DNA of 64,000 bases from a virus: the IMG/VR virus record IMGVR_UViG_3300005466_000025, positions 1 to 64,000 of that record; one strand, 5' to 3'. The position numbers were made by a program, and so were the translations under genes. The first letter of the stretch is position 1. Each line of letters opens with the position of its first letter. The notes beneath the pieces were generated by a model. The model made no database searches. It was given only the letters and a program-made list of their open reading frames with translations, and was not told where the DNA came from. This document shows positions 1-64,000 of the stretch, piece by piece.

Positions 1-9
1 AAGTAATAA

Positions 10-31
10 GGTCCCTTCGGGGGCCTTTTTT
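10..31 (+). terminator. intrinsic terminator
   Basis: A 6-bp stem (10-15 with 20-25, one G-U pair) closes a UUCG loop and is followed by six T. It ends a plus-strand gene lying left of the window. Confidence 0.85.
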
Positions 32-46
32 GTTATCCTTTTAGTG
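31..46 (+). promoter_or_regulatory. extended -10 promoter directly after terminator
   Basis: TGT-TATCCT (31-39) starts inside the T-run of the preceding terminator. Transcription would start near 46, leaving a short leader with the GAAAGGAGG ribosome site of the gene at 68. The same terminator/promoter juxtaposition recurs at 347 and 52306. Confidence 0.5.
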
Positions 47-67
47 AGCTACTGAAAGGAGGCAAAC

Positions 68-310
68 ATGGCTGTAGAGCTATCACTAGATAGAAAGGCA
101 GTTGAAATCACCTGGGATAATGTTCTTGTTGTTGGGGATGAAGTTGAAATTAGATGTGTGAATCCTGACAATGAGGACGTGTCAACTAGAATGGCAAAGA
201 ATGACGGTAGGGCCGTCATTACATTTCCCAAGGACTATTCCGGAGATGCATTCGTTACTGTCACCGGAGACAACGAAGACGTATCAGACAACGGAACAAT
301 ATCAGTTTAA
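68..310 (+). CDS. small acidic beta-rich protein, possibly virion-associated
   Basis: 80 aa after a strong AAAGGAGG site 6 nt from ATG. The sequence is acidic and alternates beta-strand-like segments, and the C-terminal part (VTVTGDNEDVSDNGTISV) resembles one Ig-like strand set. No family is recognised. It is transcribed alone or with the next gene, opposite to the virion operon, and is bracketed by two terminator hairpins. Small Ig-like proteins near tail genes often decorate virions, but that role is inference. Confidence 0.75.
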   Translation: MAVELSLDRKAVEITWDNVLVVGDEVEIRCVNPDNEDVSTRMAKNDGRAVITFPKDYSGDAFVTVTGDNEDVSDNGTISV

Positions 311-320
311 TAATGCAAGT

Positions 321-352
321 AATAAGGCCCGTGAAAGCGGGCCTTATGTTAT
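321..352 (+). terminator. intrinsic terminator hairpin
   Basis: A 10-bp stem AATAAGGCCCG/CGGGCCTTAT with a TGAAAG loop is followed by a T-rich stretch. It lies 10 nt after the stop of the 80-aa gene and 14 nt before the next ATG. Confidence 0.75.
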
Positions 353-361
353 TCTTTCTGC
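347..361 (+). promoter_or_regulatory. extended -10 leaderless promoter
   Basis: TGT-TATTCT (347-355) is followed by exactly 6 nt and then ATG at 362. The downstream gene has no ribosome binding site, so the expected start of transcription coincides with the start codon. The same geometry is seen at 23641, 28573, 28640 and 53429. Confidence 0.6.
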
Positions 362-730
362 ATGGCTAGAACAAACATACCATATGTGAATGTTAATCGC
401 TTTGGGGTTACCCAGGCCTCCCCTGTCGCTGGTGACGTTGCTAACGGCATGGAGATTATGAATAATGATGGCCGGATTTGGGTGGAGTTGGCTAATGTCT
501 CAAACGCAGGATCAGTCAATGTTACAACCGATGTTCCAAAGCTATTTGACGGGGACCTAACTATTGCTGATATTATTGTGGCCCTGGCCCCTGGTTCAGT
601 CAAGGAAATGGGTCCATGGAAGCCCGGTATTTTCAATAGAAGTGTTGTGGCCGGTGCCACATTGGAGAGCGTCTACATTGACGTTAGCTCAAGCGGAATT
701 ACATTCCGTGGTTATCGCCTAGAGCCTTAA
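362..730 (+). CDS. hypothetical beta-rich protein, likely virion-associated
   Basis: 122 aa, rich in beta strands (NVTTDVPKLFDGDLTIADII, SVYIDVSSSGITF). No domain is recognised with certainty. It could be a head or tail decoration protein because it lies next to the tail-fibre end of the virion operon, but it is on the opposite strand. There is no Shine-Dalgarno sequence and translation is probably leaderless. Its stop overlaps by 3 nt the stop of the convergent 717-aa tail gene, with no terminator between them. Confidence 0.7.
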   Translation: MARTNIPYVNVNRFGVTQASPVAGDVANGMEIMNNDGRIWVELANVSNAGSVNVTTDVPKLFDGDLTIADIIVALAPGSVKEMGPWKPGIFNRSVVAGATLESVYIDVSSSGITFRGYRLEP

Positions 731-2880
731 ATCTCCTCCTCCTCCATTGGTTCCTCTGTATCCTCGGCATATGCCCTAAACTTCATGTTCAGATGTATCG
801 GCCCCATTCTCTTTTCCTTTTGATACATGTCGCTCAGAACGGCAGATTGATCCCAGGCTGAACCAACGTCCTTCCACATTCTGACGGCGTATCCATCATG
901 ATCATTATTCCACTTGTGCTTCCTCTTGGGGGATATAATCACCCGTTGGGATTTGTGATCCAAATTAATCTGGCCGAGATTTATTGATTCGTCGTACTTG
1001 AGAAGCTTGAGATGTACGTCCCCTGGATCACCATAGTCATCCTTGGTCAGAACAAGGTCATCAAAATATACAGTGGTGAATCTAAGGTCATCAACATCGG
1101 CAGGCTGATCCCATGGAGTTCCATCCAGATGTTCATATGGTCCAAAGAATCTTTGACCTAAAACAACATATCCAACATAGGATGATCTTCTGTCTATGCC
1201 GAAGTTTGGGTCGGTATCATATGGATATGGATATCGAGTTGTTGAGACGTTTCCAGACGGAATGAATCCCTCAATTTGCCAGTCTCCGGGTTCAGAATCC
1301 CCTTCAAGCCAAACCTTGGCTCTATACTTGTACCACATCTTTTCGCATTTTACATTGATATATGTACCGGCGGTATAGGAGTTTGAAACATTAAGAATTG
1401 TGTCCCCGAAGTCAATGTCAGTTGGAGGCAATCCAGGAAATAGACCAAATCCATCCAGCCTTATTCCCTCGTGCATTTTTGGCATGTAAACCAATCTTGC
1501 GTTGAGAACTCCATTCTGGGCAATATATAGATTGACCCCATAGAATTCATCTAGTGCGCCAAATCCACACTGGATTTCGTGACCAGCAAATAGCAAATGA
1601 TCTATTGTTGTTTTGACTTGGAGGGTTCCAAAATCCCATTCACCCAGAGTTTGATGACCCAATGATGTTGCCCCTGTTCCGGTTTCAGTCCCTATTTCCC
1701 CAAGATGAACAACTGCGGCGTCGGATGTATCATTATATGTGTATGGGAACACAAGGGCATCGTATTTTCCTGTTAAAAAGACAAGCTGTGACCCGTCGCA
1801 GTTTATTCCTGATCCAAACACGGAGGCCTCAAAGGGATGCTTTCTTACTATCTGCCAAACCCTTCCTTGGTCTGATTCCCCAATATAATTTGAATCCCCT
1901 GATCCGGTATTTCTGGTGAATGAATCCGTATCAACCTCCTGATCGGGAACAAAGTGGGAGCCAAACACAAATGTCATATCCGTTGATTCCTCATTGTCCC
2001 AGTTGGACTGTCCATAGTCATATCCATTCACGTTATAGATGCATTTTTCGTGGTTCCCCTCCTGAAAATCAGCCATTGACCCATTAATGTCGTCCTCCCC
2101 TGATGCCGCAGGGGCGCTAACCATTACTGAAAATTGTCCAGCCCAATCCAAAGGATATTCATCCCTTGAAATGTCATAGTCGTCCAAACTGTTGATATAA
2201 ACCGGGTCCCAGAATGTAGGATCAGCAAGGGCAGCAAAGTCACTGTCATCATATAGTTCCCCATCAAAATCATTGGCCCTGGTTGGAACAAACCAAACAC
2301 AATCAATAAAGTATTCCAAGTCTCCACCAGTAGTTGATGCCGCCTTAAAGAACATGCCTTCATCGTCTGGATTAAAGAATGCAGTATTGAATGGACCATT
2401 GAATGCTATTACCTTATAGAATGGCTGTGTTTCTGATTTGGGAGTATAGGCAATAGTGCCCATTGTTGAATATGATCCACCGTTCAATCTGCTTCCATAT
2501 ATGATTGACGCTGAATTGCTTCCAATCTTTAGAAATGTATGACCACCATTTCTGGTTGTTGGATCAACGGCACCTTCGCATCTTATGCTCATAAGAACTG
2601 TATAATCAAACTCATCGCTAATTACATCAAACAGGGTGTTCTTGTCAATAAATATTGTTTCATCTGCCGATGTGATTGAAATCTGCTTATTTGGATTGGA
2701 GCCAGTTGTTGTTACAGTCTGGGAATCAACAAGAACGGTCCCTCCAACTGAACTGGAATCACTTGTAGTTGTGAGTGATCCCCTTGCATCAGCGGCGAAA
2801 TCCATAGCACGGAAAATAATGACCCCATTCTTGTAGGTCCTGAAATCCCCTGGTGTTGGTTCAGTAATTATAAGTGCCAT
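727..2880 (-). CDS. large minor tail / tail-fibre protein
   Basis: 717 aa, last gene of the minus-strand virion operon. The N-terminus (TEPTPGDFRTYKNGVIIFRA) contains the phrase VIFRA, also present near the N-terminus of the next protein upstream, so both may share an anchoring segment. The rest is beta-rich and aromatic, suggestive of concanavalin-like jelly-roll modules of carbohydrate-binding fibres. The C-terminus is acidic (EDTEEPMEEEEI). Position and size favour a host-recognition or tail-tip protein. The exact fold is not assignable by eye. Confidence 0.75.
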   Translation of the reverse strand: MALIITEPTPGDFRTYKNGVIIFRAMDFAADARGSLTTTSDSSSVGGTVLVDSQTVTTTGSNPNKQISITSADETIFIDKNTLFDVISDEFDYTVLMSIRCEGAVDPTTRNGGHTFLKIGSNSASIIYGSRLNGGSYSTMGTIAYTPKSETQPFYKVIAFNGPFNTAFFNPDDEGMFFKAASTTGGDLEYFIDCVWFVPTRANDFDGELYDDSDFAALADPTFWDPVYINSLDDYDISRDEYPLDWAGQFSVMVSAPAASGEDDINGSMADFQEGNHEKCIYNVNGYDYGQSNWDNEESTDMTFVFGSHFVPDQEVDTDSFTRNTGSGDSNYIGESDQGRVWQIVRKHPFEASVFGSGINCDGSQLVFLTGKYDALVFPYTYNDTSDAAVVHLGEIGTETGTGATSLGHQTLGEWDFGTLQVKTTIDHLLFAGHEIQCGFGALDEFYGVNLYIAQNGVLNARLVYMPKMHEGIRLDGFGLFPGLPPTDIDFGDTILNVSNSYTAGTYINVKCEKMWYKYRAKVWLEGDSEPGDWQIEGFIPSGNVSTTRYPYPYDTDPNFGIDRRSSYVGYVVLGQRFFGPYEHLDGTPWDQPADVDDLRFTTVYFDDLVLTKDDYGDPGDVHLKLLKYDESINLGQINLDHKSQRVIISPKRKHKWNNDHDGYAVRMWKDVGSAWDQSAVLSDMYQKEKRMGPIHLNMKFRAYAEDTEEPMEEEEI

Positions 2881-2883
2881 GAT

Positions 2884-3762
2884 TTACCAAGGTTGCACGG
2901 ATGCATTAGCTGAACTAATGAACGGAGGGGTAATATTTCCATCTTCAAAGTCTGCACTAAAGAATACACTTCCTCCGCTGTTGGGAAAATCACCTGTGGC
3001 AAACTCAACATTGTCAACGATCAAAGGAAAGTCCGCATAGCTGTTGAAGGCTGATCCAATTATTATTTTTCCAATATCGCCAGCAGTGGTTCCATGTTCA
3101 AATTGATGCTCAGTGAGGGGCATTATTTCCTCCCCGTCAATTTTCAATTGGGTGTCAAAAGTGTAAGGGAAGCTGGTTCCATTTGTAGGTGTGGCATTTC
3201 TTCTTACTCTCATTTCCAGATAATATGTTGTTTCATCAACTACTGGATCGCCAAAAAGTCCGTCAATCCAACTTGATCCCCACTGCCAATTGACTCCCGT
3301 AAATCGTCCAAAGAATGGCCCATCAACAAACACATTGTTGTGATCGTAGATTTCCATAGGAACAGGTCCGAATGAAAATTGTCCGTGATCCCACGCCTCA
3401 ATCGCACCAGCCGCAAAACGAATATCCATTCCAATGTATACGTCTGTGACAGGGGAAAATGAAACCATGGCGTAACCCCCTGAGGTAACGCTCAATGATA
3501 GATAATTGGTTCCGGTTTCAGGGCCTCCGCCAGGACCTCCACCGCCTCCATCTCCTCCACCCCCTCCTTCATCAGGGACTCCGCCAATACTTGCAAGGCC
3601 ATTGTTCTCCCAGGCTCTAAATCGCATTCTTGAGAGTGGCACCCGTCCGGGAACCGCTGTGTAATCATCACGTCCAAAAGTGATTGGGTCTTCGTTATCC
3701 GTGTCCTGTTGCGCCCTAAAGATAACACCGCTTAAATTGATAGGTCCTGTACTACTAGCCAT
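2884..3762 (-). CDS. tail-fibre protein with Gly-rich hinge and LamG-like domain
   Basis: 292 aa from the ATG at 3762, which has GGAG 7 nt upstream; the alternative start at 3783 lies further inside the upstream gene. An N-terminal segment of about 60 residues (GVIFRAQ, RMRFRAWEN) is followed by a Gly/Pro hinge (GGGGGDGGGGGPGGGP) and a jelly-roll-like domain. The layout of anchor, flexible hinge and lectin-like domain is typical of receptor-binding minor tail proteins. It overlaps the upstream gene by 8 nt. Confidence 0.75.
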   Translation of the reverse strand: MASSTGPINLSGVIFRAQQDTDNEDPITFGRDDYTAVPGRVPLSRMRFRAWENNGLASIGGVPDEGGGGGDGGGGGPGGGPETGTNYLSLSVTSGGYAMVSFSPVTDVYIGMDIRFAAGAIEAWDHGQFSFGPVPMEIYDHNNVFVDGPFFGRFTGVNWQWGSSWIDGLFGDPVVDETTYYLEMRVRRNATPTNGTSFPYTFDTQLKIDGEEIMPLTEHQFEHGTTAGDIGKIIIGSAFNSYADFPLIVDNVEFATGDFPNSGGSVFFSADFEDGNITPPFISSANASVQPW

Positions 3763-4138
3763 TAAAGCTCTCCAATACAACATCCCCGTTTGGATAAATG
3801 GCTACATTTGCTGTTCCTCCACCTTCCACGGCAACAACGAAAGGCTCCCTATATCTTGGTCGATTCTCCTCCGGAAGATTGAAAATGATTGAACCCTCTT
3901 CACCGCCATCCACATATCCAATAACAACAGTCTCCCCTTCTTCATTCATGTAGAACTGGGCGTCAGGGTTTCCTGATCCTCCTACATTGGCCCATCCTGC
4001 ACCAAATTCAATCTCATAATCCTCATCTTCCCCAATCTTATACCATGCTGTGTCCGCCAATCTCTTTGGCTTTCTTGTGTCCGATATAAGCTCAGCAATG
4101 CTGTTGTTTCTCTTAAAGTCTGGTGATCGTCTAGACAT
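3755..4138 (-). CDS. minor tail protein, small
   Basis: 127 aa. A basic N-terminal region (RKPKRLADTAWYKI) precedes an acidic beta-rich part ending in GTANVAIYPNGDVVLES. The start overlaps the stop of the 411-aa tail gene by one base, indicating translational coupling. Its place between the tail-tip protein and the fibres argues for a tail-tip component. No named family is recognised. Confidence 0.7.
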   Translation of the reverse strand: MSRRSPDFKRNNSIAELISDTRKPKRLADTAWYKIGEDEDYEIEFGAGWANVGGSGNPDAQFYMNEEGETVVIGYVDGGEEGSIIFNLPEENRPRYREPFVVAVEGGGTANVAIYPNGDVVLESFNG

Positions 4139-5373
4139 TATCCTGCCACCTTATCCGTAAAGTCCTCAGCCAATGAAACCGCATTGGTTTCAATGTTGTT
4201 TTCCGAGTTTGTAATTGTAATATCATAGATTCTTTGGGTAACGCCGGAAACCTGCAATGCCCCCTTGCTAGCCGACAGACTTACAACATCCCCAACATGG
4301 AATGCCGATCCCATATATGTTCCACCTACTGGGGAGAGGGTGCATTCATATAGGGGCTTTGGAAGTCTCGACTGGGCAAACTCCGCAGCGGCTACGGCCT
4401 TAAGATGAGTTGGGGGAGGGCCTAGCAATCCAATTCTTTTAATCTCAGGGAAGTCAACCCGTCTCATATAAATGCCGATATTGTGGTATCCGTCTGCATC
4501 ATCATCGATGTTTTCCTTCATGGCAATTTTACCAGAGTTTGGACCCCCTGCGCCAACCGCCCAGAGGTAATTTCCAAACTCCCCAGGCACAACTGACTCC
4601 TCCTCAACAAGATCATCAAGGTTATCCCCTGAGCCTGTGTGATATCTAAACTGTACCCCTGTGCTGTCTCCCCTCTTCTCGTCCGTGTTGAAATGCATGA
4701 GGGTTGGGTCCCCATCTGAGTGATAATAGGTTGGAACAATATCTACTCCACCGGGTCTATTCATGATTGTCTCAAAGATGTTTGTGTACGTGTTGGAACC
4801 CTTTGCCACGAAGAATGGGGCCACCACTGGATCATTTCCAGATGAGAAGGTCCCCTTGACAATACCAGTGTTTGAATCATCTAGGCCGAAGGCGTTGTTC
4901 ACAAGGTCAATTAGCTTCCACATAAGTTCCGACTGTGTGTAGTCCTCATCGGTGTCCAGGTTTGTCTTTAGGTAGTGGTTTAGGATGTGGAATCTTGATT
5001 GTAGACGCCAGAATGGGGACTGAACCTTAATCTGCATTGTGTTTGATTCCCCGTCCTTTCTGGTGAATGCCACAACACCCGCAAAGCATGGTGTGCTGGC
5101 CCCATCTGCATAGATGAAGGAACCATTGTTGCTATATACTGTTCTCCAAAGCTTGACAACCGTTCTAAGACGCTTGACATTGTAGGCCATTGGGTCATGC
5201 AGATACAAGCTAAAATCCAATGTGTCAATTCCATTGAGTGGGAAGCTGGCTGATCTATTGAAGGCGTGTACGATTGTGTTCGATGTTGACGAACCCAATG
5301 GATTCATGTTGGGTGCGGTTATTGCCCCGCCTCCAACATCGTACAGCTTTAATGTCCAGATTACTGTTGCCAT
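4138..5373 (-). CDS. minor tail protein (tail-tip / baseplate hub-like)
   Basis: 411 aa immediately after the Dit-like gene, which it overlaps by 13 nt. Siphoviruses of Gram-positive hosts normally encode the tail-associated hub protein here. The middle contains hub-like segments (TYTNIFETIMNRPGGVDIVPTY) and the C-terminus a beta-rich domain (GSAFHVGDVVSLSASKG), consistent with the Gp37/Siphovirus ReqiPepy6-type minor tail proteins. Assignment rests on order and general fold rather than a diagnostic motif. Confidence 0.75.
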   Translation of the reverse strand: MATVIWTLKLYDVGGGAITAPNMNPLGSSTSNTIVHAFNRSASFPLNGIDTLDFSLYLHDPMAYNVKRLRTVVKLWRTVYSNNGSFIYADGASTPCFAGVVAFTRKDGESNTMQIKVQSPFWRLQSRFHILNHYLKTNLDTDEDYTQSELMWKLIDLVNNAFGLDDSNTGIVKGTFSSGNDPVVAPFFVAKGSNTYTNIFETIMNRPGGVDIVPTYYHSDGDPTLMHFNTDEKRGDSTGVQFRYHTGSGDNLDDLVEEESVVPGEFGNYLWAVGAGGPNSGKIAMKENIDDDADGYHNIGIYMRRVDFPEIKRIGLLGPPPTHLKAVAAAEFAQSRLPKPLYECTLSPVGGTYMGSAFHVGDVVSLSASKGALQVSGVTQRIYDITITNSENNIETNAVSLAEDFTDKVAG

Positions 5374-5852
5374 GTTGGATAAAGTGAGCTATCGGATGAT
5401 TTGTATGTGAATGGAATGTCGGCCCTTAGACCAACCACCCATGGAATTCTATATACGTCTGAATCAAGACCTTCAACGATTGATAGGTCCTGGTTGACTC
5501 TACAATTTATATATACCCCAATATTGTCCTGTGTTCTTGTCCAGGCAAGGGCGTGCATTGCAGTGCTGGCAAACATCTGTTGTAGATAGTCAACCCCCTG
5601 CCAAAGATATGTGTAATTCAATCCATATACATTACCAGAAAGGGTAATGGTCTTTCCACGTCTCCATACGTCACCGCTCTTTTCACCCACAACCTGAGGC
5701 AGAGGGTAGGATTCATATGAGATATCCGCATTTGTAAGCCCATCCACATTCTTCAACATGATGTAATAGAATGGTGCCTGGGCGTGCAACAACGGTTGGG
5801 ATGCACGGTTGTTTATTGTAAATCCATTAAATGTTACCGCTGAACCTAACAT
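5361..5852 (-). CDS. distal tail (Dit-like) protein
   Basis: 163 aa, between the tape measure and the hub-like protein as expected for Dit. The phrase GKTITLSGNVYG (about residues 66-77) is typical of the Dit N-terminal beta domain. Dit forms the hexameric ring joining tail tube to tip. Its start codon shares a base with the tape-measure stop. Confidence 0.75.
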   Translation of the reverse strand: MLGSAVTFNGFTINNRASQPLLHAQAPFYYIMLKNVDGLTNADISYESYPLPQVVGEKSGDVWRRGKTITLSGNVYGLNYTYLWQGVDYLQQMFASTAMHALAWTRTQDNIGVYINCRVNQDLSIVEGLDSDVYRIPWVVGLRADIPFTYKSSDSSLYPTWQQ

Positions 5853-8800
5853 TAGAATGACTCCTGTGCGTTAATAGAGGCAAGTCTCATGACGTAACCC
5901 CAATCTGTTTCACCTTGTGTTTTGACAGTAAAGTTCTGATTAATTGTCTTGTTCTCCCCGCCTCTTTCAACTCCGCCAAATCCAGGGGCCTGAACGATTC
6001 CACCCTCGGCAAATCTCTGTACTGCGCCAGGGGCAACCACTCCTCCCATTGAGAACTTCTGTGTTCTGTTGTTTCTAATGAATGCCTCTGTTGCCTTTCT
6101 AGTTGGGGTTCTCTTGATCCAGTGTCTAATTCCAAGTCCAGGTCTAGGACCATCAACAACTGTGTGGAGGGCACCCTTGAATCCACCTGCGCTTCTCTTG
6201 ACATATCCTGGAATCCATCTACCATCGGTATCCTGAATTCTTTTGGCGTCTCTTCCTGTTACCTGTCCGAATGACTTATTGGCAAGCTCAACGAACCAAA
6301 CAACATTGTTGTCCGGATCAGTCTGGGAGATAAGATTGAAGTCCCTATATGTTCTAAGCTTTGTGTTGAATCCAGCTTCCCTCTTGCCTGTTCTAGGATC
6401 AATGTTTGAGTTGGTTCCAAACAATCTAGCCTTAAGCTGCTGGACGGAAATTGCAAGGCTTGTTGCAGCCCGTGCCTGTTGACCCTGGTTTAGAACCCAC
6501 TGTCCAGGCTTTAGGTTTCTTTTAACTGTATCAAGATTCTCAAACTTTTTGCCAAGCTGAGCCTGCTGAATATGTAGTCTCTGGCTGTATGCCTCTGCGT
6601 GCTTTAGGGTGTCGAACAGACCAAGATTCTGTCCTGTTCGCATGAAGTATTTGAAGGCCTCATCATCGGAGACAATCTTGTTTCCGATAACAGTTGGTAG
6701 GACATATACCCCTGCATCCGTTGAGAATGTTCCTGATCTTACGCTTGATGTTGTTCCATCCTTGTTCTTCACCTGTGGTCTATGGAGAATGTCAATATTT
6801 CCTTCAACCTTCATTCCTGGTGCCCGTCTTCCACCAGGGGAGAATGTTCCTGTAGCACCGAATAGGAAGTCAAGAACGCCCTTCTTTGAAAGGCCAATTA
6901 GGCTGGTTAGTTTCTTCTGTTGGGCCTCATTGAGAACCCACTCACCCGGTGTAAGAAGGGCTGGAACAGTATCTCCCTTTCCATGACCAGGAACGGTTCC
7001 TCCTCCTGCTCTGCGAAGAATGGCTCCCCCAATATCCTGTGCCTTTCCTAGGGCGGAACCTCCGATACTTGCGGCCTTGGCTGTGGCCTTAATGATTGTC
7101 TTAACTGGCCCTGGGAGCTTGTCATACTGCTTCTTTAGGAAATCAATAACTGATGTAAATTCATCACGAACAAACTTGAAGGCCTGTCTGAATGCCCCAA
7201 TTATTCCGTCCTTGATTGAGCCGAAGGCAGCAAGGATTCTATCCTTGAATCTTAGAACAACCAGGGAGATTCCAACACCAGGGAGGAATATGCCAACTAT
7301 GATTGCAACAAGGAGCTTCCAGTTCTTTCTAGCCCAGTCGATGATTCCCTCAAAGGCCTTGATTACAAGCTTAGCCGCACCCTGAAGAACACTGACGATT
7401 CTATCGCGGAACTTGTAGATAAGGATGAATGGCAATGCACCCGCAAGGAATGGGGCTGCAAGGGCACCAATTAGAATCTTCTTCCAGTTGTCCTTCACCC
7501 AGTCCACAACTCTGTGGAACTGCTTGAGCAGGAAGTCCGCAAGGATTCTGGCATACTTCTTAACCTTATCCCAGTTGGCGATGATTAGGATGGCCGCAGT
7601 AATTAGGGCACCAATTACCGTTGCGCTAACAAGGAGTCTTATTCCAAGTGTAAGCGCCCTAAGGGCACCAATTACCTGACCAACAATTAACTTACCAACA
7701 TTTGCAAGGGATGTATAAACGGCGGTACCAATTGCCCTAGCCATATTTCCTGCTGCCTTGGCTGCATCAAGGAATGCTTGCTTGAGCTTTGTAACCCCGC
7801 TAACAGCGCCTTCCGCTGTTTTCTTTCCAAGTTCAGTAAATGTCTTGCCAAGACCAACAATAGCATCCTTTGCTGTTTTTGCCTTAGTTGTAATTGTATC
7901 AAATAGACCCTTAAAACCACGCTCCCTGACAATCCTGAACATGGCTCCCGCAAGCTGCTTGATTCCGTCAGTTAGCTTCTGGGTTACAGGGAAGACCTTG
8001 TTGAATGCCTTCTCAGCAACAAGAATTGCTAGTGCCCACTTAACGATATCCCCAACAATAGGAATATCAAGTAGGAATTGTAGGGCCTTCGAAAGCTTAC
8101 CAAGTGTGAATATGAATAGAAGAAGACCAGGGATAATTACGTCTGCCACTGTTGCGGCAAAGGCTGTGAACTCATCAGATGAGAAGGACTTGACTAGGGC
8201 CTCCGTTAGGCGACCAAGAACCCTTGATAGGTTCTCAATTGATTCACGGGCATCATCGAAGAACTTCTTAACCTTGTCTGGATTGTCCCTGATGAATTGG
8301 GCAAACTTATCAAGTTGTGTTGTAATATCCTCAATGAGGGTCTTACCAGTTGATGCCGCCGCGCTGTTTGCAATTGCATCAATAAGGCCAATGATCGCCC
8401 CTGATAGCTTGATCCAGTCATCAAGATGTTCCCCTGCGCTAGCTAGGAACCTATCAAGGCCGGATTCATTGATTGTTGCAACTGCACCAAGTCTTCCGGC
8501 TGCACCTTCCTCAGGGCGTCTTGTTTCGCCCTTCTGGGATGTTGCGTCCTTTAGTCTTCCAGTAAGGCCAACGGCACCCTTGAGCAATCTGTCGAAGATT
8601 GGGTTGGCAGCCTGTGCAATATTGAGGAAGGCCTTTGCAAGGTTAAGCATTCCCTCGACAACTCTTGGGATGTTATCCGCCGCCTTCTCAGTGAAGAAGA
8701 GTAGGGCCTCCTTGAACTCAGCACTTCCAACGAATCTGCGGAAGGAGTCAAGGGCATCGGCAATTGAATTGGCGAGGTTCTGTGCTGCCTTCTGAATCTT

Positions 8801-11572
8801 AGGATCAAGAAGAAGCTTAGTTAGGGTGTCTGCAAATCTGGCAATGGCTTCAGTGATAGGTCCAAGAATTCCGTCCCGCTCGCTGTTGCCAACAAATACA
8901 TCCTTGAATACCTTTCTGAGTCTCTTGAGGGACTGGAAGAGCTTCTTTTCCGCAGGGGAAAGATCGGCAAATGCCTTCTGTGCATCCTTATCAGCCTGGG
9001 ACTGATTCTTATGGGCGTCTGCCTCATCCTTACGGGCGTCTGCAACTTCCCTCTGGGCAACTGCAACCTGATGTAGGGCGTCCCTTACTCCTCTGTTGGC
9101 GAGAACAACGGAACGCTGTGCCTTCTCAACGCCTTCAAGGGCACTCTTGAGTTGATCCTGGGCATTCTTGACGATATCGCTACCGGCAACACCCTTCTCC
9201 CTTGCATCCCTTGCATCCTTTGCGGCCCTATTATTTCTAACTCTGGCCTGTTCAAGTGTAAGGTTGGCTCTCTGAACTCCAAGCTGTGCATCCTTAAGGT
9301 CAGTCTTAGAGGAATCAACCTGATCCAATATTGAGTTTAGATTCTGCTCAGCGATTGTAACGGCCTGCTGCGCCCCTGAAATCTCAGACTGGTCCTTCTG
9401 CTCATTTGCGATGCGGAGACGCTCCTGGGCCTCCCTGAGGGCCGCACGGGCGTCCTCTGCGTCCTGTCCGCCAGTCTTCTTCTTGTTTTCCTCTTCACGG
9501 AGTCTCTGCTTGGCCTCTAGAACACCAAGCTCGGCCTCCTTGAGTGAAAGGGCGGCATCCTTTTCATCAAGATTGGCATCAACAATATCCTTTGCAGCCT
9601 GAACCTTGGCCTGAGCCAGATCAGTTGTTGCATCCTTAACATCCTTGTAGGAATTTTTAAGGTCCTTATTGGCGTCAACAACGGCAAGCTGTGCATCCTT
9701 AACGGATTCAATCGCCTTCTTGAGACTGTATTGGGAATCAGACAATCTCTGGGCTGCATTTCTAATATTGTCAACATTATCCTTAGCCTTATTTCCAAGC
9801 TTCTCATTGAGCTTAACTGCATCAAGAACTGTGTTGAATCTTGAGAAGGCAGCTGCCAACAGACCCACAACAGGAAGGGCCTGTGCAAGTCCTGATAGGA
9901 AGGCACCACCAAGTGCGGCTCCTGCCTGAATTGCCGATGCCGCAAGGGCCGTAAGGGCTGTTGCAAGCTGAACAATGATTGTGAAGAACGTTGATAGAAT
10001 TCCCGTTAGGAATAGCCATCTTAGGTTGACCAACTGGCCGAAGTTCTTGAATAGGGTTCCAACGGCAAATCCGAATCTAGTGAAGGAGTTTCTAACGAGG
10101 TTTGTATCCCGTTCCATGTCCCTGAGGCCACTTCGTGCGGCTCTAACTCCTCTAACTGTATCCCCGAATGCAAGTCCGGCTCTCTTGCCGAATCTTTCAA
10201 CCGCCGTTCCTGTTGCAAGGAACTCAGTTCTAACTCTCTTTGCCTCCTCCTCAATAGCGCGAACATCAGGAATATCAATTTCCCTTCTTTCGCTCGCCTG
10301 AGATAGTCTTTGATTGGCTCTTCGCGCCTGGAAGTCAGCACCAAGGGCGGCTCTTTCTCTGGATTCCCTTAGTCTTCTTGCCCTCTGGATTGCGCGGATT
10401 TCAGCCTTTCTATCGCTGCGCTCGGCCTCCTCCTCCTCAGTTCTACCAAGCTCCCTAATTGCAGCCCTGTGTTCCTCAATCTTTACGGCGTCGGCTTCCC
10501 GCTGATCCTCCAACTGTCTGAACAGACTCTCTCTGGCTGCGTCCTCTGTTGCGGATAGTTCCACCTTGTCAAGCTCATGCTTCTCAGCAAGATCAGCCTT
10601 TCTCTGTGCTGCCTCCCTTCTTGATTCGGCAACACGGGACCTAATAAGCTCCTCTGTTCCCCTTGATACCCCAATTCCAGCCGTGAAGGAATCCTTTAGG
10701 GTCTTTGCAACCTCCCGCTGACTGTCGGAAACCTTCTTGTTGGCCGCCGTTATTCTAGTGGCCCCTCTTTCAATGAGATTTACGAATCTTCCAAAGGCTG
10801 TAATATCGGCAACAGAAATAAATCTTCCTGTTGTTGGGTCAACGCCTGTTCTGGTTTTGCCGCTACCAAGAAGACCATCCTTGAACTTGGTCTTGATTTG
10901 ATCAAGGAAGGCCCCAACCTTCTTAATGTCCGCAATTGTATTTTGTGTTCCGAGGAACAATCCCTGTCTTGTCTGACTCTGGATATCCTTTACACTGCGA
11001 CTGAGTACAGAAAACTCGCGCTGCAACCTTCTGATGAAGCTAAGGTCCTCAGCGCGAGCAAACTGTCCTCCTGCTGTTCTGACGAGGCGAGATGCGCCTG
11101 CTCCTGGCTCCTCACCTTCTACAAGAGGACCTCTTCTAACGCGGGTTCTGATTCTAACAAGGGCCTTGTCAATTGCATCGAGGCGATTCTTTGCCTTTTC
11201 AAGCAGGGTAACATCCTGGACACGAATGAATCTTCCATCGTCCCCCCTAATCGCACGTCCACCACCAAAGAGAGGGAACTCCCCCTCCTTAACTCTATTT
11301 CTCTTTAGGATATTGATGGAGTTATTAAGCTGATCCACCTTGTTTCTCATTTGATCAACAAGGGATATATCCTCCTTTTTAATAAACTGACCTCCCGGCC
11401 CTCGGGTAGCCTTACCGCCACCAAAGAGTGGAAAGTCCTCAGGCTTGTTTCTTTTGAGGCGCTTTAGGGAGTCGTCAAGCTTATCTGAGGCGCGACGAAC
11501 TGAGTCAAGCTCCTTTGAGAGCTTGTCTCTACCTTCAAGTATAATTCTGAAGACTTCGTTGCGGTCAGCCAT
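5852..11572 (-). CDS. tail tape measure protein
   Basis: 1906 aa, longest gene of the window. The N-terminal 300 residues hold about four degenerate repeats of roughly 60 aa marked by G-R/Q-F-I/A-x3-D (GGQFIKKED, DGRFIRVQD, GGQFARAED, TGRFISVAD). A charged coiled-coil region follows (about 300-900), with hydrophobic helices near 500-560 and 1150-1440. The C-terminal part has two PGxWVLN motifs and GGxV glycine segments common in siphovirus tape measures. At about 1.5 angstrom per residue the tail would be near 280 nm. It follows the tail chaperones as usual. Confidence 0.95.
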   Translation of the reverse strand: MADRNEVFRIILEGRDKLSKELDSVRRASDKLDDSLKRLKRNKPEDFPLFGGGKATRGPGGQFIKKEDISLVDQMRNKVDQLNNSINILKRNRVKEGEFPLFGGGRAIRGDDGRFIRVQDVTLLEKAKNRLDAIDKALVRIRTRVRRGPLVEGEEPGAGASRLVRTAGGQFARAEDLSFIRRLQREFSVLSRSVKDIQSQTRQGLFLGTQNTIADIKKVGAFLDQIKTKFKDGLLGSGKTRTGVDPTTGRFISVADITAFGRFVNLIERGATRITAANKKVSDSQREVAKTLKDSFTAGIGVSRGTEELIRSRVAESRREAAQRKADLAEKHELDKVELSATEDAARESLFRQLEDQREADAVKIEEHRAAIRELGRTEEEEAERSDRKAEIRAIQRARRLRESRERAALGADFQARRANQRLSQASERREIDIPDVRAIEEEAKRVRTEFLATGTAVERFGKRAGLAFGDTVRGVRAARSGLRDMERDTNLVRNSFTRFGFAVGTLFKNFGQLVNLRWLFLTGILSTFFTIIVQLATALTALAASAIQAGAALGGAFLSGLAQALPVVGLLAAAFSRFNTVLDAVKLNEKLGNKAKDNVDNIRNAAQRLSDSQYSLKKAIESVKDAQLAVVDANKDLKNSYKDVKDATTDLAQAKVQAAKDIVDANLDEKDAALSLKEAELGVLEAKQRLREEENKKKTGGQDAEDARAALREAQERLRIANEQKDQSEISGAQQAVTIAEQNLNSILDQVDSSKTDLKDAQLGVQRANLTLEQARVRNNRAAKDARDAREKGVAGSDIVKNAQDQLKSALEGVEKAQRSVVLANRGVRDALHQVAVAQREVADARKDEADAHKNQSQADKDAQKAFADLSPAEKKLFQSLKRLRKVFKDVFVGNSERDGILGPITEAIARFADTLTKLLLDPKIQKAAQNLANSIADALDSFRRFVGSAEFKEALLFFTEKAADNIPRVVEGMLNLAKAFLNIAQAANPIFDRLLKGAVGLTGRLKDATSQKGETRRPEEGAAGRLGAVATINESGLDRFLASAGEHLDDWIKLSGAIIGLIDAIANSAAASTGKTLIEDITTQLDKFAQFIRDNPDKVKKFFDDARESIENLSRVLGRLTEALVKSFSSDEFTAFAATVADVIIPGLLLFIFTLGKLSKALQFLLDIPIVGDIVKWALAILVAEKAFNKVFPVTQKLTDGIKQLAGAMFRIVRERGFKGLFDTITTKAKTAKDAIVGLGKTFTELGKKTAEGAVSGVTKLKQAFLDAAKAAGNMARAIGTAVYTSLANVGKLIVGQVIGALRALTLGIRLLVSATVIGALITAAILIIANWDKVKKYARILADFLLKQFHRVVDWVKDNWKKILIGALAAPFLAGALPFILIYKFRDRIVSVLQGAAKLVIKAFEGIIDWARKNWKLLVAIIVGIFLPGVGISLVVLRFKDRILAAFGSIKDGIIGAFRQAFKFVRDEFTSVIDFLKKQYDKLPGPVKTIIKATAKAASIGGSALGKAQDIGGAILRRAGGGTVPGHGKGDTVPALLTPGEWVLNEAQQKKLTSLIGLSKKGVLDFLFGATGTFSPGGRRAPGMKVEGNIDILHRPQVKNKDGTTSSVRSGTFSTDAGVYVLPTVIGNKIVSDDEAFKYFMRTGQNLGLFDTLKHAEAYSQRLHIQQAQLGKKFENLDTVKRNLKPGQWVLNQGQQARAATSLAISVQQLKARLFGTNSNIDPRTGKREAGFNTKLRTYRDFNLISQTDPDNNVVWFVELANKSFGQVTGRDAKRIQDTDGRWIPGYVKRSAGGFKGALHTVVDGPRPGLGIRHWIKRTPTRKATEAFIRNNRTQKFSMGGVVAPGAVQRFAEGGIVQAPGFGGVERGGENKTINQNFTVKTQGETDWGYVMRLASINAQESF

Positions 11573-11627
11573 GTAACACCTTTAATTCTGATTTTAAATT
11601 GTAAGGTCGTGCGGTAAGGGATAGGTG

Positions 11628-12493
11628 TTACTCTTCGGCATCCATAGCCGCCCAGAAAGGCTGGTCCATGTCTACTTCATATGAATCCACACCATTGTAT
11701 ACTATATTTACTGCGCTTTGGTAACTTTCTTCTATATCTTTTAGTGCCTTTTGTCGAGTTTGCTTATTATCATCGTAATTGGAGTTGGACCAAAGGCCAG
11801 AGATCATTGCATTCTTAACTTCCCTGGCCTCGTTTACGGCCCGCCTTTTCATAAAGGCTTCGAACATTTTTTCGAATCGCTTCCAATACCAGTCTTTCAA
11901 TTCCTCTACTGACTCTGGATGCTCCGAGGAATATAGTTCTAGTGCCTCTAAAGGCCCTATCCTTGGACCTTCGTGCTGATCTTGTTGAATAGTGGGAGCA
12001 TCCTTTCGGTGAAAAAACTCACCATCACTTCCCAGTTCTGATCAACAAATGTGTCAAGGATTTGAACTCCCTGCTCGTCCGATAGTTCCTCAAGACGGAG
12101 GGCGTAATAATCCCTCTGACCCTTTGGAACATGGAGAATAACAAGGTATAGGTCCTTTAGAAGTTCAGGTCCATTTGCGATGATCTTTGAGAGGGCCTTC
12201 ACAAACACATCTGCGTCTGATGCATTTGAGGCCAGCGGAACAGACGGATCATAGTCCGGTGTTTCAAGAAGCTCAGAAAGGGAGCCTCCCTCAGACAGGA
12301 TATCCTGTACGGCCTTTCCTACAACGGAGAAGAACTCAATCTTTCCGAAGAATGTTAGGGGCTTCTGAGTAAGGACAATCTTGTCGTCCCCTTCACCGAT
12401 TTCATAATACACTTCTGACGGAGCAAGTGTTTCCAAAATTTCCTCTGTTTCTGATGTTTCTGTAGTTTCCTTTACTGGTGCTTTCGCAGCCAT
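11628..12493 (-). CDS. tail assembly chaperone GT fusion by -1 frameshift
   Basis: Predicted fusion of about 288 aa: residues 1-161 from the upstream frame, then 127 aa in the -1 frame after slippage on T TTT TTC (12017-12011). The -1 frame is open from the slip site to the stop at 11628 and continues into the segment beginning KDWYWKRFEKMFEAF. This matches the lambda gpG/gpGT arrangement, in which a minor frameshifted product is needed for tail assembly upstream of the tape measure gene. The second frame has no ribosome site of its own. Confidence 0.85.
11957..12493 (-). CDS. tail assembly chaperone (G)
   Basis: 178 aa unshifted product. It starts with a low-complexity Thr/Glu tail (ETTETSETEEILETLAPSE) and continues with a helical body, as usual for gpG-like chaperones. 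The slippery codons encode F160-F161 in MVSFFTER, 17 residues before the stop. GGAGGCAATGCC gives the ribosome site. It would coat the tape measure during tail assembly. Confidence 0.85.
   Translation of the reverse strand: MAAKAPVKETTETSETEEILETLAPSEVYYEIGEGDDKIVLTQKPLTFFGKIEFFSVVGKAVQDILSEGGSLSELLETPDYDPSVPLASNASDADVFVKALSKIIANGPELLKDLYLVILHVPKGQRDYYALRLEELSDEQGVQILDTFVDQNWEVMVSFFTERMLPLFNKISTKVQG
12011..12017 (-). other. -1 ribosomal frameshift site T TTT TTC
   Basis: Read on the minus strand the heptamer fits X XXY YYZ exactly, in phase with the chaperone frame (codons TTT 12016-12014 and TTC 12013-12011). It is the only canonical heptamer I see in the overlap, and the -1 frame stays open afterwards. 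Confidence 0.85.
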
Positions 12494-12504
12494 GGCATTG
12501 CCTC

Positions 12505-13008
12505 CTATTCTAGTTCTACTAGTCTGGCTCTTAGCTCAGCTAGTCGTATCGGTATAATTGTGTTCTCAGCCTGCTCAAGGGCCTCCCTGAGATATGGTTG
12601 AGGTTTCTGTCCTAACACTGTCTTCTTCTTGAACCACTTACCATCAATTTGAAAGATCATAAATGGGGCTTTTCTTGGGGTGATTGGTACACCCTTGGGT
12701 CCAAATACACCTGTTCCATCGTGAACCCATTTTGCGTATTTAGGAACCTTAGGGACCGATAGTTCTGTTTTAACTACCAGTCCCCCTGGACCTTGGACAC
12801 GTCTCTTTAAATCCTTTCTGTCAACCGGATGTAGTCTAAGCGTTCCCTCATCAACTGGGGCCTTTTCCCTTGCAAGGGTTTCAATTTCATCGGCAATATC
12901 CTCAATCGTTGCCCTGAGTAGACGCTGAGCCTTGTCAGGCATTTGCCCGATAAGGTCAAAGAAATTCTCCTTACTTGAAGCCTCTACTCTAATGAAATCA
13001 TCAGCCAT
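12505..13008 (-). CDS. HK97 gp10-like tail completion / neck protein
   Basis: 167 aa. The N-terminal helix and phrase ETLAREKAPVDEGTLR match the hallmark (A)P-V-D-T/E-G-x-L-R of HK97 gp10-like proteins that sit at the head-tail joint. The middle KYAKWVHDGTG is also characteristic (Y-A-x-x-V-x-x-G). It overlaps the papain-like gene by one base. Confidence 0.85.
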   Translation of the reverse strand: MADDFIRVEASSKENFFDLIGQMPDKAQRLLRATIEDIADEIETLAREKAPVDEGTLRLHPVDRKDLKRRVQGPGGLVVKTELSVPKVPKYAKWVHDGTGVFGPKGVPITPRKAPFMIFQIDGKWFKKKTVLGQKPQPYLREALEQAENTIIPIRLAELRARLVELE

Positions 13009-13730
13009 TACTTATCAGTGAGTACCGCGCACTCTCCTCCTTCTTGGAAGACGATTCTATCGAGGGTTTCATCAGGGAGCCATACTTTTCTTGGGTATGC
13101 GGTACCCCAGGAATTAAGTAGCGGAACGGCACCAAGCTTGTCAGCCGTAGGGTGCTTTAGAAAGGCATGAATATCGTCAACGCTTTGTGCCCATCTATAG
13201 GCCTTGATTCCAGAGGCAAGGGATACAGGAAGGAATGTTCCGGTTGCTGAGTCATACTTCCTTGCGCCTTTTTTCAGCAGGATGCTACAACCTGAATTTA
13301 CGTCTGTTCCCTCCTCCGGTGGTGTTTCCGGATAAGGATCAATAAGCTGCGCCTGTTGGTATAGCCAGCGGGCGTCATAACGGCTTCTATTCATCAATGA
13401 GAGGGCACGAGAGAGGCTGAAACCAACACATGCACCCTCTGACCCCTGATCGTAGAATCTCCACCACAGAAACATATCCAGGGCCGATGCATCCCCAGGC
13501 TGAACACAAATGGCGTGTCCCCCACGCACATAGCCAAGCTTGCCTCTGCCGATCCAATAGCGCAACCCATCCTTCTGTGGAACATCAAAATTTGAATACC
13601 AGTTAATACCCAATACGCCAGGCTGAGCCGTCGAAGGAAGCGTAGCGGCCGTAAGAGGATACTTGTCCTTGTATGATTGATCCTCAGGGAATCTAGCTCC
13701 CAATGGACCCTTATGAATTCTTCTAAACAT
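13008..13730 (-). CDS. papain-like (C1-type) protein with rearranged active site
   Basis: 240 aa. Residues 94-104 (DQGSEGACVGF) match the papain oxyanion Gln/catalytic Cys box, with Q95 and C101, followed by the usual helix and EEGTDVNSG. The place of the catalytic GGHAV motif near the C-terminus reads GGECAVL (231-237), so His is replaced by Glu and the Asn region beyond it is missing. A GGHAICV segment occurs at 70-76 instead, before the Cys, and NSWG occurs at 206-209. It is either a permuted enzyme or an inactive structural derivative. It lies among the neck genes with AAGGAGG upstream. Confidence 0.7.
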   Translation of the reverse strand: MFRRIHKGPLGARFPEDQSYKDKYPLTAATLPSTAQPGVLGINWYSNFDVPQKDGLRYWIGRGKLGYVRGGHAICVQPGDASALDMFLWWRFYDQGSEGACVGFSLSRALSLMNRSRYDARWLYQQAQLIDPYPETPPEEGTDVNSGCSILLKKGARKYDSATGTFLPVSLASGIKAYRWAQSVDDIHAFLKHPTADKLGAVPLLNSWGTAYPRKVWLPDETLDRIVFQEGGECAVLTDK

Positions 13731-13745
13731 TTTCCTCCTTAAAGT

Positions 13746-13775
13746 AAATGACCGACCCCGAAGGATCGGCCATTT
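13746..13775 (-). promoter_or_regulatory. UUCG hairpin just upstream of the papain-like gene
   Basis: In minus-strand RNA the stem (13775-13763 with 13758-13746) is fully paired if two G-U pairs are allowed, and closes a UUCG tetraloop. No T-run follows, so it is not a standard terminator. It stands only a few bases before the AAGGAGG of the next gene and may limit read-through from the major tail gene or mark a processing site. Confidence 0.55.
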
Positions 13776-13841
13776 AAGGACCTTTCCCTAGGGATTGCTT
13801 TTGCTAAATCTTTTTCGGGCGATATCGCGTTGCGTATATCT

Positions 13842-13850
13842 ATTATACAG
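13842..13850 (-). promoter_or_regulatory. putative promoter between major tail gene and neck/tail genes
   Basis: A perfect TATAAT on the minus strand (13847-13842) is preceded directly by CTG. A weak TTTAAC lies 18 nt upstream. It would restart transcription of the tail genes after the major tail protein. Confidence 0.45.
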
Positions 13851-13856
13851 TTTTTA

Positions 13857-14450
13857 TTAGGTCTGGTTAAAGATAACCTGAGTTCTTGTGTATACGTCGG
13901 CAACCGAAGTATCAGCAAGGGCACGGAATCTAACCGGAATCTGCTGCTGCTCACCAGTCTTGTTGAAGACTAGTGCTGATTCCTGGGCAGACTTGGTTAC
14001 CAAGCGGAATACATGCGCTCTGATCTTACCGTCGGCCTTCTGGTGAAGAACGGCAAGTCTTCGCTTAATGTATGTTGTTGGTTCACCAACACCCATCTGC
14101 TGCTCTGTTGTTCCTGAAATAGGTCCAGCCTGCCATGCAATATTGAGTCTTGATAGTGAAGCCTCTGCAAGGGCAGTTGTTACAGACTGCTCATAGGAAA
14201 CAGGGCGAACGTCGATAATACCGAGAATCTGGTCCACGTCGAACTCTTCCTCAGTGTTGTTAACAGTTACGGTAATACCTGTCTTTGTCGCACCTAGGTC
14301 GTTCCAACCTGTGGCAGCGTCGAAAGTTGATAGGTTAATGATATCCCCAATTGTTGTTGGGAACGCGATTGTAGTACCAGCCCACATTAGACGCGCTGGT
14401 CCACGAATAAAGGTATCGTCCGAAATGTTAGTTCTGAAAAAGTCAGCCAT
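13857..14450 (-). CDS. major tail protein
   Basis: 197 aa. A stand-alone gene between two intergenic gaps, with GGAGGTAAATT before ATG, as expected for a highly expressed tube subunit. The beta-rich sequence (GITVTVNNTEEEFDVDQILGIIDVRPVSYE) is typical of siphovirus tube proteins, where a target-value/expected-tolerance fold shared with Hcp is common. Position between tail terminator and chaperones supports the call. Confidence 0.85.
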   Translation of the reverse strand: MADFFRTNISDDTFIRGPARLMWAGTTIAFPTTIGDIINLSTFDAATGWNDLGATKTGITVTVNNTEEEFDVDQILGIIDVRPVSYEQSVTTALAEASLSRLNIAWQAGPISGTTEQQMGVGEPTTYIKRRLAVLHQKADGKIRAHVFRLVTKSAQESALVFNKTGEQQQIPVRFRALADTSVADVYTRTQVIFNQT

Positions 14451-14507
14451 AATTTACCTCCTCTCCTCAATGAAATAGTACATTAAAATAATAGGCTACA
14501 ACTGTGT

Positions 14508-15125
14508 TCAATTGTATAAGTCCACGTATTTGCTTAGGTTGTAGATAAGGGAACCGCCCTGCCAATACCAGCGTCCACCCTGTCCGTTTTCCTCTCTTCG
14601 GATGAATAGATCACCAACCGTTACCTGTGGGGGAGGTAGGTCCGGTATTGTGTTGTTTAGATGCTTATTGGCTAGTAGAGTTAAATGTGCCGCATCAAGT
14701 GTCTTATGAATCCTTGAGTTCACTTGCTGCTCCTGGAAAATTCCCTGTGTTAGGTCTGGCGATCCCGGAGGATCAAAGACTCCTGACTTCACCATAATCT
14801 CCACAGCCATAACATGGGTGTAAAGCTCACCTTGGTCGTCCGATGACTCCGGTGGGTTTGCCGTATAACAAACTACGCAGACATTTGGATATTTCTCTAT
14901 CGGCGCGTTTATCAAAGATGGGATGGTGCCAGGGTAGAAATTTTCGTTTGCAATCGGCTCTACTGTCCAAGTCGCACTTCCTCTCCCAAGCGCGGCCATC
15001 AATGCATCATCCTCGGCAAGCCAAGTCGAATTCATTGCTGAAATCATATTGTTCAATCCATCGTAAAGCACGATGAGTGCCTGCCGCTGGACAAGTTCCA
15101 TTGATAGACGGCCTGTATATTGCAT
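14508..15125 (-). CDS. tail terminator / tail completion protein
   Basis: 205 aa, directly upstream of the major tail protein. It opens with a helix (SMELVQRQALIVLYDGLNNM) and continues with mixed alpha/beta, ending GGSLIYNLSKYVDLYN. Order in the neck region (connector, terminator, tube) supports a gpU-like function capping the tail tube. No diagnostic motif is visible. Confidence 0.65.
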   Translation of the reverse strand: MQYTGRLSMELVQRQALIVLYDGLNNMISAMNSTWLAEDDALMAALGRGSATWTVEPIANENFYPGTIPSLINAPIEKYPNVCVVCYTANPPESSDDQGELYTHVMAVEIMVKSGVFDPPGSPDLTQGIFQEQQVNSRIHKTLDAAHLTLLANKHLNNTIPDLPPPQVTVGDLFIRREENGQGGRWYWQGGSLIYNLSKYVDLYN

Positions 15126-15661
15126 TATTGTGTCTCAACCCAAGGCCATAAAATACTTGTTCCACCAAGCAATTGATCAGCCTGTTGTAGAGGGAATAGT
15201 TCCGGATCAGGGGTAACAAGAATTCCCCTTCCGTTGTCCCCATAGGAAACACGGGGTAGAATAGCCTTGAGCTTCACAAGATTGATCTGCTCCTCCTCCG
15301 CAAGTTCGGCGGCACGTTGAGCCAACTTCTCCCACACCTTCCAAAGGTCAGGTCTGCGGTCAAAGTATGCAACATCCTCATTGGTACCCGATGTATTCTG
15401 GGATGCCAACTGGTCGCCCCAATAATCAATTGCGGCCGGAATAAACTGCATTGTTGTAATCACGCCGAGTAACTCAATCTGGTTCGGCGTCCATGTCGAA
15501 CTTTCTTGAGTTACTCCCGCGACTGTTGCGTAAAGGCGATACTGAACACCCTCTGCAATGCTCTGAAGATCGGTATTCGAATAATCGTAGATTGTGTTGC
15601 CTACTAGCGCCCGATAGGATGCAGGAACAGTCTGACGTACTATGTCTGTAATTACGCCCAT
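15125..15661 (-). CDS. head-tail connector (adaptor) protein
   Basis: 178 aa, predominantly helical. Segments such as IVRQTVPASYRALVG and YFDRRPDLWKVWEKLAQRAAELAEEEQ resemble gp6-like adaptors that bind under the portal. Its start overlaps nothing upstream but its stop shares a base with the tail terminator start. Function is inferred from order and helix content. Confidence 0.6.
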   Translation of the reverse strand: MGVITDIVRQTVPASYRALVGNTIYDYSNTDLQSIAEGVQYRLYATVAGVTQESSTWTPNQIELLGVITTMQFIPAAIDYWGDQLASQNTSGTNEDVAYFDRRPDLWKVWEKLAQRAAELAEEEQINLVKLKAILPRVSYGDNGRGILVTPDPELFPLQQADQLLGGTSILWPWVETQ

Positions 15662-15674
15662 CGGACCGCCTTAT

Positions 15675-15986
15675 TTATTCTTCGTCGTCTTCAGCGATTA
15701 GGTCTGAAATACTCGCCTTCATTCGTTCTGCCTTGTTCACTAGCCTCTTAGCCTGCGTAGGAGTGAGAAGGGTAAGACCGGGAGCCTTACCCTCCTCAAC
15801 AAGCTTTCTAAGATAGCTAGGCACTTCAGCAAGGTTTGCTGTTTCCCCTGGGACCATTACCCGAGATGTAATTGGTTCGTTGATGATCTTGCCATCAGCG
15901 TCCGTTTCTACATCCCCGTCGAGGAAGTGGACTGTTGCCGCCTCCTCAGCGAAGATAACCTTTTCTGCCTTTGCTGTTGTTGCCAT
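15675..15986 (-). CDS. small head protein, probably head-tail joining
   Basis: 103 aa between the major capsid gene and the connector. An acidic beta-rich first half (VHFLDGDVETDADGKIINEP) and a helical basic second half (TPTQAKRLVNKAERMK) end in DLIAEDDEE. No family is recognised. Ribosome site GGAGG is present. Confidence 0.6.
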   Translation of the reverse strand: MATTAKAEKVIFAEEAATVHFLDGDVETDADGKIINEPITSRVMVPGETANLAEVPSYLRKLVEEGKAPGLTLLTPTQAKRLVNKAERMKASISDLIAEDDEE

Positions 15987-16008
15987 ATTGGCTTTGCCTC
16001 CTATGTTA

Positions 16009-17097
16009 TTAAGCTACTCGCGCCCAGACAAATGCCTCTGGGATTAGTAGTCGTGGGATTCTCGCTGATGCTGCGCGGAGAAGGTGCGTCTTTGCAACAT
16101 GATCGAGCATTACCTCCGCCTGGAAGCCCTGTCTAATATCAACAGAGTTGTATCCAGACGATACTGTTACCTGACCGTCAAGCGTGTCGGCAATTGGTAC
16201 ACCGTCAAGGTTGTAGTCAGTAGTCATTAGAACATAGCCGTCTGGTAGGTACTTGGTTAGGGAACCTACGCCGATTCCTGTCTGACCAACGTCGCGGTAA
16301 CCGTTGTCATAAAGAACGATTTCAAAGCCTGTGTATACAGACTGGAATAGTTCAAGAATGTCCTGCTTTCTAGGTCTAAGGATGCTGTTGGCACCATTAG
16401 CGTAGAAGTTAACGGCGTTTCTGATGTTTGTGTTGTTGATTAGGTAGTTGTAGGTCTTGAGGTTCATGTGGAGCTTGGTTCCGTAGAAACCAGTAGCCGC
16501 CGCAATCACGTCTGACCAAGCTGCAACGTCTGATACTGGATCAGCAGTTGAAGTTGATGACCATAGAACCGATGCCACTGGCTTGTTAGCCGCTGGCAAA
16601 CCGTAATCAATGTAGAGGTTAGATGTTCCGCCATCGTAAGGGATTGTTACAGCCCCTCGGAAGGCCTGCCATCTGAGCCACTCTGTAGCTCGCTCGTTTC
16701 TAAGCTGTAGAATTCTACCCTTGTCAACGAGGGAAACACCAACTGAGCGTCTGATGTTCTCATCGGCTGAGTTAAGTGCTAGCCAGTCCTCTTCAGGAAT
16801 CATTTCCATTTCGTCAATTAGGGCGAGTGAGATTAGCGTCTCGCTCCAAGCAACGTTAGGTCTGAAGAGTGGTGGTGTTGCGTCAGGCGCTCTGAACTGA
16901 CCCTTACCGAACGGTAGGATTTCAGCCACTCTTACCTTGGCATTTCTACCAGGGTGAGTCTTCAGAGGCGCAATCTGGGCACCAAGAAGAGGAGTAGTGT
17001 CCTCCGCTGCGCCAACGGCGCGTCCTTCTGGCGGTCTACGAATGATGTTTGTAAGTAACGCTTGATCCCAAACGTCAAATGTTGTAAATCCGGACAT
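16009..17097 (-). CDS. major capsid protein (lambda gpE-like)
   Basis: 362 aa. The layout and motifs (ATEWLRWQAFRGAVTIPYDGG, then a central insertion and the C-terminal VTVSSGYNSVDIRQGFQAEV) match the gpE/Phage_cap_E branch of HK97-fold capsid proteins, where R-x-x-A-x-x-x-L-x-G-x is typical of the E-loop/spine region. AGGAGGTGAATTAAATG is a strong start. It follows the decoration gene, as in lambda. Confidence 0.9.
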   Translation of the reverse strand: MSGFTTFDVWDQALLTNIIRRPPEGRAVGAAEDTTPLLGAQIAPLKTHPGRNAKVRVAEILPFGKGQFRAPDATPPLFRPNVAWSETLISLALIDEMEMIPEEDWLALNSADENIRRSVGVSLVDKGRILQLRNERATEWLRWQAFRGAVTIPYDGGTSNLYIDYGLPAANKPVASVLWSSTSTADPVSDVAAWSDVIAAATGFYGTKLHMNLKTYNYLINNTNIRNAVNFYANGANSILRPRKQDILELFQSVYTGFEIVLYDNGYRDVGQTGIGVGSLTKYLPDGYVLMTTDYNLDGVPIADTLDGQVTVSSGYNSVDIRQGFQAEVMLDHVAKTHLLRAASARIPRLLIPEAFVWARVA

Positions 17098-17112
17098 TTA
17101 ATTCACCTCCTC

Positions 17113-17496
17113 TTATTCGAACTTGTTGTAGTTGCCTAGATCAGCAACGAGTGCTGAGGCATATAGTGTGAAACCGACAATCGCAGATGTTGCGAATACG
17201 CATCCAAAGAAGTACATAGCTGCCGGTGCGTCACCCTCGGTAACGCGGGCTACAATGTCAACAGGGCGTCTAAGGATTCCCTTAATTGTTCCTGATCCAT
17301 TGTATGCGACATACTTATCTGGGTTAGTTGTGCTGAACTTAAGAATTGTTCCGGCTGGAACAACGTTTCTCACACCGGCTGTTACTGCCACGTTGGTAGC
17401 ATCGATAACAACAGACTTGATTGCGTCTAGTCCAGCAGGGAACTTGAGTACCTCAACGTCAAGCCACTGTGCGCTTTGATCGTAATTAAACGGCAT
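17113..17496 (-). CDS. head decoration protein (gpD-like)
   Basis: 127 aa immediately upstream of the major capsid gene, the place of lambda gpD. The beta-rich sequence contains VVPAGTILKFSTTNPDKY and GILRRPVDIVARVTEGD, consistent with a gpD-type capsid-stabilising trimer. GGAGGTGAATT precedes ATG. Confidence 0.8.
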   Translation of the reverse strand: MPFNYDQSAQWLDVEVLKFPAGLDAIKSVVIDATNVAVTAGVRNVVPAGTILKFSTTNPDKYVAYNGSGTIKGILRRPVDIVARVTEGDAPAAMYFFGCVFATSAIVGFTLYASALVADLGNYNKFE

Positions 17497-17513
17497 CTAA
17501 ATTCACCTCCTTA

Positions 17514-19382
17514 TTAGGCGCTATCTCTAGCTGATCGGATTGTTTCAATCGCTTCTGCTTCGCTCTTGCCTTCGTCAAACATAAGAAGACCGATCTGTGT
17601 CTTTTCCTCGGTTGAGAAATCGGCGTTCTCCTTTGAAGTGTCCTCCGGTGGCTTCTCGCCAGACAGATTCTCCTCGTTAACTACTTCCTTCTCCAAATCT
17701 GCATTTGGGGAAGCAGCTACTAGTCGCTCAACTACCTCTGAAAGTGTGAAGGATGTTTCCTTTCCATTTTCCGAGAGGTTAATAGCTACTGCGCCGTTGT
17801 CAGCGTTAAGGACTTCCTCGGCAGCCATAAGTACGGCTGGTGACTTGCCCTCTTCCTTCCAAGCGGCGAGCTTCGCGTCAATACGATTCTTTCTAACTTC
17901 CGCCTCTACTGCTTCTAAACGGTCGAGGCGGGACTTAACTTCATCCTCCGAAAGACCAAGGTCTTCGAAAAACGTGTTCTTTACTTCTGGTGTTTCTTCT
18001 AGGGTTGACACGATTACACCTCCTTTGTTTATTGCAGTAGTGTCTGTATTAGACGTGTCATCCACTTCATTCTCCTCTGAGAATGAAATTATTTCTAGGT
18101 CTTCTCCTGCGTTTAGGGCCTTACGAAAATCGTCCATATCGTTCAGCCATGGGCTATTTGTTAACGCAGAGTGACCTAGAATAGCGTTAAACTTTGTGCC
18201 CGTATCCTTCTTGATATAATCAAAAAGGATTCCGGCGCTTACATTGGCAATTGAGCCTTCAAGCACCTTTTCTTTAATCTTTTTGTCTGTAAATTCATGG
18301 GCTGCCTGTAGAATTGCCCGACCCTTGTCGTCGGTTGAAATTCTTACATCCCTAATAAATCCTGTGTTTTCATGAACCTTGTCATCATGTGACAATGGGA
18401 TTGTGACATGATCCTTGACCCCGGCTTCGAAATTGTTCTTCAATTCCTCAAGGGAAATCTTGAATTTGCGGGCATCGGATTGCCCATCCTTTGTGACGGT
18501 GATGGGCCTATTGATTGGCTTCTGCCCTGGTCCTGGCGAATACTGCCAAACGCCCTCTCGCATAATGGTCTTCCAGATTACTCCGTCTTCCTCTGTTACG
18601 TCCCCACCATCATCAAAGAACATCTCCGCAAGGATTTGTGGCTCCTCCGCGTAGTTTTGTTCAACCCATGCCTTGGCGACAGTAGTCCAGTCGGACTCGT
18701 CGGCCAGTACGACACCATTCTTATTAAACTTATATGGAATTACAAAATAGTCATTGTAGCCATAGCAGACTAGGGCCTGTCCAGGCTGAATATCCTCCAC
18801 CCAATATTGATACCCTGCTACGTTATCCTCACCCTCCGCGTTGTGCATTCCATAGGATTCATTGAGGGCCTCCTGCACTTCCCTCCTCATATAATCCATA
18901 CTTTTCATATAGTCCCAAACCACGTCTCCGTCCGCAAATTGCGGATTTTGTGCTATACTTCCCCCTGTGATAAGAGCCACGTCCTCCTCAGTGATCTGGT
19001 CTAGGTACTCAAGGAAGTCCTCTGGAACCTCATTCTCAAACTCCAACTCATCCGTAAGGAAGATGTTAAGGTCTGGGAAGGATTCCGAAAGGTTCTTAGG
19101 GGTATACTTCTTTCCCTTTCCTCTCCATTTAGTATTACCTACGATCAGGTCCTTGAGAACGGCGCAATACTCCTCAGTATGCGCCCCGAAACGCTTACGG
19201 TTGTCCCGTACACAGGCAGTGAAAGGATGCTTCATCTTTGCATAATGTCTCATTAACGGACGCAACTTCTTCTTGTCCGCTTCTGATACATTGGCTGTTC
19301 CCTTGGAAATGGCAAAATAGGCTACCTCAAGGTAACCGTCAATTTCCTCATCTGTGAAATCAAGTGTTATATTTTCGGCCAT
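17514..19382 (-). CDS. head maturation protease fused to scaffold (Mu I-like)
   Basis: 622 aa. Residues about 270-420 carry a Mu gene I-like prohead protease region, with HVTIPLSHDDKVHENTGFI and later ILGHSALTNSPWL, where His and Ser candidates for the catalytic pair are seen. The C-terminal part (about 470-622) is acidic and helical as in scaffolding proteins. The first 260 residues are an additional N-terminal domain (MRHYAKMKHPFTACVRDNRKR) of unknown role. It lies upstream of decoration and capsid genes, as expected. Cleavage of scaffold during head maturation is the probable job. Confidence 0.8.
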   Translation of the reverse strand: MAENITLDFTDEEIDGYLEVAYFAISKGTANVSEADKKKLRPLMRHYAKMKHPFTACVRDNRKRFGAHTEEYCAVLKDLIVGNTKWRGKGKKYTPKNLSESFPDLNIFLTDELEFENEVPEDFLEYLDQITEEDVALITGGSIAQNPQFADGDVVWDYMKSMDYMRREVQEALNESYGMHNAEGEDNVAGYQYWVEDIQPGQALVCYGYNDYFVIPYKFNKNGVVLADESDWTTVAKAWVEQNYAEEPQILAEMFFDDGGDVTEEDGVIWKTIMREGVWQYSPGPGQKPINRPITVTKDGQSDARKFKISLEELKNNFEAGVKDHVTIPLSHDDKVHENTGFIRDVRISTDDKGRAILQAAHEFTDKKIKEKVLEGSIANVSAGILFDYIKKDTGTKFNAILGHSALTNSPWLNDMDDFRKALNAGEDLEIISFSEENEVDDTSNTDTTAINKGGVIVSTLEETPEVKNTFFEDLGLSEDEVKSRLDRLEAVEAEVRKNRIDAKLAAWKEEGKSPAVLMAAEEVLNADNGAVAINLSENGKETSFTLSEVVERLVAASPNADLEKEVVNEENLSGEKPPEDTSKENADFSTEEKTQIGLLMFDEGKSEAEAIETIRSARDSA

Positions 19383-19384
19383 GC

Positions 19385-19636
19385 TTACTTACTCACTCTC
19401 TCCAAAATTCCCTTTAGAGTGCCTTGCATCTCCTGATATAACCTTTCATAGATTTGGTGATCCATTTCACCCGCTGGTGCAAACATGAACTTGCATGAAG
19501 GACATTTGTAGATTGGCACGGTTTCTAACTCATACTCTTCTATGGTCATCATTCGTGTATACTGTAGAATGTCATGCGGATTCTTGCACCGAGGACAGGT
19601 CATACGGTGTCCGTCGATAAGCTTTTTTCTAATCAC
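19385..19636 (-). CDS. zinc-ribbon protein, first gene of the virion operon
   Basis: 83 aa with CPRC (residues 14-17) and CPSC (about 45-48), a treble-clef or zinc-ribbon pair. The GTG at 19636 has no ribosome site but lies 7 nt after TATTAT, so it may be leaderless; an internal ATG at 19603 is the alternative. Terminase and portal genes, normally at this place, are absent. Confidence 0.65.
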   Translation of the reverse strand: MIRKKLIDGHRMTCPRCKNPHDILQYTRMMTIEEYELETVPIYKCPSCKFMFAPAGEMDHQIYERLYQEMQGTLKGILERVSK

Positions 19637-19701
19637 TGGTTAAATAATAGTGATAATGTGTATGTATATCAGCTTGTGTTAGTTGCAAACATTGGAGGAA
19701 A
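19637..19701. promoter_or_regulatory. divergent intergenic control region
   Basis: 65 bp between the virion operon (-) and the replication-type genes (+). It is AT-rich, with GATAAT on the plus strand and TATTAT on the minus strand as possible -10 elements. GGAGG precedes the plus gene at 19702. Confidence 0.45.
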
Positions 19702-20784
19702 ATGACTGAAATCAACGAAAAATATGATAAAAACGACTCATTAACTATCACAGCGGCATCAGAGCAACTTGGAATTTCCGCAAAGGCGCTCAAAATGCGT
19801 TGCGACAGAAAGACCCTTGATTACTTCAAGGATGAAAAAGGATATCGCAGAATTTTCAAAAGCGAGCTAGTCAGAATCGCCAATGGGGATTCAGCGAGCA
19901 AACTCAGTTATGATCCTTACAGATACGATCCTGAATTCGACATTCCAAAATCAGAAATTTGGGGTGAGGGTAAGGCTCCGGTAATTAAGCTGCCGAAAAA
20001 ACAATGGGTATCTGTTGTGGGGGTCAATGATATTCACGTTCCTTATCATGACGAGGTTCTGATTAAGGCAACGATGGATATTGCAAAGGTAATCGATCCG
20101 GATATTTTTATCCTGAATGGAGACATAAATGATTTCTTCGGCATATCCAGATTTAACAGAGCAAACGAACGCCTTGATGTTCTACAAGCTGAGCTTGATA
20201 TGGGTAAAGCCATCAGAGCGGCTTACAGAAAGACTCTACCCAACGCTCAATTTGAAGAGACGATAGGTAACCACGAAGAAAGACTAATTACCTATCCTGC
20301 ATTTAATGCCCCTGCCCTTAAGTCGCTCAGCGCCCTAAAGCCATCGAAGCTTCTCGGCCTAGATGAACTTGAAATTAGACACTGGCCGATGAATGGATTC
20401 CGTCTACAGGAGGATTTCCTTGTGGAGCATGGTAGTGTTATTAGAAGCCAGAGTGGATATACCGCCAAGGCCAGACTGGAACAGACATTGATTTCAGGGG
20501 TCATGGGTCACACACATAGGGCGGATTCCCACGGTAAGACTGGATTCCGTGAATTGCAGTGGTTTGAAACAGGATGTTTGTGTAAGCTAAATCCTGACTA
20601 TGTGCGTAACGAGGCCAACTGGAAGCACGCCTTCTGGATCGGTATGTTCTCAACAAAGACCGGAAACTTTAACGTGCAGCTTGTGAAGGCTGTCGGTAGG
20701 GGATTCATCTTTGAAAACAAGCACTATGGAAATACGGAGGAAGAGGCAGATATATGGAGCGCACCTATCCCGGCTATGAACTAA
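19702..20784 (+). CDS. HTH-fused calcineurin-like metallophosphoesterase
   Basis: 360 aa. Residues about 12-65 look like a MerR/excisionase helix-turn-helix (LTITAASEQLGISAKALKMR, then GYRRIFKSEL). From about 105 the metallophosphoesterase motifs follow in order: DIH, GDIND, GNHE, EHGS and GHTHR. The enzyme should bind two metals and cleave phosphodiester or phosphomonoester bonds; the HTH would bring it to DNA. The start has GGAGG 6 nt upstream. Substrate unknown. Confidence 0.85.
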   Translation: MTEINEKYDKNDSLTITAASEQLGISAKALKMRCDRKTLDYFKDEKGYRRIFKSELVRIANGDSASKLSYDPYRYDPEFDIPKSEIWGEGKAPVIKLPKKQWVSVVGVNDIHVPYHDEVLIKATMDIAKVIDPDIFILNGDINDFFGISRFNRANERLDVLQAELDMGKAIRAAYRKTLPNAQFEETIGNHEERLITYPAFNAPALKSLSALKPSKLLGLDELEIRHWPMNGFRLQEDFLVEHGSVIRSQSGYTAKARLEQTLISGVMGHTHRADSHGKTGFRELQWFETGCLCKLNPDYVRNEANWKHAFWIGMFSTKTGNFNVQLVKAVGRGFIFENKHYGNTEEEADIWSAPIPAMN

Positions 20785-21017
20785 TCGAAACAATAGAGAA
20801 TTGTCTCAGTGCAGTGATAAGGGACTATGGGCATCGTGATGAGGCATATTGTTTGGCTTGTGACGATGAACCATTTGAGGCTCTTGAAAAGCTAAAATAT
20901 ATCTTGGCTAAAAGACCAGATTGGCCCGAGGATTTGCATAAACAATATCTTGCGATTCTAGATGAAAGAGATGAATTGCAGGAAAGAATCGATCTAATAC
21001 ACAAATATTTTGAATAA
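20754..21017 (+). CDS. hypothetical protein
   Basis: 87 aa, helical and acidic, with a predicted coiled segment at the C-terminus (ERDELQERIDLIHKYFE). A single CLAC pair is present. It overlaps the phosphoesterase gene by 31 nt, with GGAGGAAGAGG upstream. No family recognised. Confidence 0.65.
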   Translation: MERTYPGYELIETIENCLSAVIRDYGHRDEAYCLACDDEPFEALEKLKYILAKRPDWPEDLHKQYLAILDERDELQERIDLIHKYFE

Positions 21018-21234
21018 TATATTCTATAAGATCAGATTGCCCCTGGCCGATATTACCGTTATCACAGGGTTTGTTGCAACATGCATAAATTACTATCTAT
21101 ACCAGTATTACGAAATGGCCTTCTGTGCATTGCTTATGAATCTAGCCCTGTCCCATTCTTTGGGTGTTAGGTTGTACAGAAGGAACTTATATAAGGAGGC
21201 CTTAGATGAGCGACAAGGAAGAATGGGAGGATGA
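21010..21234 (+). CDS. small membrane protein
   Basis: 74 aa with two likely membrane helices (LADITVITGFVATCINYYLY and MAFCALLMNLALSHSLGV) and a basic tail. It starts 8 nt before the stop of the preceding gene. Function unknown. Confidence 0.65.
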   Translation: MNNIFYKIRLPLADITVITGFVATCINYYLYQYYEMAFCALLMNLALSHSLGVRLYRRNLYKEALDERQGRMGG

Positions 21235-21358
21235 GGAGTTTCCAGATGATTATCCCTTCGATGAGGATGGGGAATTCCTCCTTGATGATCTTCTAGAGGA
21301 ATGGGATGATATTGATGACATTGATGACTACCAATACGTAGAAGGAGAAAGAAATTAA
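21206..21358 (+). CDS. very acidic 50-aa protein
   Basis: ATAAGGAGG precedes ATG at 21206. Roughly half of the 50 residues are Asp or Glu (EEWEDEEFPDDYPFDEDGEF). It overlaps the membrane protein gene by 29 nt and shares its last base with the ATG of the dNMP kinase. Such acidic miniproteins can mimic DNA, but nothing more shows this here. Confidence 0.75.
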   Translation: MSDKEEWEDEEFPDDYPFDEDGEFLLDDLLEEWDDIDDIDDYQYVEGERN

Positions 21359-21936
21359 TGCTTATTGGACTAAATGGACTGAAAGGATCAGGAAAGGATA
21401 CCGTTGGCTCCTATTTGGTGGATAACTACGGATATGAACGGGCATCATTTGCTGCCAAGCTAAAGGAATCAGCAGGAGCCTTATTTAACATTGGTTCTTC
21501 CTTCTGGGAAAAGGCAAAGAATAATGACAGGTCTGTTATTCAGTTGAGGGACAACGGTGCCCTTGTAAGGGATATTACAGTAAGAAATTTTCTACAGAGA
21601 TATGGAACCGAGGCCCACAGGACAGTATTCGGCTCAGACTTCTGGGTTGATCATGCACTGAAAGGAGTGGATCGAAATCAAAATATCGTTTTCACCGATG
21701 CTAGGTTTGAAAATGAGCTATCGAGAATCAAGTCTCTCATGGGTGTTAACCTTCAGATTCTTCGTCCTCAACTCACTAACGAAGATGATCATATATCTGA
21801 GGCACCGCCACCTATCGAGCTAATCGACTTTCAAATTGTCAATGACCAGGACCTTGATTATCTATACGGACGGGTAGATGATTTCATGAGTTTTCTCAAC
21901 ACGGAACGATCAATCCTGGCATATGACTTTGATTAA
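21358..21936 (+). CDS. deoxynucleoside monophosphate kinase
   Basis: 192 aa. The P-loop GLKGSGKDT (residues 7-15) begins the protein, followed by LKESAGALFNI, a phage dNMP kinase signature, then RYGTEAHRT and the Walker-B-like FTDARFENEL. It would phosphorylate dNMPs for phage DNA synthesis. It is translationally coupled to the acidic miniprotein. Confidence 0.9.
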   Translation: MLIGLNGLKGSGKDTVGSYLVDNYGYERASFAAKLKESAGALFNIGSSFWEKAKNNDRSVIQLRDNGALVRDITVRNFLQRYGTEAHRTVFGSDFWVDHALKGVDRNQNIVFTDARFENELSRIKSLMGVNLQILRPQLTNEDDHISEAPPPIELIDFQIVNDQDLDYLYGRVDDFMSFLNTERSILAYDFD

Positions 21937-22036
21937 AAGGAAGCTGACCTTTGAGGAACGCCAAATTATCCGAAAGCTAGTCTCGGACAAGAAAAAGGCG
22001 ATCTATCTAAAGGATGTTAAATTTAGATTAAATTAA
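21923..22036 (+). CDS. basic 37-aa miniprotein
   Basis: ATG lies inside the last codons of the kinase gene (14-nt overlap). The protein is Lys/Arg-rich (KRKLTFEERQIIRKLVSDKKK). It converges on the LuxR-like gene, overlapping it by 9 nt. Coding potential is plausible but unproven. Confidence 0.45.
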   Translation: MTLIKRKLTFEERQIIRKLVSDKKKAIYLKDVKFRLN

Positions 22037-22303
22037 CGGATAAACATGTAGCTCCGCACCCGTTGGTTGGGATATAAATCCTAACCCCTGTGCGCGGACA
22101 ATAGCATGAGCCAGGGAGCGGGCCTGTAGCCTTTTCTTAGCCTCTGCCACTGTTTGGGTGGCGCTGGAATAGGAGACATACCGCTCCTTTGCCATTTCCT
22201 TTACTTGCTTACCGTTAGCATGTCCTGCGAGGAGGGTAACCATGAGGACACTGAGCTTTGGTCGCTGAAGAACTGTAGCCATTGTTTTGAAATCAACCTC
22301 CAA
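22028..22303 (-). CDS. LuxR/GerE-type helix-turn-helix protein
   Basis: Up to 91 aa; the start may be TTG 22303 or ATG 22282. Residues about 17-75 follow the LuxR C-terminal pattern, with a first helix LSVLMVTLLAGHANGKQ and the recognition region SYSSATQTVAEAKKRL, ending ALAHAIVRA-like (SLAHAIVRAQGLGFI). It is a stand-alone DNA-binding domain without a sensor. It overlaps the glycosyltransferase C-terminus by about 100 nt. A second protein of this type lies at 37708. Confidence 0.65.
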   Translation of the reverse strand: MEVDFKTMATVLQRPKLSVLMVTLLAGHANGKQVKEMAKERYVSYSSATQTVAEAKKRLQARSLAHAIVRAQGLGFISQPTGAELHVYPLI

Positions 22304-23388
22304 TCCCTATTTTCCGCAAATTCCCTACCAACTTCCCGTTGGTAGTTCATAAAGTCTTCGTCGCGCAAAACATTGATTGCCTCCTCAGCAAATTTCTGTG
22401 CATCAAAAGGAAGAGGGACAATTGTCCCTATTTTTCCAAATTCCTCCTCCATGCAGTCACAATCAGTGGTAATGATTGTATTTCCTGCGGCGGCATTCTC
22501 AACGGCTGTTATACAGCCTGTTTCCGTGCTTTGAATGGAATCAAGCGGATAAAGCCATGCATCTGCCTCCATTTGCAATCGGGCTAGTCTGTCCTGACCA
22601 ATCTTGCCAAGGTCTGTGACTCCCGGCTGCTTAATTAATTCCTGAATTTGTATTGCCATCTCCCCTGAGCGGTTGTGTGCCCACTTCAGAAGATCGACCC
22701 ATTTATCTACCCCATAACAAACTGAGAGTTCCGCATTTGGGAACTCCTCCCTAATGTAGGGCCATGATTGTAGTAGTTGCCATAATCCACGATCCGGGGA
22801 AGATGAATACACGAATCTGGGATTATCAAATACAGGGGCGTTAAACTTCTTTTCCACAAACTCCCTGGGATACCTAGATATATCGACCCCATTGGGAAAT
22901 ACCTTTATCCTATCATCATCAAAGTTGACCCCGGAATGCAGAAGAAGATCACCCGCCCATTGGGAAAGAACAGCCAAATAATCACAGTTGTTCTCAAGGG
23001 CCTCCTGCTCCTTGCCTGAAAGATGGGCTACCTGCATTTCCGTGATTGTCATTCCAATGCGTTCCCTTACTCTTTCGTCATCGAATACCGACGGTACCTC
23101 CCAAGCAATCGCAACGTCCCAATCAAAGTTAGCCAGCATAGGCTTGGTAAGACCGAGAGGAACGTATTCATGATAACCTGCGATAGCTCCTGGTTCATAC
23201 TTGGAGAACGACTCATAAATTCTCTGTCCTTTTTCTACGGGAACGAATGAGGTAACATCATGGCCGTATTTGGCCCATTCCCTGGATAAATAGATCAATG
23301 CACCTTCGCGCCCACCAATACCCCTGTTAAATGCCTCCGGTGTAACCTCACCCCAGGAATCAGCAAGCAGAACATTTGCAATTTTCAA
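22201..23388 (-). CDS. glycosyltransferase, GT4-like
   Basis: 395 aa from TTG 23388, which has GGAG 9 nt upstream and gives a natural N-terminus (LKIANVLLADSW). The GT-B features are GGREGALIYLSREWAKYGHDV near the N-terminus, VFPNGVD in the middle, SSSPDRGLW, and the donor-site segment TETGCITAVENAAAGNTII. It would transfer a sugar from a nucleotide sugar to a virion, DNA or wall acceptor. It overlaps the 93-aa gene upstream by 29 nt. Confidence 0.85.
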   Translation of the reverse strand: MKIANVLLADSWGEVTPEAFNRGIGGREGALIYLSREWAKYGHDVTSFVPVEKGQRIYESFSKYEPGAIAGYHEYVPLGLTKPMLANFDWDVAIAWEVPSVFDDERVRERIGMTITEMQVAHLSGKEQEALENNCDYLAVLSQWAGDLLLHSGVNFDDDRIKVFPNGVDISRYPREFVEKKFNAPVFDNPRFVYSSSPDRGLWQLLQSWPYIREEFPNAELSVCYGVDKWVDLLKWAHNRSGEMAIQIQELIKQPGVTDLGKIGQDRLARLQMEADAWLYPLDSIQSTETGCITAVENAAAGNTIITTDCDCMEEEFGKIGTIVPLPFDAQKFAEEAINVLRDEDFMNYQREVGREFAENRDWRLISKQWLQFFSDQSSVSSWLPSSQDMLTVSK

Positions 23389-23641
23389 CTTTAGTCTCTC
23401 CTTTATTTTGAGCAGACGATAAAAACACAGGCTCCCCAAGTGCAAGTATTTCCTTGTCACTTAGGGAATTATAATCAACATAGTCTTTTCTGTCCCCTGT
23501 TCTTTCCCATGCGGCAAACAATACAGGTCTACACCCTCTTGTTTGATATTTATGTACTCTGCCGCAAAAATGTCCAGGGGGAATTCCCTTTGTATAGTCA
23601 ACACCATGTACGGCGTCACTATAGGTTTTCTGCAAATACAT
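23360..23641 (-). CDS. hypothetical protein with C-terminal cysteines
   Basis: 93 aa. It ends in CKCSAC and contains GHFCGRVHKYQTRGC and RPVLFAAWERTGDRKDY. No family is recognised. No ribosome site is present; the ATG lies 6 nt after an extended -10, so it is probably read from a leaderless mRNA that continues into the glycosyltransferase. Confidence 0.65.
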   Translation of the reverse strand: MYLQKTYSDAVHGVDYTKGIPPGHFCGRVHKYQTRGCRPVLFAAWERTGDRKDYVDYNSLSDKEILALGEPVFLSSAQNKGETKVENCKCSAC

Positions 23642-23656
23642 GGATTGATTATAGCA
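23642..23656 (-). promoter_or_regulatory. extended -10 leaderless promoter
   Basis: On the minus strand TGC-TATAAT (-10 at 23653-23648) is followed by 6 nt and the ATG at 23641. Confidence 0.7.
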
Positions 23657-23659
23657 TAC

Positions 23660-24421
23660 TTAAAAGACCCTGGTTGGCGTTATGAATGTGGAACCTGCTG
23701 GCGGAGGGGCTGATCCATGACCATCAAAAGTCCAGGTGGGGTCTGAACCAGTCAAGGTTAAACCGCCAATACTGCTAAATGTCGATGGATTAGCACCAAT
23801 GTCAGTGGGTGTAGCCGTGTTGCATTCAATAAGTAGTGTTGGTTGACCACCCGAATTATTCCACCAATCGGAGGTCTTGTTGTTGACGGAAAGTTCGGCG
23901 CACTGCGCGTCCGAGAGCGCGACACCGGCCCAGGCTGCGACGAGTGCGTAGTAGGTGCTGCTTGTGTGGTTGTTGTCAGCCATGTAGCCGATACGCCAAG
24001 CCCCGTTTGACGTTCCTGGGCCAGCGCGGTTGCCGCCGTTGTTGGCGGCCGAGTTGCTGTGCGTCCACCCCGCAGGGGTCGTCTGGTAGACGTGGTGGAA
24101 CCGATCGAGCGCCGCGCCACCGGAAGGCCACGTCACGACGATGATGTACCAGCCTGTCGTCGTCACCCAGGTCGGAGTCTCGGTCTCCCCAACGATCCCG
24201 TCGTCGGAGAAGAGACGGTCGTTGAGCATCGTGAGGGTGTGGTACCAGTTCGTCAGGCCCGTGTTGACAAGTCCTGTCATGTCCTGATTCGCCGTCGCGC
24301 TCTGCCGGTTGATCAGGGCTGCGATAGTGCCAGCCCCGTTTGGCAGGCCATTCAGCGCCGAGCTAATCGGCGTGAATGACGCAAATGCGGTACCGGGGCT
24401 GACATTTTCGAGTGTTGCCAT
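23660..24421 (-). CDS. LamG-like tail-fibre / surface protein
   Basis: 253 aa. The second half resembles concanavalin-like pilus/fibre domains (MADNNHTSSTYYALVAAWAGVALSDAQCAEL), a phrase often found in phage and bacterial LamG domains. The region about 23890-24370 is much richer in G and C than both ends of the same gene, a sign of recombination within the gene. It follows the secreted beta-helix gene with a 1-nt gap. Confidence 0.75.
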   Translation of the reverse strand: MATLENVSPGTAFASFTPISSALNGLPNGAGTIAALINRQSATANQDMTGLVNTGLTNWYHTLTMLNDRLFSDDGIVGETETPTWVTTTGWYIIVVTWPSGGAALDRFHHVYQTTPAGWTHSNSAANNGGNRAGPGTSNGAWRIGYMADNNHTSSTYYALVAAWAGVALSDAQCAELSVNNKTSDWWNNSGGQPTLLIECNTATPTDIGANPSTFSSIGGLTLTGSDPTWTFDGHGSAPPPAGSTFITPTRVF

Positions 24422-26254
24422 TTAACCTGGGGCCACCACCCCACCGTTATCCCAAACGTTTCCACTCCACACATTTCCGGAACGTGTTGTTGAGAAGTCC
24501 GTGATTGGCCCGTAGGCTGCACACAAACCATTGGAACCGCGCTGGAACACGTTATTTGTGAACTTCTGGTTTGTCGCGTTAGTTGGGTCCGATGAGTATG
24601 GCTTGCCGCCTGTGTCTCCACCGTAGGCGCAGAATCCGGAACCAATACTTGCAACAAATAGATTTCCGTCAACTGTATTGTTCTTGATCGGAACAAAGTC
24701 AGGATATCCAGTCAGATCGGCGGAACATCCAATTTCACTGTTAACAAATGGTCCAGTATATGAACAATGAAGCGAGTTGTGGCGAATTGTGGCATTCTGT
24801 TCCTCACGCACCGATGATGCGTGGGCCTTGTTGCTTGCGTCAGGCCACAGATTTGTACCATGGAAATAATTATCCTGAATCAAGCAAGGGCCAGGGGCCT
24901 CACAATATGCGGCCCTGTTGGAATTGATTAGCTCCGTTCTGAGAACGGTATAGTTTGTTCCAGTTATTCCACAGTCAGTTGTGGCATTATTTGGATCGCC
25001 GCAGGCGTACTTCCCGGCCGGACACGACCCGTTAGAACACGCCGGGTACTGCACCCCGCTGTCAATGAACGAGTCCTGCACGGTGAATGATGGGGTTCCA
25101 TTGCTTTGAACAATTCCACCGTTGAGATATGAATTCTTCAGAACGAATCCACTTGCCCGAACATCAATTGTTCTACAATTAACAACCATTGAGTCAATCA
25201 CGAAGTTCTGGGTTGTGATTGTGCAGGAACCAGTGTATGTTGGCATTGTTGATGCCGCAGCATTTGGCCCTGTGTTTGATGGTCCAGGGAAACATCCTCC
25301 TGCATTATCCGGACCGTCTGGGGTGTTGGGGGTGCTTGATGCACATGTTCCTCCACCTCCGCCGCCGCCATTTGAGACAGTCACTGTAACAGGGGTTGCC
25401 ACACCAACATTTCCGGCTGTATCAGCAGCACGGGAACCGAATGTGTGGGAACCGTTGGAGATTGTGGCCGTATCAAAGGATACTGAATATGGGGCCACTG
25501 TATCATTGGTGAATGTTGTTCCGTCAAGCTGGAATGTTACATTCTGAATTCCACCTGGATCGGTTGCAGTTGAGGATACCGTAATTGATCCTGATACCGT
25601 TGATCCATTGGTAGGTGAGGTAACTGTGACAACTGGGGGAGTTGTATCCGCAGTTGAACATGAGCTAGTCGCAACAGTCAATGTTGAAGTTGCTGAATTG
25701 TTTCCTGCGGCATCCTTGGCTCTAACACCAGCGGTATATGTTGTTCCACAGGTAAGTCCTGTGTTGTTGAAACTTAGACTTGTTGTTGTTCCAAGGCTTA
25801 CGCCATTTCTAAATACCTCATAGCCTGTTACACCAACATTATCAGTTGAGGCACCCCATGAAAAGTTATAGCTTGTTTGTGTGCTTGTTGACGCCAATCC
25901 TGTTGGTGTCGATGGGGCTGTTGTATCAGTTGGAGGGGCAACGGGTCCTGATCTTCCGCTTGTTCCCTCAACTATTGCGGCAACCTTGTAATCATATGAA
26001 CCCTTGGTAAATTTTATTGTTGTTTTGTTGGGATCATTTGTTCTTGAGACAAGAACCCAATCACTTGTTGCCGATGCCTTCGTGAAATATAGATAACCAT
26101 ACCCCGTCTGAGATGGATAGCTATATGTTACTGAATTTGTATTCTGTGAAACCAAAGTTAGTTGAAACTCATCTGCCGCCATCGCACTAGTTATCACGAA
26201 GGGAATCGCAATAGCTGCGACCATTGCGGCAACAATCGTCTTATAACTCTTCAT
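24422..26254 (-). CDS. secreted multidomain protein with beta-helix
   Basis: 610 aa. Residues 1-26 form a classical Sec signal peptide ending AMA. It is followed by a beta domain, a fibronectin type III domain (about 112-200, APSTPTGLAS, FSWGASTDNVGVTGYEVFR), an Ig-like domain (about 205-295, TPPVVTVTSPTNGSTVSG), a Gly linker, and a C-terminal parallel beta-helix (about 335-610, FVLKNSYLNGGIV, YTVLRTELINSNRA, IRHNSLHCSYTGPF). Several Cys pairs suit an extracellular protein. AAAGGAG precedes ATG. A signal peptide makes a virion role unlikely and points to export by the infected host cell, perhaps as a polysaccharide-active or adhesive protein. Confidence 0.85.
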   Translation of the reverse strand: MKSYKTIVAAMVAAIAIPFVITSAMAADEFQLTLVSQNTNSVTYSYPSQTGYGYLYFTKASATSDWVLVSRTNDPNKTTIKFTKGSYDYKVAAIVEGTSGRSGPVAPPTDTTAPSTPTGLASTSTQTSYNFSWGASTDNVGVTGYEVFRNGVSLGTTTSLSFNNTGLTCGTTYTAGVRAKDAAGNNSATSTLTVATSSCSTADTTPPVVTVTSPTNGSTVSGSITVSSTATDPGGIQNVTFQLDGTTFTNDTVAPYSVSFDTATISNGSHTFGSRAADTAGNVGVATPVTVTVSNGGGGGGGTCASSTPNTPDGPDNAGGCFPGPSNTGPNAAASTMPTYTGSCTITTQNFVIDSMVVNCRTIDVRASGFVLKNSYLNGGIVQSNGTPSFTVQDSFIDSGVQYPACSNGSCPAGKYACGDPNNATTDCGITGTNYTVLRTELINSNRAAYCEAPGPCLIQDNYFHGTNLWPDASNKAHASSVREEQNATIRHNSLHCSYTGPFVNSEIGCSADLTGYPDFVPIKNNTVDGNLFVASIGSGFCAYGGDTGGKPYSSDPTNATNQKFTNNVFQRGSNGLCAAYGPITDFSTTRSGNVWSGNVWDNGGVVAPG

Positions 26255-26264
26255 AATACTCCTT

Positions 26265-26540
26265 TCAATTCCCCTCTTTCAATAGTTTTATGGCCGTCTG
26301 GATTCTCCCTCTCAAATGGGGTTTCTCCTCGGCCCTTTTCTGAAGCTTTTCAATTTTACGGGTTAGCTTGATATCCTTAATTGTAGCAGTATGGGAGTAT
26401 CTGTTGAGCCTACAAATGGGGCATACAATATAGACGGTAACAAAGTTTTTATCCTTCTTACCGTGGTCTATTCTGTACTCGGCAATCCCATTACATCTTG
26501 GACAGTGTATCTTTTCCAAAACCTTTAGTTCAAATGGCAT
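26265..26540 (-). CDS. zinc-ribbon protein
   Basis: 91 aa. CPRC (13-16) and CPIC (about 40-43) form a zinc ribbon, followed by a basic helical tail (TRKIEKLQKRAEEKPHLRGR). It overlaps nothing and precedes the secreted protein gene. Function unknown. Confidence 0.7.
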   Translation of the reverse strand: MPFELKVLEKIHCPRCNGIAEYRIDHGKKDKNFVTVYIVCPICRLNRYSHTATIKDIKLTRKIEKLQKRAEEKPHLRGRIQTAIKLLKEGN

Positions 26541-26547
26541 TTATTTA

Positions 26548-27285
26548 TTATGTCCCTAGTAAGCTCGCGGAGAACCAGGCATTAGCACAGTTGAGGGAGC
26601 CGGACGTGCTTTGGAACACCTGAAGCTCTATGAAGTCTCCGACCGACAGCAAATATACGGCGTGGGCGTGAAGCGTCGTTCCGAATCCCGGTCCTGGCGG
26701 TATAAGGACCGTGCCGATGGCCGTAGTGTTGTTCAGTAGAATCTGCACGCCCCGTGTTCCGTTCGTATTCAGGTCGAATGATGCCTCGGCTGCTATCAAG
26801 TAGTAGCCCGCTTTGCCGGACGGGATGGTTATTCTGGTGTTATTTGTCGAAGTGTCATGGAAACTGTTTGTGTCATACGTGTCGGCGGCGTTAAACTGTA
26901 CAGATTGGAAGGAACTCGCGCTGATACTCTGTGCGGTGCTGCGTACTGCGCGGACGCCTACGAACACGGATGTAGTAGGATATTCAGCGGCGGCCTCCTG
27001 AATGGCAGCCTGAACGTCAGTTGCGGAAATTGTTCCCGCTGGTGAAAACGTTACATCGGCGGCTGATCCGCTGAATGATGATCCACCCCCTGAGGAAATT
27101 GTTCTTGGATATCCTGATGGCGCTGAGGACACGGTAACCGCATTTGCATCGTCTAATCCATGAATTTGATTGGCAATTGGGTCATTATTGTTGTATGTGG
27201 CGTCCGGAATTGTCACGGAACCACTTGGAGGAAGGGGATATCCTCCTACATAGTAATAATTTGATGTGGTATTTGTCAGAAGCAT
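26548..27285 (-). CDS. C1q/TNF-like tail-fibre or surface protein
   Basis: 245 aa from ATG 27285, chosen because the promoter starts transcription near 27320. The C-terminal half (about 125-245) has the jelly-roll signs of C1q-like domains (AGYYLIAAEASFD, TLHAHAVYLLSVGDFIELQVFQS). The middle (SAADVTFSPAGTISATDVQAAIQEA) is a repeat commonly found in phage fibres. The 3' half is GC-rich, the 5' part AT-rich. Confidence 0.75.
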   Translation of the reverse strand: MLLTNTTSNYYYVGGYPLPPSGSVTIPDATYNNNDPIANQIHGLDDANAVTVSSAPSGYPRTISSGGGSSFSGSAADVTFSPAGTISATDVQAAIQEAAAEYPTTSVFVGVRAVRSTAQSISASSFQSVQFNAADTYDTNSFHDTSTNNTRITIPSGKAGYYLIAAEASFDLNTNGTRGVQILLNNTTAIGTVLIPPGPGFGTTLHAHAVYLLSVGDFIELQVFQSTSGSLNCANAWFSASLLGT

Positions 27286-27326
27286 AGTTGAATTCACAAT
27301 AACAGAAAAATGGCTAAAAACACCTG

Positions 27327-27356
27327 ATATTAGGCCCAACTCTCGCAAAAAGTCAA
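27327..27356 (-). promoter_or_regulatory. sigma-70-type promoter
   Basis: TTGACT (27356-27351) and TAATAT (27332-27327) are separated by 18 nt on the minus strand, upstream of the C1q-like gene. It is the best classical two-box promoter in the window and stands just after a terminator. Confidence 0.7.
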
Positions 27357-27360
27357 TAAA

Positions 27361-27387
27361 AACGAGAAAAGGCCCATAAATGGGCCT
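27361..27387 (-). terminator. intrinsic terminator
   Basis: In minus-strand RNA the stem AGGCCCA/TGGGCCT with loop TTTA is followed by TTTCTCGTTTTT. It ends the phosphoesterase operon. Confidence 0.75.
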
Positions 27388-27424
27388 CAACTCCTATAAC
27401 TATTGATTTTTTAAGTGAAAAACG

Positions 27425-27958
27425 CTAAAAAGGCACGTTGAACTTCGTCAAAATTGAGCCTAGCTTTACGGGGTGATAGTTTGTGACCTCAATTGAGACA
27501 TTCTCATAGATTCCGTCTGGATTTACACTGGGGGAGAATTTTGAGTTCAGCGGATTGTTATGAATGTGCCCATGGATGTTAATGTCCCAATACTCAGTTG
27601 TTGGATGGTCCGGATAATGTGAAAAGTAAAACTTCACTCCGGAAAATTCCTGAATGAAGGGATCAATAATTTCAAAGATTCCCTTGTACACCTTCATAGA
27701 ACTTGAGTGATCATGGTTTCCCTTAATGAGAAGTTTTCGCCCTGGAAGATATTTAATTTCCTCAGCCCAACTATAAATCTCCCTTTTGTTTCCAAAGGCA
27801 ACATCACCCAGATGCAGAATAAGGTCGCCACCCTGAACGGACTCCCTCCAATTCCTTAAAATAACATCCTCATGATTAAACGGCCGATTACAAAAACGAA
27901 TTATATTTTTATGGCCGAAATGGGTGTCACTAATTATCCATGTATTTTCATCTATCAT
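27425..27958 (-). CDS. calcineurin-like metallophosphoesterase
   Basis: 177 aa, compact type. Motifs in order: SDTHFGH, LGDVAFG, GNHDHS, FSHYP and HGHIHNN. Proteins of this type are common in phages and act on small phosphodiesters or phosphate esters; substrate unknown. Its start overlaps the 50-aa gene upstream by 4 nt. Confidence 0.9.
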   Translation of the reverse strand: MIDENTWIISDTHFGHKNIIRFCNRPFNHEDVILRNWRESVQGGDLILHLGDVAFGNKREIYSWAEEIKYLPGRKLLIKGNHDHSSSMKVYKGIFEIIDPFIQEFSGVKFYFSHYPDHPTTEYWDINIHGHIHNNPLNSKFSPSVNPDGIYENVSIEVTNYHPVKLGSILTKFNVPF

Positions 27959-28107
27959 TTCTTTGGTATATCCAATGTGATTTTATCTGGCTTTCCAACA
28001 CTAAGCCATGTTTGATTGTCAAGGATCACCTGAGGTTCCCCTTTGCGCCAATCACCAAATCTCTGTACGGCGCTACCGGGCTTTGACTTTTGGCGGTCCA
28101 AGCGCAT
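27955..28107 (-). CDS. basic 50-aa hypothetical protein
   Basis: Start at ATG 28107 with GAGAGG upstream; an earlier start at 28152 is possible but buried in the neighbour. The protein (RLDRQKSKPGSAVQRFGDW) is basic with one aromatic beta segment. Coupled to the phosphoesterase. Confidence 0.65.
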   Translation of the reverse strand: MRLDRQKSKPGSAVQRFGDWRKGEPQVILDNQTWLSVGKPDKITLDIPKK

Positions 28108-28573
28108 ATGGATTTTCCTCTCCGTTTTCCAACTTAACCTTGACCCACTCATTCACATCAACAGGAATGCTTGGCTCCCTTGCTTGTTGATTGATGTAGG
28201 GAATATCCCTTTCCTCAAGGGGAACAGGATCATCGGTAAGGGCAGCCACATGAAAGATATAGCGGTAATTATCCTTCTCGTCCCTTCTATAGAAAATAAT
28301 GTGTCGTTCCTTTAGAACAACAACATCGTCCTCCCTTAGAATTGATTCCCCCTCATCCTTCTTCCAGGGTAATTTTCCTGGTTTGTCAAATCCATGAATG
28401 AGGGCATCAAGAAGTCCCTTGGCTGTCAATCTGCTATGATTGGCCTCAAACTCATCTCTCTGTCTGCGCTCAACTTCCCTTGCTAGTTGATGAAGCTGAT
28501 CCGACATTTCCTTAAAGCCCATTTCCCAAAGCTCATCAGCCTTGGCTCTGATTTCAAGTGCGTTGTCCTTCAT
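28073..28573 (-). CDS. hypothetical protein with N-terminal coiled coil
   Basis: 166 aa from ATG 28573. A helical charged N-terminus (ALEIRAKADELWEMGFKEMSDQL) is followed by alpha/beta sequence containing LKERHIIFYRRDEKDNYRYIF. No family recognised. No ribosome site; a promoter with a 6-nt spacing to the ATG explains this start. Confidence 0.7.
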   Translation of the reverse strand: MKDNALEIRAKADELWEMGFKEMSDQLHQLAREVERRQRDEFEANHSRLTAKGLLDALIHGFDKPGKLPWKKDEGESILREDDVVVLKERHIIFYRRDEKDNYRYIFHVAALTDDPVPLEERDIPYINQQAREPSIPVDVNEWVKVKLENGEENPYALGPPKVKAR

Positions 28574-28588
28574 GGGCACATTGTACCA
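28574..28588 (-). promoter_or_regulatory. extended -10 leaderless promoter (divergent pair, left)
   Basis: Minus strand TGG-TACAAT is followed by 6 nt and ATG 28573. Confidence 0.6.
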
Positions 28589-28624
28589 TATACGGTGGCT
28601 CATCATCGTTTCCTTACAATCTCC

Positions 28625-28639
28625 TGCTATACTACCCGC
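28625..28639 (+). promoter_or_regulatory. extended -10 leaderless promoter (divergent pair, right)
   Basis: TGC-TATACT (28625-28633) is followed by 6 nt and ATG 28640. Only about 66 bp separate the two divergent start codons. Confidence 0.65.
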
Positions 28640-28846
28640 ATGGAAAAACCGGCCGTGGTGATAATCAAGGACGACCGAGGAAAGGTTGTCTACATGCAAT
28701 ATATTGACATGAGGGACATTGAATCCTACAAGGAGATTTTGTGGCGCATGATTGATGATTCCATACAAATTGAAACCCCTGAAGGGGAGACATATTACAC
28801 CATGCCGGAATATGTCCAGAATCTTTTGAGGAAGGGAAAGAAATGA
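28640..28846 (+). CDS. hypothetical protein
   Basis: 68 aa, alpha/beta (AVVIIKDDRGKVVYMQYIDM). First gene of a plus-strand run of overlapping small genes. No Shine-Dalgarno sequence; probable leaderless start. No family recognised. Confidence 0.65.
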   Translation: MEKPAVVIIKDDRGKVVYMQYIDMRDIESYKEILWRMIDDSIQIETPEGETYYTMPEYVQNLLRKGKK

Positions 28847-29133
28847 CAGACGATGCAGTATTCGCAAACGCACGGCGTTGCCCTCCCGGATCGACACACC
28901 GGATTCTGATTGATGAAATCGACCAGCTACGGGCAGCCCTGGAACGAATCCGCGACGCGACCAAGGGATACCCGATCTTCATCGGCTTCTGGGAGATAGC
29001 GAACGCCGCCCTCGCTGGCGTGCAGGCCAAGGACGAAGGCGAAGGATGCGAGTACCACCACCCGATCCGCGTGAAGGGGTGTCGCTACTGCGACGAGGGC
29101 GTGCAGACCAAGGAACATGATGATGTTCGCTGA
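28843..29133 (+). CDS. hypothetical protein in a GC-rich patch
   Basis: 96 aa. An N-terminal helix (DEIDQLRAALERIRDAT) is followed by a Cys/His cluster (CEYHHPIRVKGCRYCDEG) that could bind zinc. The gene is markedly GC-richer than its neighbours with abrupt edges, suggesting recent acquisition from a GC-rich genome. ATGA overlap with the preceding gene. Confidence 0.7.
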   Translation: MTDDAVFANARRCPPGSTHRILIDEIDQLRAALERIRDATKGYPIFIGFWEIANAALAGVQAKDEGEGCEYHHPIRVKGCRYCDEGVQTKEHDDVR

Positions 29134-29365
29134 ATCCTACAGAAAGGCATTTAATGATTGGTGGTTTTATCACTACATGAAAAATCTATGGGGATTTACC
29201 CAAAAGGAGATGGAGGAAATTAGTGACTATAAGCCCGGAAGCCCATTTGTGGAGGGGGCCAAAACACGGGCCTTTAATCAGGTTCCCTTCGTTGACCAAA
29301 ACGATGTGAGTGGTACATATAATTTTGGTGATCCCGGAGATGAGGATGATGGCAAAAAGAAATAA
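29117..29365 (+). CDS. hypothetical protein
   Basis: 82 aa (start possibly 29120 or 29123). Aromatic-rich N-terminus (YRKAFNDWWFYHYMKNLWGF) and an acidic/basic tail (GDPGDEDDGKKK). The base composition returns to AT-rich within it. No family recognised. Confidence 0.6.
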   Translation: MMMFAESYRKAFNDWWFYHYMKNLWGFTQKEMEEISDYKPGSPFVEGAKTRAFNQVPFVDQNDVSGTYNFGDPGDEDDGKKK

Positions 29366-29567
29366 CAAGGCCACCCTCATTCTTATCAATATGGTCACAA
29401 ACAAGATCATTGGATACTATGCCCTAACTGAGGCCGATCTTATTGAATTGGATGGGGCCAAATATTTATCAGCCAACCCCCAATACACCAAAAAGGATTT
29501 AGGGGTTTCCCTGGACAAGTGGGGGATTAATATACCCGATGTTAATGAGGTTCCCGAATGGCTTTGA
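29349..29567 (+). CDS. hypothetical protein
   Basis: 72 aa from ATG 29349; upstream in-frame ATGs at 29340 and 29346 are alternatives. Beta-rich (ATLILINMVTNKIIGYYAL). Overlaps both neighbours, typical of this run. Confidence 0.6.
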   Translation: MAKRNNKATLILINMVTNKIIGYYALTEADLIELDGAKYLSANPQYTKKDLGVSLDKWGINIPDVNEVPEWL

Positions 29568-29842
29568 TCAAGGAATGGTATGTTGGATATAGGAATGAGA
29601 AGGGGGAGGTTAGAATTTCCCCTTTGGCGGTTCGTGGGGATGAGAAGACGGCAAGGGAACACTTTGAATACCTTTGTACCGATTGGCGGGACTATATGGA
29701 GGAGGAGGCAGCCAAGGAGGATTTGAATAAAACCAACTGGTCAACTATGACCCTGGCTGAAAAGAAGAAGGAAAGAATCCTCCTTCTATCAAGGGAGGTA
29801 TCCCCATATACAATTGAGGAGGAGGCACCGGATTGGGAGTAG
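29558..29842 (+). CDS. hypothetical protein
   Basis: 94 aa, starting with a W/Y-rich strand pair (IKEWYVGYRNEKGEVRISPL), then a helical segment (KTAREHFEYLCTDWRDYMEEE). The arrangement resembles the small W-strand/AREA-helix proteins seen at 30357, 48505 and 55970. Function unknown. Confidence 0.6.
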   Translation: MALIKEWYVGYRNEKGEVRISPLAVRGDEKTAREHFEYLCTDWRDYMEEEAAKEDLNKTNWSTMTLAEKKKERILLLSREVSPYTIEEEAPDWE

Positions 29843-29988
29843 ACAAAAAGAAGATTTGGATTCCCACAACCAAAACAATGGTCACGGTCAAGAACGATGG
29901 GATTGTTCACATCTGGGATGAGATTGAAATGAATTTGGTGCCAATCAAAAAGGCAATTACCGGATTTGGAGATAAGGAGGTATCATGA
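29833..29988 (+). CDS. 51-aa hypothetical protein with TTG start
   Basis: TTG 29833 lies 7 nt after GAGGAGG inside the end of the preceding gene. The product (VDKKKIWIPTTKTMVTVKND) is beta-rich. It ends with an ATGA overlap to the next gene. Confidence 0.6.
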   Translation: MGVDKKKIWIPTTKTMVTVKNDGIVHIWDEIEMNLVPIKKAITGFGDKEVS

Positions 29989-30197
29989 TAAATTCAGAAG
30001 GGGACAAGGCATATATTAGGATTCCACCCTGTGATTTGGAAAGTGTTGAGGATAATAGATCAAAGGGCAATTTCTATATAAACAAAGGGGACTTGATTGC
30101 CTGGATTAGGGGTGCCGCCCTAAAGACAACTGATCCAGGCGCAAGTATGGGTTTTGAACTTTTGGCCGATGAGATAGAGAAACTGAGAAAACAGTGA
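29985..30197 (+). CDS. hypothetical protein
   Basis: 70 aa with AAGGAGG before ATG. Contains GDLIAWIRGAALKTTDPGA and a final helix. No family recognised. Confidence 0.6.
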   Translation: MINSEGDKAYIRIPPCDLESVEDNRSKGNFYINKGDLIAWIRGAALKTTDPGASMGFELLADEIEKLRKQ

Positions 30198-30364
30198 AGA
30201 CCGTTGTGGAACATAAACTTGTTTCCGAAAAAATGAATGTGACAGGATATGCTGGTCTAGGTCTTTGCATTAGATGTAGGGATGTTCCCCATCCAAGGGG
30301 ATTATGTATAACTTCGGGCAAATGCTGGTTCTGTGAATTTGATAGGGGGTATCTGTATGCCTGA
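30194..30364 (+). CDS. 56-aa zinc-binding miniprotein
   Basis: GTG start overlapping the previous stop. The Cys pattern C-I-R-C...C-ITSGK-CWFC gives a four/five-Cys zinc knuckle (GLCIRCRDVPHPRGLC). One of many small Zn proteins in this genome. Confidence 0.6.
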   Translation: MKTVVEHKLVSEKMNVTGYAGLGLCIRCRDVPHPRGLCITSGKCWFCEFDRGYLYA

Positions 30365-30590
30365 TTATGTATGTGAGGTACAATCCAAATCATATAACGG
30401 GAAACCAAATAGAAACTGGAATTGTGTTGTTGAGGCGGATACACACCAACAGGCCGCCGAAAGGGTAATCCTAAGTCACTTTGAAAAAGGGGCAAAGGTA
30501 ACAGTAAGGGAAATCAAACCTGAGAGAGGCAAGGGATACTGGATTGAAAAGAGGGCGGTTGTAACAACGGAGGTTGTACTTGTTGACTGA
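30357..30590 (+). CDS. hypothetical small alpha/beta protein
   Basis: 77 aa from ATG 30357 preceded by AGGGGG. The core WNCVVEADTHQQAAERVIL has the W-strand followed by T-x-E-A-type helix seen in several other small proteins here. Overlaps both neighbours. Confidence 0.6.
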   Translation: MPDYVCEVQSKSYNGKPNRNWNCVVEADTHQQAAERVILSHFEKGAKVTVREIKPERGKGYWIEKRAVVTTEVVLVD

Positions 30591-30798
30591 CTTTGATATC
30601 AAGTCCCAGTTGGGTTATCACTATGTCCTAGCCAATCTACAGGACAAACGAATTCTGGGCCGATATAAAATAGCAACCCTAGGGGATGCCCATAAGGATA
30701 GGGAGGAATACCTAAAGAGGTATCCCATGTATCATCCATCAAAAATTGTTATATGGGCGGATACCTGGGGATGGGTTGAGGCGGGTTTTGAGAGGTGA
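30580..30798 (+). CDS. hypothetical protein with TTG start
   Basis: 72 aa from TTG 30580, 6 nt after CGGAGG; TTG 30574 is too close. Contains YHYVLANLQDKRILGRYKIA and VIWADTWGWVEAGF. No family recognised. Confidence 0.55.
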   Translation: MLTDFDIKSQLGYHYVLANLQDKRILGRYKIATLGDAHKDREEYLKRYPMYHPSKIVIWADTWGWVEAGFER

Positions 30799-31010
30799 GT
30801 GAGATGGGGGACTTTAGATTTGTAAGGGCCAATGAATGTGGTCACCACCCTGTTTTCCCATTTGGGGCCAAGAATACATTTTGTTTGGAACAATACTACG
30901 GGGAAGATGAATACGGGGAGTTATGGGTAAGTGTCGGGTACATGCCTCAGGATAGGGTTGTGAGGTTAATCCAATCCTATTGGAGGCTATTAAAAATAAA
31001 TACTCGATGA
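30795..31010 (+). CDS. hypothetical protein, last gene before the island
   Basis: 71 aa from GTG 30795. Contains FVRANECGHHPVFPFGAKN and a C-terminal helix. Base composition changes abruptly just after its stop. Confidence 0.55.
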   Translation: MSEMGDFRFVRANECGHHPVFPFGAKNTFCLEQYYGEDEYGELWVSVGYMPQDRVVRLIQSYWRLLKINTR

Positions 31011-32204
31011 GTACCTGATGATCCCAACACCACTGTTGCCGGCTTTGAAAACAGTAATTGGCCGGGGGGATTAAATCCGACATTTGTCGGTCGTTAGCGT
31101 TGTCCGGAGTGAATACTGGATTGCAATTGCCGGCCCGAATTTGCCGGTCTATTTCCCACCGAGCCCTGTATTCAAGGTGGAATACTACAATGCAACGAGC
31201 TCTTGGGATTTCCCACACATTCCATTCTGATATTGGTAGTGGAATTCCCCGATGGCCCGACTGCAAGTGTTGTCCGGTACGGGCAACAACGTGGGATGCC
31301 TGTATCCATGCCGATGTTACGTTCTGGACAACGTATCTGCAAGCCTAGCCATAGCATGCTGGAACCCCTATATACCCCTAGATACAACCCTCTACCTCGA
31401 ATCCCGCATGGATACAGGGATTGCGGGCAAACCCTCGAATAGGCTTGACTAGGGTACTTGCAAGTCATTACGCTACAGGAAGCACCGCCGCACGCGGCGA
31501 GTTGCTCCCCTGGTAGCGGTCGGCGTCGGGGGTGAGGGGTTCCGGGGCACATATCCCTCGGAATACCCGCCGAATTGCCCCCTCGGAATTCGGTCCCGGA
31601 ATTGCCTAGGCAATCGCATAAGGGGACGAAATGCCGGGTTGTTTTCCGCCCTGCATATGCCAACCAGACTTGCGTATCGACCGGGCAATTCCAGGGAGTC
31701 GATCCCCGAAACAAAGCCAATGATACGGGTTAATCCCTGCGGCCTAATCCGGGGTCAATTGTTCCACGCTAGGAAATGGACGGGGCGAACCCCTTATGCG
31801 AATTAGGTCAACCATTCTCTAACGATTCGTCGATTGAATGAGTCGCTACCTCGGAATTCCACAGTGAACGGCCCAGAAATGCAGGCCATCAATTCCAGCC
31901 GGCAATTCTCATCCCTCACAACTGAATTCCCGATTCCTAGCTAGCCCATTACTACTGTATTCCACGTTGTCAACGCTCAGAACCGCCTAAATCAGCGGTG
32001 GAACGCAGAACGGCCCATTTACTAGCGTATTCGAAGTTGAATACGGCCGACACTTGGGTAAAGATTCGCATATGGTGCGTACCGTTACTGCGGTTATCCG
32101 GGACGAAATAGGAAAGGCTGGCGTGAATGGACGTGGAAAACGGGCCGCTTAAATAGGGTTCGGTACGGTAGGGGCAAGGCTACCCTTTACCCTCTGAAAT
32201 TGGG
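31011..32204. other. gene-free, repeat-rich region at the island start
   Basis: I see no credible gene here: the longest reading frames are Cys/Pro/Arg-rich and lack ribosome sites. The stretch is rich in AATTCC/GGAATT words and inverted repeats. Examples are a 9-bp stem at about 31269-31289 (TGTTGTCCG/CGGGCAACA), arms 31299-31312/31405-31418, the palindrome ATTGCCTAGGCAAT at 31601-31614, arms 31606-31625/31790-31807, and GTATTC..GAATAC pairs near 31169 and 32029. Two degenerate direct copies of GCCCATTACTA..GTATTC lie at 31946 and 32015. It could be a structured RNA, a replication origin, or worn-down cassettes of the kind that follow. Confidence 0.6.
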
Positions 32205-32297
32205 TACGGGGGGTCACTTATGCGGGGTTTTCCTAGTCCTGTTTTCTCCCTGGGCAATTGACGGTGATTAATCGTGAGCCTAGGGAGTCAATTGGAT

Positions 32298-32655
32298 AAT
32301 CCCTCAATAATGCGTCGGGTGAATTAAACGCTGTTTACCCGAAAGGAAATACAATGTCTGATCTGAATACAGAGACTCCGTTTTACTTTCCTACTCGTGA
32401 GCTTATGAACATTGAGACGCTTATTTCGGCGCGAATTGCCGAGTGTAAGCAGGCCGCGATTAAGCAGCCACATAACGCTCACATTCATCTCGAAAGTGTG
32501 CCTAGCTATGAGATAATGGCACAGAGAATTCGGGATGAGATTTCCCGTCGGTTTGAGGGAATCCGGGCGCATAACAATGGCGCTCTTTTCACGGTTAATT
32601 CCGACCGCTAGGTACTAATCAGACTGAAATGCATCCGGCGCATTATCGAGGGATT
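32298..32655 (+). repeat. inverted-repeat bracket A around gene 32354
   Basis: Arms 32298-32319 and 32635-32655: 19 of 21 positions complementary, one of the two changes being a G-U pair. Confidence 0.8.
32354..32611 (+). CDS. island gene, hypothetical
   Basis: 85 aa, helical (LISARIAECKQAAIKQPHNA, EIMAQRIRDEISRRF). CCGAAAGGAAA upstream is the ribosome site shared by most island genes. Codon choice and composition differ from the 20-31 kb genes. No family recognised. Confidence 0.7.
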   Translation: MSDLNTETPFYFPTRELMNIETLISARIAECKQAAIKQPHNAHIHLESVPSYEIMAQRIRDEISRRFEGIRAHNNGALFTVNSDR

Positions 32656-32684
32656 GTCCTAAAACCGAAAGGAAATCCCAGAAA

Positions 32685-32936
32685 ATGGCAAAGCTTTCCG
32701 CACGTAACAGAACGGAAATTGCACGGTTTAAGACGACGTTCAATTACGTTCGCTCATTGGACGGGGAAACGGTTACCGTCACAGAAAAGCGGGCGCTAAT
32801 GTCCGACGGCGTTGTCCTTTCTAATTCCGGCTACGGATGGAAAAAGAGAGGAAAATTGCGGTCGGGCGTTACCTCTGAGAAATGGATCAAGAACATGGAA
32901 TTGTCTCCCATGAATTGGGAGAGAATTTCCCGCTAG
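32685..32936 (+). CDS. island gene, hypothetical
   Basis: 83 aa, basic, with a beta pair (FNYVRSLDGETVTVTEKRAL). CCGAAAGGAAA upstream. It lies between the right arm of bracket A and the right arm of the outer bracket. Confidence 0.7.
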   Translation: MAKLSARNRTEIARFKTTFNYVRSLDGETVTVTEKRALMSDGVVLSNSGYGWKKRGKLRSGVTSEKWIKNMELSPMNWERISR

Positions 32937-32978
32937 AACGGAATAACCCCGCATAATTGACCCTCCGTATTCATCATG

Positions 32979-33512
32979 GTAAACGGGGTTTCATAATGCC
33001 GCTGATTGGCAATTTCTCAACCGAAAGGTGCGAAATGCCTAAGGCTGCTAATCTCAAAGGAATTCTCATTCGGATACCGCCGAATATGGCGAAAGCCGGA
33101 TGGGATATCGACGTCGATGTTTTGCGTGACTTTTGCAAGGCATTTGGCATAACGTGGGACATTTCTATCCGGTGGACTTCCGGACAATATACGCGCGGTT
33201 CGGCGGGAGTCCGGAGGGATTCCAACGGAAAAGAAACGCACCACATTACCATGTCGCAAATCAAGTCACAAGAGAGTGCGACGATCACAATTCTCCACGA
33301 ATTGTGTCACTGCATTCAACGGGAAAAGATCGGTTCCCACAAGGAATTCATGAACGAATATCGGCGCTATAGTTCCACGAACTATTCCGGCCGGTACGTT
33401 GCAAATCCGTTCGAAATTGAGGCGCGTGATTTCGCGGACGATAACGCTGCACAGTGGGGAGGAATCCTCTATTAGAGATTGCAAATCGGCGGCATTATGA
33501 AGCCTCGTTTAC
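32979..33512 (+). repeat. inverted-repeat bracket C around the zincin gene
   Basis: Arms 32979-33015 and 33476-33512. Of 37 positions, five differ from perfect complementarity and four of these are G-U compatible. Confidence 0.88.
33035..33475 (+). CDS. HExxH zinc metallopeptidase-like protein (SprT/zincin type)
   Basis: 146 aa from ATG 33035 (CCGAAAGG 8 nt upstream); an upstream in-frame ATG at 32957 lies in the left arm and is unlikely. The motif ILHELCHCIQRE (HELCH, about residues 88-92) is a zinc-binding HExxH site, and SHKEFMNEYRRY and EIEARDFAD supply further conserved acidic/His residues of small phage zincins. Target unknown. Confidence 0.8.
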   Translation: MPKAANLKGILIRIPPNMAKAGWDIDVDVLRDFCKAFGITWDISIRWTSGQYTRGSAGVRRDSNGKETHHITMSQIKSQESATITILHELCHCIQREKIGSHKEFMNEYRRYSSTNYSGRYVANPFEIEARDFADDNAAQWGGILY

Positions 33513-33523
33513 CATTTGGGATA

Positions 33524-33740
33524 GGGATTGGGCATTCTACTAATGCCCCGGTATTACCGAAAGGAAAACAACATGATCCGTTTCGCATTGCTTTCCGTAG
33601 TTCTGTGCTTTGTGATGGCGTTTTTTGCAGCCGGCATTTTCGTGCAATATCTCCATACGATGGGGTTTTGAACGTGAAAAGACGATAGACAATTCCCGCT
33701 AGATAAACCTTACCGGGGCATTATTAGAGTGTCCAATCCC
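33524..33740 (+). repeat. inverted-repeat bracket D around the 32-aa membrane peptide
   Basis: Arms 33524-33553 and 33711-33740, 27 of 30 complementary; two of the three changes are G-U pairs. The left arm can also fold locally (GGGCATT/AATGCCC). Confidence 0.88.
33573..33671 (+). CDS. 32-aa single-helix membrane peptide
   Basis: CCGAAAGGAAAACAAC precedes ATG 33573. The peptide (FALLSVVLCFVMAFFAAGIF) is one membrane helix with Arg at the start. It is the only gene of its bracket. Confidence 0.65.
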   Translation: MIRFALLSVVLCFVMAFFAAGIFVQYLHTMGF

Positions 33741-33803
33741 TAGCCTGAATTTCAAGGGCTCTATTGAGGCGGGAAGGCTAATTCAAACCGAAAGGTGAGA
33801 AAA

Positions 33804-34028
33804 ATGCCACGTTTCAATTTCGGATCGGAACGGGAAATTTGCGAGCAAATGGCTGCCGAATGTGAGGCAGCCTGGATCATTAGTGAATATCTATTCACTA
33901 GTGATATCCACGATCAAATTCTGGGCGACAATTGGCGCGAGAGAATCGAAAATCTCGCGTTTGACGTTCGTAATTTCGGGTCGCGTGTTCGTGCTGATAA
34001 TGGCGGGCTACTGTACGATTTCTCATGA
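33804..34028 (+). CDS. island gene, hypothetical
   Basis: 74 aa from ATG 33804 (CCGAAAGG upstream). Mostly helical (EREICEQMAAECEAAWIISEYL, NWRERIENLAFDVRNFGSR). No family recognised. Confidence 0.7.
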   Translation: MPRFNFGSEREICEQMAAECEAAWIISEYLFTSDIHDQILGDNWRERIENLAFDVRNFGSRVRADNGGLLYDFS

Positions 34029-34099
34029 TTAAGCGTTTGGTAATTCACTGGCGCGAAATCACAAAGGAATACGGATTCGGTACACTCCGAGTCTGGTAA
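34025..34099 (+). CDS. 24-aa miniprotein coupled to preceding gene
   Basis: ATGA overlap with the 74-aa gene. Sequence MIKRLVIHWREITKEYGFG followed by TLRVW. It stays inside bracket E, where two other brackets also end in a tiny overlapping ORF. Confidence 0.45.
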   Translation: MIKRLVIHWREITKEYGFGTLRVW

Positions 34100-34184
34100 T
34101 AAACAGCCGGCTTTCCCGCTTCAATAGAGTCCTTGAAAGGAATTAAGGGTAGAATTGAATGGGCGGTTTTCTGAAAGGAAAACA

Positions 34185-34451
34185 ATGCCGAATCCGAAGG
34201 TAATTGATATCGAACATCTTTTGCGGACGGGAAATCTTCTGTATAAGACGTTCGTGACTTACTCCGAATTTATCGTCACCGGAGCCGAATGGTATCGGGA
34301 AAGTGATGAGAGATTGGGCCAGGCTTATTACAACGTACTTTCCGTAATCCGGCCTGATATCGCAAAGGAAGTCTGCGGCGCAAATTGTGATCCGTTTTAC
34401 GACAACAATTTGCTTCCCGATTTCTTTGCGGCGGTCTACAAGCGATGGTAA
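34185..34451 (+). CDS. island gene, hypothetical
   Basis: 88 aa from ATG 34185 with CTGAAAGGAAAAC upstream. Helical, with CGANCDPFYDNN. No family recognised. Confidence 0.7.
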   Translation: MPNPKVIDIEHLLRTGNLLYKTFVTYSEFIVTGAEWYRESDERLGQAYYNVLSVIRPDIAKEVCGANCDPFYDNNLLPDFFAAVYKRW

Positions 34452-34534
34452 TTCTGACGGCATTTGGAATCATAATTGCCGTCACGCTTTGCGTAGTGAT
34501 TCTGCTCGAAATTTGGGCTAAGTACGCCAAATAA
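34445..34534 (+). CDS. 29-aa membrane peptide coupled to preceding gene
   Basis: ATG overlaps the stop of the 88-aa gene. One hydrophobic helix (VILTAFGIIIAVTLCVVILL) with a short polar end. Confidence 0.55.
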   Translation: MVILTAFGIIIAVTLCVVILLEIWAKYAK

Positions 34535-34628
34535 GAGCCAAAATTCCGCCCATTCAATTCTACTCTTGATTCATCCCCTAGAGGGTAATTGCGTTGAAAT
34601 GCCCGTTAGCCTTTCCGAAAGGAAAGTC

Positions 34629-34874
34629 ATGACTAAAGGTGAATGCATCCTCTCAGATTTCGGTTTCTATCGTGTCTGGAACGAGGATATGCAGAGTGAA
34701 AAACACGATGGTAGTTTGTATACCATTCGTGTCCATCGTGCGGAAATCAACGGGAATGTCTACCGTATCCTTTGTGAAAGCTATTACGGTTCCACGAAGG
34801 TATATCGGAACGGCACTTATCTCGGGGATTACGAATTCTGTTACGAGGATTTGCCGAAATTGTTCGCATCGTAA
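34629..34874 (+). CDS. island gene, hypothetical
   Basis: 81 aa from ATG 34629 with CCGAAAGGAAAG upstream. Beta-rich (SLYTIRVHRAEINGNVYRIL, YGSTKVYRNGTYLGDYEF). No family recognised. Confidence 0.7.
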   Translation: MTKGECILSDFGFYRVWNEDMQSEKHDGSLYTIRVHRAEINGNVYRILCESYYGSTKVYRNGTYLGDYEFCYEDLPKLFAS

Positions 34875-34945
34875 TGCGTACCGCATTGTTGTGGTGCGTA
34901 GTGTTCTGGCTGATAATTCTGGACCTAATTCTTAGGTACGGATAA
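34874..34945 (+). CDS. 23-aa membrane peptide coupled to preceding gene
   Basis: TAATG overlap. One hydrophobic helix (TALLWCVVFWLIILDLIL). Same arrangement as the peptide at 34445. Confidence 0.5.
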   Translation: MRTALLWCVVFWLIILDLILRYG

Positions 34946-35011
34946 CACCGGCAAAACGGGCATTTCTACGGAATTACCAATAGGGGTAATTCTGAGGGAA
35001 AGGAAGGGAAA

Positions 35012-35197
35012 ATGGAGTACGGAATTCCCATCAAGACAGCCGAACAGCGCGCAAAAGTCCGGCGTAAAAAGGCTGTCCACAATTCTTCCACGAAGCACGA
35101 AGTTCGGAAGAATCGTTTCCGTAATTCATTCACCCCCATTACTAACGGAATGGACGAGGATATTCCGACTAGTGGTGAGGGTTGGACGCTTAAGTAA
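35012..35197 (+). CDS. basic island protein
   Basis: 61 aa, strongly basic N-terminal half (TAEQRAKVRRKKAVHN, KHEVRKNRFRNSF), suggesting nucleic-acid binding. AAAGGAAGGG precedes ATG. I found no matched long-range arms around this gene. Confidence 0.65.
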   Translation: MEYGIPIKTAEQRAKVRRKKAVHNSSTKHEVRKNRFRNSFTPITNGMDEDIPTSGEGWTLK

Positions 35198-35210
35198 AGC
35201 GGCCTTTTTT

Positions 35211-35243
35211 CCTGCTATTTCTAAGCAAATTAGGGATAGCAGG
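35211..35243 (+). promoter_or_regulatory. 14-bp local RNA hairpin
   Basis: CCTGCTATTTCTAA and TTAGGGATAGCAGG pair fully if two U-G pairs are allowed, around a 5-nt loop. It follows GGCCTTTTTT and lies between two genes; it may end or cleave the transcript. Confidence 0.65.
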
Positions 35244-35328
35244 GATGAATGCCGAACGGTATTCAATTCGGATAACAACCCCTACATTGTTTCCGAATAG
35301 GCGTTACCGTAGGGAGAATGAGAGGGAA

Positions 35329-35898
35329 ATGCCTAAGGATATTCCTAGCGGAATTACCCGAATCGGAGGTAAATCTACCGAATTGGGTAGGAGTAATTTC
35401 CTCCAAAAGGCTGCTGAAATCCGAGCTAGGATTTTGGCAAATCAGCCGGAATACAAAGACATAACTAGCGACATAATGTCTGGTGAGTATTCCGGCACGC
35501 TATCCAAACCGGCTGCGGGTTTCGCAGCAAAAAGAAAGAGGAAAGGGAACAAAATGCCTAAGACCATTTCAACGCTGAATAATTCCTCCAAGCTGAACGG
35601 AAAGCGCGGACGCAAGGGGGAATTCAAGTCCGAGGATTTCGTTATGGATATCGGCGGAATGCTGGACGTCACAGAGGAAATGGTGAGCGGTATTTCCAAG
35701 TTGGATGCAAAGGATAAGTTCGACTCGGAATTGCTTTTCACTACCGATAACGAGAACGTCAATAAGTACCGGACTAATCGTTTCGGTGGTCTTAAGCGTG
35801 CCGCTATTGTTGCGAATGGTAAGGACTCGAAGTATTCCCTCGAATACGGCGAGGATGACGAGGGGAATAAGGTTCTCGTTATCGTCCGCAACGCGTAA
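35329..35898 (+). CDS. island protein, larger, basic N-terminus
   Basis: 189 aa from ATG 35329 (GAGAGGGAA upstream); the frame is open from 35245. Residues 1-75 are basic (PAAGFAAKRKRKGNK). A second start with AAAGGG at 35554 would give a 114-aa C-terminal product (MPKTISTLNNSSKLNGKRG...), so two proteins may be made. No family recognised. Confidence 0.7.
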   Translation: MPKDIPSGITRIGGKSTELGRSNFLQKAAEIRARILANQPEYKDITSDIMSGEYSGTLSKPAAGFAAKRKRKGNKMPKTISTLNNSSKLNGKRGRKGEFKSEDFVMDIGGMLDVTEEMVSGISKLDAKDKFDSELLFTTDNENVNKYRTNRFGGLKRAAIVANGKDSKYSLEYGEDDEGNKVLVIVRNA

Positions 35899-35993
35899 TT
35901 CAAAGGCAAAACCTACGCCAATTCTCGGGCGTAAACGTCTAGCGGAAATTACGCTAGCGGGAACCGAAATCTACGGATAGGCGGGAGAGAAAT

Positions 35994-36017
35994 GGTGGGG
36001 GGAGAAATCCCCCCACC
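35994..36017 (+). promoter_or_regulatory. 9-bp GC hairpin
   Basis: GGTGGGGGG and CCCCCCACC pair perfectly around AGAAAT, 26 nt before the next gene. No T-run follows. Confidence 0.65.
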
Positions 36018-36043
36018 TAACCCCTATTGAAAGGAGAAATGAA

Positions 36044-36253
36044 ATGGATAATGCCGGCCGGCAATTACACAGAAATAGAGAGCTCGGGAAAATGGAAATC
36101 GACCGGCAATTAAAATCGAAATGGGGGCCGCGAGATTTTTTAAAATTTTTGATTTTGCGAGATTTTTACTTTTTTTTGGTGATAACCGGCAAAACCTTAT
36201 TTATCTTATATTATTTTACCGTTTCAAGCCATTTTTTCAGGTGTCATCGGTAA
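36044..36253 (+). CDS. putative membrane-anchored protein
   Basis: 69 aa with AAAGGAG upstream. A polar basic N-terminus precedes a hydrophobic segment (DFYFFLVITGKTLFILYYFT). The second half is very AT-rich. Coding status moderately likely. Confidence 0.5.
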   Translation: MDNAGRQLHRNRELGKMEIDRQLKSKWGPRDFLKFLILRDFYFFLVITGKTLFILYYFTVSSHFFRCHR

Positions 36254-36261
36254 ATTTTATA

Positions 36262-36360
36262 GGTTTATTTCATTGAGGGTACAGCTTTTTGAGAGCGATT
36301 TTAAATAGACTTTTTCGCGTCTACTGATCGCCAAAGTTGTACTCTCAATGAAATAAATCC
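36262..36360 (+). repeat. large perfect RNA hairpin ending the island
   Basis: Arms 36262-36288 and 36333-36360 pair over about 26 bp; the two changes are both G-U compatible. The inside refolds (GCGAT/ATCGC and TAGAC/GTCTA). The motif CTCTCAATGAAA of the right arm recurs at about 36585. It could be a processing site, terminator or replication structure. Confidence 0.8.
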
Positions 36361-36428
36361 AAAGGAGGAATAAGAAGATAAAATGTAGCTTACGGCTAAC
36401 AACTTTATCTTGCGCGGGCCGCTCTTAT

Positions 36429-36450
36429 CGGGGGAATTAATTTTCCCCCG
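36429..36450 (+). promoter_or_regulatory. 8-bp hairpin
   Basis: CGGGGGAA and TTCCCCCG pair around TTAATT, 29 nt before the next start codon. The 36361-36478 gap holds nothing else I recognise. Confidence 0.55.
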
Positions 36451-36478
36451 GTAATGGCAATCCGAACAGGGAGGAAAG

Positions 36479-36643
36479 ATGGTCACGATTAAAAAGACAA
36501 ACGGGGAAATAGTTATCCTCGGGACAAGCGCAGAGAACCTTTTAATATGGGTTCTTGATTGGTGCGCGAAATCAAAGTTTTCTCCTCTCAATGAAACAGA
36601 AATTGATGAGGCGAAATTTCTTTTAAAAAACCTAAAGGGATAG
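36479..36643 (+). CDS. 54-aa hypothetical protein
   Basis: GGGAGGAAAG precedes ATG. Mixed alpha/beta (TNGEIVILGTSAENLLIWVL). No family recognised. Confidence 0.6.
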   Translation: MVTIKKTNGEIVILGTSAENLLIWVLDWCAKSKFSPLNETEIDEAKFLLKNLKG

Positions 36644-36654
36644 GAGGGAAGGAA

Positions 36655-36765
36655 ATGATTAAGTGGTATTGTGCATTAAATCGCACTTGGATTAATTTCA
36701 GGTGTAGCCACTATGGCTGCGATTTGCACAAGAATAATAAGGAGGAAAGTAATGTGTCATCGTGA
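36655..36765 (+). CDS. 36-aa Cys/Trp miniprotein
   Basis: GGAGGGAAGGAA precedes ATG 36655. Three Cys and several aromatic residues (WYCALNRTWINFRCSHYGC). Overlaps the next gene by 14 nt. Confidence 0.45.
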   Translation: MIKWYCALNRTWINFRCSHYGCDLHKNNKEESNVSS

Positions 36766-37003
36766 TTCAAATTGCGGCGCACAAACTTGTAGGCGCTGTG
36801 AATCCGTTCTTGAATCAATTCCTGCTACTCCAAGATCAACGTTTGATTTTTTGGAGTATATTAATTCAGCCGCACCAACGACTAAATCATACGAAAGAAT
36901 TTATCTTGCGTATGTTGAGTCGTCAAAGGAAGGTGATACAGAAACAACCGCAATGCTTCGTGCCGTTCTTAGGGATATGCATTACAGAATGGGCGGAAGA
37001 TAA
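36752..37003 (+). CDS. Cys-rich small protein
   Basis: 83 aa from ATG 36752 with AAGGAGG upstream. The N-terminus CHRDSNCGAQTCRRC can bind zinc; the rest is helical. Its stop overlaps the next ATG. Confidence 0.65.
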   Translation: MCHRDSNCGAQTCRRCESVLESIPATPRSTFDFLEYINSAAPTTKSYERIYLAYVESSKEGDTETTAMLRAVLRDMHYRMGGR

Positions 37004-37086
37004 TGGGTGAATGGTTTAGGGCGGTCCTTCTGTTTTTTATTATTGGCGGATGGGCCAGCTATGATATTTATTGTCTCTGGACATGA
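37003..37086 (+). CDS. 27-aa membrane peptide
   Basis: TAATG overlap with the previous gene. One hydrophobic helix (AVLLFFIIGGWASYDIY). ATGA overlap with the next gene. Confidence 0.5.
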   Translation: MGEWFRAVLLFFIIGGWASYDIYCLWT

Positions 37087-37220
37087 CAACTTGTTGCGGT
37101 TGTAACGGAAAGTTTGATCCGCGAACAGAAATGCATGTTTATACAAAAAATGGTGCATGGTGGTGGTTTTGCATCAATTGTATATCATGCGAAAATAAAT
37201 GTAGTCGCTGCAAGGGATAG
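37083..37220 (+). CDS. 45-aa zinc-ribbon miniprotein
   Basis: Eight Cys in 45 residues: TTCCGCNGK near the start, then CINCISCENKCSRC at the end, a double zinc knuckle. Coupled by ATGA to the membrane peptide. Confidence 0.6.
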   Translation: MTTCCGCNGKFDPRTEMHVYTKNGAWWWFCINCISCENKCSRCKG

Positions 37221-37231
37221 CAAATAAAATT

Positions 37232-37280
37232 TACCCCTTCATCTTAGGTTTTATTACCTAAGGTGAGGGGGTATTTTTTT
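37232..37280 (+). terminator. strong intrinsic terminator
   Basis: An 18-bp stem (TACCCCTTCATCTTAGGT with ACCTAAGGTGAGGGGGTA, G-U pairs included) is followed by eight T. It separates the Cys-rich miniproteins from the sigma-factor gene. Confidence 0.9.
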
Positions 37281-37306
37281 TGGCAAAATACAAACGAAAG
37301 GAGGAC

Positions 37307-37828
37307 ATGGATTTTTCCTCACCATCCCCTGAGGAAATTCTCGCCTTTTCCGAGAATTATGCCAAGCGAATGTATGTTTCAAGACGCTGGCAGAAAGTTG
37401 ATCGGGAAGATTTCGCGCAGGAATTAGCAATCAAACTAATTAGGGCTGCCGTTAGATATGACCCTAATAAAAAAGTGCCTTGGGGGGCATATGCAAATAT
37501 TGTTGCCCGAGGGGCGCTTTTGGATTGGTACAGAAAAATTAACAACCACGAGGAACTTTCCCTAAATAGTTTTGGTGAGGATGACTCGGATTATCTTAAC
37601 GATAAATGGGAAAGTCTCTTCTCCACAGAGGATTTTGTTGACCTAACACCATCAGAAATTATTGAGTGGTCTAAACAATTTCCCGAGCAAAGACAGAAGG
37701 TGATTATTTGTCTGGCAATGGGTTACAACAGAACGGAAACAGCCAGAATCCTGGGAGTCTCTCAGTCAAGGGTGACGAGATTAATTCGCGCTATTCAGAC
37801 ACAATTAATCTCACAGCCCGCGAATTAG
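37307..37828 (+). CDS. RNA polymerase sigma factor, sigma-70 family
   Basis: 173 aa from ATG 37307 (CGAAAGGAGG upstream); an upstream TTG at 37280 lies in the terminator T-run and is less likely. Region 2 is visible (VDREDFAQELAIKLIRAAVRY, then PWGAYANIVARGALLDWYRK) and region 4 ends the protein (QRQKVIICLAMGYNRTETAR, LGVSQSRVTRLIRAI). Region 1.1 is absent, as in ECF/sporulation-like sigma factors. It should direct host RNA polymerase to a phage promoter class. It overlaps the LuxR-type gene by 121 nt in another frame. Confidence 0.88.
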   Translation: MDFSSPSPEEILAFSENYAKRMYVSRRWQKVDREDFAQELAIKLIRAAVRYDPNKKVPWGAYANIVARGALLDWYRKINNHEELSLNSFGEDDSDYLNDKWESLFSTEDFVDLTPSEIIEWSKQFPEQRQKVIICLAMGYNRTETARILGVSQSRVTRLIRAIQTQLISQPAN

Positions 37829-37998
37829 AGGTTCTTAATTTAATGGCTGACGGTTTAAGTTCAAAGCTTATCGCTAGAAGGCTTTGGATTTCTGTAGAAA
37901 CCGTGAAGGATCACAAAAAGAATATCTATCAAAAGATGGCTGCATCAAATGCGGTTAACGCGGTTGCAATTGGCTTCCGCGCTGGCTTCATTAGCTAG
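37708..37998 (+). CDS. LuxR/GerE-type DNA-binding protein
   Basis: 96 aa from TTG 37708 (AGAAGGTG upstream) with a long overlap of the sigma gene. The HTH (about 33-95) is textbook: NLTARELEVLNLMADGLSSK, LWISVETVKDHKKNIYQKM, NAVNAVAIGFRAGFI. It lacks a receiver or ligand domain. The overlap suggests sigma factor and regulator are made together. The real start could be further downstream. Confidence 0.8.
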   Translation: MSGNGLQQNGNSQNPGSLSVKGDEINSRYSDTINLTARELEVLNLMADGLSSKLIARRLWISVETVKDHKKNIYQKMAASNAVNAVAIGFRAGFIS

Positions 37999-38067
37999 GA
38001 ATAGCTTTGATCACGCCGATTAAATGCGGCGTGGTCATGGTAATTCCAAATGGAGGAAGGGAGCGAA

Positions 38068-38745
38068 ATGGCTAGTGTATTTGTCATATCAGACTGTCAT
38101 GGAAATATTGACGGTTTGAACCGTGCCCTCAGAAAGAAAAAGATCATCGATAAGCACGGTAATCGACAGCTTGCAAGGAAGCATAAGGTAATTTCAATTG
38201 GCGATCTTGCCAACTGTGTTGGTGACTCAATTGATGGTGATATTGAGTGCATCAAGTTGGTCGGATCAGTCATTGATTATTATCTTCTGGGTAATCATGA
38301 AATCCCCTACTTTGATCCATCAAATAAGTTCTGGGGATTTACTTGGGACCCGGTAATTCAACATAAACTTTCCTTCCTGAATTCCGAGGGATTTATTTTC
38401 CCCTCTGTTCTGGCAGGAAAGACACTTATTAGTCATGCTGGATACAGCAAGACAATGATGAGTGTAAAAATGGATAGCCTTGAGGTTCACAACACACTGC
38501 TTGATCACTGGAATAATGGTGATTATTCCTACTCGGCTTTCTCCAATATTGGAAGGGCTCGGGGCGGAATGCATCATTCCGGTGGAATCCTTTGGTGTGA
38601 TTTTGATTCTGAGTTTCAGCCAACTAAATTCCCTCAAATTGTTGGACATACTCCGCGTGGTGTCAGAATGAAGGGGAATTCAATTTGCATCGATGTTGGC
38701 GCAAAGGATCAAAAGAGTGAGCCATTTATCTTGGAGGTTTCATGA
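38068..38745 (+). CDS. calcineurin-like metallophosphoesterase (Ser/Thr phosphatase-like)
   Basis: 225 aa from ATG 38068 (GGAGGAAGGGAG upstream). Motifs: SDCHGNIDGL, IGDLANCV, LLGNHEIPY, LISHAGY and VGHTPRG, the pattern of PPP-type/bis(5'-nucleosyl)-tetraphosphatase-like enzymes. It differs from the other two phosphoesterases of the window. Substrate could be a phosphoprotein or a dinucleoside polyphosphate. Confidence 0.88.
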   Translation: MASVFVISDCHGNIDGLNRALRKKKIIDKHGNRQLARKHKVISIGDLANCVGDSIDGDIECIKLVGSVIDYYLLGNHEIPYFDPSNKFWGFTWDPVIQHKLSFLNSEGFIFPSVLAGKTLISHAGYSKTMMSVKMDSLEVHNTLLDHWNNGDYSYSAFSNIGRARGGMHHSGGILWCDFDSEFQPTKFPQIVGHTPRGVRMKGNSICIDVGAKDQKSEPFILEVS

Positions 38746-38876
38746 AATATACAGATGGGTCATCGGGAACTAGTTGGTTTAAGTTCCTGATTTGGGATTG
38801 GAGAATTCGTTTTTATATTGTTTCCCCAATCCAGATCGATAGATGCCGCAACAAGAAATATAGAAAGGCAAAGTAA
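38742..38876 (+). CDS. 44-aa basic/aromatic miniprotein
   Basis: ATGA overlap with the phosphoesterase and GGAGG upstream. Aromatic middle (WFKFLIWDWRIRFYIVSP) and basic end. May bind membrane. Confidence 0.55.
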   Translation: MKYTDGSSGTSWFKFLIWDWRIRFYIVSPIQIDRCRNKKYRKAK

Positions 38877-39100
38877 TGCCTGGCACAATGAAAAATAGGG
38901 AGGTTTTCCCTATTGGGACAAGGGTAAGAATCGCCCAGGATAAACTTTCTGGGCGCGTTGGCACTGTCGTTGAATATACGGAGGACAATGAAAGAATGTG
39001 GGTGCATTGGGATGGGGATTTTATTCCCTATTCCGATGTTCCCAGACTAATCGGCGGCTTTCGTCCAATGGAACTTACAAAAGTAAGGGAGGAAAAGTAA
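38876..39100 (+). CDS. small SH3/KOW-like barrel protein
   Basis: 74 aa; TAATG overlap and AAAGG upstream. FPIGTRVRIAQDKLSGRVGTVVEY and MWVHWDGDFIPY have the pattern of a small SH3-like barrel. Function unknown. Confidence 0.65.
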   Translation: MPGTMKNREVFPIGTRVRIAQDKLSGRVGTVVEYTEDNERMWVHWDGDFIPYSDVPRLIGGFRPMELTKVREEK

Positions 39101-39339
39101 TGGAAAAGATTGTAGAGCTTGATCGGGCAAATCTTAATAAGACAATCGGCCTGATCCTTGAGAATCTTGATCGTGTTAGGGATGCATATACCTCCCTTAA
39201 CACCGACGATATTCTTGATGCCGAAGTTCATCCTTTTCTTATAACATTCACAACTAGTTTGCTTCCGTCCATTATGATGATGGCGTCGGCGGCTGAGGGA
39301 ATTGTTGTTGCAACAAAGTCAACCGAAGAACCTATTTAA
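39100..39339 (+). CDS. hypothetical helical protein
   Basis: 79 aa from ATG 39100 overlapping the previous stop, GGAGG upstream. Helical, with a moderately hydrophobic end. No family recognised. Confidence 0.6.
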   Translation: MEKIVELDRANLNKTIGLILENLDRVRDAYTSLNTDDILDAEVHPFLITFTTSLLPSIMMMASAAEGIVVATKSTEEPI

Positions 39340-39351
39340 TCGGTAGGTTTA

Positions 39352-39384
39352 GTCCCATCGGTGAAATAAACGATGGGGCTATGT
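39352..39384 (+). promoter_or_regulatory. intergenic hairpin
   Basis: TAGTCCCATCG and CGATGGGGCTA pair (one mismatch) around a 10-nt loop. No T-run; perhaps a translational or processing signal. Confidence 0.4.
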
Positions 39385-39404
39385 CAACCGATGAAAGGAG
39401 AAAA

Positions 39405-39554
39405 ATGCTGCTAATCAAGCCGCTAGATCGCCTTGGGTATAGGATTTTTTGCTGGAATGAAACAGCAGGAGTAATTTATGCCTATGGCGTGGTATGGCTT
39501 GCGGTTGTTATTCCACTTTTTGTTTTGTTTCTTGTCGCAAATTATTTTCTTTAA
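39405..39554 (+). CDS. 49-aa membrane protein
   Basis: AAAGGAG precedes ATG. The C-terminal half is one membrane helix (YGVVWLAVVIPLFVLFLVAN). Confidence 0.6.
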   Translation: MLLIKPLDRLGYRIFCWNETAGVIYAYGVVWLAVVIPLFVLFLVANYFL

Positions 39555-39566
39555 AGGAGGTGTAAA

Positions 39567-39746
39567 ATTCCCGTAGAACAAAAGGCAATGACACTCCAAA
39601 ATCTGGCAACAAAGGAGCAGCTCTTTTGGAAGTGTGTTTCGGAGGATGATCTTAACTTTTATCTTCACGGATATGTGACGGAAAAGTATGGGATCATTTC
39701 TAATTACACCGTGTTTCCTAAGTTTCTTTGGAAGGTGGTGGAGTAA
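39567..39746 (+). CDS. 59-aa protein with ATT start codon
   Basis: No ATG, GTG or TTG is suitably placed. AGGAGG (39555-39560) is followed by exactly 6 nt and an in-frame ATT (39567). The product (PVEQKAMTLQNLATKEQLFW, then helical/aromatic) would be 59 aa. The internal ATG at 39588 has no ribosome site. Two other genes of the window share this layout. Function unknown. Confidence 0.55.
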   Translation: MPVEQKAMTLQNLATKEQLFWKCVSEDDLNFYLHGYVTEKYGIISNYTVFPKFLWKVVE

Positions 39747-40072
39747 TGACAAAGGCCTGGCATATTGAGGCCTATACATTCAATGCGGATATTGTCTGCA
39801 CTGATTGTATTTATAAGTGGGCAAAGGATGAGCTAAGGAAGCAGGAATATACCGACCGGCAAATTTACGATCTTGAAGTTGAAGGCGTAAATTATGACGC
39901 CGGCTTTTTTGCTTTTGGAAGCGAGGCTTTGCTGAGGGAATTGGCTCGGCTGAGGAATATTAATCTTGAGGATTCCTATTCCTATGATTCCGATGATTTC
40001 CCTAAGCCAATCTTTTCCTCTGATATAGAGGACGAGGAAATCTGTGGAGTGTGTAATAATGCCTCCGCATGA
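39746..40072 (+). CDS. hypothetical protein with two CxxC pairs
   Basis: 108 aa from ATG 39746 (GGTGGTGGAG upstream). CTDC near residue 18 and CGVC near the end may share one zinc. The second half is acidic. Overlaps the next gene by 14 nt. Confidence 0.65.
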   Translation: MTKAWHIEAYTFNADIVCTDCIYKWAKDELRKQEYTDRQIYDLEVEGVNYDAGFFAFGSEALLRELARLRNINLEDSYSYDSDDFPKPIFSSDIEDEEICGVCNNASA

Positions 40073-40397
40073 CAGATGTGATTGTTGTGAAGCAAGGCGG
40101 GAGCTTTATCACAATGAAAACACAGGGTTATCCCTATGTGAAAAGTGTGATCGCTTTGTGAACAGTATTTTTATAGATGGGCAGAGGGCAGAAAAATTAG
40201 AAAATTTCCTCAAAAGCGCACTTGCCTCCATGGAAATGCGTCATGAAAGAGGATTTAATCTAATGGTACCTCTACCCTGGATTAATGCCGTCCATTTGGT
40301 TCTCTATGGTGAGGACAAGGGTCCAAAAATCATGGAGGAAAGAATTGGATGGGCAAGATTCCGAAAAGAAAGAAGGGATGCTGAAAGTGCCGGATAA
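40059..40397 (+). CDS. zinc-ribbon protein
   Basis: 112 aa from ATG 40059. CDCC and CEKC (residues about 7-35) form a zinc site, followed by a helical region. No family recognised. Confidence 0.65.
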   Translation: MPPHDRCDCCEARRELYHNENTGLSLCEKCDRFVNSIFIDGQRAEKLENFLKSALASMEMRHERGFNLMVPLPWINAVHLVLYGEDKGPKIMEERIGWARFRKERRDAESAG

Positions 40398-40662
40398 ATT
40401 TGGCTTTGATCATTTCGGCCAGACCTACGGTAAATATGTTGTGTCCTGCATTGATTGTGAAGTAAATGGGCCGGCATATTACTGGAATGAAAAGATGAGG
40501 GAGATGCATTTTCTTACCCATATCATGGAGAAGAAGATTGCCAATCCTTCGTTTGAAGGTGAAGTAAGAATGGATCGGTGCCGTGTTTGTGGCACTGATT
40601 TCGAACAGGAAAGAAAGCGCGGAAGGCCTCGCGTTTTGTGCTACACATGTAAGCCGGAATGA
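40378..40662 (+). CDS. zinc-binding protein
   Basis: 94 aa from ATG 40378 (AGAAGGG upstream). CIDC near residue 25 with a following H-x-x-H-like stretch, and CRVCGTDFEQ...CYTC at the end, giving two possible zinc sites. Basic GRPR segment near the C-terminus (ERKRGRPRVL) resembles an AT-hook. Confidence 0.65.
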   Translation: MLKVPDKFGFDHFGQTYGKYVVSCIDCEVNGPAYYWNEKMREMHFLTHIMEKKIANPSFEGEVRMDRCRVCGTDFEQERKRGRPRVLCYTCKPE

Positions 40663-40859
40663 GAAACTTTCTGGCTTGTTTTTGGTCATTTGCTGCGGGA
40701 CTATGTTTCGCAGTATATTTTTCCCATGAGGGCTTTGTGTTTGTAATTCTAGGGCTCTTTTTGATTATGTTCGGAGGATTCTGCGGGCTAATCGCATGGG
40801 AGGAAGTCAATCAAATCGGCCGTGGCGACAAGTATTGCGCCACTTGTAGAAAGGGGTGA
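40659..40859 (+). CDS. two-helix membrane protein with CATC end
   Basis: 66 aa; ATGA overlap. Two membrane helices (LACFWSFAAGLCFAVYF, FVFVILGLFLIMFGGFCGLI) and a C-terminal YCATCRKG. Confidence 0.65.
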   Translation: MRNFLACFWSFAAGLCFAVYFSHEGFVFVILGLFLIMFGGFCGLIAWEEVNQIGRGDKYCATCRKG

Positions 40860-40861
40860 TA

Positions 40862-41020
40862 ATGGATTTTTTCATGATCTATTTCTGGGTGTTGATATTG
40901 ACTTTGAACGTCTTTTTTGCCGCTCAAGGTCACGTTCTCAATGCATTTGCGGCGGGATTTGCCGTAATTATGATTATAGAAAACGTGAGGGAGGGCAAGG
41001 ATCGTGAACGAAAGGGATAA
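40862..41020 (+). CDS. 52-aa membrane protein
   Basis: Two hydrophobic stretches (MIYFWVLILTLNVFFAAQG, NAFAAGFAVIMIIENV) and a basic tail. AAAGGGGTGATA precedes ATG. Confidence 0.6.
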   Translation: MDFFMIYFWVLILTLNVFFAAQGHVLNAFAAGFAVIMIIENVREGKDRERKG

Positions 41021-41237
41021 GTATTGGTTGGATAAATTCAGAGAAGTTGGCAAGGAGAATATTGAACCAATTCCTGGTCAATTATCTTTTTTCCCGGCCG
41101 AAAAATCTTATTTTTTAAATCGTAAGGAAGAAAAAAATAAATCTTTATCTTCCTTCGATGATGTAATTAAAAATGCTGGCTACACAGTCGGTGAACTAAG
41201 TGATCTTCAAACCCTATCAGAGGAGATGGGCGAATGA
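41004..41237 (+). CDS. hypothetical protein
   Basis: 77 aa from GTG 41004, GGGCAAGG upstream. Charged and helical; NIEPIPGQLSFFPAEKSYF in the middle. ATGA overlap downstream. No family recognised. Confidence 0.6.
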   Translation: MNERDKYWLDKFREVGKENIEPIPGQLSFFPAEKSYFLNRKEEKNKSLSSFDDVIKNAGYTVGELSDLQTLSEEMGE

Positions 41238-41422
41238 ATCAGAATAGGATTGTTGAGCAGCAGATCGGTAGTTTTCTTGTTTATATTGCAAATATCGGCA
41301 TTGTCTGGTTTTTTGCCTGGGTGTTCAATCCAAACATCGATAGTGGTCTTGTTTGGATGATTGCTGTCCTTTATGGCGCAATCATGAGCCGCTTCTATAC
41401 CATCGAAGAGAGGCTTAAGTAA
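41234..41422 (+). CDS. two-helix membrane protein
   Basis: 62 aa. Helices IGSFLVYIANIGIVWFFAWV and LVWMIAVLYGAIMSRFY. Overlaps both neighbours. Confidence 0.65.
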   Translation: MNQNRIVEQQIGSFLVYIANIGIVWFFAWVFNPNIDSGLVWMIAVLYGAIMSRFYTIEERLK

Positions 41423-41547
41423 TGGCTAGAGGACTAAAGCCAAAGCAACGTCGAATTCTTGAGGATATGGGATTCCATACCGCCAAGCTAAATCGACAGG
41501 CTAAGTATTATTCCGGCAAGAAGGGTAATCGGAAAAGGAAGAAGTAA
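41422..41547 (+). CDS. 41-aa very basic miniprotein
   Basis: TAATG coupled. About a third of residues are Lys/Arg (GLKPKQRRILEDM, GKKGNRKRKK), suggesting nucleic-acid binding. Its stop overlaps the acetyltransferase ATG. Confidence 0.6.
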   Translation: MARGLKPKQRRILEDMGFHTAKLNRQAKYYSGKKGNRKRKK

Positions 41548-41909
41548 TGAGATATCCATTTCTGGCAATGTTTCAGAAGATGGATGAGCCTGAAACGACC
41601 TATATTGATAAGGTTGCGGGACATTATGAGCTAAACAATTTCCCTGGCTGTAATCAAATGGTTGTTTCAAATCACTCATGCGTCTACCCTGAATTCAGGG
41701 GAATGGGTCTTGGAACTCAGCTAGCAAAGGAGAAGATTTCAGTCGCAAAGAAGGAAGGCTATGACTACATGATTGCAACGGTTGTGTCAACAAATACTGT
41801 ACAACTTGCAATCATGGAAAAGAATGGCTGGAAACTCCTGGACACTTTCTTCAATCGGGAAAGTGGAAACGAAGTTAATATTTTTGGAAGGAGGTTAAGT
41901 GAGCAATAG
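41547..41909 (+). CDS. GNAT-family N-acetyltransferase
   Basis: 120 aa. Motif A is clear: CVYPEFRGMGLGTQLAKE (R/Q-x-x-G-x-G/A), followed by IATVVSTNTVQLAIMEKNGW, a typical GNAT motif B region. The N-terminus is short. It overlaps the first amidoligase gene by 11 nt and is therefore probably part of the amidoligase system, acylating an amine of the same product. Confidence 0.85.
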   Translation: MRYPFLAMFQKMDEPETTYIDKVAGHYELNNFPGCNQMVVSNHSCVYPEFRGMGLGTQLAKEKISVAKKEGYDYMIATVVSTNTVQLAIMEKNGWKLLDTFFNRESGNEVNIFGRRLSEQ

Positions 41910-42651
41910 ATTGTTTGGCGTGGAAATTGAATGTTATGCGCCAGAAGGTGAAGAAGGTTGGGACGGTGAAAATGGAGTAGAATATACCGCAAGTGTATTG
42001 GAGGAACAAGGTTATCCTTCATGGGCACGCCTAACCGATGCAGATAGTTCCCTCTATCATGGCTTTGGGGTGGAAGTAAAAAGTCCACCACTAGCAGGAT
42101 CAAATGGATATAACGAGGTAACTTCTATCCTCAATATCCTGAATGATCATGACTATTGGATTGATAGTTCATGTGGCCTTCATGTACATTTGAATGCCCC
42201 GGAATTTGTCGATGATCCGAAGCTAATTAAGAGGGCGGTAAAGGCATGGATGCGAAATCAGCACCTAATTAATAATATGGTGGCTGAATATCGCATTAAT
42301 AATTCCCACTGTGCGCCTTGGGATGAGGACTATTTGTCTGATCTTGAGGAAGTATTGGCGGAGTATGATACCGCCGAGGAAACCCACCGTGGGGCAATTA
42401 ATGTCGGAAGTCTCACTATTCATGAGACAATTGAAATCCGTCAGCATGAAGGTACATTAGTCCCGGAAGCCGTTGTTTCCTGGATTAAATTCTGCCAGGC
42501 ATTTATTGATGCAATTCCTGGCACAACGATCCAAAAAATCTCCGACGAGGAACTATTCCTCCGACGATTAAAGGTGGAAAGAAATGCAAGTAGATTCCTT
42601 ACCACAAAGGCTCGTGTTGCCAAACGGAGGAAAGCTGAATCAGGACGTTAG
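41899..42651 (+). CDS. amidoligase (glutamine-synthetase-like COOH-NH2 ligase) 1
   Basis: 250 aa from GTG 41899 (GGAGG upstream). Amidoligase_2 signatures: GVEIE (7-11), CGLHVHLNAPE (92-102) and IEIRQHEGT (178-186). These supply the metal/ATP-binding Glu, His and Arg residues of the glutamine-synthetase-like fold. Proteins of this family form amide or peptide bonds. It is a paralogue of the 43040 protein with nearly identical motif spacing. Confidence 0.9.
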   Translation: MSNRLFGVEIECYAPEGEEGWDGENGVEYTASVLEEQGYPSWARLTDADSSLYHGFGVEVKSPPLAGSNGYNEVTSILNILNDHDYWIDSSCGLHVHLNAPEFVDDPKLIKRAVKAWMRNQHLINNMVAEYRINNSHCAPWDEDYLSDLEEVLAEYDTAEETHRGAINVGSLTIHETIEIRQHEGTLVPEAVVSWIKFCQAFIDAIPGTTIQKISDEELFLRRLKVERNASRFLTTKARVAKRRKAESGR

Positions 42652-43039
42652 AAAGGCTCTAATAAAGGCAACTAAAAGATCAACGCATAGGCGTCATCAA
42701 ACGGGTTGCGTGATTGTTGGAAAGAAGGGAGAAATTCTTTCCACAGGCTGTAGTCATGCATCATCATTGAGAATGAGTGAGCTTCACTCTATTCACGCGG
42801 AAATTCATGCGTTGGGAAGAGGAAGATATGAAAATCTCAGAGGCGCGACGGCGTATATCTGCACAATGGCGAGAAAATCGGGGAATCTTGTATATTCTCG
42901 TCCATGCCTTACTTGTGCGATTGCGCTCAGATCGACAGGAATAATTGATGTCGTCTATTCTAATAAAATAGGCGGTTTCCAGCGTCTTGACCTTGAGAAA
43001 AATCTCATTGGTCTTAAAGTCTACCCTAGGAGGAAATAA
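42584..43039 (+). CDS. zinc-dependent deaminase (CMP/dCMP-deaminase-like)
   Basis: Up to 151 aa from ATG 42584, overlapping the amidoligase by 68 nt. The zinc/catalytic motifs are HAE (71-73) and PCLTC (107-111), with TGCVIVGKKGEILSTGCSH in front. A start at CTG 42641 after GGAGGAAAG is conceivable. It may act on a nucleotide or on a base/amide intermediate of this cluster; it sits between two amidoligases. Confidence 0.85.
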   Translation: MQVDSLPQRLVLPNGGKLNQDVRKALIKATKRSTHRRHQTGCVIVGKKGEILSTGCSHASSLRMSELHSIHAEIHALGRGRYENLRGATAYICTMARKSGNLVYSRPCLTCAIALRSTGIIDVVYSNKIGGFQRLDLEKNLIGLKVYPRRK

Positions 43040-43792
43040 GTGTACGACAAGCCTTATGATCGTAAGTTTGGAATCGAGTTCGAATTCCTGCTTAGGAGCA
43101 TTCGAGAAAATGGATATGATTCCAGAGGCACTACTTTTCGAAAGCTCCTAGAAAAGAACGGACTAGGGGATTTCAATATTGGCTTTGACGGAAGCGAATG
43201 GGAAGTCAAAACCCCTGTTCTTGCCGGTCCAAATGGATTCAAGCGGGTAAAGAAGTTCTTGGCGCTTATGAAAGATATGGGCGCAAGGGTTCAGCTAGAT
43301 CATGATGGACTTCACGTTCACCATGATGCCCCGGAATTCATTGGTAATAGTGAAGCCGTTGTCAGACTTGTTGAGAACTGGTATAACAACCAGGAATCAA
43401 TCATGGAAATGGTGAATTACATTCGCAATAGAAACTGGGCCTGTCCTATTTGGGCGCAGGGCGATGTTAGTACGCTAAAGCAGCGTGTTGCCGAGTTTGG
43501 ATATGAAGGGGCAATGTCCTACTTTGGCCGAAAGAATCTCAATATTAGTGCCCTACAAAGGCATGGAACAATTGAGATTCGTCTACATGAGGGAACTCTG
43601 AATTATGAGGAGGTTCTTTCATGGGTGCGTTTCGGCCAGTCATTCATTGCAAAGGCACTGGATGAAAATGATTCACTGGGATATAATCCCCCAGTTGAGC
43701 TTCTAAGGAAGATCAATGTAACCCGTAATGCATCTCGCTTTATCACAAGCAAGGTGGGTCGTAACGATTATTCAGTTGTAAGTTATGCGTAA
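43040..43792 (+). CDS. amidoligase 2
   Basis: 250 aa from GTG 43040, directly after the deaminase with AGGAGG upstream. Signatures: GIEFEF (11-16), DGLHVHHDAPEF (89-100) and IEIRLHEGT (178-186). Position of the Arg (181) equals that in amidoligase 1, which marks a duplication. The divergent residues between could give a different acceptor or donor. Confidence 0.9.
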   Translation: MYDKPYDRKFGIEFEFLLRSIRENGYDSRGTTFRKLLEKNGLGDFNIGFDGSEWEVKTPVLAGPNGFKRVKKFLALMKDMGARVQLDHDGLHVHHDAPEFIGNSEAVVRLVENWYNNQESIMEMVNYIRNRNWACPIWAQGDVSTLKQRVAEFGYEGAMSYFGRKNLNISALQRHGTIEIRLHEGTLNYEEVLSWVRFGQSFIAKALDENDSLGYNPPVELLRKINVTRNASRFITSKVGRNDYSVVSYA

Positions 43793-43795
43793 GGA

Positions 43796-43824
43796 TTTAT
43801 CTATTTTAGATATTTCCTTGCTAC
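43796..43824 (+). terminator. weak hairpin between amidoligase 2 and the 65-aa gene
   Basis: AAGGA..TATCT and AGATA..TCCTT pair with a small internal loop. No T-run follows, so it may attenuate rather than end transcription. Confidence 0.35.
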
Positions 43825-43856
43825 CATTCACACACACCGATAGGAAGGAGATTTAA

Positions 43857-44054
43857 ATGCGTATCGAACTAACCTTTAGGGGCGTAGCAAAGAATCGTGT
43901 TTATTTTGCAACCCCGGTAACACAGGGTCGTCCGCGTAAGACGGCTGAAATCATTAAGTCACGTAAGCCGTTTGCAACAGGCTCAACTAAGCAGGAAGCC
44001 ATCCAGAATCTTCTGGATAAGGTGGGTTTCGTTCCTGCAAATGAACAGTCTTAA
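43857..44054 (+). CDS. 65-aa protein inside the amidoligase cluster
   Basis: GAAGGAGA precedes ATG. Basic N-terminal beta strands (RIELTFRGVAKNRVYFATPV), then SRKPFATGSTKQEAIQNLL and a C-terminus ending ANEQS. The second half resembles the W-strand/T-x-E-A-helix miniproteins at 48505 and 55970. Because small proteins next to amide ligases may be substrates, this is a candidate target or carrier, but that is inference. Confidence 0.65.
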   Translation: MRIELTFRGVAKNRVYFATPVTQGRPRKTAEIIKSRKPFATGSTKQEAIQNLLDKVGFVPANEQS

Positions 44055-44184
44055 TAGCTGCAAGGAACACGGGAGGAAATGGTGTTGGCGATGTATTTGC
44101 CTCACCATTTCCTTTCCCATTGAGCATTTTGTGTGGGAAAAACTCCCGTTGTTTAGGTCAGTGACAATGATTCTGGGACTTTAG
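44041..44184 (+). CDS. 47-aa Cys-rich miniprotein
   Basis: ATG lies near the end of the 65-aa gene. CKEHGRKWCWRCIC could bind zinc. No clear ribosome site. Coding status uncertain. Confidence 0.4.
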   Translation: MNSLNSCKEHGRKWCWRCICLTISFPIEHFVWEKLPLFRSVTMILGL

Positions 44185-44194
44185 GAGGTGATAG

Positions 44195-46150
44195 ATGCCA
44201 AGAAACAACGAGGAAGAACTAAATCCTGTATTTCGACTCAATAATGATACAGGACGATGGGAACTTCAACCATTAAGTCCTGTTGAATATGAAATACAGA
44301 TTGATTCGGAAGGAGAACAAGTGCCAGAAGTTCCAGAGGTAAACCCGGAACCGGAAATCCTTAGTGTTCCAGTACCGACAATTGCCGGTCTATATTTCCA
44401 AAGTGAAACCGGAGGTAGAACACTTAGAAATACAAGAAGTACAGATGCAATTGTCCCCGGTTGTAGCGTTCAAGTTGGCGTTTGGGATAGACAGCCGGAT
44501 GCAATTCGTCAGTCATATAGTCAGTTCAAACAGTGGGCAGTTGAAAATGGGTTTGGAGTAAGCTCAACAGCCCATGATTATTTCACGGAGAATGGATATC
44601 AAATCAATGTTGATTATTATTTCCTTCTCTGTGATATAAACGACCCCAATGCAATTGACATTGCTGGGATTATTTCTCAGCCTGATTGTTCCTGTGGAGA
44701 GGAACTTGATTATCCAACGGTAATGTGTCCCTCTTGTGACGCAAAAAATCACTGTGCCTCTTGTCGTAAGTTTTCCACAAACGTTCTATTTGATCCTAGT
44801 TGGGGAGACTATTGCGATGAGTGTGGGATTAATTGTGAGGAATGTGGATCAGCATGTCACTCACAAAATGGGGACTGTATCACATGTAATCCCCGTCAAA
44901 ATTGTAATTCCTGCGGGGTTACAATGTATGAAAACAGGGACCACGTTAATGAATGGGCATTTGAGGAGGTCACAAGATATTTTTGTGACCCCTGTTTTCC
45001 TGGCCTATGTCATTCATGTGGGACTGTTTATGACGTTGAACAGATCATCATTGATGGCGATGTTCAGCAGTGTATTTCCTGTGTAAGTAAGAACAGCTTC
45101 GAAGAATGGGATGAGAATTCCCAGGATAGGAATATGCTGATTCCCACAATTCCAGGGCGGGAAACAATTCGTCTTGTTGGCGTGGAAATCGAAGGTGCCA
45201 ATGGTGAAAACGTAAGTGGATTCGATGGTGGACACGCATTGGCTAGAGGCCTTTATCAGGAAGGTCTGACGAGATATTCCGAAATGACTGGCTATCATAG
45301 TGGTAGCGGAAGTCGATCATATAGGGTTCACGTTGAGCGTGACTCAAGCGTGGATTGGGAAATGGTAATCGGGCCACTAAATGTGGCTGATGAGGAAGAT
45401 GTACGACTCCTTAATAAGTCAGTAAGGGTTGTGCGTGGATTCATCAATAACAAAACCCTTAAGCTGGATATGCGGGCAGGATTGCATATTCATGTTGGTG
45501 CCGATAGGGTTCCGTTTCCTAAGGCCTATAACCTCCATAAGCTCTATATGTATACGGAGGATTTCCTCTATCGATTGGGTGCAGCCAAGTGGCCCTATCA
45601 TAGGTCTATTAATAGACGTGGAGGAAGGGATCAGGCTGGAAAAAGTCCAGTCGCAGAAGGGAAGCTAAACTTCGCCCAAACATTCTCGGGACAAAGGTAT
45701 TATGGTCTGTCATTTGACAACTATTTTGCCCGGTATTTCGAGCATTGTGGGTGCGGGGCTAGAACATACGGATTGTTCGATGAATGCACTTGTGATCTAG
45801 GCAAGTGTACATTCGAATTTCGGCTGTTCAATACAACGGCAAATACGATCAAGCTGCACGCCTATCTTGCAATTTGTCAGGCGCTTGTGGCTAAGGCAAT
45901 TGAGATGGATGAAATCACGGATTCAAGTCTGTTTCCGGCACTTGATTTCACCAAAACAAGGGCATCGGATTTGCACCCCTCAACGCGAAGAAAGCTCGGA
46001 CGTGAATGGGAGAAGAGGATCGTTTTCGTTAACGAGGAACTCCCGCTTACAACGGAGGAAAAGGCCTCAATTCACTATTGCATTATGAATAGTGAGATGG
46101 GGAAGATCGTGACGAATGCGGATATCCTACTACAGACGGAGGAAAACTAA
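44195..46150 (+). CDS. Zn-ribbon-rich amidoligase 3
   Basis: 651 aa, TAGGAGG 6 nt before ATG. Residues 1-160 include a small alpha/beta domain; 165-296 hold many CxxC pairs forming an array of zinc ribbons (CSCGEE, CPSC, CASC, CDEC, CEEC, CNSC, CDPC, CHSC, CISC). The amidoligase domain follows from about 325: LVGVEIEG (327-334), AGLHIHVGAD (428-437) and FEFRLFNTT (540-548). A further Cys cluster (518-538) is inserted in it. The Zn array could bind a protein, RNA or DNA substrate. This domain combination sets it apart from the two compact paralogues. Confidence 0.88.
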   Translation: MPRNNEEELNPVFRLNNDTGRWELQPLSPVEYEIQIDSEGEQVPEVPEVNPEPEILSVPVPTIAGLYFQSETGGRTLRNTRSTDAIVPGCSVQVGVWDRQPDAIRQSYSQFKQWAVENGFGVSSTAHDYFTENGYQINVDYYFLLCDINDPNAIDIAGIISQPDCSCGEELDYPTVMCPSCDAKNHCASCRKFSTNVLFDPSWGDYCDECGINCEECGSACHSQNGDCITCNPRQNCNSCGVTMYENRDHVNEWAFEEVTRYFCDPCFPGLCHSCGTVYDVEQIIIDGDVQQCISCVSKNSFEEWDENSQDRNMLIPTIPGRETIRLVGVEIEGANGENVSGFDGGHALARGLYQEGLTRYSEMTGYHSGSGSRSYRVHVERDSSVDWEMVIGPLNVADEEDVRLLNKSVRVVRGFINNKTLKLDMRAGLHIHVGADRVPFPKAYNLHKLYMYTEDFLYRLGAAKWPYHRSINRRGGRDQAGKSPVAEGKLNFAQTFSGQRYYGLSFDNYFARYFEHCGCGARTYGLFDECTCDLGKCTFEFRLFNTTANTIKLHAYLAICQALVAKAIEMDEITDSSLFPALDFTKTRASDLHPSTRRKLGREWEKRIVFVNEELPLTTEEKASIHYCIMNSEMGKIVTNADILLQTEEN

Positions 46151-47488
46151 ATGTGTGGTATTGCCGGAATCTATCTTAAGGACCCGGACGAGCAGTATCT
46201 TTCACAGAAGGAAATCGAGGATACTGTGGACTGGCTTTTCTGTGGAATTGAAAACAGAGGAACTCATGCCAGTGGTGTAGCAGTACAGACCACAAATGGA
46301 GAGCATTACCTGGAAAAGAGTGATATGCCAGCGTCAAAGTTCATCTTTTGGCGCAGGGATATTCCCTCAAACCCTAGGATTATTCTTCAGCATACCCGTT
46401 GGGCAACAAAGGGTAAGCCAGAGAATCTCCTGAATAATCATCCGATTGCGTATGAGAATGTCATTGCGATTCACAATGGTCATATCTCAAATGACGATGA
46501 GCTATTTGAGAGTGAGTCACTGAATAGAATCGCGGAGGTTGACTCCGAGATTATTCCGGCTCTGCTTCACAAATATACCTTTGAGAATCCAAAGGAAGCC
46601 CTGGAAAAGATGATTGGTGGATTCGCAATTGCGGCCATTGATGATCGAAATCCTGGAACACTTCTGCTTGCAAAAGGTACAAGCTCACCGCTTGTATTCA
46701 TTGAAACAGATGGAATGTTCATGTGGGCATCTGAGCAGAAATTCCTAGAGGATGCCCTGCTTTATGGAATGGGCTATGAATCAAAGCCCGGTGAATTCCA
46801 TAACGTTGCATATGGACGGTATGCACTGATTAATGGCGATGAAATGACTGTTGCTGATTTCAGTCCTGCATACAAGACATATGTTTCCACTCCGTATGCT
46901 AGTTCGTGGGCAGATAGATCAGTATCCGTTCCTACTGGCGGGGAATATCGTGCAGCCGAGGGTTGGTATGACATGAATGCCAGGGATAAGTGTGACGAAT
47001 GCTTTATCTGGTACCCGGCATATCAGCTAAATAAGCACGGCAATGATCGCTATTGTGATCATTGTGAGGTTAAGCTATTCGATATTCTTCCGAATGGTAC
47101 TCGGGTGCTTAAGTCAACGAAAAAGCTCTCAAGAAAGGAGAGAAAGCGTCAGCGGCGGGAAGCCGCACGTAAATTTCAGGAGAGTAAAAGGAAAGCGGAG
47201 TCTGCTCCGAAGGAAGTAACTACAATTGCTGATGCCTTGGATCAGGAGCATTGGCATGTATGTGAACTAGTTGCAAATCACTATGGAACTAAGAAGGAAT
47301 TCGTTGACTTTCTTCTGTTCAGTGATCATGACATTGAGGACTATGATGATGCCAATCTGATGCAGATGTTCCTGGAATTCCAGGATAAGTATCAGGAGTT
47401 TCTTACTGAGGTAAGTGCTGATACGGATAATCTAATGGAAACCATTGGTATTGCAAATGAACTTGATCGGGCGTTTCTGGGACTCTAA
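46151..47488 (+). CDS. class II glutamine amidotransferase with Zn-ribbon tail
   Basis: 445 aa. MCGIAGIY provides the N-terminal catalytic Cys after Met removal. HTRWATKGKP, IHNGHISND and GGFAIAAIDDR are the other glutaminase motifs known from GlmS/PurF/AsnB. No isomerase or synthetase domain follows; instead a zinc ribbon (CDECFIWYP...CDHC, about 279-305), a very basic helix (SRKERKRQRREAARK) and an acidic helical tail. It should release ammonia from glutamine for the ligases next to it. It follows amidoligase 3 without gap. Confidence 0.9.
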   Translation: MCGIAGIYLKDPDEQYLSQKEIEDTVDWLFCGIENRGTHASGVAVQTTNGEHYLEKSDMPASKFIFWRRDIPSNPRIILQHTRWATKGKPENLLNNHPIAYENVIAIHNGHISNDDELFESESLNRIAEVDSEIIPALLHKYTFENPKEALEKMIGGFAIAAIDDRNPGTLLLAKGTSSPLVFIETDGMFMWASEQKFLEDALLYGMGYESKPGEFHNVAYGRYALINGDEMTVADFSPAYKTYVSTPYASSWADRSVSVPTGGEYRAAEGWYDMNARDKCDECFIWYPAYQLNKHGNDRYCDHCEVKLFDILPNGTRVLKSTKKLSRKERKRQRREAARKFQESKRKAESAPKEVTTIADALDQEHWHVCELVANHYGTKKEFVDFLLFSDHDIEDYDDANLMQMFLEFQDKYQEFLTEVSADTDNLMETIGIANELDRAFLGL

Positions 47489-48318
47489 TGTTAATGTATA
47501 ACAGAAGGGGTAGGGCCACTGGTGAGAAAATCGCCATGGCCCTACAGCTTCCCGATGAGGTTCTAATTCGTTGGGGTAGTTCATTGAATCCCGAAGTCGA
47601 TGAGGATTATGAAAGGGTGATTAATTCCTCAGAGGCAATCCAGAATGCAACGGATAAACTTCTTTCACTTGAAATGATGAGTGAGGGTGGATTGAATGTC
47701 CCCGCATGGGATGAGAATCCGGAGAATTTGGTGGAGCAGTATGGCTATCCAATTCTTGGACGAAAGCTGCGTCATGCAAGGGGAAGTGATATCCAGTTTT
47801 GTCTACAGAAAAGGGATCACCGTAGACCACGGGATTTCTATACTGTATATATTCCAACAAACAGGGAGTATCGTGTTCATGTTGTTGGGGATCAGGCAGT
47901 AAGAGTACAGGCTAAATATCTGGACTTTCCAGAACAGAAAAAGGCTTGGATTAGGAATTATGAATCCGGCTATCGGTTCCGTAATCCGCGTCTCAGGATG
48001 CATCGTAGGCGGCTACAGGACGCAATTAGGGCCGTTTCTATATTAGGTCTGGACTTTGGGGCGGTTGATTTGATTGTCGGGGATGATAATGAGACATATA
48101 TTCTCGAAGTTAATACCGCACCTTCCTGCTCCCCATTGACAGGGGCATCCTACGTAAATGGGATCGCTAATCTGTTTGAACCCGGCGAAATCGAAGTTAA
48201 TTTGGAGCCACTACAGCTTCTAACTAGCGACGATGAAGATGGGGATTCAGAGGATGATGATGATTCCGATATCGAGGAGTATATAAGGGAGATGGAGAAT
48301 GCCGCAATTACCGCGTAA
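47488..48318 (+). CDS. RimK-like ATP-grasp ligase
   Basis: 276 aa, start overlapping the amidotransferase stop. ATP-grasp features: YPILGRKLRHARGSD, NREYRVHVVGDQAVRVQAK, then FGAVDLIVGDDNETYILEVN with the metal-binding D/E/N, and TAPSCSPL. Members form amide or thioester bonds through acyl-phosphates. The tail is acidic (DDEDGDSEDDDDSDIEE). With amidoligases and glutaminase it completes an amide-bond-forming set. Confidence 0.88.
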   Translation: MLMYNRRGRATGEKIAMALQLPDEVLIRWGSSLNPEVDEDYERVINSSEAIQNATDKLLSLEMMSEGGLNVPAWDENPENLVEQYGYPILGRKLRHARGSDIQFCLQKRDHRRPRDFYTVYIPTNREYRVHVVGDQAVRVQAKYLDFPEQKKAWIRNYESGYRFRNPRLRMHRRRLQDAIRAVSILGLDFGAVDLIVGDDNETYILEVNTAPSCSPLTGASYVNGIANLFEPGEIEVNLEPLQLLTSDDEDGDSEDDDDSDIEEYIREMENAAITA

Positions 48319-48505
48319 AAGGCAGATTCTTGAACAATATCCCATCAGTGGTCGGGATGAAATTGAGAAGAGAATCAAGGCCTGTGCAACAAATATCCAT
48401 TCCCCTTATTCCTGGTATAGGGAGGACGTTCGCAGACTATTGATCATGTGCGACTTCCTATATACGGAAAATATGCAGTTGAAAGATGAACAGGAGGAGG
48501 ATTAA
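48299..48505 (+). CDS. hypothetical protein
   Basis: 68 aa; overlaps the ATP-grasp gene by 20 nt, with GGGAGATGGAG upstream. Helical and charged (RDEIEKRIKACATNI). Possibly part of the same operon product. No family recognised. Confidence 0.6.
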   Translation: MPQLPRKRQILEQYPISGRDEIEKRIKACATNIHSPYSWYREDVRRLLIMCDFLYTENMQLKDEQEED

Positions 48506-48726
48506 TGTCAAATCTAGTTATTAGAACCGAGCCTGGACTTGCCTGGAAATATCGGGCCAAAGTCTATAAATCATATCTATGGGGTGCCATTATAATTCGC
48601 ACGGCTACGGCAATGGGATTCGGAAACACTGCCGAAGAAGCAATCCTGGATGCCAAAAATAAATATGTTCAGTGCGTTCCTAGTGGGGAATATTATAGAT
48701 CAGTAAAATGGGACGGGAGGCTTTAA
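48505..48726 (+). CDS. small W-strand/EEA-helix protein
   Basis: 73 aa; GGAGGAGG upstream. AWKYRAKVYKS, then GFGNTAEEAILDAKNKYV. The strand/helix pattern recurs in the proteins at 43857, 55970, 56271 and 57132. Function unknown. Confidence 0.65.
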   Translation: MSNLVIRTEPGLAWKYRAKVYKSYLWGAIIIRTATAMGFGNTAEEAILDAKNKYVQCVPSGEYYRSVKWDGRL

Positions 48727-48905
48727 TGTCATATCTATGTAAGCACGGATACATGTTTTCATCGTGTCAAACATGCGTTGCAATTGAGGAAGCCGTTGAG
48801 GAATTCCTAATGGCACCGCCTGAAACAACCGTGGAAGATGACTATATGTATGATGTTTATCTGGAAATGGATGAGCGTCGTCTCAGCGAAACGGAGGAGA
48901 ATTAA
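48726..48905 (+). CDS. 59-aa Cys-containing acidic protein
   Basis: Start ATG 48726 overlaps the previous stop. CKHGYMFSSCQTC may bind zinc; the rest is acidic. Confidence 0.6.
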   Translation: MSYLCKHGYMFSSCQTCVAIEEAVEEFLMAPPETTVEDDYMYDVYLEMDERRLSETEEN

Positions 48906-49229
48906 ATGAATTTCCTGGCCGTACTACAGACGGATAATTCCGAGTTTGTATGCCTTGGCAAGACTAAAAAGGCCGCAAAAGCTGGCGTATATGACGGATA
49001 TAATACATTCGTCAAAAAGCTTCTGGAAACGGAGCATAAGAATCCGCTACAGGATGTAACATCGGAATGGCTGGAATCACGGCTGGATAAATATTATCGT
49101 CATTTTCTTGGCGGTAAGGTAGGAATGGAAACCCTGGAACGAAAGTGGGAGCTAACCGTTCTTGAACTCACTTATGATACTTGTTATCGTGATGGGTATG
49201 AGACTCCCCGCCGGGAACAGGACTATTAA
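48906..49229 (+). CDS. hypothetical protein
   Basis: 107 aa; CGGAGGAGAATTAAATG. N-terminal part (FLAVLQTDNSEFVCLGKTKK, AAKAGVYDGY) again has strands followed by a K-T-K-K-A-A-K helix. Helical C-terminus. No family recognised. Confidence 0.65.
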   Translation: MNFLAVLQTDNSEFVCLGKTKKAAKAGVYDGYNTFVKKLLETEHKNPLQDVTSEWLESRLDKYYRHFLGGKVGMETLERKWELTVLELTYDTCYRDGYETPRREQDY

Positions 49230-49421
49230 ATGATCGTCAATATCATCTTGGTTTTTGACACAGATGAGATGGCGAAAGATGCAGATGATGGCGAATCCTA
49301 TGGTCTTCCTGATGTTCATCAAATTGCGGAGGAAACTAATATGGAATGGGCCGCAAATTATTATGGATATCAGGGGTACCGGGTGGAGGTAGCACAATGG
49401 AAGGAGACAATTGGAACCTAA
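49230..49421 (+). CDS. hypothetical protein
   Basis: 63 aa directly after the previous stop. IVNIILVFDTDEMAKDADDG suggests a small alpha/beta domain. No family recognised. Confidence 0.55.
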   Translation: MIVNIILVFDTDEMAKDADDGESYGLPDVHQIAEETNMEWAANYYGYQGYRVEVAQWKETIGT

Positions 49422-49974
49422 AATTCTACTAATCGTTGGACGATCAGAAACGGAGGATAGATTTCGCTCACAAATTGAGCGGACACTACCAAACGGGTTT
49501 GTTATTGAAGGGATTCATTCACTTGGTGAGTTCTATGAATCCGACAATAAGGATCGGTTTATTGCGTTTGTATCGTGTCTAGATGAGGAGCTTTTCAATG
49601 AGAGCTTTGACGCAATTGTTCGCAAGGCTAGGGCTAATTCTTTCGGTGCAAACCCATTTGACAACATCTCAGATGCGTTCGAATATGCAACGAATGAATA
49701 CAACTTCGAATCAGATGATTCTGCCAGAGAGGAACGATATACAGAACTAAGGGAAAGGTTCCCTCTATTTTCGGCAGAGGAATGGGAGCAAATTCAAATC
49801 TTTGACTCCCTATATCATACCGGGAAGGTCCAGCCAATTCGTGCCAGATTCAATGATGAGACAGTAGTTGTATTGGCTCATATTACGGCGGGTGCGGATG
49901 AAGTTAGGGTAACGCCAATGATGGTACTTATCACTGACGATATCCATAACGATCTGGAAATTCCCTTTGCCTAA
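49411..49974 (+). CDS. hypothetical alpha/beta protein
   Basis: 187 aa from TTG 49411 with AAGGAG upstream. EPKILLIVGRSETEDRF at the start looks like a Rossmann-type beta-alpha unit. The C-terminus is beta-rich (PIRARFNDETVVVLAHITAG). No family recognised. Confidence 0.65.
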   Translation: MEPKILLIVGRSETEDRFRSQIERTLPNGFVIEGIHSLGEFYESDNKDRFIAFVSCLDEELFNESFDAIVRKARANSFGANPFDNISDAFEYATNEYNFESDDSAREERYTELRERFPLFSAEEWEQIQIFDSLYHTGKVQPIRARFNDETVVVLAHITAGADEVRVTPMMVLITDDIHNDLEIPFA

Positions 49975-49985
49975 GGAGGTTCAAA

Positions 49986-50297
49986 ATCTCTAAAATCTAC
50001 TTGAAACTAGTCGTTGAGGAAATCGCAGATGATGCAGCAGTGGAAGCATTATTTGAGGAGCTAGAAACCTACCCATGGATTAGAACCGCCAGCATTTCAT
50101 TCGGCGGTATGTTCGGGGAAACTAGGAAGAAGGATTTCTATGTTGACCGAATCTTTGAAGGGGTATTGCCTCGCGTAGTAGTGCAGCAATTCGAAATCAA
50201 GCGTCTTGATAGGAATAGAATTCGTAGACTTATCAGGAGCTATGAGCAAAAGGCAATCGAGCTAAAGGAGCAACTAAAGGGTCTTGAGCATTCTTGA
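49986..50297 (+). CDS. hypothetical protein with ATC start codon
   Basis: AGGAGG (49974-49979) is followed by 6 nt and an in-frame ATC (49986), giving SKIYLKLVVEEIADDAAVEA as a natural N-terminus (103 aa). TTG 50001 is in frame but lies 21 nt from the ribosome site. Alpha/beta, with a helical C-terminus (YEQKAIELKEQLKGL). Confidence 0.6.
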   Translation: MSKIYLKLVVEEIADDAAVEALFEELETYPWIRTASISFGGMFGETRKKDFYVDRIFEGVLPRVVVQQFEIKRLDRNRIRRLIRSYEQKAIELKEQLKGLEHS

Positions 50298-50646
50298 GAA
50301 GAACTCATATAAAATAGAGGAACTTAGAACCATTAAGGACCTCCGGGATATCTATAACTCTCATACACCAAAAAGTGCCTGGCTTTTTCTGTCCCTAGTT
50401 GGATTTCATGGGACAAGTCTGACGCTGGATGATCTTGAATTGATTCTGGAAAATCAATCCAATATCACTGAGTCCGTGAATGGAAGATGGTGGATCACTA
50501 TTCTGGTGGTCTATCCACTGAGAACATCGGTTTCCATTCTTGAATTCGGGGATATCATGATTGACTCCGAGGACATTCAATGGCTCAGGGAAAAGGTCAG
50601 GGAAACCCTGGTAGAAGTGGAGGCATCTCAATATGGAAACACCTAA
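50284..50646 (+). CDS. hypothetical protein
   Basis: 120 aa from TTG 50284 inside the previous gene, AAAGGGTC upstream. Alternating helix and strand. No family recognised. Confidence 0.6.
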   Translation: MSILEKNSYKIEELRTIKDLRDIYNSHTPKSAWLFLSLVGFHGTSLTLDDLELILENQSNITESVNGRWWITILVVYPLRTSVSILEFGDIMIDSEDIQWLREKVRETLVEVEASQYGNT

Positions 50647-50911
50647 GACAATGTTGTTTAGGGCTGAGAGGGAAATGGCAAACGAAATCGAAGTCAATAT
50701 TCCTGAGCTTCGCAATATGTTCGGGGATACTTGGCGTAATTTGGTTAATCCGCCTGATTACTATGATGATGATCAGGATGGATATGAGGATGATATTGAG
50801 GAATTCGTCAAGGAGGTTCTCTATGGAAATGGGGAGGAAATTGACGGTGTTTCTCGGATTGGCGGAAATGAAACAGATGGTGTGTTCTACATGAGAATCA
50901 GAAACTTCTAA
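50633..50911 (+). CDS. acidic hypothetical protein
   Basis: 92 aa. The middle is very acidic (YYDDDQDGYEDDIEEFVKEV). GGAGG upstream; shares a base with the zincin start. Confidence 0.6.
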   Translation: METPKTMLFRAEREMANEIEVNIPELRNMFGDTWRNLVNPPDYYDDDQDGYEDDIEEFVKEVLYGNGEEIDGVSRIGGNETDGVFYMRIRNF

Positions 50912-51444
50912 TGGGAATGAAAACTGAGCTACAGGAGCATCTTTCATTTCTGGCGGAAACCCTAGGTTGTAGATTGGATCAGCCGGGAATTGATACCCCC
51001 GGAATGATGTATGTTGAATTTGGATATGTGGAAGGGCCTAAGCTCTCCCGAGAAATCACAAATTCCTATTCAAATCTACAGTCACGATACATGGTGAATA
51101 TGCATGAGCTAGGGCACTTTGCACGCGGCCATACGCAGGGCCGTCCGCCTATGCAAAACAAAAGGTGGTATTTCACCAACGGGGTTTTAAAAAGTGAGGC
51201 GGAAGCCTGGGAATGGGCGATGGATAATTCCATTCTATCCGCCTATGAGAACGACACTAAATCCTTCATGTGGGAGCGATGTATGGGTTCATATTATCGA
51301 GGCTCCCAGATGGACGGATACACCCGAAATGATAACCGTCTATTCAATGGGAATAGGCATCACGTTGCATTCAAATGGGATCGCCCGGATGAGTATTTCT
51401 GGGAAGTAAAGGAGAGACTAAGTGGAGCAGCTACCTACGCTTAA
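50911..51444 (+). CDS. HExxH zinc metallopeptidase-like protein (ImmA/IrrE type)
   Basis: 177 aa. YMVNMHELGHFARGH gives HELGH with a further GH, and SEAEAWEWAMDN supplies the downstream Glu helix expected for IrrE/ImmA-like zincins. ImmA-type enzymes cleave phage or host repressors. Here it could disarm a host regulator, or process a phage protein. Second zincin of the window besides 33035. Confidence 0.8.
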   Translation: MGMKTELQEHLSFLAETLGCRLDQPGIDTPGMMYVEFGYVEGPKLSREITNSYSNLQSRYMVNMHELGHFARGHTQGRPPMQNKRWYFTNGVLKSEAEAWEWAMDNSILSAYENDTKSFMWERCMGSYYRGSQMDGYTRNDNRLFNGNRHHVAFKWDRPDEYFWEVKERLSGAATYA

Positions 51445-51631
51445 GGCAAGATTCAGATATGACGGATTTGTCCGTCATCTGGAAAATGTCACCCTTGAGC
51501 CATTAAAAAGCACGCTCATTGGCATGGAAGTAAGGAAAGGGGGAATGTTCTCAAACAAAATCAAGAGATATTCTTTTGACAAAATTGATCATCCCCTTGA
51601 ATTTTCTAGGGAAGGAGAGGCAGATGAATAA
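51422..51631 (+). CDS. hypothetical protein
   Basis: 69 aa from GTG 51422. Basic beta-rich sequence (LKARFRYDGFVRHLENVTL). No family recognised. Confidence 0.55.
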   Translation: MEQLPTLKARFRYDGFVRHLENVTLEPLKSTLIGMEVRKGGMFSNKIKRYSFDKIDHPLEFSREGEADE

Positions 51632-52043
51632 TCAGGAGGCATACGAACTAATCTTTGATTGGCTTGCCCGACCAGGGGCAACTAAGTGCATGAAGGAAAG
51701 AGTGATTGGAGTAGGACAAGTTTGTGCCTATTCTGATGGAAAAGGCAATCATTGTGCCATTGGTGGCCCTATGAAGAATATCCTCGACCTAAAAATTGTG
51801 GATTATGCGGACGAAGAAGGAGAAATGATTATTGGAGATTATGAGGGCTCAATTGTGGAATTGATGGGATGGGCACCTGAAGTTGATGCATTTTGGGATG
51901 GTGTTGATATTGACTTTCTTGAATCAGCACAAACATGCCATGATGCTCCACTCCAAGATGAAGATTGGCAGAATGAGGCCCTAACAAGTCTAAATGCACA
52001 GGCTTCTAGTTTCGATCTAAAACTAAAGAAGATTCCCGCATGA
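51624..52043 (+). CDS. hypothetical protein with conserved-looking DxxGxxCAIGG segment
   Basis: 139 aa from ATG 51624 (GGAGAGG upstream). AYSDGKGNHCAIGGPM is reminiscent of small phage/bacterial proteins of unknown function that carry C-A-x-G. Acidic C-terminal half. No assigned function. Confidence 0.6.
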   Translation: MNNQEAYELIFDWLARPGATKCMKERVIGVGQVCAYSDGKGNHCAIGGPMKNILDLKIVDYADEEGEMIIGDYEGSIVELMGWAPEVDAFWDGVDIDFLESAQTCHDAPLQDEDWQNEALTSLNAQASSFDLKLKKIPA

Positions 52044-52255
52044 CAGTAAGGGAAGAGGCAATTGCTCGGCAGATTAGATTCAGTAATCTGGACTTTGAGG
52101 ATATTTTCAAAGCGGAGGGAATTGATTTCTACTCCCTCTCAGAGGATGAATGGCGATCCTTTGAAAATATGTTCATGGAAGGTATTCAATGGTCAGAAGT
52201 GGCGAGTATTGCCGCCTCAACCATTAAATTCCATAGGGATGCCGACACAATCTAA
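52040..52255 (+). CDS. hypothetical protein, last gene of the operon
   Basis: 71 aa, ATGA overlap. Helical (LDFEDIFKAEGIDFYSLSEDEW). Followed by a strong terminator. Confidence 0.6.
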   Translation: MTVREEAIARQIRFSNLDFEDIFKAEGIDFYSLSEDEWRSFENMFMEGIQWSEVASIAASTIKFHRDADTI

Positions 52256-52262
52256 ATAACAT

Positions 52263-52304
52263 TAGCGGCCCTGGGACTAATACTCCTGGGGCCGCTATTT
52301 TTTT
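52263..52304 (+). terminator. strong intrinsic terminator
   Basis: A 14-bp stem (52263-52276 with 52284-52297) is followed by seven T. It closes the long plus-strand operon. Confidence 0.95.
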
Positions 52305-52305
52305 G

Positions 52306-52314
52306 TGCTAAAAT
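52306..52314 (+). promoter_or_regulatory. extended -10 promoter directly after terminator
   Basis: TGC-TAAAAT follows the T-run by one base. The start of transcription would be near 52321, leaving a 30-nt leader with GAAAGGA for the gene at 52353. Confidence 0.6.
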
Positions 52315-52352
52315 CCATTCAGAATTACTAAACAATTCAGAAAGGATTAAGA

Positions 52353-53258
52353 ATGGCAACCCCAACAGGAATTCACAGAATGCTTCAAAGTGGATACTGG
52401 ATCAATACTGTATTTCCACAGTTTAAGGCCAAGTATCCAATTGATGCAGGAAAGATTGAAAGCGAACAAAAGGGAGTTAAAAAGCCCCTTCCTGCGTCTG
52501 ATTTTGCAAAGGGTGTAGTGGAGGAAATACGTGCCCACCCTTTAACCCTACCCCCTAGCACAAATTTTGGCATTTGGGATAAGCCAACGGTAATGTTGCA
52601 CAACCCTAGGGGTGGAGTCGAATATCAGGAGGAACAAGTTAAATATTTCGGCTCAGCTATGTGCGACGTAAATGGAATTGATCCAAATGATCCCCAAAGC
52701 ACCTGGGCACCATATAAGACTAGGGCCACAAATGTCGGTCTTAAAACAGTTGATTGGCAGCACTGCCACACATATCCAATGGTCCAGGACCTACTCAATA
52801 AATTCAAGCAGAATCCTCTTAAGACAGGCGGATTGAATCTTGAGAGCATTGTGTTTGAGGGATTGAAGCCTAACATCCTGGCGCAAATGATTGACGACAC
52901 ATTGGGAACCGATGTTATTTTGGGAATCCCAACATTGGGATGGATGGATGGAATTGATTGGTCGGCGCTGAGCCGCCATGTATTCCAGCTTGAATTTTTC
53001 CTCAACGACCCAGTGCCGGATTGGATCGGTATACCGGACGTTGAACTATGTAAGCAAATGGCATATCACGCCAGGGAGGATTGTGGGGTTAGAAAGCTAA
53101 CAATGGTTTGTGGAATATATGATGCCTCATCATACAATCCCCTTGCCAGAACTCTAACATCATCCCAGTACAAATCCATTATTGCGGCTGCGGGAGAACG
53201 ATTTGGAGGCATTTATTTGGGCGATAACAATGGCCCAAACTATTCACAATGGGCATAA
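52353..53258 (+). CDS. 301-aa protein of unknown function
   Basis: It begins MATPTGIHRMLQSGYW. Repeated beta-alpha units, with strand ends such as VMLHNPRGG, TDVILGIPTLGWMDG, LTMVCGIYD and GGIYLGDNNG, suggest a TIM-barrel of the glycoside-hydrolase kind, but no catalytic motif is certain. It has its own terminator-flanked transcription unit, which implies a separately regulated product. Confidence 0.65.
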   Translation: MATPTGIHRMLQSGYWINTVFPQFKAKYPIDAGKIESEQKGVKKPLPASDFAKGVVEEIRAHPLTLPPSTNFGIWDKPTVMLHNPRGGVEYQEEQVKYFGSAMCDVNGIDPNDPQSTWAPYKTRATNVGLKTVDWQHCHTYPMVQDLLNKFKQNPLKTGGLNLESIVFEGLKPNILAQMIDDTLGTDVILGIPTLGWMDGIDWSALSRHVFQLEFFLNDPVPDWIGIPDVELCKQMAYHAREDCGVRKLTMVCGIYDASSYNPLARTLTSSQYKSIIAAAGERFGGIYLGDNNGPNYSQWA

Positions 53259-53405
53259 GAATAGGGCGAAAAGAGGGGTTACGGCACCCTCTAGAGTGCC
53301 TCTGTGCGGCTATAGGCGCTTGTCTGCGGCCATGCAAAACACATGGGCGGTAAGGGCGTCACTAGGGGTTTGTTTGAGCGCAGGCGGCCTTAGAAAATGA
53401 GCGTA
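53259..53405 (+). ncRNA. GC-rich structured gap, possible small RNA
   Basis: The 170-bp gap after the 301-aa gene is clearly GC-richer than the flanks and contains GGCAC/GTGCC (about 53283-53300) and GCGC-rich pairings. No gene with a ribosome site fits. It may be a 3' untranslated structured element or a small RNA. Confidence 0.3.
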
Positions 53406-53428
53406 TAAAGAAATGCTATAATACTATA
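53406..53428 (+). promoter_or_regulatory. extended -10 leaderless promoter
   Basis: TGC-TATAAT (53414-53422) is followed by 6 nt and ATG 53429. Confidence 0.7.
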
Positions 53429-53713
53429 ATGAAAAAGCCAACAAGAAAGGACTATGATGCCTTTAGGTGGCTTCCACTTGATCAGTGGAATACGGATAAG
53501 CTATTGGGTCCAATCATGGGAGGGACAATCTGTTGCAAGATTTGCGACACATACATTGCAATGATGGACTCCAAAACCCATGTTGAAAAACACGTCGCCG
53601 TCAGAAAACGGCAGCTTGCTGATGATAAAAAGAAGGCAAGTGCCGCAAGGGCGGAGGCAATGAGACTGGCTAGGGAAGAGAAAAAGAGGAAGAAACTGGC
53701 CGGCAATTTGTAA
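53429..53713 (+). CDS. C2H2-like zinc-finger protein with basic tail
   Basis: 94 aa. CKICDTYIAMMDSKTHVEKH fits C-x2-C-x12-H-x3-H. The C-terminal half is a basic Ala/Lys helix (KKKASAARAEAMRLAREEKK). No ribosome site; probable leaderless start. Confidence 0.7.
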   Translation: MKKPTRKDYDAFRWLPLDQWNTDKLLGPIMGGTICCKICDTYIAMMDSKTHVEKHVAVRKRQLADDKKKASAARAEAMRLAREEKKRKKLAGNL

Positions 53714-53732
53714 GCTAAAAAGGAGGGCTCTT

Positions 53733-54218
53733 ATTTTAATTAAAAGAAAAAATAGAATTTTTATTTTTATTATTTTGTGTGTTGTATTATTATTTTCATT
53801 TGCTAGATCGGCAACCGCCTCAAGTAAGGCGGAAATCAAGAAGATCAATAGATATCTACAATCAACACCGATGAGAGGGACAGGTAAAATAATTGTCAAT
53901 CAGTCCAGAAAATACAAGATCAACCCCACTTTCGTTGTTGCAGTTGCAGGAAAGGAATCGAGTTTTGGAGCAGCATCTTGCAGCAGCAATCCAAAAAACG
54001 TTTGGGGACTCGGAGCTTGCAACAGAGCTTGGAGAACTCCTGAATTCAAATCCTGGATACAGGCTATCAATTATTTTGTCCGTTTTATTGACGGAAGATG
54101 GCCCAGTGCTAATAACCCATTCGAATTCTATGGATACTGCCAGGGGTGCGAGTATGAGTGGGGGAGCGCAGTTTCAACTCATATGCGAAACATTACCGGA
54201 AGCACAAGAGTAAGATGA
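53733..54218 (+). CDS. secreted lysozyme-like protein with ATT start
   Basis: 161 aa if started at ATT 53733, which lies 6 nt after AGGAGG (53721-53726). This start gives a full signal peptide (KRKNR, then IFIFIILCVVLLFSFA and RSATA). A TTG at 53775 has no ribosome site and would cut off the basic N-region. The mature part resembles lysozyme/glucosaminidase-type domains (TFVVAVAGKESSFGAASCSS, KNVWGLG, SWIQAINYFVRFI), where E in KESSFG is the likely catalytic Glu. It would be exported through Sec and act on the wall. Confidence 0.75.
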   Translation: MLIKRKNRIFIFIILCVVLLFSFARSATASSKAEIKKINRYLQSTPMRGTGKIIVNQSRKYKINPTFVVAVAGKESSFGAASCSSNPKNVWGLGACNRAWRTPEFKSWIQAINYFVRFIDGRWPSANNPFEFYGYCQGCEYEWGSAVSTHMRNITGSTRVR

Positions 54219-54421
54219 GAGCAGAAGAGGAAATAAGACGGTTCTATAAGGATTATGTCCTTAGATTCGCAAAGTCCAAGCTAACAGGAAAGGAAGTTGC
54301 GGCTCAACAATATTTTGGAGCCGCCGTAGCCTGTGGCAGAATTTTAGGTAAGGATATGAAGAGAATTAAAAAGGATTTTGGGATAGCCGAGGATCACTAT
54401 CGCAGAGAGGGACTGGATTAA
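54215..54421 (+). CDS. hypothetical helical protein
   Basis: 68 aa from ATG 54215, ATGA overlap. Basic helices (EEEIRRFYKDYVLRFAKSKL). Its stop overlaps the convergent glycosyltransferase by 4 nt. Confidence 0.6.
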   Translation: MRAEEEIRRFYKDYVLRFAKSKLTGKEVAAQQYFGAAVACGRILGKDMKRIKKDFGIAEDHYRREGLD

Positions 54422-54975
54422 ACTCCGGTCCCTCTCTTTTCAAAGTACACCTTCATATTCTTGTCAAAATGCTCCTGCTCCCCGATTTGTTTCATGGTGA
54501 GTCCACCACCATTTAAATGATGGACAACGACAGTCTCAATGTGCGCCATGGCTATTTCACTTTCCCATAGGCGGTCATGTAGATCATCGTCCTCCCAATA
54601 TCCGCCTTCAAACCTCTCATCGAAGAAATCCCCATATTTCTCATATATGTCCTCATAAATGATTCTAGGGACGCAGAAGAATGACCGTGGAAGGGTATCC
54701 CGTGGATCAGGAATCACCCTGGGCGTAGTGATGGCATTATTAATTGCCAAATCCCGCAATGTGCCATTTGTAAGCCATGTATCATTATTTGCCACAATAA
54801 TATGATCCCCGGATGCAAGTCTCATGCCTAAATTAACTGAGGCACCGTATCCCAAGCCGTCATTGGCTACAATAATTAATTCATCATGGCCCACAAGGGA
54901 GTTCACGCACTTTTTAAGCATGAAATCAACATCCTTCAATCCATACATGTGAGGCACGACCACGCTAAGCTTCAT
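54418..54975 (-). CDS. glycosyltransferase family 2
   Basis: 185 aa. KLSVVVPHMYG at the start, then ASVNLGMRLASGDHIIVANND with the D-x-D-like metal motif (ANNDTWL), and EGGYWEDDDLHDRLW with the catalytic-base region. A compact GT-A fold. Overlaps the FkbM-like gene by 11 nt. Confidence 0.85.
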   Translation of the reverse strand: MKLSVVVPHMYGLKDVDFMLKKCVNSLVGHDELIIVANDGLGYGASVNLGMRLASGDHIIVANNDTWLTNGTLRDLAINNAITTPRVIPDPRDTLPRSFFCVPRIIYEDIYEKYGDFFDERFEGGYWEDDDLHDRLWESEIAMAHIETVVVHHLNGGGLTMKQIGEQEHFDKNMKVYFEKRGTGV

Positions 54976-55465
54976 TATTTTCCCCTAAAACATAAAAGTT
55001 TCCATCGGCAAATATGGCATATGGAGTAAATCCTAGCTTACGCAAATCTTCCTTTGCCTCCTTATAATCGTAATCAACAATCTTTGCCTTGAGATATTTT
55101 GTGTTTTTCGGCCATCTTCCGCCATTCTTGAAAATATTTTTTTCTTTTCCCCTAACGTCAATTTTAATAAAATCTATTTTGGCCGTTTCGGCAATATTGT
55201 TGAATATTAGGGTGTCAAGGTCAAAATACCCCAAATCGAAGTATTTGTAGCAGATGTTATCATGATAAGCTAACAAACTTTTATCCATCAGAAAATTTGA
55301 CCTATCACTTTCAAATGAGAGAATTTTGGCCTCAGGAAACATCATGGCGAACTGAAATGAGGAGAATTTTGTTCTCACCCCCAGATCAACGATTAAATTG
55401 GGCTTAAAGTTTCTAGGGAGATTCCATTCACCCCGCCTGGAAACAATCTCGGCATCTGGCTTCAT
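54965..55465 (-). CDS. FkbM-like methyltransferase
   Basis: 166 aa from ATG 55465 (GGAGG 11 nt upstream). NLIVDLGVRTKFSSFQFAMM is the SAM site and IDFIKIDVRGKEKNIFKNGG replaces the FkbM signature I-D-x-I-K-I-D-V-E-G-x-E, with Arg in place of the usual Glu. Sugar O-methylation is the usual role. The changed residue may affect activity. Confidence 0.75.
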   Translation of the reverse strand: MKPDAEIVSRRGEWNLPRNFKPNLIVDLGVRTKFSSFQFAMMFPEAKILSFESDRSNFLMDKSLLAYHDNICYKYFDLGYFDLDTLIFNNIAETAKIDFIKIDVRGKEKNIFKNGGRWPKNTKYLKAKIVDYDYKEAKEDLRKLGFTPYAIFADGNFYVLGENNEA

Positions 55466-55988
55466 AAGTTTCTGTTCCTCCAACTAGAATTGTCGGCCCA
55501 TCAAAGGCCGCTGGTTTTCCATCAACAAGTCTTTGTGTAAATGAGGCATCATCTGCCCCACATTTATTGCAGACGGCAGTAAGTTTGTCCACGCGATCAG
55601 CAAGAACCATCAGACGAGGAATTGAGCCAAAATCCTGCGTTGCAAAATCCTTGTCTAAACCACAAATAATTACTTTTTTATTATTTTCCAAACAGGCACC
55701 AATATATTCAATTATTAATTCATCAAAAAATTGTGCCTCATCAACTCCAACAACATTTATATCTTCAGCGAATGCTGTCTCCCACAATGCATATGAATTT
55801 TCTAAATCATCAGCCTCAAGCTTACTTCCATTATGTGAGGTGACATATCCCCACTCATATCTTGTATCAATTGCTGGTCGCACAAGCTTGACAGTTTTGC
55901 CAGCGATTTCTTCTCGCCTCAAGCGCCGCAATAACTCCTCAGTTTTACCTGAGAACATTGGTCCTGTGATTACTTCAAGTCTGGACAT
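55428..55988 (-). CDS. tdk: thymidine kinase
   Basis: 186 aa. ITGPMFSGKTEELLRR is the P-loop (GPMFSGKT), VVGVDEAQFF is the Walker B DEAQF motif, and CNKCGADDASFTQRL plus CRDC supply the zinc site. Makes dTMP from thymidine. Overlaps both neighbours. Confidence 0.95.
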   Translation of the reverse strand: MSRLEVITGPMFSGKTEELLRRLRREEIAGKTVKLVRPAIDTRYEWGYVTSHNGSKLEADDLENSYALWETAFAEDINVVGVDEAQFFDELIIEYIGACLENNKKVIICGLDKDFATQDFGSIPRLMVLADRVDKLTAVCNKCGADDASFTQRLVDGKPAAFDGPTILVGGTETYEARCRDCFQAG

Positions 55989-56284
55989 TCCATCTCCTCA
56001 ACGTAGGTATTCAAGCGAATATATTCATTATTGTCCCGCTTGCTTTTTCTTTGCCTGCAATATTCCTTGAATGCCTCATGCGCCAATTCCTTTGCTTCCT
56101 CCATGGTTTCACAATATCCAAGAAAGCATCGATAATCTCCAAATACAGTATATTCTTCCCAGTTATCAACCAGACCCCAAAATTTATTTTGTTGAACTTC
56201 TTCTAGTTTCCAATAAAAATTTTGTGTCTTTCCCTCTACTGGACGACCGATCACAGGCTCAACCACAATTCTAATTTTGCTCAT
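55970..56284 (-). CDS. small W-strand/EEA-helix protein A
   Basis: 104 aa. RIVVEPVIG, FYWKLEEVQ and GYCETMEEAKELAHEAFKEY. Paralogue of the next gene upstream, which it overlaps by 14 nt. Function unknown. Confidence 0.7.
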   Translation of the reverse strand: MSKIRIVVEPVIGRPVEGKTQNFYWKLEEVQQNKFWGLVDNWEEYTVFGDYRCFLGYCETMEEAKELAHEAFKEYCRQRKSKRDNNEYIRLNTYVEEMECPDLK

Positions 56285-56603
56285 TTTCCGTCCATTCAGT
56301 CACATAATCCTTCTTGGAATAATTTTTTATTGATGTGTTTTGCTTGAGATATTTCTTGAACCACTTCTTGGTTCTCAATCCCTTATAGTATTCCTCAACT
56401 GCTTTTTGACCTGCTTCATGGGCTTCATCCTCTGATTTGGCGAAACCCCAGGCCCTAACAGGATAAACACTTATTTCCTTCCAGTATGCATTGGAATCAG
56501 AAAGATGAAATGTTTCAATCTTCCAGCTCCAAACACCCTGTTCAAGTGTGGGTTCAACAACAACTCTTACATCTCCATTAGAAAATCCGCTCTGTGCTGT
56601 CAA
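56271..56603 (-). CDS. small W-strand/EEA-helix protein B
   Basis: 110 aa from TTG 56603 (AGGGGTG upstream). RVVVEPTLEQGVWSWKIE and GFAKSEDEAHEAGQKAVEEY repeat the pattern of protein A. Tandem duplication is likely. Confidence 0.7.
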   Translation of the reverse strand: MTAQSGFSNGDVRVVVEPTLEQGVWSWKIETFHLSDSNAYWKEISVYPVRAWGFAKSEDEAHEAGQKAVEEYYKGLRTKKWFKKYLKQNTSIKNYSKKDYVTEWTENEQN

Positions 56604-57135
56604 GATATATCACCCCTATTCCTGGTCCCCTTTCCCAATCATTGTGAGGATAAATTATCTCAGAAAAATTATATTTATTTTTTATTTCATCCCAGAAAAT
56701 ACTTACTTCTGAATTGAATGGATAGTATGAAAGAATATCATGGAATGCAATGATGGAATTGTCGGACATTAATCTTGAGTACAGATAAAAATCCTTGGAT
56801 ACCTCATCGTATGAGTGTCCTCCATCAATGAACAGCCAATCAAGGGCCACAAAATTTTGTGCGGCCCACTTCCATGATTCATAATCCTGGCTTGGAGCCG
56901 TTCTATAAATGATTTCCGTATCATGATAAGTCTTCCAAGAATTATAATGCTCAGAATTTATACGCTGTACATCAATGCTGGCGATCTTTGTGTCAGGCTG
57001 TGCATATTTCGCCCAATAAAATAATGTTCCACCCTCATGCGTCCCAATCTCCAACACATTTTTGGGCTTTCTAAATTTATATAGTTCCAGAAGTTCAGCA
57101 AACTCCGGTGGATTCTGTGAGGTTGGTGGAATCAT
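56578..57135 (-). CDS. class I methyltransferase (CmcI/cephalosporin-hydroxylase-like)
   Basis: 185 aa. VLEIGTHEGGTLFYWAK is motif I of the SAM fold, TKIASIDVQRI motif II, and LDWLFIDGGHSYDEVSKDF with later IAFHDI match the rhamnosyl/CmcI-like branch (D-G-x-H, H-D). Probably methylates a sugar. Overlaps both neighbours. Confidence 0.85.
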   Translation of the reverse strand: MIPPTSQNPPEFAELLELYKFRKPKNVLEIGTHEGGTLFYWAKYAQPDTKIASIDVQRINSEHYNSWKTYHDTEIIYRTAPSQDYESWKWAAQNFVALDWLFIDGGHSYDEVSKDFYLYSRLMSDNSIIAFHDILSYYPFNSEVSIFWDEIKNKYNFSEIIYPHNDWERGPGIGVIYLDSTERIF

Positions 57136-57395
57136 AGATATTTAATCCATGTTTTCTTTTCTAACTCAATTTCTTTATCTATCATTTTCTTTTGTAGATT
57201 GCCGAAGTGCGTGGATTTTTCTATCGCCTCTTCCTTTGTTTTTGCATAGCCATGCGCCTTAATTTCTTCATCTCCGCCTTCATTGGCCCCAATATAAGGT
57301 TCACTTGTTATATAAACATACCAAACCCAAGATAGTTCGTATCCATCCCCTATGACATGAGGATTTCGTTTAGCTACTAACTTTACCCATTTCAT
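57132..57395 (-). CDS. small W-strand/EEA-helix protein C
   Basis: 87 aa from ATG 57395 (AAAGGA upstream); the longer frame from 57467 is less likely. ELSWVWYVYITSE and GYAKTKEEAIEKSTHF repeat the family pattern. Function unknown. Confidence 0.65.
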   Translation of the reverse strand: MKWVKLVAKRNPHVIGDGYELSWVWYVYITSEPYIGANEGGDEEIKAHGYAKTKEEAIEKSTHFGNLQKKMIDKEIELEKKTWIKYL

Positions 57396-57459
57396 ATTTT
57401 CATATCCTTTGTGATTTGTCTCACTATATAAAGAAACACTAGGTATCCTACAAATCTTC

Positions 57460-57990
57460 TCATCCAATAAATTGTTTATTCATTTGAAAGAATGCAGTCA
57501 GACCGTAGTTGTATATTAAATCAAATTCCCTGGGCACATCCTTTCCACTAATTTCTATCTGATAGTCATGCACCGCAAGAAAATCATGTGGTCCAAGAAA
57601 CGGGGAGAATAATTCAACCTCCCTGGGCTTGTCCCCGTTGTCACAGAAGAGAACAAGCGGGAAGGGCGAGTCCTGTATGGTATGCTCAATTATTTTTTTA
57701 TTATCAAAAATATTTATTTTTTTAAATCCCTCAATTTTATTTAATGGTTCCCCAATATCAAATGTTCTGAACCACTCAACATTTGTGCTGAGCCACTCGG
57801 AAAATGTTCCATCACCTGTCCCCAATTCTATGATTGCCCTGGGAACATACTTGCGAAGAAAATAACTCCATGCCTCAATATCTGTCTGATGTTGAGAGGC
57901 GAATTTAATTTCCTCCTTCCCACTTTCCAACTGAGTTTTTAGCTCGGCGGCTACCTCACTAGCATATTTATATTCCATGCACTCTTCCAT
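57460..57990 (-). CDS. SAM-methyltransferase-like protein
   Basis: 176 aa. IIELGTGDGTFSEWLS is a SAM-site motif; LVLFCDNGDKPREVELF and FLAVHDYQIE correspond to the later core, with HD as in CmcI-like enzymes. More divergent than the 56578 protein. Start ambiguous between 57990 and 57978. Confidence 0.75.
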   Translation of the reverse strand: MEECMEYKYASEVAAELKTQLESGKEEIKFASQHQTDIEAWSYFLRKYVPRAIIELGTGDGTFSEWLSTNVEWFRTFDIGEPLNKIEGFKKINIFDNKKIIEHTIQDSPFPLVLFCDNGDKPREVELFSPFLGPHDFLAVHDYQIEISGKDVPREFDLIYNYGLTAFFQMNKQFIG

Positions 57991-58499
57991 TTCTTGAAAT
58001 ATTTATTTTCTATGATCATATTTCTTCTGCCAAATTTAAACTCAAAGTTGGATTCAATGTCAGGATTAACATCCTCCATGGGGTCCAGTCTCACATGATA
58101 GGGATCAATTGTCATGTACTGATGGTTCCACTGATCCTCCCCATAAACAATATCCTCCCAACGGCTTTTTACTTCAGGGAAATCCGTCCTGTTCACATAA
58201 CTTCTTAGATACTTGGCGAGATACATTTGAAATTTATCGGCGCAGGTTACACTCTGGCCCTTAAACTCCTCAAAAATTATTCTCCAAACCTTATTGTCCT
58301 TGACGATCATTGTCTCATTGAGAAAAAATATTTCATCGTAGTCAGTCTTCTCAAATGTTTCCTTGACTCCATCGATCTGCCAACCCCAATGGTTGGTTAG
58401 GATGATTGGATACTTTGTGTCAAGCGTCGGGAGAAGCTCCCCAAGCCATCTTGTATCACCCTTAATGGGATGACTAATTGCTATTGCTTGTCTGATCAA
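57951..58499 (-). CDS. putative glycosyltransferase-like protein
   Basis: 182 aa from TTG 58499 (AGGAGG upstream). AIAISHPIKGDTRWLGELLP and DYDEIFFLNETMIVKDNKVW look like a short GT-A fold with a modified D-x-D region. Position among glycan genes supports this. Could also be a related non-catalytic fold. Confidence 0.6.
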   Translation of the reverse strand: MIRQAIAISHPIKGDTRWLGELLPTLDTKYPIILTNHWGWQIDGVKETFEKTDYDEIFFLNETMIVKDNKVWRIIFEEFKGQSVTCADKFQMYLAKYLRSYVNRTDFPEVKSRWEDIVYGEDQWNHQYMTIDPYHVRLDPMEDVNPDIESNFEFKFGRRNMIIENKYFKKWKSAWNINMLVR

Positions 58500-58914
58500 T
58501 GATCCTCCTAATTATTTCCGTTGTGGAGATGCCTCCTGTGTAGGGCAGGTAAACTACTTTTATGTTACGCCAGTCCAGCCAAGCCTGATCTATTCCAAGC
58601 TGTCCCAGGTAGTCCCTGTTCTTCCAATCGTCCCCGATTGCAATGATCTGTGGTCTTACTCTATCAATTGTCAGACCTGAGTTGGCCCCTCCTATATTTC
58701 TTATCACACTGTTAACATATTTGCAGGACTGAAGCACGGCGAATCTTTCTTCGAAGGTGCAGATGGGCTGTCTTTTAAATTGCGCCACAAATTCATCGTC
58801 GTTCACCGCCACAACTAGGTGGTCCCCAAGCTTTCTTGCCTCCCTTAAAAAATTAACGTGGCCCGTATGGAACAGATCAAATGTCCCGCCTGTATACACT
58901 TTAACTAGGTTCAT
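58474..58914 (-). CDS. cytidylyltransferase (TagD/glycerol-3-phosphate type)
   Basis: 146 aa from ATG 58914. VYTGGTFDLFHTGHVNFLREA holds the HxGH nucleotidyl-transfer motif (HTGH), IIAIGDDWKN and VVYLPYTGGISTTEII the R/ISSTxI-like end. It would make CDP-glycerol or a similar CDP-alcohol/sugar. Teichoic-acid style chemistry for a virion or wall glycan is possible. Confidence 0.9.
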   Translation of the reverse strand: MNLVKVYTGGTFDLFHTGHVNFLREARKLGDHLVVAVNDDEFVAQFKRQPICTFEERFAVLQSCKYVNSVIRNIGGANSGLTIDRVRPQIIAIGDDWKNRDYLGQLGIDQAWLDWRNIKVVYLPYTGGISTTEIIRRIIDQTSNSN

Positions 58915-59626
58915 AAAATAATTCCAGGATTTCATTGGGGGCAGGATCGAAAACCACATCCGCAAATTGACTAGGAACAACAGGGTGAAGATTGGGGTCA
59001 CCTAGCGTCCATCCTGTCCAGATTTTTTCATACCATTCTGGTATCCACTCATGGTTATGTTCCGATCCAGAAATTTTTTGTCTCATTTCCTCGTCCGATC
59101 TTACAAATGAAAAATGATGAAACTCTGCGCCAGTTGTCCACCCATTTCTTGCGTCAGTTAGGCGACTAAATTTAAATTGTTGGTTGGTTCTTATCGCCAC
59201 CACCGGGTTGTCGGGCTGAGGATCGGGCTGAATTCTTAACCCCATTGTCTTCCAATAGACGTGCATATTTGGTGCCCGGACAACATCCACATCATCCTTC
59301 AAGGATTTTAATAAAAAATATAATTCTTTTTCTTCCCAGAATTCATCTGTATCAACAACTAGTGCCCACTCTATTCCTTGCATTTTCATGTGTGCAAGTC
59401 CATGGTTTCTTTGTTGATGATCCACTCCACTATTTATATAAACTAAATTGGCTCCCTCCTCCTCAACAATATCCATGGTCATATCATTGTTTCCTTCGCC
59501 ACGCCATGGACGGTCGGAACACACAACATAATGTGGCAAGCCAAAACTTCTAAACTGCCTAATATTTGCAGCCATGAATCTCTCTGCCTTATATGCAACA
59601 GTTAGAACTCCAACTTTATTGTTCAA
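58901..59626 (-). CDS. glycosyltransferase (family 2 / 92-like)
   Basis: 241 aa. VGVLTVAYKAERFMAANIRQ and ALVVDTDEFWEEKELYFLL, with DTDEF as the D-x-D site, then TGAEFHHFSFVRSDEEMRQK. Typical of phage GT-A enzymes. Overlaps the cytidylyltransferase by 14 nt. Confidence 0.8.
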   Translation of the reverse strand: MNNKVGVLTVAYKAERFMAANIRQFRSFGLPHYVVCSDRPWRGEGNNDMTMDIVEEEGANLVYINSGVDHQQRNHGLAHMKMQGIEWALVVDTDEFWEEKELYFLLKSLKDDVDVVRAPNMHVYWKTMGLRIQPDPQPDNPVVAIRTNQQFKFSRLTDARNGWTTGAEFHHFSFVRSDEEMRQKISGSEHNHEWIPEWYEKIWTGWTLGDPNLHPVVPSQFADVVFDPAPNEILELFYEPS

Positions 59627-59804
59627 GGATTCTCTCCCTCATTTTCTTTGGAAGAAGTTCAAGGGAATCACAGTCAGGACAAATCCATGGGCCTTCCTTG
59701 CCGTCTGTTGTCATAATAAGCAACAAATCCATGCCACATTCCGTGGACTGTTCGCCCTTCTTATAAGTTTTAGAAGTACATTTTCTTTTTTCTACTGCGT
59801 CCAT
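59616..59804 (-). CDS. zinc-binding small protein
   Basis: 62 aa. KRKCTSKT, ECGMDLLLIM and WICPDCDSLELLP offer four Cys for one zinc ribbon. Overlaps both neighbouring glycosyltransferase genes. Confidence 0.65.
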   Translation of the reverse strand: MDAVEKRKCTSKTYKKGEQSTECGMDLLLIMTTDGKEGPWICPDCDSLELLPKKMRERILEQ

Positions 59805-60586
59805 TTAGATTCATAGTAGTCCCTGTTTGAGAACTCTATAATTTCCTCCCTTTCTCCTTCGAAGTAGTCCTTGTGGGGCAGGGAAATTGCAATGTTTGAT
59901 TTATCCAGGACAACATTGAACCCCTTAAGTTTTGCCTGCTGAGCAAAGTCCATGTTCTCATAGGCAATCCCCTTGTCTAGTTCCTCGTCCCATCTGACTC
60001 CCGCCTCAAGAATTTTTCTTGGAATGGCAGCCCAGTTGGCCTCCCAGTGTCCTGTCTCAACTGGAAGGATTTCATCCCCCAATACATAAAGCTGTGACAC
60101 CCGCACATCCTCCCATGATAATCTCCTAGGTCTGGACGTAAAGGGTTCATTAAAGATTGTGTAGTCACCCTCTAGATCAACAATTTTATTTGGGTATGGA
60201 TCGCGGGAGATATGTGTGACCCCTGTTAGCAGGGAGTCCGGGAACAATTTGTTGGCGTCAATGAATCTCTGTAGCCCGTCCGGATGCAGATAAATATAAT
60301 CCTGTAGGGATACAAGCATGTCAAAGCCTTTGTCCAGGACAAACTCAGCCACATTGTTATACATGGCGCACAGATTTCTTTTATTTCCCTCAGGAATTTC
60401 CCTCTGCATCCACTGGATAGGGAAGTCAACCCTGCTCTGTATCTCACCCCAGATTGGGTACCTATTAATAAATCTTTGGTCACTGACAACCCATACAAAA
60501 TCCTTGAATGTCTGACGCATTAGGGATGCCTCTAGTACATCCAATCCCCCTGGTCTATATGTGGGTGTAAAAACAACTATCTTCAA
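59792..60586 (-). CDS. glycosyltransferase family 2
   Basis: 264 aa from TTG 60586, 7 nt after GGAGGT, giving LKIVVFTPTYRPGGLDVLEA as N-terminus. MLVSLQDYIYLHPDGLQRF contains the metal-site region (QDY) and WDEELDKGIAYENMDFAQ the base region. A larger GT-A enzyme than the one at 54418. Confidence 0.85.
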   Translation of the reverse strand: MKIVVFTPTYRPGGLDVLEASLMRQTFKDFVWVVSDQRFINRYPIWGEIQSRVDFPIQWMQREIPEGNKRNLCAMYNNVAEFVLDKGFDMLVSLQDYIYLHPDGLQRFIDANKLFPDSLLTGVTHISRDPYPNKIVDLEGDYTIFNEPFTSRPRRLSWEDVRVSQLYVLGDEILPVETGHWEANWAAIPRKILEAGVRWDEELDKGIAYENMDFAQQAKLKGFNVVLDKSNIAISLPHKDYFEGEREEIIEFSNRDYYESKWTQ

Positions 60587-61152
60587 GCGAAATACCTCCA
60601 TGCTTCTGAATCATATCCGTATAAGGTAGCGAAGGTCTTTAAAAATAAAATTTTTGACTCCACAGGAGTAAGAGGGTTGATGGTATAGCTCAGCACAGGT
60701 TCCCCTTCATAATAATCAGGAGGTATGGAACCAAAGTCCCTCATCTCAGTGTGTCTTACAAGAAGATCAATCTCATGCACTTCCTCTGGCATTTCAAGGG
60801 GAATTCCAAACTTGGTGCAGATGGCACCCATAAGATGTTCCTCCACCTGTCGGTAGGATTCATACTGCGGCGTTGTCTTCAGCGGTGCTATGATATCCCC
60901 TATGTATGCCTCCGAGGCGTCATGCATGAGTGCCCATTTCTTTAATGGGTATGGAGCCTCCCATGAACAAATCACGGAGTGCTGTGCAACACTATAAAAT
61001 TCCTTACACTGTCCACCATATCTGCACACATTTGACAGACCATGAGCGATATCCAATATAGAAATATCATCGATGTTCGGGTCAAGCGGGTAGAATCTCT
61101 TGCCTGAGAAGGTACACATCGGCAAGATGGTGGCGGTTTCCATACCGTCCAT
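60583..61152 (-). CDS. HD-domain phosphohydrolase (YfbR-like)
   Basis: 189 aa. EFYSVAQHSVICSWEA, ALMHDASEAYIGDIIAPLK with the HD pair, and EIDLLVRHTEMRDFG follow the H...HD...D pattern. Phage HD enzymes often dephosphorylate dNMPs. Read from a near-leaderless promoter 7 nt upstream. Confidence 0.88.
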   Translation of the reverse strand: MDGMETATILPMCTFSGKRFYPLDPNIDDISILDIAHGLSNVCRYGGQCKEFYSVAQHSVICSWEAPYPLKKWALMHDASEAYIGDIIAPLKTTPQYESYRQVEEHLMGAICTKFGIPLEMPEEVHEIDLLVRHTEMRDFGSIPPDYYEGEPVLSYTINPLTPVESKILFLKTFATLYGYDSEAWRYFA

Positions 61153-61168
61153 GCCCAGTAGTATAGCA
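61153..61168 (-). promoter_or_regulatory. extended -10 leaderless promoter
   Basis: Minus strand TGC-TATACT is followed by 7 nt and ATG 61152. A GC-rich stem (GGCGGG/CCCGCC, about 61177-61207) lies just upstream. Confidence 0.6.
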
Positions 61169-61223
61169 TAAAGTTGAGGCGGGCCGACACACCGAAACGA
61201 CCCGCCCCATTAGAAAGGGAGCA

Positions 61224-61251
61224 AAATGGTGGGGACGGATACCATTCTGCT
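61224..61251 (-). terminator. hairpin after the 70-aa gene
   Basis: In minus-strand RNA AAATGGTA-like and ACCATTTT arms pair around GTCCCC, followed by CTCCCTTTCT. A probable terminator of the lysis operon. Confidence 0.5.
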
Positions 61252-61267
61252 TCTACCTACCTCCTCG

Positions 61268-61480
61268 TTAGAGGAGGATTTTAACGGCCGTCTCCTTTGG
61301 ACAGCCCTGTTCCAAAAATTTTTCTAATTGTCCGTGATAAACATCACTTTCAACCAGGGCATGAATGTCATCCAGAGGCCAGTCTGGACCCAATATCTTG
61401 ACAAAATTGTCGAACTTATGCTTGTACAAATTTTCAACTTCTCTTGTTTTCTTATCGGTATCTATCGGTATAGATGACAT
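61268..61480 (-). CDS. hypothetical protein in lysis operon
   Basis: 70 aa, AGGGGGTCATGA before ATG. Helical (NLYKHKFDNFVKILG, ESDVYHGQLEKFLEQG). No family recognised. Confidence 0.6.
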   Translation of the reverse strand: MSSIPIDTDKKTREVENLYKHKFDNFVKILGPDWPLDDIHALVESDVYHGQLEKFLEQGCPKETAVKILL

Positions 61481-61500
61481 TCATGACCCCCTGTTGATTG

Positions 61501-61926
61501 TTAGCTTAGTCCAGCATTTCTAGCGGGGAACTCACCCTTAGTTGCGAGTCCTTCAACGGCTCTAAATGCCGCCTGAAGGGCACCAATAAAGGCAGCTACT
61601 ACAACAGCCTTACCTGCTTCATAATCCGGTGCGTCTGAAATTCCCTGCAATAGAACAACAAATGCCGAGAGTCCAGCAATGACAAATGCGTCCAGATATG
61701 ATGCAATGATGGGCTGGCTTGGAAATAGCCCTGCGAAAGATAGCTTAGGTATGAATACCTGAACTGCCTTAAGTGCGGCAACTCCCGAAGCAACTAGAGC
61801 AGCTACGGCTAGCGCCGAGAACTCCTTTAGATTTGTTGCTGACACTAGACCAGCAGCAAACGTTACAAAGGTGACAGCAAATGCCTTAAGGGCTGCTCGT
61901 CCCGCTTCATATAATAGTTTCTTCAA
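61501..61926 (-). CDS. holin-like membrane protein
   Basis: 141 aa from TTG 61926 (AGGAGG 5 nt upstream). About four hydrophobic helices (AFAVTFVTFAAGLVSA, ALAVAALVASGVAALKAV, AFVIAGLSAFVVLL, AVVVAAFIGALQAAF). Size, helices and place next to two muralytic genes suit a holin. Confidence 0.75.
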   Translation of the reverse strand: MKKLLYEAGRAALKAFAVTFVTFAAGLVSATNLKEFSALAVAALVASGVAALKAVQVFIPKLSFAGLFPSQPIIASYLDAFVIAGLSAFVVLLQGISDAPDYEAGKAVVVAAFIGALQAAFRAVEGLATKGEFPARNAGLS

Positions 61927-61939
61927 CTTGTCCTCCTTT

Positions 61940-62644
61940 CTAACATTCTCTGCTTTTTAGCAGTGATAGGTACTTCGTTATAATAGCCGCATAATCCTTA
62001 CCTTCGGCTGTATATAACCCTGAGGCTGGTTTTCCGGCCTCAAGCCATTGTCTCGCATAAAATCTACCCACGTTGTGGGCGGCGAGGGCGGCGTCATTAT
62101 CATTCAACGCCTCAATATTATTAGAGAGATACTCAGCGGCCCAGGGGATGGAATAGGCAGGATCAAATGCATCCTCATCCAATACCTCCGGGTGCCAGTA
62201 GGAATTTATCTGCGCCAATCCTCTGTCCCTTGGATCAACATACCCTACGGCTGCTGGATCAAAACCTGATTCCAGATTCAATTGCTTGCACAATAGCAAG
62301 GCTGGATTGCCGCTCTTGTGGGATTCCTCCCAAATTCTTTTCTTAAATAGTCTGCGGGCTGTTGTTGGCCCGATAACACCGTCCGCCTTCAGTCCTACAC
62401 TTGCCTGGAATTCCTTGGTTCTATCCCTGGCAGCCGCCCCAAAGAATGGAGTTGTTGTATCCAATCCCTTGCCGAATCCCCTGTAGGCAAGCTCATTCTT
62501 AAGGGCCACCAATGCATATGCCTTGGGGGTATCGGGTTCCGCCTTGTCTTGATATCTGTACCATGAAGTCCAGGCTGCGCCCAAAGGTCCCTCATCTACC
62601 TGGACCAGACGTGCCACATTATGTCTTGCTTCGTCTTCTGACAT
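61940..62644 (-). CDS. peptidoglycan-binding and lytic-transglycosylase-like protein
   Basis: 234 aa. Residues about 45-105 form a PG_binding_1 domain (ALKNELAYRGFGKGLD, FQASVGLKADGVIGPTTARR). The C-terminal part is SLT-like: KQLNLESGFDPAAVGYVDPR with E of NLESGF as likely catalytic Glu, RGLAQINSYWHPE, and AAEYLSNNIEAL. It would cut the glycan strand. Coupled to the NlpC/P60 gene by one shared base. Confidence 0.88.
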   Translation of the reverse strand: MSEDEARHNVARLVQVDEGPLGAAWTSWYRYQDKAEPDTPKAYALVALKNELAYRGFGKGLDTTTPFFGAAARDRTKEFQASVGLKADGVIGPTTARRLFKKRIWEESHKSGNPALLLCKQLNLESGFDPAAVGYVDPRDRGLAQINSYWHPEVLDEDAFDPAYSIPWAAEYLSNNIEALNDNDAALAAHNVGRFYARQWLEAGKPASGLYTAEGKDYAAIITKYLSLLKSREC

Positions 62645-63588
62645 TATTTTATGTATGTTCTGAAGTGCGAGAAGTCTGATCTATAGTATACACTATTTAG
62701 GACGGGTCCAATTTCCGATCCGTGTGAGATACATTTTCCGTTTCCAATATATATAACAACATGATGATATGGTGCCCCATTCCCATAAAATGCTAGGTCC
62801 CCAGGCTGTGGGGTCCCTGTTCTATTCCCATGCTGGACTAGTGTACCAGTATATCCCCAACCGTTATATCCTAGTCCGTTTGGATCAGGAACTCCTGCCC
62901 CCCAATATGTCCAGGTTGAGAATGATGAGCAATCCTCATAAAAAGGAATTTTTGGAGGACGAATCTTATTACGGACACCATACATTCTGAGTCCGGACTG
63001 GGTGTAGTGAATCTTGTATCTGTTGTTGTATCCAAAGGTTGCATAGGATACAATCACGGCGCGTGGTGACGTGTTGTAAATCTTGTTGGACTTGTTCATC
63101 AGGAAGGTGCCGTACTGATCATAGTATCTGGCTAGCTTCTTGTGTACATCAAGATCGTATACCCCGTCCCGCTTCATGTGGTTCTTTTCCTGGAATTCAC
63201 TTACGTTCTTCTGCATACCCTTACCAAAGAAACGTGTGAAGTTACCCCACTTTCTTATTCCAGCGGCAGCAAGGGCACGCTGGCAAGCCAACACATCATC
63301 CCCATGCATCATCATTGTTTTGTAGTAGAGGGAACGTGGCAATGGAACAACGTTCTTCTTGTTCAACATCAGTCTCAAATTTGCATCGGCATTTCTTTGA
63401 GCCTGCTCCGCCCGTTGCATATCAGTTAGGGGAATACCACCTACATGCTGATACTTTTCAAGTAGACTGTCGTCCCCGTCCTCATATCCCTCTGGCAATA
63501 CATCAAGTGGAACCTCATCCAAGGATGTGTAGACAAACTCCTCCGGGAGGAGTATCAACTTGTTTGTATAAACGTCAACTAGGCTCAT
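62644..63588 (-). CDS. endolysin with NlpC/P60 domain
   Basis: 314 aa. A peptidoglycan-binding repeat (about 95-150, ALAAAGIRKWGNFTRFFGKG, FQEKNHMKRDGVYDLDVHKKL) precedes an NlpC/P60 peptidase: FYEDCSSFSTW (catalytic Cys), TPQPGDLAFYGN and HHVVIYIGNGKCISHGSE (catalytic His). It should cleave stem peptides. Together with the preceding transglycosylase-like protein it provides a two-enzyme lysis set. Confidence 0.9.
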   Translation of the reverse strand: MSLVDVYTNKLILLPEEFVYTSLDEVPLDVLPEGYEDGDDSLLEKYQHVGGIPLTDMQRAEQAQRNADANLRLMLNKKNVVPLPRSLYYKTMMMHGDDVLACQRALAAAGIRKWGNFTRFFGKGMQKNVSEFQEKNHMKRDGVYDLDVHKKLARYYDQYGTFLMNKSNKIYNTSPRAVIVSYATFGYNNRYKIHYTQSGLRMYGVRNKIRPPKIPFYEDCSSFSTWTYWGAGVPDPNGLGYNGWGYTGTLVQHGNRTGTPQPGDLAFYGNGAPYHHVVIYIGNGKCISHGSEIGPVLNSVYYRSDFSHFRTYIK

Positions 63589-63896
63589 TATGGCAACTTA
63601 CATGGTGGTATGTGGTTTAGTCTCATAATTTGTTTGTTGATAACCGAGAGATATGCAGCCTTCACAGCCGGATCAAAGTGTTCCCCTTCAACCCTCTTGT
63701 GGTCCCTCTCTAGGAAATTGATTGCGATTTTGTTTCTGAACTTCTCCCTGTCACACTGTCTGATGATGAATATTGTTTGTTTTTTGTTAACTTTTCTGAT
63801 GGCCGCATCGTTTTGATACGCAAGAAACAGACCTATAACAACACCAATTGCTAAGGTTAAGTAACCCACCCTATTCTTTGTCTGTGCTGATACCAT
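63588..63896 (-). CDS. membrane-anchored lysis-module protein
   Basis: 102 aa. One N-terminal helix (YLTLAIGVVIGLFLAYQ) and a charged external domain. The topology (N-in, C-out) would suit a spanin-like or holin-associated factor, but a Gram-positive-type phage needs no classical spanin. Coupled to the endolysin. Confidence 0.65.
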   Translation of the reverse strand: MVSAQTKNRVGYLTLAIGVVIGLFLAYQNDAAIRKVNKKQTIFIIRQCDREKFRNKIAINFLERDHKRVEGEHFDPAVKAAYLSVINKQIMRLNHIPPCKLP

Positions 63897-63921
63897 CTTT
63901 CATAACATCTTCTCTCTGTTA

Positions 63922-64000
63922 TTACTTTAGCAGCTTTTGATTGCATTCTTCTATAGTAGGTATATGTCTTTTAGCATTCTTGAGGGCAATGATATATTTT
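63922..64000 (-). CDS. C-terminal end of a gene extending beyond the window
   Basis: Open minus-strand frame from the right edge to the stop at 63922 (KYIIALKNAKRHIPTIEECN, then QKLLK). Only 25 residues are visible; identity unknown. Confidence 0.45.
   Translation of the reverse strand, partial: KYIIALKNAKRHIPTIEECNQKLLK

Follow-up and report, generated by a model that had tools for sequence, protein, structure and literature searches.

The early mRNA of phage T7 is processed by RNase III at local hairpins between genes. Stems formed by the leader and trailer around a transcript unit are already known from pre-rRNA, where RNase III binds the duplexes flanking 16S and 23S rRNA (PMC8708148). 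This widely conserved enzyme has mRNAs among its substrates in actinobacteria (PMC2936110), and in the icaR mRNA of Staphylococcus aureus it cuts the paired 5' and 3' UTRs, whose short UCCCC-type pairing covers the ribosome site and represses (PMC3868564). The published account of E. coli operon mRNAs describes each ORF as its own folding unit in the polycistronic message (PMC5318159). In cluster K mycobacteriophages, the SAS/ESAS elements combine a conserved ribosome-site sequence with inverted repeats beside a subset of genes, the ESAS being 17-bp repeats with one consensus and a spacer of mostly 4-13 bp (PMC3203893).

It is an open question how genes that share a bacterial message are translated and decay independently of one another. 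Here we describe a phage locus in which consecutive protein-coding genes are enclosed by a chain of long predicted stems. An earlier reading of the sequence alone (hereafter the sequence-only reading) knew of no described phage system with this layout; our limited searches of open-licence literature likewise found no description of a chain of stems around protein-coding genes, which is not proof of absence.

Architecture of the bracketed island

The window, namely the whole 64,000-nt stretch analysed, comes from a virus record of 102,756 bases that has a direct terminal repeat of 100 bases. The virus is a soil-type phage, and its nearest named phages are distant: the capsid shares ~25-40% identity over partial length with Arthrobacter, Gordonia and Marinitoga phages among others, and the terminase 26% identity with a Microcystis phage. 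The phage genome includes a tmRNA gene and ~31 tRNA genes (record 84.0 kb and 93.8-102.6 kb), in addition to two adjacent genes (41899-42651 and 43040-43792) with 38% identical products, which we take to be probably amidoligase-like. The CpG ratio is 1.28 in the ~31-36.5 kb segment versus 0.71 elsewhere in the record, a composition unlike the rest of the phage that suggests a foreign origin; the island may therefore be foreign DNA. It comprises the following features.

32201..32229, + strand: outer bracket, 5' arm; 28/29 positions paired with 32945-32973, helix score 62
32249..32294, + strand: two putative short helices, interleaved, enclosed by the outer bracket; CCCTGGGC/GCCTAGGG and CAATTGAC/GTCAATTG, read from the sequence
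32294..32325, + strand: bracket A, 5' arm; 30/32 paired with 32628-32659, score 60
32354..32611, + strand: gene A, 85 aa; SD CGAAAGG; occupies 85% of loop A
32628..32659, + strand: bracket A, 3' arm, partner of 32294-32325
32685..32936, + strand: gene 2, 83 aa; inside the outer bracket, between the A 3' arm and the outer 3' arm
32945..32973, + strand: outer bracket, 3' arm, partner of 32201-32229
32976..33017, + strand: bracket C, 5' arm, 42 nt; 41/42 paired, 32 uninterrupted, score 89
33035..33475, + strand: gene C, 146 aa; occupies 96% of loop C
33474..33515, + strand: bracket C, 3' arm; starts within the gene C stop codon
33514..33553, + strand: bracket D, 5' arm, 40 nt; 38/40 paired, score 78
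33573..33671, + strand: gene D, 32 aa; hydrophobic, membrane-type by sequence
33711..33750, + strand: bracket D, 3' arm, partner of 33514-33553
33750..33778, + strand: bracket E, 5' arm; 29/29 paired, score 69
33804..34028, + strand: gene E1, 74 aa
34025..34099, + strand: gene E2, 24 aa; start overlaps the E1 stop
34110..34138, + strand: bracket E, 3' arm, partner of 33750-33778
34140..34166, + strand: bracket F, 5' arm; 27/27 paired, score 63
34185..34451, + strand: gene F1, 88 aa
34445..34534, + strand: gene F2, 29 aa, membrane-type; start overlaps the F1 end
34546..34572, + strand: bracket F, 3' arm, partner of 34140-34166
34584..34607, + strand: bracket G, 5' arm; 22/24 paired, score 44
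34629..34874, + strand: gene G1, 81 aa
34874..34945, + strand: gene G2, 23 aa, membrane-type; start overlaps the G1 stop
34955..34978, + strand: bracket G, 3' arm, partner of 34584-34607

All seven inverted-arm pairs of the sequence-only reading are present where it placed them, with arms of 24-42 nt that are slightly longer than the 20-37 nt it gave. The arms close loops of 157-715 nt in all seven pairs, and the outer stem jointly encloses bracket A and gene 2. The stems follow each other in the order outer, C, D, E, F and G with at most 11 nt between neighbours (outer/C 2 nt, E/F 1 nt, F/G 11 nt); the C and D stems overlap by 2 nt and D and E have 1 nt in common. The longest uninterrupted runs comprise 32 pairs in C, 29 in E, 27 in F, 18 in D, 16 in the outer stem, 15 in A and 12 in G.

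The enclosed units are 63-96% ORF, and the arms are intergenic except for two bases of one stop codon, that of gene C. A GAAAGG ribosome site lies 5-15 nt inside every unit; the CGAAAGG proposed for every loop occurs in six of the seven, F reading TGAAAGG. The ATG follows 17-28 nt after the end of the 5' arm (for gene 2, of the preceding A 3' arm), and the distance from stop codon to 3' arm is 8-16 nt in five of the seven units, with an overlap in C and 39 nt in D. In each of brackets E, F and G, a gene overlaps a tiny ORF downstream of it, and no overlapping pair is split; the tiny ORFs of 23-32 codons are putative genes. No intrinsic terminator was called between the arms on the + strand, the next strong one being at 37232-37273, nor did we find a convincing promoter between them, promoter-like matches in the region being fewer than in shuffles.

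Gene C, the sole island protein with a likely identity, probably encodes a zinc metallopeptidase-like product of HELCH type with weak SprT/M78 similarity (Pfam SprT-like, E=0.003, below the curated cut-off). Profile searches of Pfam and PHROG gave no match for the gene A product, and no Rfam family was found in the loops. The two interleaved helices at 32249-32294 were also considered as a pseudoknot; since the connecting loop would be only 1 nt, they are probably mutually exclusive hairpins. Directly upstream of the chain, 31011-32200 is a stretch of ~1.2 kb without a convincing gene, in which short perfect inverted pairs (31299-31311/31406-31418 and 31614-31625/31790-31801) are found; it may hold structured RNAs or decayed units.

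Predicted pairing at the RNA level

A helix scan of the whole 102,756-base record (loops of 100-1500 nt; GC 3, AU 2, GU 1, mismatch -5; threshold score at least 42) revealed exactly seven helices on the + strand, which are the seven brackets, with scores of 89 for C, 78 for D, 69 for E, 63 for F, 62 for the outer bracket, 60 for A and 44 for G. The comparison with shuffled controls that the sequence-only reading had proposed was run and did not refute it: six genomes shuffled with dinucleotides kept within 1-kb blocks gave two matches in all, with a maximum of 47. Bracket G taken alone is not convincing, and the other six lie far beyond the controls. Other viral records gave scattered single matches, many in GC-rich DNA, and a chain around consecutive genes was absent from those scanned, including amidoligase loci, Bantam and Faja. 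The region has one other strong helix, a local hairpin at 36262-36359 that precedes a ribosome site and has a 27-bp stem and a 44-nt loop. The sense strand of 35101-36900 is as structured as the chain (shuffle z -7.3 to -7.9), without enclosing stems.

Unconstrained folding of 32150-35050 gave an energy of -1168.8 for the sense strand (z -19.2 against 24 shuffles) and -986.5 for the antisense strand (z -11.4 against 16 shuffles). The minimum-energy fold of these 2.9 kb recovers from 23/32 stem pairs in A up to 29/29 in E, and nearly all in six stems, with ensemble mean pair probabilities of 0.86-0.99. For each 5' arm, the predicted duplex energy is -33 to -66 kcal/mol with the matching 3' arm, compared to a mean of -14.8 and a best of -26.5 with other arms. 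As had been claimed, the arms match within a pair and differ between pairs: no arm resembles those of other brackets to a significant degree, which argues against a shared DNA repeat. An ATAATGC-like motif common to the arms looked real by eye and was rejected as not significant (p = 0.17).

The non-Watson-Crick positions of the full arms comprise 19 G-U, 1 A-C and 7 others; with arms delimited without favouring G-U, they comprise 14 G-U, 1 A-C and 6 others (binomial p = 5e-4), where symmetrical DNA mutation is expected to give G-U equal to A-C. The sequence-only reading that most changes within pairs keep G-U pairing is borne out for the set as a whole and fails for pair G, which has two plain mismatches and zero G-U. 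A C-to-T mutation process biased to one strand could produce a similar G-U excess; against it counts that A exceeds T on the + strand of the island. The U of the G-U pairs is found on both arms.

Altogether, the G-U excess, the better sense fold, the pairing of each arm with its own partner and the unrelated intergenic arms indicate selection on RNA rather than DNA repeats, as the sequence-only reading had held for a single + strand transcript. The gene-enclosing stems have very probably been selected on the + transcript of this one genome. There is strong support for a + strand polycistronic message, running from ~32.2 kb to 35.0 kb or beyond, that is predicted to fold as a chain of stems. 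It is equally well supported that each 24-42 bp stem encloses one translation unit (a gene or an overlapping pair) that has a ribosome site of its own, units one and two lying together under the outer stem.

Relatives of the island were found neither by blastn against phages and plasmids nor by tblastn with two island proteins against phages. Viral contigs queried with the metallopeptidase, sigma-like, amidotransferase, phosphoesterase and joined island proteins gave none, and neither did genome contigs searched with the terminase alignment and the metallopeptidase. Among the terminase relatives found, none carries the metallopeptidase and none the bracket chain. In one distant relative (G005), the region at 138-142 kb has scattered inverted repeats and no chain around genes; it is a gene-poor stretch with several inverted repeats in addition to ATCACYCGTTCGAGGG-like repeats. 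The terminase ORF of a relative (L018, 1986-4784) has 933 codons versus ~630, which suggests an intein-like insertion.

What the stems may do

The functions suggested by the sequence-only reading, namely RNA processing, stability or per-gene translation, are all plausible. The best explanation, to which we assign a probability of about one half, is that the stems act like the processing stalks of pre-rRNA, with host RNase III cutting the transcript into gene units. We propose that the enzyme would cut the abutting duplexes, all of them or only some, and release separate mRNAs, each with both ends still paired, by which neighbouring genes would be uncoupled and exonuclease attack slowed. The 27-32 uninterrupted pairs of C, E and F would be long enough for RNase III (~20 bp or more), and the lack of a + strand terminator and of a convincing promoter between the arms favours processing of one transcript; the runs of only 12-18 pairs in the outer, A, D and G stems may limit double-strand cutting. 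Also counting against processing, neither an RNase III nor an RNA ligase gene was found in the phage, and RNase III cutting of mRNA often lowers stability rather than raising it.

A close rival, possible although doubtful, holds that the uncut stems are structural insulators that make each translation unit its own closed RNA loop. Insulation would prevent mispairing or coupling with neighbours, and it might, with similar reservation, bring the stop codon of a unit near its own ribosome site, such that ribosomes may restart on the same gene. The coincidence of the brackets with unit borders, the overlapping pairs never being split, fits this. So does the placing of the stem bases: they lie 17-28 nt upstream of the ATG, close to where an initiating ribosome would end, and follow most stops by 8-16 nt, which leaves the ribosome site outside the stem. 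The ORF-wide folding units reported for E. coli operon mRNAs point in the same direction (PMC5318159). Nevertheless, near-perfect duplexes of 27-32 bp would normally serve as RNase III substrates, 24-42 bp are not obviously needed for insulation, and the model leaves the ribosome sites unpaired only to a moderate degree (0.31-0.67).

It is unlikely that the stems serve mainly to protect the RNA rather than to allow cutting or insulation, their double-stranded ends keeping exonucleases off and endonucleases from entering and thereby preserving an early message that carries few ribosomes. The unusually structured downstream region of 35.1-36.9 kb (z -7.3 to -7.9) and the 27-bp local hairpin at 36262-36359 agree with such a role, whereas bulk shielding would not demand so exact a respect for unit borders. 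We consider very improbable a conditional switch, in which a stem forms only when the enclosed gene is untranslated and then alters expression of that gene or the next: the bracket C 3' arm begins inside a stop codon, so that a terminating ribosome would open the stem base, but the stems include neither ribosome sites nor starts, and the same logic would be required in all seven units. Although the CpG ratio of the island suggests a mobile or foreign segment, it is highly unlikely that the arms are DNA-level features (transposon ends, cassette recombination sites, operators or replication sites), given that they are unrelated across brackets, that G-U far exceeds A-C, that folding is stronger on the sense than on the antisense strand and that no recombinase or transposase family was matched by the island proteins in Pfam and PHROG.

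More broadly, and at somewhat less than even odds, the polycistronic message of a DNA phage might be built as a chain of self-closed gene loops, with every stem specific to its own two arms, a general way to make each gene physically and translationally independent and one without a described mRNA counterpart. If true, the stem-closed translation units would offer a natural and testable case of gene independence, and the stems would be candidate parts for insulating genes in synthetic operons.

Relation to described systems

As in T7 early mRNA, a polycistronic phage message may be split gene by gene here; intercistronic RNase III sites of the T7 type do not describe the island, whose arms pair across 157-715 nt rather than as local hairpins. 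With icaR the island shares the pairing of the leader and trailer of one bacterial mRNA, but its stems are 24-42 bp long, leave the ribosome site outside and occur seven in series. The ORF-centric folding of E. coli operon mRNAs differs in that the preferences described in the part of that work considered lie within ORFs, not in long closing stems around units.

Several other systems were considered and rejected. Compared to SAS/ESAS, the island arm pairs are unique and gene-spanning, with loops of at least 157 nt and no significant similarity between pairs. The arms share no core like that of integron attC cassettes and pair across the gene rather than locally; they are unrelated between pairs and accompanied by no transposase family in the island, as opposed to transposon terminal inverted repeats; and no single repeated site recurs among them as in operator or stoperator repeats.

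The closest likeness is to the pre-rRNA stalks, in which a long enclosed RNA lies between complementary flanks that pair, serial units lie in one transcript and the duplexes are of a length suited to RNase III (PMC8708148), a length that C, E and F reach without interruption. All seven helices likewise place a complementary leader and trailer around a unit. The stalks enclose stable non-coding RNA, whereas the island loops are ORFs with ribosome sites: its units are small protein-coding genes, its seven stems are chained with one nested, and cutting is here a proposal. The island would work like the pre-rRNA stalks and is not a member of that class.
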